DNA from: an uncultured Bacteroidales bacterium
GTDB taxonomy: Bacteria; Bacteroidota; Bacteroidia; Bacteroidales; UBA932
Length of the DNA stretch: 14,220 nucleotides
Assembly (NCBI GenBank): GCA_934675095.1
Contig: CAKUPC010000047.1
Location: 1 to 14,220, forward strand
Direction of reading: 5' to 3'
The position numbers were made by a program, and so were the translations under genes. The stretch's first letter is position 1; every line of letters begins with the position of its first letter. This document shows positions 1 to 14,220 of the stretch, piece by piece. The notes below the pieces were generated by a model. The model did no database searches. It saw only the letters and a program-made list of their open reading frames with translations, and was not told the DNA's origin.

Positions 1-1032
1 GAATGAACCCCAGTATTCACGATATTCAGGGCTGTCGGTCGTACACTGGAAATATTCCGTCTCCCCGGTTTCCCCGTTGATGAAGTCGAAGGTAAGTTTC
101 CACGGAATCATGGAGTAACAGTTTATCTGTGAGGATATTCCCATTCTGTCCATGAACTCCACCCATTTGTCAAAGATTTCAAAATCATATTCCCATCGCC
201 CGTCGGCGAACTTTGTCTTGCGCACCATCGAGCCGAAGGCGTCTTCCGTCTGCCCGTTCCATGGACGGTCAAGCACCGTGGCCGTCACCACTTTCTGACC
301 GGCATCGGCGAGCAGCCTCATCACCGGCTCCATCGCGCGGAAATGCTCATCGCTCCAGAGTTCCACGCCGTGATACCTCGCGACTGAATAGGGATTCTGC
401 CACAAGTCGAGATGGAACTTCCACGCGGACGGTTCCGGAAGCACGTTCTCACAGACCTCAAGCCTTATCGGAAGCGAGACACCGCCGAAGATTCCAGTGC
501 GGAGCCTGAGCTGCCCCTCGTAAGTCCCCGGCTTCGTGTCTGCGGGAACGGAAACGTTGAGCCAGACTGGCTGGCAGATGTCGGAAGCGGCCCTGTCAAG
601 CCTGTCCGAACTGATGCGGTCGGCTATGTAGAGTGAGTCCATCTTTCCGCGCGGACGCTGGTCGCACTGGCAGAAATCCCCGTTCAGCACATCTCCCATC
701 ACATATTCCACGAACGACGCGCGGACGCACCCCTCAGGAATGACGCCGCCGTCCTCGCCCTTGAGTTCAGTGACCGTAAGGCGGATGTCGCGAAGTTCCC
801 GGTCCGGGAGCAGAACCGCCTGGGCGGAAACCTTCTCGCCCCTCCACGCCGGGTATTCAAAGGCGCAGTCCTTCAGAAGCAGCTGGCCGGAGTTCTCCTT
901 TTCCGGCTCCGCAGCGGAGCGTGTGAACTGGTTGTCGGTGCTTGTCCATACGAAGACCGCGCTCCTTGTGGAGCATGCGCCGAGACAAATGGACAATGCC
1001 ATGCACGGCAGAAAAATTGGCTTGAGTCTCAT
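1..1032 (-). CDS. GH123-like (DUF4091 family) lipoprotein, 5' part, runs off the left edge
   Basis: Reading the minus strand from the ATG at 1032 gives 344 open codons that continue past the window edge. The N-terminus is a lipoprotein signal: Lys4, a hydrophobic stretch and the lipobox L17-G-A-C20, so the mature protein should be anchored in a membrane, probably on the outer membrane or cell surface. After an N-terminal beta-rich region (about residues 30-190) comes a stretch typical of Bacteroidales DUF4091/GH123-type glycosidases, with HLDLWQNPYSVARY, LLADAGQKVVTATV, DRPWNGQTEDAFGS and INCYSMIPW motifs. Characterised GH123 enzymes are beta-N-acetylgalactosaminidases using a catalytic Asp-Glu pair; that pair would lie beyond the window, so activity and substrate cannot be judged here. 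Many DUF4091 proteins have no proven substrate. It is divergent from sppA and has its own promoter candidate. The family call is from motif recognition. Confidence 0.8.
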   Translation of the reverse strand, partial: MRLKPIFLPCMALSICLGACSTRSAVFVWTSTDNQFTRSAAEPEKENSGQLLLKDCAFEYPAWRGEKVSAQAVLLPDRELRDIRLTVTELKGEDGGVIPEGCVRASFVEYVMGDVLNGDFCQCDQRPRGKMDSLYIADRISSDRLDRAASDICQPVWLNVSVPADTKPGTYEGQLRLRTGIFGGVSLPIRLEVCENVLPEPSAWKFHLDLWQNPYSVARYHGVELWSDEHFRAMEPVMRLLADAGQKVVTATVLDRPWNGQTEDAFGSMVRKTKFADGRWEYDFEIFDKWVEFMDRMGISSQINCYSMIPWKLTFDFINGETGETEYFQCTTDSPEYREYWGSF

Positions 1033-1051
1033 ATAATCATTTTTGATTTTG

Positions 1052-1083
1052 CGAAGTTACTCACAAACCCCGGAATCGGCAAA
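1052..1083 (-). promoter_or_regulatory. Candidate Bacteroidetes-type promoter for the GH123-like gene
   Basis: On the minus strand there is TTTG (1080-1083), a 20-nt spacer, then TAACTTCG (1052-1059), one mismatch from the Bacteroidetes -7 consensus TAnnTTTG. It sits about 20 nt upstream of the ATG at 1032, so the leader would be short. This is consensus matching only. Confidence 0.4.
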
Positions 1084-1169
1084 ATTTATTTTTGTTTGCA
1101 CTTTATATCATAATCCGTCTATTCTCGTTGAAATGAACCGATTTTTCTAAAAAATATCCCCATTTTTCA

Positions 1170-1177
1170 TAACTTTG
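1170..1177 (+). promoter_or_regulatory. Candidate -7 element for sppA
   Basis: TAACTTTG matches the Bacteroidetes -7 consensus TAnnTTTG exactly and lies 87 nt upstream of the sppA ATG. The -33 box is weak (TTTC at 1144-1147, one mismatch, 22-nt spacer). The rest of the 232-nt divergent intergenic region (1033-1264) is AT-rich with no other feature I can support. Confidence 0.45.
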
Positions 1178-1264
1178 CGCATTATTGTAATATCAATGTC
1201 AGATTGTTCGTGGACATTTGGCAAGCATTCATAGGATTAGAAAAAAAATAAAAACGTAAAGATT

Positions 1265-3046
1265 ATGAAAGACTTTGTAAAAATGCTTCTGGCCGTGGTG
1301 GCCGGGATGCTGATTTTTTCGGTAATCTGGGTAATTATGATGTTCAGCTTCATCGGCTCCGTCGCCGCGCTGTCATCGTCGGACACGCCCGTGATTGCCA
1401 AGGAGGGCGTACTCAACATGGACCTCTCGAACATCGTGCTGAGCGAGCAGGACCAGCCGTTCAACCTTAACGGAGTGTTCTCCAAGGGCACGCAACCCAC
1501 GAGCGTCGGGATGTGGAACGCGGTGCAGGCCGTAAAAATGGCCGCCGCAGACCCCGGAATCAGGTTCATATATCTCCGTCCGGACGGAATTTCGGGAGGA
1601 ATTGCCGAAATTGAGGAGTTCCGCAAGGCCCTCGCGGACTTCAGGCTCAGCGGAAAGGCAATCGTGGCGTTCACGGAGAACCCTTCCAACGCGAGCTACT
1701 ATCTCGCCAGCGTTGCCGACAAGGTCTATGTCACAGGCAGCAAGGGCGGCATGAACACCCTCATCGGACTGTCCTCGCAGATGTATTTCCTCAAGGACAT
1801 ACTCGACAGGCTCGGAGTGAATATGCAGCTCATCCGTCACGGAAAGTACAAATCAGCCGGCGAGATGTACATCAAGAACAAGATTTCTCCGGAGAACTAC
1901 GAGCAGAACCAGGTCATGATAAGATCAATCTGGAACAGCTGGGCATCGCAGATTGCGGTTTCACGCGGAATCGAGCTGTCGAAGCTTAACGAACTGATTG
2001 ACAATCTCGCACTCAACGAACCTGAGGATTTCGTGAAATACGGACTCGCCGACGAGATTCTTACGCGCGAACAAAGGGCGCAGAAACTCTGCACACTCTA
2101 CATGACCGATGACATCAACGACATCAGCTTCATTCCTTTTGAGGATTATGTCGCAGCCAAGACTTCCGCGCCTAAGTTCAGCACGAACCAGATTGCGGTC
2201 ATCTATGCCGACGGAGAAATTGTCGATGGACGCGAGGCTGAGAATGTCGCAGGAGACCGCTTCGCCGAAATCATCGCCTCAGTCCGCGAGAATGACATGA
2301 TCAAGGCAGTCGTTCTCCGCGTCAGCTCTCCGGGCGGAAGCGTCCTCGCCTCCGACAAGATCCGCAAGGAACTCCAGCTTCTCAAGGAAAAGAAGCCTCT
2401 CATCGCCTCCTACGGCAACTATGCGGCTTCAGGCGGATACTGGATTTCAGCCGGCTGCGACTACATTTTCTCCGACGCGACGACCCTCACCGGCTCAATC
2501 GGCGTGTTCAGCCTCATCCCTGATTTCGGAAAGACGGTCAAGGAGCTCGCCCACGTGAACGTGACATCCATCAACTCCAACAGACACAGCGATATGTACT
2601 CCGGGATGCGCGCGCTCGACAAGGACGAAATCGCCTACCAGCAGAAGAGCGTGGAGCACATCTACGACGAGTTCACCGGCATCGTGGCAGAGGGACGTGA
2701 CCTGCGCAAGACATACGTGGATTCAATCGCTCAGGGCCGCGTGTGGACAGGAGCCGACGCGATTAAGATCGGCCTCGTCGATGAAATCGGAGGTCTTGAG
2801 GCAGCGCTTCTCAAGGCGGCGAACACGGTCGATGGCAGCACAACCCTCGACAATTTCTACATCGCCTCCTACCCGGCAGCCCAGACCACATGGGAAGCCC
2901 TCCTCGCCGCATTCCAGGGCCAGAGCACCCCGGTAATCTTCGCCGGCACACCTCTCGAAGCCGTTGAAAAAGCCTTCCGCAACGTCAGCACCGCCCAGTC
3001 CGGCAAGGCCTACGCCCGCATGGAGAATGAGTATGTAATAAGGTAG
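1265..3046 (+). CDS. sppA: Signal peptide peptidase SppA, 67K type (protease IV)
   Basis: The 593-residue product has the usual length of the long, tandem-domain bacterial SppA. It is a membrane-anchored serine protease that cleaves residual signal peptides after their release by signal peptidase. A single N-terminal membrane segment (about residues 7-35) is followed by two peptidase S49 domains. The first carries the general-base lysine in RHGKYKSAGE (K196). The second carries the nucleophilic serine in YGNYAASGGYW (S389), preceded by VLRVSSPGGS. This split Lys/Ser dyad matches the arrangement known from E. coli SppA. The start ATG at 1265 leads directly into the membrane anchor. The gene is monocistronic, with its own promoter candidate and a strong terminator 26 nt after the stop. 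It appears intact and is probably a core chromosomal gene marking the left limit of the accessory region. Confidence 0.95.
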   Translation: MKDFVKMLLAVVAGMLIFSVIWVIMMFSFIGSVAALSSSDTPVIAKEGVLNMDLSNIVLSEQDQPFNLNGVFSKGTQPTSVGMWNAVQAVKMAAADPGIRFIYLRPDGISGGIAEIEEFRKALADFRLSGKAIVAFTENPSNASYYLASVADKVYVTGSKGGMNTLIGLSSQMYFLKDILDRLGVNMQLIRHGKYKSAGEMYIKNKISPENYEQNQVMIRSIWNSWASQIAVSRGIELSKLNELIDNLALNEPEDFVKYGLADEILTREQRAQKLCTLYMTDDINDISFIPFEDYVAAKTSAPKFSTNQIAVIYADGEIVDGREAENVAGDRFAEIIASVRENDMIKAVVLRVSSPGGSVLASDKIRKELQLLKEKKPLIASYGNYAASGGYWISAGCDYIFSDATTLTGSIGVFSLIPDFGKTVKELAHVNVTSINSNRHSDMYSGMRALDKDEIAYQQKSVEHIYDEFTGIVAEGRDLRKTYVDSIAQGRVWTGADAIKIGLVDEIGGLEAALLKAANTVDGSTTLDNFYIASYPAAQTTWEALLAAFQGQSTPVIFAGTPLEAVEKAFRNVSTAQSGKAYARMENEYVIR

Positions 3047-3071
3047 AACAAATAAACTGTCTCTGAATCAG

Positions 3072-3110
3072 AAAAGGCTCGCAGTGGTTTCCCTCCCGCG
3101 AGCCTTTTTT
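3072..3110 (+). terminator. Intrinsic terminator of sppA
   Basis: An 11-bp perfect stem, AAAAGGCTCGC (3072-3082) with GCGAGCCTTTT (3098-3108), encloses a 15-nt loop and runs into TTTTTT. It lies just after the sppA stop, and any start for the next gene at 3084 would fall inside it. That is one reason the downstream gene is given a later start. Confidence 0.85.
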
Positions 3111-3281
3111 GATTTATACCCCGAGAAATCCAAGTCCCGACATCAACAATATACATCGTTTCACATTCGACAGTCATTCTTCACCACATTTTTCTTTTTT
3201 TATATTTTATTTTTCTCTTTTCGAGGTTCCGTCAAGATTTTTTCATATATGTTCGCTGCTCATTCTAATTTTATTTGTATC

Positions 3282-4253
3282 ATGAGCGAATCATCAAACA
3301 ACATTTCAGAGAAAGGCGTTTTCGTCGACCTTACCTACGATGCCGGATTCAAGGCAGTCTTTGCAGACGAAGCCAACAAGCACCTCCTAATCAGACTCCT
3401 GAACTGCGTGTTGCCAAACGAAGCAAGAGTCAAGGACATCAAAAGATACCTTGACAGAGAGCAGGGAAGAGATACGCAAACCGGCAAACGAACACAACTT
3501 GACATTATTTGTGAGGGGATTTCCGGAGAAAGATTCCTCGTAGAGGTTCAAAGGAGTTACGAGGCCGCATTTTTCCAGCGCTGTGTCTATTACGCGTCCG
3601 GAGCATATCACATAAGCCTCAAAGAAACAGAGAAATATACTGCACTCCGACCTGTCTATTCAGTAGGATTCCTTAACTACAGGCTGTCACACGAAAAGGA
3701 TGAGTTATGGAATACGGACAACCTCATCTCACACTATATTTTTTCAGAAAAAAGAACCGGAGAGATTGCTCCGTCAACAATTTCTGTTACCTTTGTGGAA
3801 TTAGAAAGGTTTACAAAGAGCGAGAAATCTTGCAAAAGTGAATTGGACTGGCTGCTTTATGTGTTCCGCCACAGTTCTTCTTTGATGGAGATACCGGCAG
3901 AAATACGCTGCAGGCCATTCTTTAACAAACTGTTGGAAGCCTGTAGAATCGCCGCCTTTTCAGAAGACAAGAAACTAAACTACGAACGGAGTATGATGCT
4001 GGAACGTGACATAATTGCGCAGCGCGAATATGCGCAGGAAACCGGATATGCCGAAGGTCTGGAGAAAGGTATCAAAGAAGGTATCGAGAAGGGTATGGAA
4101 AGAGGCATGGAAAAAGGTATGGAAAAAGGTATGGAAAAAGGTATGGAAAAAGCCGGCATTGAACATGCCAAGAACTTACTGAAAGCCGGTGTCTCACCGG
4201 AAATAATTGCAAACTGCATAGGACTTGACATTGATACCGTAAAGTCGCTGTAG
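3282..4253 (+). CDS. Rpn family PD-(D/E)XK nuclease / putative transposase
   Basis: The product (323 aa from the chosen start) has the fold signature of the Rpn/PDDEXK_2 family: an N-terminal FVDLTYDAGFKAVFAD, then LDIICEG (D74) and FLVEVQ (E88-V-Q90) as the D...ExQ active-site variant, then a helical region. E. coli relatives are DNA endonucleases that raise RecA-independent recombination; whether they transpose is unproven. The reading frame is open upstream to 3084, but that stretch overlaps the sppA terminator and is phenylalanine-rich, so I choose ATG 3282 (MSESSNN...). Residues 259-290 are eight four-residue repeats of G-[LIM]-[EK]-[KER], followed by a C-terminal helical tail (AGVSPEIIANCIGL) common in this family. 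The gene is more AT-rich than sppA, consistent with horizontal spread. It lies immediately outside the left 99-nt repeat. Confidence 0.85.
   Translation: MSESSNNISEKGVFVDLTYDAGFKAVFADEANKHLLIRLLNCVLPNEARVKDIKRYLDREQGRDTQTGKRTQLDIICEGISGERFLVEVQRSYEAAFFQRCVYYASGAYHISLKETEKYTALRPVYSVGFLNYRLSHEKDELWNTDNLISHYIFSEKRTGEIAPSTISVTFVELERFTKSEKSCKSELDWLLYVFRHSSSLMEIPAEIRCRPFFNKLLEACRIAAFSEDKKLNYERSMMLERDIIAQREYAQETGYAEGLEKGIKEGIEKGMERGMEKGMEKGMEKGMEKAGIEHAKNLLKAGVSPEIIANCIGLDIDTVKSL
4056..4151 (+). repeat. In-frame tandem repeat, eight 12-bp units
   Basis: Eight consecutive 12-bp units lie within the Rpn gene. The first four have diverged; the last three are identical copies of GGTATGGAAAAA (4116-4151), and the one before differs by one base. 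Because 12 is a multiple of three, slippage would change the number of GMEK repeats without breaking the frame. Confidence 0.9.
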
Positions 4254-4295
4254 GATATGCCGTGAGCCCCCAAAGGTTACGACAGTGAAGAAATC

Positions 4296-4394
4296 TATAA
4301 AAAGAGAAAAACTTTCATATAAAAATCGATAAATCTTCGATTTGCCATTGACAATATTCGGGTTTGTACGGAAATTCGCCGTGCAGACCCGAAT
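4296..4394 (+). repeat. 99-nt repeat element, left copy, ending in a 16-bp hairpin
   Basis: This stretch aligns without gaps to 10594-10692 at about 79% identity by my count (78 of 99). It begins TATAAAAAGAGAAAAA, is AT-rich for about 60 nt, contains ATTGAC, then forms a hairpin. The hairpin stem is 4356-4371 with 4379-4394 (16 pairs including two G-U) around the 7-nt loop AAATTCG. It lies 42 nt after the Rpn stop and 42 nt before the recombinase ATG, so it could act as a terminator, a leader RNA structure or a dispersed palindromic repeat. No run of T follows the stem, which argues against a plain terminator. Confidence 0.8.
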
Positions 4395-4436
4395 CTCGTC
4401 TTGTTCCGGGTCGTGCGACTTGTAAAGATTCGGGCA

Positions 4437-5039
4437 ATGGTTTATGGATACATCAGAGTGAGCAGCGACAAGCAGACCGTCGAGAACCAGCGGTTTGAGA
4501 TTACCAATTTCTGTGCGCGTGAGAGTCTGAACATCGACGGCTGGATTGAGGAGACCATCAGCGGCACGAAGTCCTACAGCAAACGGCAGCTCGGGCAGCT
4601 GCTCAAAAGGGTGCAGAAAGACGACCTGATAATCTGCGCGGAGCTGTCGCGTCTCGGCAGGAACCTCTTCATGATTATGGAGATTCTGAACATCTGCATG
4701 ACCCGCGAGTGCAAAGTCTGGACAATCAAGGACAACTACCGCCTCGGCGAGGACATCCAGAGCAAGGTTCTCGCCTTTGCCTTCGGTCTCTCAGCGGAAA
4801 TCGAGCGCAACCTCATCAGCCAGCGGACAAAGGAGGCGCTCGCCCGCAAGAAGGCGGAAGGCGTCACGCTCGGACGCCCCAAAGGCAAAAAGACCGCCGT
4901 GGAAAAGCACAAGCTCTACCCCAAGCGCAACCTCATCGCGGAACTCCGGGCAATCGGAATGTCCCAGAACAAGATTGCCCAAATCTGCAAAGTTGACCGC
5001 AACACCCTCTCGCGGTTCATAAGGTTCAAAATGACATAA
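4437..5039 (+). CDS. Serine-type DNA invertase, Mpi family
   Basis: The product is a 200-residue small serine recombinase of the resolvase/invertase family. The N-terminal catalytic domain has the nucleophile in YIRVSS (S9, the serine after Val, as in Hin) and the arginines of ELSRLGRN (R72, R75). The long E helix contains SAEIERNLISQRTKEAL, and the C-terminus is a helix-turn-helix (MSQNKIAQICKVDRNTLSRF). The sequence closely resembles what I recall of Mpi, the B. fragilis invertase that flips capsule promoters. An upstream in-frame TTG at 4401 exists, but MVYGYIRVSS at 4437 matches the family start. The gene lies just upstream of a restriction-modification gene whose specificity end is duplicated in inverted orientation, so its likely job here is to invert that segment; this is inference. 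It has no clear terminator. Confidence 0.9.
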   Translation: MVYGYIRVSSDKQTVENQRFEITNFCARESLNIDGWIEETISGTKSYSKRQLGQLLKRVQKDDLIICAELSRLGRNLFMIMEILNICMTRECKVWTIKDNYRLGEDIQSKVLAFAFGLSAEIERNLISQRTKEALARKKAEGVTLGRPKGKKTAVEKHKLYPKRNLIAELRAIGMSQNKIAQICKVDRNTLSRFIRFKMT

Positions 5040-5100
5040 AAAAAGACCCGCCCCGGTTCGCTGTTCAAGTCAGTAAAAATATTGGCGCGACTCAAGAGTA

Positions 5101-5125
5101 TCGGTAATTTTGCAAAAATTACCGA
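5101..5125. promoter_or_regulatory. Palindrome overlapping a candidate -7 element upstream of the R-M gene
   Basis: An 11-bp perfect inverted repeat, TCGGTAATTTT (5101-5111) and AAAATTACCGA (5115-5125), has a 3-nt centre. TAATTTTG (5105-5112) inside it fits the Bacteroidetes -7 consensus TAnnTTTG exactly. A promoter buried in a palindrome suggests a repressor operator or a structured site, but neither is shown. It lies 156 nt before the R-M start. Confidence 0.45.
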
Positions 5126-5248
5126 GTAAATCTTGGTCATATAGGAATGTATGGCGGTAAACATCATAAGATAGCCGTGCCGAAAAACTTTGCCGTCAAG
5201 GGAAAAACAATGGCTATGTTTATGGGGCCATAATTCACAAAAGATTCT

Positions 5249-5256
5249 TATATTTG
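5249..5256 (+). promoter_or_regulatory. Candidate -7 element for the R-M gene
   Basis: TATATTTG matches TAnnTTTG exactly and lies 24 nt upstream of the ATG at 5281, the short-leader spacing often seen in this phylum. I see no good -33 box. With the palindromic candidate at 5105, the R-M gene may have two promoters. The intergenic region (5040-5280) has no gene I can support. Confidence 0.45.
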
Positions 5257-5280
5257 CAGTCAATCCCATAAGACACTGCA

Positions 5281-8200
5281 ATGCCAGACATCACTATTCT
5301 CAAGTCCCTCAACAGGGCATACCGCCAACAGCCCGTGGCAAAAGCCGATTTCGATACATTCAAAAGACAGCTGAAAATCTTTTACGAACAGATTGAAACC
5401 GTTGACACAGAAGAAAAAGTGAAGGGAGATCTTATGGATTTCCTGAAGCTGACTTTCTACGGGCAGGACTACAAAGTTTCGCCAAACGGCAAAATTGATT
5501 GCGCGATACACCTCGGAAACAGTGTGGAAGCCCCTGTAGGGGTCATCTTTGAGGTAAAGATGCCGACAAACGTCTCCGAAATGGCACAGCGCGGTAACTT
5601 GAACCGCAAGGCAGTGCAGGAACTGCTGCTCTATTGGCTGCGGGAAAGGGTATCTAAGCGCAACATTGCACTCAAGAAACTGATTGTCACCAACATCTAT
5701 GAATATTTCATCTTCGATGCCCAGGAGTTTGAGCGTGCATTCTTTTCCAACAAGAAACTGCTCAAGCGCTTTGACGAGTTCAACTCAGGAGTTCTGACAT
5801 CGGAGAAGACAGATTTCTTCTACAAGGAAATCGCTGCCCCATACATCGTCGAGGTTGCAGATTCTCTCGAATACACATGGTTCGACATCCGCGACTATCG
5901 TAAGGCGCTCGACCGAGGAGACGACCGCAAACTAATTGGTCTCTACAAGGTGTTCAGCCCGGAAAACCTGCTGAAGAAACAGTTTCAGACGGACAGCAAC
6001 AAACTGAATGTCAAGTTCTACAGCGAACTGCTGTACATAATCGGACTTGAGGAAATCGAGGACAAGGAAGGCAGCAGGCGCATCATCGCACGGAAGAAGC
6101 CGTCCGAACGCAACCGCGCCTCGCTCATCGAGAGTACAATCACGATTCTCGACTCCGAAGATTGGCTTGACAGGATAGAAAAGCTCTCTCGTTTCGGAGC
6201 GGACAGGGACGAGCAGCTGTTCAATGTGGCCCTGTCCCTCGTCATCAACTGGGTGAACAGGATTCTGTTCATGAAGCTGCTTGAGGCACAGATGCTGAAA
6301 TACCACAAGGGAGACGGGCTCTATGCCTTCATGAAGCCGCAGCTGATTACTGACTACGACGAACTGAACAAACTCTTCTTTCAGGTCCTTGCAAAACGTC
6401 CGCAGGACCGGCAGGAGCACATAAATGCGAAATACGGACGCATCCCCTACCTCAACAGCTCGCTTTTTGAACTCAGCCCTCTTGAACGGCAGACGCTCCG
6501 CATCAGCAACCTTGAAGACTCCGAAATGCCGCTTTTCTCCGGCACCGTGCTTCGGGACGGCAACAAGCCGCGTCACAAGACTCTTCCGACGCTTCGCTAT
6601 CTTCTCGAATTTCTTGATGCCTACGACTTTTCCGGCGAGGGCGCTGACGAGATTCATGAAAACGCAAAAACCCTCATCAATGCTTCGGTTCTCGGGCTCA
6701 TATTCGAAAAAATCAACGGCCACAAGGACGGTTCGGTGTTCACGCCGGGAGCAATCACGATGTGGATGAGCCGCGAAACTCTAAAGAGGGCTGTCGTCAG
6801 GAAGTTCAACGAGACTATGGGATGGACCTGTCGGGATTATGATGCCTTGCGGGACAAGGACATCGACGACATACCCCGCGCAAACGAAATCGTGGATTCA
6901 CTGCGAATCTGCGACCCGTCCGTAGGCTCCGGGCATTTTCTCGTGTCAGTGCTTAACGAAATTATATGGATTAAATATGACCTCGGCATTCTGATGGATC
7001 AGGACGGACGACGCATCAAGAAACAGGACTACAGCATCGTCATCGAAAACGACGAACTTATGGTGTCCGACGAGGAGGGAAATCCGTTTTCATATATCCC
7101 GGGAAACGCTGAAAGCCAGAGGGTTCAGGAGACATTGTTCACAGAGAAACGCAAAATCATCGAAAACTGCCTGTTCGGCGTCGATTTGAATCCGAATGCA
7201 GTGAACATCTGCCGTCTGCGTCTGTGGATTGAACTCCTGAAAAATGCGTTCTACACCAAGGAGAGCGGATTCACCGAACTTGAGACACTGCCGAACATTG
7301 ACATCAACATAAAGGTCGGCAACTCGCTGCTGCACAAGTTCGGACTCAATCAGGACATCAGCGAAATATTGCGCAAGACCGGTCTGTCCATCGGAGATTA
7401 TAAGCGTGCCGTGAGCAACTACAAGAACGCGCACAACAAGGAGGAAAAGCGCGAACTTGACGAGCTCATTCGCAGGATTAAGACAGGGCTCAAGACTGAA
7501 ATAAGCCGTCACGACCCGCTCCTGCTGCGCAAGACTGCGCTCGAGAAGGAACTCTACGACCTTGAAGCTCCCGAACTCTTTGAGGTCAGCCGCAAGGTGT
7601 CGGTGCAAAACGAAAAGAAGAAAAAGGCGCTGCGCGGCAAAATTGCGGAAATTCAGAAGGAACTTGACGAGATTCGCGACAACAGGATTTACATAGAGGC
7701 GTTCGAGTGGCGCATTGAGTTCCCCGAGGTTCTTAACGAGGACGGACGCTTCATCGGCTTCGACTGCATCATAGGCAATCCTCCGTACATCCAGCTCCAG
7801 AAAATGGGAGGCAGCGCCGATGCCCTCGCGAAGATGGGTTACAGGACTTATGAGCGTACCGGAGACATCTATTGCCTCTTCTATGAACTCGGCCATGACC
7901 TGCTGAAACCTGACGGAGAACTATGTTTCATTACCTCAAACAAGTGGATGCGGGCTGGCTACGGAGAGAAGACCCGCGCATTCCTGACCGGCAGCACGAA
8001 TCCGCTGCTGCTCATCGACTTTGCCGGAGTGAAGGTCTTTGAAAACGCCACCGTTGATACGAACATCCTACTTTTTTCCAAGTCGTCGAACGCCGGAGAC
8101 ACCCTCTGTGCGGTGGCCACAAACCAGAACCGGGATGTCATCAATAATATGAGCGATTTCCTTCAGCAGGCCGGGTGCCTCTGCGGCTTCTCCGGGAGCG

Positions 8201-9078
8201 GGGCCTGGGTGGTGCTGTCGGAGATTGAGCAGAACATAAAAAAGAAGATTGAGACCGTTGGAAAACTTTTGAAGGATTGGGACATCAACATATATCGCGG
8301 CATCCTGACTGGGTATAACGATGCCTTTATCATTACCACTGAAAAGAGGAATGAGATACTTTCAAATTGTAAGGATGAGGAGGAGCGGACGAGAACCGCG
8401 GAGATTATACGACCGATTTTGAGAGGACGCGATATTAAACGTTACTCTTATGAATGGGCCGGCCTATGGCTTATTGCCACCTTTCCATCTAAGCACTATG
8501 ATATAGAGCAGTATCCTGCCATCAAAGAGCACCTGCTCTCATTCGGAATGGAACGCCTTGAACAGACAGGGAAAGAATATATTGTTAATAGACAATATAT
8601 TAAAGCACGAAAGAAGACTAACAACAAATGGTTTGAGACTCAGGACAGCATAAGTTATTGGGAGGATTTTGGAAAACCGAAAATCGTGTGGGGCGAAATA
8701 TCTGACAGAAGTAAATTTGCATTAGACAGAGCAGGGCAATATGTTCCAGAAGCAACAACTTTCCTGCTCGTGGGGAGCGACATTGAATACTTGTGCTGTG
8801 TCTTAAATTCCGCAGTAGCCGAGTGGTATTTTTCTCTCATTGGTACAACTACCGGGGTCGGAACCATACGATGGAAAAAATACACCATAGAGAAACTCCC
8901 TATTCCTAGCTGCAATGATGAAATAAAAGTGCAGGTAAGATGCCTGATGAAAGATTTCTACAATGGAGAAGTCTGTAGAGATACTTTTTCCACTGCAATC
9001 AATGCCTTAATCAATAAGGTTCTATTGTTGGACACTGACGAAGTTGAGTATATAGAAAAGTACACCCATACAATATAG
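5281..9078 (+). CDS. Type IIG (Eco57I-like) restriction-modification enzyme, currently active specificity state
   Basis: This single-chain restriction endonuclease and adenine methyltransferase has 1265 aa. An N-terminal nuclease domain shows KIDCAIH (D73) and FEVKMP (E91-V-K93), a PD-(D/E)XK-type site. A helical linker leads to the methyltransferase: FTPG (F487), SAM motif I DPSVGSGHF (D545), FGVDLNPNAVNICRLRLWIELL, a coiled-coil insertion (about residues 715-800), FEWRIEFPEVL, and the catalytic NPPY (833-836) typical of N6-adenine methylation. From about residue 965 follows a TaqI-like target-recognition region, ending near LPIP and the C-terminus. This last region is duplicated as a silent inverted cassette, with perfect inverted repeats at codons around 971-984 and 1128-1138. 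The DNA after about 8290 is visibly more AT-rich than the methyltransferase part, as if specificity modules were acquired separately. The Type IIG call is solid; the recognition sequence cannot be predicted. No separate HsdR, HsdS or BREX genes are present. Confidence 0.9.
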   Translation: MPDITILKSLNRAYRQQPVAKADFDTFKRQLKIFYEQIETVDTEEKVKGDLMDFLKLTFYGQDYKVSPNGKIDCAIHLGNSVEAPVGVIFEVKMPTNVSEMAQRGNLNRKAVQELLLYWLRERVSKRNIALKKLIVTNIYEYFIFDAQEFERAFFSNKKLLKRFDEFNSGVLTSEKTDFFYKEIAAPYIVEVADSLEYTWFDIRDYRKALDRGDDRKLIGLYKVFSPENLLKKQFQTDSNKLNVKFYSELLYIIGLEEIEDKEGSRRIIARKKPSERNRASLIESTITILDSEDWLDRIEKLSRFGADRDEQLFNVALSLVINWVNRILFMKLLEAQMLKYHKGDGLYAFMKPQLITDYDELNKLFFQVLAKRPQDRQEHINAKYGRIPYLNSSLFELSPLERQTLRISNLEDSEMPLFSGTVLRDGNKPRHKTLPTLRYLLEFLDAYDFSGEGADEIHENAKTLINASVLGLIFEKINGHKDGSVFTPGAITMWMSRETLKRAVVRKFNETMGWTCRDYDALRDKDIDDIPRANEIVDSLRICDPSVGSGHFLVSVLNEIIWIKYDLGILMDQDGRRIKKQDYSIVIENDELMVSDEEGNPFSYIPGNAESQRVQETLFTEKRKIIENCLFGVDLNPNAVNICRLRLWIELLKNAFYTKESGFTELETLPNIDINIKVGNSLLHKFGLNQDISEILRKTGLSIGDYKRAVSNYKNAHNKEEKRELDELIRRIKTGLKTEISRHDPLLLRKTALEKELYDLEAPELFEVSRKVSVQNEKKKKALRGKIAEIQKELDEIRDNRIYIEAFEWRIEFPEVLNEDGRFIGFDCIIGNPPYIQLQKMGGSADALAKMGYRTYERTGDIYCLFYELGHDLLKPDGELCFITSNKWMRAGYGEKTRAFLTGSTNPLLLIDFAGVKVFENATVDTNILLFSKSSNAGDTLCAVATNQNRDVINNMSDFLQQAGCLCGFSGSGAWVVLSEIEQNIKKKIETVGKLLKDWDINIYRGILTGYNDAFIITTEKRNEILSNCKDEEERTRTAEIIRPILRGRDIKRYSYEWAGLWLIATFPSKHYDIEQYPAIKEHLLSFGMERLEQTGKEYIVNRQYIKARKKTNNKWFETQDSISYWEDFGKPKIVWGEISDRSKFALDRAGQYVPEATTFLLVGSDIEYLCCVLNSAVAEWYFSLIGTTTGVGTIRWKKYTIEKLPIPSCNDEIKVQVRCLMKDFYNGEVCRDTFSTAINALINKVLLLDTDEVEYIEKYTHTI
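8192..8233 (+). repeat. Outer inverted repeat, copy in the active R-M gene (42 bp)
   Basis: Starting CCGGGAGCGGGGCC and ending GATTGAGCAGA, these 42 bases are identical to the reverse complement of 9868-9909. The flanks are similar but mismatched, including synonymous sites. The block encodes GSGAWVVLSEIEQ in the same frame in both copies (G972 here). It sits at the entrance to the target-recognition region, so an inversion through it would keep the reading frame. Confidence 0.95.
8661..8693 (+). repeat. Inner inverted repeat, copy in the active R-M gene (33 bp)
   Basis: These 33 bases (GGAGGATTTTGG... to ...GTGTGGGG) are identical to the reverse complement of 9441-9473, while the sequence on both sides has diverged. 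They encode EDFGKPKIVWG (E1128-G1138) in the same frame in both copies. The block splits the target-recognition region into two halves that could be exchanged separately. Confidence 0.93.
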
Positions 9079-9440
9079 TATCTCCGAGGCTTTATATGTC
9101 TTACATATTATGCAAGTAGTCAATCTCTTCTACTGTAAGACCATATAATTCACAAATGCGTTTGTCTATTTGCTCATACATTTCATTGTCAACCAAACTT
9201 ATTATGGTGTCCTTGACTTCTACACAAGGCTCTGGTATTGGCAACAGCTCAACAAACATAGGCTTATATTCAAAATATCCACCATTTCGAGTTACGCCTA
9301 ATTTGCGAATATAAAAATCTGCCAATGTTGAATTTAACACAGCCAACAAAAATTTGTCCCCAGGAACAATCATTGTTGACGGCGCATTTATAAAAAAGTC
9401 TTTTTCAAGAAAAGCATAATTTGCCGATAATGAAAGATTT

Positions 9441-9473
9441 CCCCACACGATTTTCGGTTTTCCAAAATCCTCC
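9441..9473 (-). repeat. Inner inverted repeat, copy in the silent cassette (33 bp)
   Basis: This is the reverse complement of 8661-8693 with no mismatch. It encodes EDFGKPKIVWG from residue 157 of the TTG-started frame. Inversion between the pair would flip 8661-9473 (813 bp) and exchange only the C-terminal halves of the two recognition regions. Confidence 0.93.
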
Positions 9474-9867
9474 AAATAAGCGCAGTTGCGCAAATTGTAT
9501 GGTGTGTCGCCTTGGTCGGCTCTGTCCTTGATTTTGTCCCAATATTGGTCAAGGTGAGCCTTGATTGCGGGATAATCATTGATGTCAATTCGTGGAATCT
9601 TGCCCTTAACACCATTATGGGTGTTGATTAGCCAGAGATTTGCCCAATCATATCCATACCTCTTAATATCCCTGCCGCGCAAAATCGGTCTAAAAATGTT
9701 CGATGTTTTCGTGCGTTCCTCTTCGGTTCGGCATGAGGCGAGAATCTCATCACGCTTCTGAGTTGTAACTATGAACGCATCGTTGAAGCCTGTTTTGATT
9801 CCATAGTTGATGCTCACATCCCAATCCCTAAGCGGTTTTCCAACCGCCTCGATCTTGCGCTTTATGC

Positions 9868-9909
9868 TCTGCTCAATCTCCGACAGCACCACCCAGGCCC
9901 CGCTCCCGG
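9868..9909 (-). repeat. Outer inverted repeat, copy in the silent cassette (42 bp)
   Basis: This is the reverse complement of 8192-8233 with no mismatch. Inversion between the pair would flip 8192-9909 (1718 bp) and replace the active C-terminal 294 residues with the stored 268 residues, in frame. Confidence 0.95.
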
Positions 9910-10056
9910 CGAAGGCGCAGCGGCATCCGGCCTGCTTCAAAAAATCGCTCTTTAAGTCGCATACTGTTCACTTTTTCTTCAAATATTTCTCCCAAAGTCT
10001 TTTTTTTCAGATGCAGATTTACTTAATTTGCATTGTCAGTAAATCGTTTAGATATT

Positions 10057-10299
10057 ATGCCAACAGTTTTTATCGTATTCGGATTCATTTTCAAATTTTA
10101 CTCGGATGACCACACTCCAATCCATATTCATGTCATAAAAGATGGATGTGAGGCGAAATATAATTTGGAACCGTGTGTCAGGATGGTTTTCAATCATGGT
10201 TTCAAGAAACACGAAATATCGATGATTGAGAGTGTTATCGAAGAAAATGTCGATGTCATCAAGTCAAGATGGAACGAATACTTTAACGAAGCAAAATAA
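10057..10299 (+). CDS. DUF4160 family protein
   Basis: The product (80 aa) starts MPTVFIVFGFIFKFYSDDH and contains TPIHIHVIKDG, the hallmark aromatic and His-x-His stretch of DUF4160. It ends in a helical EISMIESVIEENVDVIKSRWNEYF. The frame is open upstream to a TTG at 10033, but the ATG at 10057 matches the family's MPTV start. The stop is 2 nt before the next ATG, so the two genes are surely cotranscribed. DUF4160 and DUF2442 genes are often adjacent in bacteria and have been thought toxin-antitoxin-like; I know of no firm function. A TTAATTTG motif (10023-10030), one mismatch from the Bacteroidetes -7 box, could serve as the promoter. Confidence 0.8.
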   Translation: MPTVFIVFGFIFKFYSDDHTPIHIHVIKDGCEAKYNLEPCVRMVFNHGFKKHEISMIESVIEENVDVIKSRWNEYFNEAK

Positions 10300-10301
10300 C
10301 A

Positions 10302-10565
10302 ATGAAACACATAGTGGCAAAAGTATGGATTGAAGACGGCAAAGTTTTCGCAAAAACAAATGACGGACTTGTCGCCAGTTATCCGATTGCTCTTTGGAAA
10401 CGCCTCTCTGCGGCAGCACCGGAGCAACTGAACGATTTCTATCTTTCGTATTCTGGAATTCATTGGCCTCAACTGGATGAAGATTTGAGTTTTGAAGGTA
10501 TGTTTCATTCATCCGGGCTATGCGAAAGAACCGAGACAGAAGACAGCGTCTGCTACATAGCCTGA
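10302..10565 (+). CDS. DUF2442 family protein
   Basis: The product (87 aa) has a short beta-strand N-terminus (MKHIVAKVWIEDGKVFAKTNDG), then YPIALWKRLSAAAPEQLNDFYLSYSGIHWPQLDEDLSFEG. The IHWPQLDEDLS segment is the signature end of DUF2442 proteins. It is the usual partner of the preceding DUF4160 gene and follows it after 2 nt. No catalytic residues or DNA-binding motif can be pointed to, and the function is unknown. The two genes lie between the silent specificity cassette and the right 99-nt repeat, so they seem part of the same accessory island. Confidence 0.8.
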   Translation: MKHIVAKVWIEDGKVFAKTNDGLVASYPIALWKRLSAAAPEQLNDFYLSYSGIHWPQLDEDLSFEGMFHSSGLCERTETEDSVCYIA

Positions 10566-10593
10566 AAGCCAATATCAAAAAATCGAAAAAACA

Positions 10594-10692
10594 TATAAAA
10601 AGAGAAAAATCTTCATATAAAAAACGATAAACCTTCGATTACCTATTGACGAAATACGAGTTTGTGTGCAACTTCGCTCCGCAAACTCGTAT
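10594..10692 (+). repeat. 99-nt repeat element, right copy, ending in an 11-13-bp hairpin
   Basis: Same orientation and length as 4296-4394. The terminal hairpin pairs 10654-10664 (ATACGAGTTTG) with 10682-10692 (CAAACTCGTAT) perfectly and could extend by two more pairs. Relative to the left copy, several stem positions changed on both sides so that pairing is kept. It lies 28 nt after the DUF2442 stop and 7 nt before the ATG of the helix-hairpin-helix gene. TTGTTTTT follows the stem, so this copy could terminate transcription. Confidence 0.8.
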
Positions 10693-10699
10693 TGTTTTT

Positions 10700-11677
10700 A
10701 TGAAAAAGGATGTACTGAAATCTTCGTTTGTGGTCGGGTCGATTGCGCTGGTTTTCCTGATTGTGGGGTATCAGGTGGCGGTGTTCGTGCATAGCGCTGC
10801 AGTGGCGAAGATTGCGGCGGACAGGGACTGTCCGGACACGGTGTTTGTGGCTGTCGGGCAGGAGAATGTGCGTGAACGGCCAAAGCCGGGCGTTAAAATG
10901 GGAAGCGCCGTGTCTGCGGAAAGTAATCGGAACTGGAGCAGCGATGAAGGGCACGGGAAGTATGATAAGGACGGGCTGTCGTGTGGCAAGGACGCTGAAG
11001 TGCAGGTCATTGAGCGGCGGAGCGGGGCAAATAGTGCGGTCGGGGAGAAGGTTCGGGAGAATGTGCCGAGGCGGAAAGTCGAGTCGTTCAGGTTCAACCC
11101 GAATACGGCGAGCTTGGAAGACTTGCAGCGGCTCGGATTCTCGCTCAAGCAGGCACAGTCCATAGACAACTACAGGAACAAGGGCGGAAGGTTCAGGAGA
11201 AAGTCCGACTTCGCCAAGTCGTTTGTGGTCTCGGACTCGATTTACAGGCGGTTGGAGCCTTACATTGAGATTCCGAAGCTTGACATCAATCTGGCGGACT
11301 CGGCCGCGTTTGATGCGCTGCCCGGCATCGGAGGGTGGTTCGCGCGACAGATGGTGGCATATCGGGAACGGCTCGGAGGGTATTCCTATCCGGAGCAGCT
11401 GATGGAAATCCGCAATTTCGACATGGAGAAGTTCGACAAGCTGAGCGACCTAGTATTTGTCTCGCCGCAGACGGTTGTCCCCTACCCCCTCTGGACGCTG
11501 CCGGAAGAGGAACTGAAACGGCATCCGTACATCGGCCCGGCGGCGCACGGAATCGTGCTGTACCGAAATTCGCAGCCGAAATCGCAGTGGAGCATCGACG
11601 CTCTGAGAAAGAACAGGGTCCTCACGGAAGAGGCGGCGACAAAGCTTGGGCGATGCTTCATCGAAGAACCTGCGTAA
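10700..11677 (+). CDS. Membrane-anchored helix-hairpin-helix (ComEA-like) protein
   Basis: The product (325 aa) begins with a membrane segment (about residues 9-30), so the remainder is predicted to lie outside the inner membrane. A low-complexity linker with many charged residues (about 35-130) leads to helix-hairpin-helix units of the ComEA type. The first starts FNPNTASLEDLQRLGFS (F132), the second DINLADSAAFDALPGIGGWFARQMVAYRERLGGY (shown as domain position D195 to about Y228), and a third, more diverged unit contains HPYIGPAAHGIVLYR (H275 on). Such units bind DNA backbone without sequence specificity; ComEA is a DNA receptor in natural transformation, though a competence role is unproven here. 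The frame is open to 10646, but that lies inside the 99-nt repeat, so I use ATG 10700. Confidence 0.82.
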   Translation: MKKDVLKSSFVVGSIALVFLIVGYQVAVFVHSAAVAKIAADRDCPDTVFVAVGQENVRERPKPGVKMGSAVSAESNRNWSSDEGHGKYDKDGLSCGKDAEVQVIERRSGANSAVGEKVRENVPRRKVESFRFNPNTASLEDLQRLGFSLKQAQSIDNYRNKGGRFRRKSDFAKSFVVSDSIYRRLEPYIEIPKLDINLADSAAFDALPGIGGWFARQMVAYRERLGGYSYPEQLMEIRNFDMEKFDKLSDLVFVSPQTVVPYPLWTLPEEELKRHPYIGPAAHGIVLYRNSQPKSQWSIDALRKNRVLTEEAATKLGRCFIEEPA

Positions 11678-11749
11678 AAACCTTACGTAAGTCGAAAAAG
11701 GCAGCGAAAGTTTCTGTCTCATGTGCCGTCAAATTTGAGAACTATTTAA

Positions 11750-11757
11750 TAACTTTG
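11750..11757 (+). promoter_or_regulatory. Candidate -7 element for recA
   Basis: TAACTTTG, identical to the candidate upstream of sppA, lies 89 nt before the recA ATG. No convincing -33 element is seen at the expected distance, and no SOS-type operator was recognised. Confidence 0.45.
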
Positions 11758-11846
11758 CAGACATAACAGATGTGGCAAATGTCAATGTCCAAAATGAATG
11801 GATGCCGCATAAAACAGTGAAATAATTCAAACTAATACAATCAGAT

Positions 11847-12878
11847 ATGGCAAAAGAAGTTGAAGCACAGGAAAATGCCTCTGCAAACGCCGCAAAGCTC
11901 AAGGCCTTGCAGGCAACCATAGACAAAATCGAGAAAGACTACGGCAAGGGGACGATAATGAAGCTCGGTGACCAGCCGAAGTTCGAGGTCTCAGTGATAC
12001 CGAGCGGTTCCATCGCACTTGACCACGCACTTGGAATCGGCGGCTACCCGCGCGGAAGGGTCATCGAGATTTACGGCCCGGAGTCCAGCGGTAAGACAAC
12101 CCTCGCGATTCATGCGATTGCACAGGCTCAGAAACAGGGCGGAATCGCCGCAATCATCGACGCGGAGCACGCATTTGACCGCAGCTACGCGAAGAACCTC
12201 GGAGTCGATCTCGACACGCTGCTCATCTCGCAGCCGGACAACGGCGAGCAGGCGCTTGAGATTGCCGACAACCTCATCCGCTCCGGTGCGATTGACATCA
12301 TCGTAATCGACTCCGTGGCAGCCCTCACACCGAAGGCCGAGATTGAAGGAGAGATGGGTGACGCGAAGATGGGTCTTCAGGCCCGCCTCATGAGCCAGGC
12401 GCTCAGGAAGCTCACCGCAAACATCAGCAAGACCAACACCTGCTGCATATTCATCAACCAGCTGCGTGACAAAATCGGGGTGATGTTCGGCAATCCGGAG
12501 ACCACGACCGGCGGAAACGCCCTCAAGTTCTACGCTTCAGTCCGCGTCGATGTACGCAGGACAACGCAAATCAAGGACGGCGACGAGGCTCTCGGAAACC
12601 GTACCAAGGTCAAGATTGTGAAGAACAAGATGGCTCCTCCTTTCAAGAAGGCCGAGTTCGACATCGTGTTCGGCGAGGGCATATCGCACGTCGGCGAAGT
12701 CATCGACCTCGGCGTCGAGTACGACATCATCAAGAAGAGCGGCTCATGGTTCAGTTACGGAGACCAGAAGCTCGCCCAGGGACGCGAGGCCGTGAAGCAA
12801 CTGCTGACCGACAATGTTGAGCTGTGTGATGAGATTGAGGCAAAGATTCGTGAGGCCCTTGAGAAAGTGCAAGATTAA
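11847..12878 (+). CDS. recA: Recombinase RecA
   Basis: Full-length RecA of 343 aa, the typical size. It forms ATP-dependent filaments on single-stranded DNA, drives homologous strand exchange and activates LexA-type self-cleavage. The Walker A motif is GPESSGKTT (G77-T85, with K83 and T84); the Walker B region is [12 protein letters not shown] (D155). The L2 and DNA-binding stretch [22 protein letters not shown] is intact, as is [11 protein letters not shown]. The N-terminus carries a short extra tail (about 20 residues rich in Ala and Glu) usual in Bacteroidetes. ATG 11847 fits the family. The gene is convergent with dnaK. Its closeness to a module of inverted repeats is notable only because RecA could also mediate low-level inversion between them. 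Confidence 0.98.
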
Positions 12879-12915
12879 ATTACGGGGCGAATAAAAAGCG
12901 GATTGCTTCGTTGCA

Positions 12916-12968
12916 AAAGCCCTCGGAATCCTCACAACCGCCAAGGTTGCTCCGGTTCCGAGGGCTTT
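12916..12968 (+). terminator. Hairpin downstream of recA, possible terminator
   Basis: A 13-bp perfect stem, AAAGCCCTCGGAA (12916-12928) with its complement (12956-12968), encloses a smaller CAACC/GGTTG hairpin. Only three T residues follow, so terminator strength is doubtful. It lies 37 nt after the recA stop. Confidence 0.45.
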
Positions 12969-13029
12969 GTGCGCCTTGCACTCCATCTTTTTCTTCATCC
13001 CCTATCCCCAAGCTTCTACTACATACAAG

Positions 13030-13066
13030 AAAAGGCCCAGAACCATTTACGATTCTGAGCCTTTTT
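13030..13066. terminator. Bidirectional terminator between recA and dnaK
   Basis: The stem AAAAGGCCCAGAA (13030-13042) pairs with TTCTGAGCCTTTT (13053-13065), with one C-A mismatch in the plus-strand reading and a G-T pair in the minus-strand reading. Five T residues end the plus strand (13062-13066), and the A run at 13030-13033 gives a T run on the minus strand. It therefore fits as terminator for both convergent genes. Confidence 0.75.
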
Positions 13067-13118
13067 ATTCTTTGAGGGTTTTGCGTAACGCAGCAAGCAC
13101 CTCTAAAAACAGATTTTA

Positions 13119-14220
13119 TTACTGCTCTTCCGGAGCGTCAGGATTGTTGTCAGGTCCCGGCTGTCCGCCGAACGGTCCCTGAGGACCGGCCTGAGGTCCC
13201 TGCTGTGCACCCTTGGCCATTTCCTCGGATGCCGCGTGCCAAGCCTGCTCAAGCTCTGAGTTGTACCTGTCGATGTCGGCGATGTTCTGTGCCTTGACAG
13301 CTTCCTTGAGGGAATTCAGAGCGTTCTCGATTGCGGACTTGTGGTTTGCCGGAATCTTGTCGCCGAGTTCCTTGAGGTTCTTCTCGGTCTGGAAGCACAT
13401 CGCGTCGGCATTGTTGATCTTGTCAATCCTTTCCTTCTCAGCCTTGTCGGCCTCCTCGTTGGCCTTCGCCTCGTCACGCATCCTCTTGACTTCCTCGTCT
13501 GACAGACCTGATGAAGCCTCGATTCTGATCTTCTGCTCCTTGCCGGTGGCATTGTCCTTTGCGCTGACGTTCAGGATACCGTTGGCGTCGATGTCGAAGG
13601 TGACCTCAATCTGAGGCACGCCCCTCGGAGCCGGCGTAATGCCGTCAAGGACGAAGTTGCCGATGAGCTTGTTGTCCTTTGCGAGAGGACGCTCGCCCTG
13701 AAGCACATGGATATCAACCGCAGGCTGGTTATCGGCAGCCGTTGAGAATATCTGCGACTTGCGGGCCGGAATTGTCGTGTTCGCGTCAATGAGCTTTGTC
13801 ATCACGCCGCCCATGGTCTCGATACCGAGTGAAAGCGGGGTCACGTCGAGGAGGACAACGTCCTTCAATGAAGCCTCTCCCGAAAGGATACCGCCCTGAA
13901 TGGCTGCACCGATAGCGACGACCTCATCCGGGTTCACGCTCTTGTTAGGCTCCTTGCCGAAGAACTTCTTCACGATTTCCTGAACTGCAGGGATACGTGT
14001 TGAACCGCCGACGAGAAGTACCTCGTCAATGTCAGAAGCCTGAAGGCCTGCGTCCGCAAGAGCCTTGCGGCACGGTTCGAGAGTCCTTTCAAACAAGTTG
14101 TCGGCAAGCTGCTCGAACTTTGCACGGGTAAGCGTCTTTACCAGATGCTTAGGAATACCACCTACCGGCATGATGTACGGAAGATTGATTTCCGTCGAAG
14201 TCTGGCTTGAAAGCTCAATC
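13119..14220 (-). CDS. dnaK: Chaperone DnaK (Hsp70), C-terminal part, 5' end beyond the window
   Basis: The frame enters from the right edge ([21 protein letters not shown]...) and ends at the TAA at 13119-13121, giving about 367 codons of the C-terminal part of DnaK. An internal ATG at 14169-14171 is not the start. Present are the end of the ATPase domain ([31 protein letters not shown]), the interdomain linker [15 protein letters not shown], the substrate-binding beta sandwich ([38 protein letters not shown]) and the helical lid. It closes with a Gly/Pro/Gln-rich disordered tail ending DAPEEQ. DnaK folds and protects cytosolic proteins with DnaJ and GrpE. The gene is convergent with recA and shares a terminator with it. 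No abnormality is seen. Confidence 0.98.

Follow-up and report, generated by a model that had tools for sequence, protein, structure and literature searches.

This locus raises the question of whether a restriction-modification enzyme that carries nuclease, methyltransferase and recognition region in a single chain can exchange its recognition region by DNA inversion, and if so, at which sites and by which recombinase. The window, that is, the whole 14,220-nucleotide stretch of an uncultured Bacteroidales bacterium analysed here, very probably holds a single-chain Type IIG enzyme whose specificity region is modular and invertible, together with a dedicated invertase of the Mpi family. The features on which this reading is based are collected in Table 1.

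Table 1. Features of the invertible Type IIG locus; positions are those of the window.
Feature	Position (gene arm)	Strand	Cassette arm (- strand)	Gene-arm sequence	Basis or reading
Serine recombinase, master DNA invertase Mpi family	4437..5039	+			ORF listed from TTG 4401, ATG 4437; NF009949, Pfam Resolvase
Type IIG restriction enzyme-methyltransferase, 1265 aa	5281..9078	+			PADLOC REase_MTase_IIG; DUF7149, DUF7814, Eco57I, TaqI_C (Pfam)
Constant part (nuclease and methyltransferase), ending at site A	5281..8151	+			homology border at A; isoforms of relatives
Active specificity region, 308 codons counted from site A	8152..9078	+			TaqI_C; frame
Specificity cassette, presumed silent; 282 codons counted from site A; tail-to-tail with the gene, without ATG at its start	9101..9949	-			ORF list, Pfam, frame
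Site A (putative crossover)	8151..8159	+	9942..9950	GAGCGATTT	homology border, L014/L008 junction, codon AGC
42-bp identical tract	8192..8233	+	9868..9909		read as gene-conversion tract
Site B (putative crossover)	8411..8419	+	9682..9690	GACCGATTT	codon peak, isoform border, L001 contig end, pattern
Site C (putative crossover)	8661..8693	+	9441..9473	GGAGGATTTT...	33-bp perfect repeat

The main gene is predicted to encode a single-chain Type IIG enzyme that combines a nuclease, an N6-adenine methyltransferase and a specificity region. Its product matches the PADLOC model over residues 9-1214 (913 bits), and the nuclease is assigned on the basis of this model. The motifs NPPY and DPSVGSGH can be read in the sequence, and the best matches in a PDB sequence search are methyltransferases (residues 826-1187). 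PHROGs matches for proteins of the window are to DNA methyltransferase and DNA invertase families. Two other identities were rejected. The score against NCBIfam PglX of the BREX systems is 76.6 bits, with a cut-off of 500. A phase-variable Type I hsdS locus would hold HsdS with HsdM and HsdR, and none of these families is among the matches shown for the scanned window proteins (Pfam, NCBIfam, PADLOC). RNA families gave no match at gathering threshold between 4200 and 10800.

The original prediction held that the C-terminal recognition region is duplicated tail-to-tail on the other strand without an ATG, and this is what the cassette looks like: its sole Pfam match is TaqI_C, its listed start is a TTG at 9940, and its frame is that of the active gene. 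Because it is only part-length and lacks an ATG, it is presumed to be silent. Inverted repeats within coding sequence, a shared frame and a partial copy together make up the anatomy of an inverton or shufflon, and inversion in silico reproduces the expected in-frame product of 1239 aa. The perfect 42-bp inverted repeat that had been described is present, enclosed in a wider inverted repeat of 76% identity (8151-8360 / 9741-9950). A second perfect inverted repeat, of 33 bp, and the invertase gene had not been mentioned before.

The 42-bp repeat had been taken as the mark of repeated recombination and as the border of an invertible segment (8192..9909). Its codons do stand out, as claimed: amino-acid-identical codons are also identical at the codon level in 13 of 13 cases within the tract and in 31 of 62 in the rest of 8152-8460 (Fisher p = 4.6e-4, an optimistic value because the tract was chosen for its identity). 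It is nevertheless rejected as the main crossover site, because in the seven loci compared homology already starts some 40 bp outside it, and because the tract as a whole shows no rise in codon conservation, a single codon in it (8218) passing 1e-3. The repeat is more likely a gene-conversion tract than a crossover point. Homology between the two arms begins at 8151/9950 and so extends past the segment originally given.

Comparison of 16 specificity regions suggests that the crossover points are probably three short sites, A (8151), B (8411) and C (8661), where synonymous-codon conservation is strongest. Every one of the six columns with a single codon throughout falls at A or C. Of the 15 codon columns below 1e-3, nine are at A, B or C, and the other six, codon 8218 included, lie elsewhere. 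Site A is the border of homology in the seven loci compared, and its S codon is AGC in 16/16 regions; strand exchange there would fall at 8152-8154. Site B has a codon-conservation peak at 8407-8418 and is an isoform border in relatives. Of 10 contigs inspected, four stop within one of the sites or at its edge: L003 at A, L001 at B, L002 and L114 at C. The half-site GASSRWTTT is common to the three sites in the window, a pattern derived from these very sites. The central bases would be GC at A, CC at B and GG or CG at C, and therefore like would recombine with like. At site A the arms of the window match over 9 bp only, shorter than in 6/7 relatives, so that this site may be weakened. An AlphaFold model of the C-terminal 445 residues (mean pLDDT 64, pTM 0.37) is too weak to position A, B and C on the fold.

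The search of related genomes for both orientations, which the original prediction had proposed, found rearrangements at these sites. Loci L007 and L062 share a body 96.8% identical over 2880 bases, while a segment of about 850 bp aligns inverted at 97.9% and ends at the counterpart of site C, with both flanks collinear. Between L007 and L063 a segment is likewise inverted (95.9%). L014 and L008, whose pieces are 99.6-99.97% identical, differ by a 1325-bp inversion; its breakpoints overlap by 3 bp, namely the AGC of site A. The relatives compared gave no direct A-A inversion between two genomes. Arrangements suggestive of both orientations are seen between related genomes and as fused/orphan and isoform sets, not in this organism. 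The protein listings gave no second orientation of the window locus. Among the matches listed, the exact window cassette occurs as an orphan only (P0121, on 8 contigs; the search was restricted to proteins of this size), and the full-length enzymes that score best against it are 70% identical, up to 75% over part.

The original prediction envisaged a flip between two states, a view that the natural isoforms do not bear out. Proteins P0015, P0022, P0046 and P0057, split into segments by alignment, form a full 2x2 set (two A-B by two C-end segments) on a body that is 100% identical, with the first difference just past site A. With all four combinations present, the switch looks like a modular one of up to eight forms. 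Among the matches listed, 12 of 23 clusters (at least two members, body linked at 99% identity) hold more than one segment combination, and in 415 of 779 pairs at least one segment differs. Of the orphan cassettes, 16/120 match a listed full-length enzyme at 97% identity or more and 47/120 at 90% or more. Cluster and orphan counts refer to the best 120 of about 8000 per search, selected for likeness to the window. The enzyme family and the orphan specificity regions each reach at least about 8000 scored clusters in the protein database, some orphans being possibly fragments, and carriers named among the matches listed are Akkermansia, Bacteroides and Phocaeicola.

Such variety could also arise by ordinary horizontal import of new specificity regions instead of local inversion. 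The B-C segment of L063, which aligned to neither gene nor cassette of L062, and the 3-4 alleles of a segment in three of the 12 switching clusters listed would be expected from import, yet the C-end segment of L007 lies inverted in L062, and in the other nine clusters each variable segment has exactly two alleles, which makes import very unlikely.

The invertase gene is found upstream of the enzyme gene. Its product scores 333 bits against the NCBIfam equivalog NF009949 (cut-off 272), and its matches in a PDB sequence search are DNA invertases. Of the 57 loci taken in, eight (window included) carry their specificity region a second time in inverted orientation and have 2 kb or more of sequence past this copy; 8/8 have an invertase. 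Of the loci with such room but no detected copy, 1/27 has one; this locus, L005, shows a weak inverted match. In the other seven linked loci the invertase lies directly beyond the cassette. When 12 genomes picked for carrying a locus of this kind were searched with the window invertase, the cassette-linked invertase came out best in 12/12 (75-84% identical); eight other matches reach 42-59%. The cassette-linked invertases form a distinct subfamily (tree support 93/81). It appears from this linkage that the adjacent invertase probably flips the specificity pieces. The claim of specificity inversion in a Type IIG enzyme is supported by the inverted segment in close relatives, fused and orphan regions, isoform sets with identical bodies and the linked invertase.

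Mpi-type sites were rejected as the target in the window: a pattern search of the window did not find ARACGTTCGTN, and its one match with one mismatch compares with 2.06 expected by chance. A search around the rearranged copy (L014 or L008) yielded no invertase. In L002 the inverted copy is weak (28%) and the contig stops 401 bases beyond the gene. L141, which has a 59% invertase homologue, was not counted as part of the system; its neighbours are ORFs that are phage-like by eye, one of them Dam methylase-like. L118 combines a linked-type invertase with a fragment of a cassette; its 14 kb yielded no enzyme gene.

Homologous recombination by RecA with gene conversion between the repeats, the invertase serving another site, seems improbable. 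Long identical tracts in the arms look like conversion (42 bp in the window, 32-80 bp around B in seven relatives, 142 bp at A in L061), and the 9-bp match of the window A arms also fits it; the complete linkage of a distinct invertase subfamily, the 3-bp junction at A, the peaks of codon conservation at A, B and C and the contig ends in the site cores do not. Alternatively, the family may switch while the window copy is frozen and its cassette a fossil. This is unlikely: diverged A arms, a displaced invertase and the single orientation seen are what a relic would leave, but the reading frames of invertase, enzyme and cassette are all open, the repeat at site C is perfect over 33 bp, and the 42-bp tract points to recent homogenisation.

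The preferred reading, modular inversion by the linked invertase, would work as follows. The intact gene and the presumed silent cassette share crossover sites A, B and C, A being the border of the constant part and B and C lying inside the specificity region. The invertase would pair like sites (A-A, B-B, C-C), thus inverting nested segments, and with each inversion a portion of the cassette would become joined in frame to the expressed gene. The A-B, B-C and C-end segments could be exchanged separately, giving up to 2x2x2 forms. Since a single recognition region serves both nuclease and methyltransferase, the two activities would change target together. In this organism the invertase would act on these sites and so change DNA specificity. 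That one invertase serves three mutually exclusive sites within coding sequence, with a shared half-site and differing central bases, to yield up to eight enzymes has about an even chance of being right.

Pneumococcal SpnIII and B. fragilis provide phase-variable Type I hsdS invertons, and in Campylobacter jejuni Type IIG phase variation switches expression via a simple repeat, rather than the recognition region. Milman, Yelin and Kishony reportedly predicted in 2023 that Type II R-M loci are targets of gene-altering programmed inversions, with a gene and an inverted partial copy as in the window. Among the papers that the literature searches listed, none describes an invertible single-chain Type IIG enzyme in its title or at the start of its abstract. 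Further Type I hsdS inversion is described in Mycoplasma pulmonis (PMC3077401), and inverting Type I systems are reported for 13 species (PMC5903667). Like these invertons, the window has inverted repeats within a specificity-coding gene and an extra copy, with putative site-specific recombination and combinatorial forms, but the specificity region here forms the C-terminal end of a nuclease-methyltransferase made as one chain, HsdS is lacking, and the linked recombinase is an Mpi-type serine invertase. In Helicobacter pylori, domain movement (DOMO) affects S genes of Type I and Type IIG, and specificity modules likewise move at repeats; in that Type IIG system the S subunit is a protein of its own, and the passages on it mention no invertase or inverted cassette (PMC3077401). 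Mpi is the master invertase of Bacteroides fragilis (PMC8375218, PMC4747536), where it flips promoters at ARACGTTCGTN (PMC8375218). The window recombinase is likewise a Bacteroidales serine recombinase of the NCBIfam Mpi family, but that pattern is absent. Phase-variable regions of Bacteroides intestinalis include a restriction/modification system (PMC8375218).

If the proposed switch is true, one gene and one cassette would yield up to eight enzymes, with cutting and protecting retargeted at the same moment, and switching would change both the methylome and the phage barrier. When a one-chain restriction-modification enzyme changes its target, the cell's chromosome faces a nuclease against which it is not yet methylated. 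How cells survive such retargeting, and whether gut bacteria thereby give the members of a clone different phage defences and methylomes, become testable questions. Swappable segments with natural borders may also help to assign the bases recognised to individual parts of a Type IIG specificity region.

The specificity region of the Type IIG enzyme and the cassette, a presumed silent inverted partial copy of it, carry three inferred crossover sites, A (8151), B (8411) and C (8661), which delimit the segments A-B, B-C and C-end. Across 16 specificity regions (two arms from each of eight loci, three of them close kin), 75 columns with a conserved amino acid were examined for codon choice. On p values that assume independent sequences, which these are not, the lowest value falls on site A, the S of LSD (AGC in 16/16, expected 0.17, p = 7.5e-13), followed by site B, the R of RPI (CGA in 15/16, p = 2.8e-9), and site C, the E of EDF (GAG in 14/14, p = 1.7e-7). 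Fifteen columns lie below 1e-3: one at A, four at B, four at C and six elsewhere (8161, 8218, 8269, 8329, 8395 and 8428). A single codon is used in six columns, at 8152 and 8656-8680, that is, at A and at C with its neighbour. The codon phase of B is unlike that of A and C, a shift not easily accounted for by protein conservation alone. The motif GASSRWTTT was derived from the three sites themselves, thus its counts describe the sites and are no test: the window holds 8 matches against 3.2 expected (8 reached by 2 of 200 shuffles), and the two arms of A, B and C account for six of them; 15 of the 16 specificity regions have a looser form at each of the three places.

The original prediction rested on a perfect 42-bp inverted repeat (8192-8233 and 9868-9909). 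The repeat is indeed exact and its codon identity exceptional (13/13 codons, against 31/62 amino-acid-identical codons outside it), whereas the homology of the arms starts further out, at 8151/9950. The tract fits gene conversion following inversion events. In the seven loci aligned for the arm border (the window, L004, L007, L009, L061, L062 and L063), the arms turn alike at one point, give or take a base, at GAGCG, and codon phase there is equal in 14/14 arms. In the six loci other than the window, the cassette arm is flanked on its outer side by the end of an invertase gene.

Genes of the window, in their order along the contig
Feature	Position	Strand	Basis or remark
SppA			First gene; name from translation reading
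PDDEXK_2 (Rpn family) protein			Between SppA and serine recombinase
Serine recombinase	4437-5039		NCBIfam Mpi-family master invertase model, 333 bits (cut-off 272)
Type IIG enzyme, 1265 aa	5281-9078		PADLOC REase_MTase_IIG, 913 bits; Pfam DUF7149, DUF7814, Eco57I, TaqI_C
Inverted partial copy of enzyme 3' end	9949 to 9101	minus	Pfam TaqI_C only
DUF4160 and DUF2442 genes, adjoining	10033-10565		Possibly a toxin-antitoxin-like pair
Helix-hairpin-helix (ComEA-like) gene			After DUF4160/DUF2442; ComEA name from translation reading
recA, dnaK			Last genes; names from translation reading

Direct repeats of 93 bp, 81% identical (4287-4379 and 10585-10677), bracket the stretch from the invertase to the DUF4160/DUF2442 pair, with enzyme and cassette between, and may be the end marks of an inserted element. 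A strong predicted hairpin overlaps each (z -6.2 and -5.3), the stem bases being unlike.

All computed inversions stay in frame. Inversion at A reproduces the 1239-aa product predicted earlier, inversion at C yields 1250 aa, and A then C yields 1254 aa. The enzymes scoring best with the window cassette among the matches listed (70% identity) are mostly 1235-1243 aa, about the predicted 1239 aa. Three sites would give eight forms by arithmetic, and the clearest full set observed on one identical body comprises four: P0015, P0022, P0046 and P0057 are 100% identical in the constant part and identical in B-C, and form a full two-by-two of A-B and C-end with borders at A, B and C. The listed enzyme nearest to the window's, P0001, is 95% identical in the body and 64% in the specificity region. 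The 216 full-length proteins among the matches listed fall into 92 clusters linked at 99% constant-part identity, and 12 of the 23 clusters with at least two members hold more than one segment combination. When a segment is scored different below 90% identity, 364 of the 779 listed pairs have every segment in common; the difference is confined to A-B in 301 and to C-end in 68, involves A-B and C-end in 39 and A-B and B-C in 1, and extends to all three segments in 6. Among the 120 orphan cassettes listed, 16 agree at 97% identity or more, and 47 at 90% or more, with the terminal part of a full-length enzyme that is also listed, though some orphans may be pieces of genes cut by the end of a contig. 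In 1238-1239-aa enzymes the match begins at residue 958, three residues after the site A serine.

Both orientations, which the prediction had proposed to seek in related genomes, are seen between relatives. B. oleiciplenus (L007) and L062 share 96.8% identity across 2880 constant-part bases and are collinear on either side of an inverted segment of about 850 bp (97.9% identity) limited by the inner repeat C; L007 and L063 differ by a like inversion (95.9%). The main difference between L062 and L063 is the B-C segment, the L063 version aligning nowhere in L062. B. bouchesdurhonensis (L014) and B. xylanisolvens XB1A (L008) differ by a 1325-bp inversion that includes the methyltransferase, the pieces themselves being 99.6-99.97% identical, with a 3-bp breakpoint overlap formed by the AGC of site A. 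Because no invertase was found near either copy and the specificity region is short in both, this junction shows the position of a cut, not its agent. The inversion, one breakpoint of which lies at site A, breaks the L014 gene (7348-10878), while the order in the nearly identical L008 is unbroken; apparently similar 1216-aa frames occur in four other genomes.

Ten contigs were picked for ending or starting within the gene or cassette. In four of them the contig end falls within a core or on its border: L001 stops at B, L003 at A and L114 at C, none with a base beyond it, and L002 stops at the outer edge of C. L115, L117 and L119 run on for 45-67 bases after C, L116 starts 28 bases before B, and L006 and L012 end elsewhere; besides these ten, L010 and L013 end in the constant part. 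Breaks at the cores would be expected from a mixed population, although assemblies can also break at repeats for other reasons.

A species-genome scan with the constant part gives 14 loci. Whole-genome searches give strong constant-part matches in 30/297, 9/158 and 9/399 genomes (E at most 1e-150, 1e-150 and 1e-200) and cassette matches in 21/393 (E 1e-40), the genome sets overlapping. The locus's own specificity region is also present as an inverted copy in 9 of 57 loci. All eight that have 2 kb or more of sequence past the gene carry an invertase; the ninth, L002, has a weak match (28%) and its contig stops 401 bases on. The copy is undetected in 27 loci with such room, which are non-independent (L014 and L069 are one broken gene; L008, L011 and L082 are similar, partly compared), and one of them, L005, has an invertase, besides a weak inverted match. 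In 12/12 genomes chosen for holding such a locus, the window invertase shares 75-84% identity with the cassette-linked one, as against 42-59% with eight other matches in those genomes. The linked invertases form one side of a branch supported at 93/81, below the mark of 95/80, and in 90% of bootstrap trees. G188 has only a cassette fragment in view; in G985, G268 and G952 the enzyme body is truncated or on a separate contig. L118 (6073-6903) holds a linked-type invertase and only a cassette fragment, 93% identical to the window cassette over 74 residues; no enzyme gene was found in this 14-kb locus.

It is most likely that the invertase pairs like sites (A-A, B-B, C-C); exchange by RecA alone is the main rival to such pairing. 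In other serine recombinases, differing crossover bases keep unlike site pairs apart. With the cut of A at AGC, the bases distinguishing the three sites come to lie at the crossover, where they would hold unlike sites apart.

Milman et al. in 2023 reportedly predicted inversion at Type II loci. Inversion of Type I specificity genes is well known, as passages of PMC5903667, PMC11892184 and PMC3077401 describe. No single-chain Type IIG switch with three sites and a linked invertase appeared among the papers listed in searches of the open-licence literature. Because Akkermansia muciniphila records hold proteins of orphan-cassette size and type (P0169, P0173 and P0201), the range of the arrangement may be wider than Bacteroidales.
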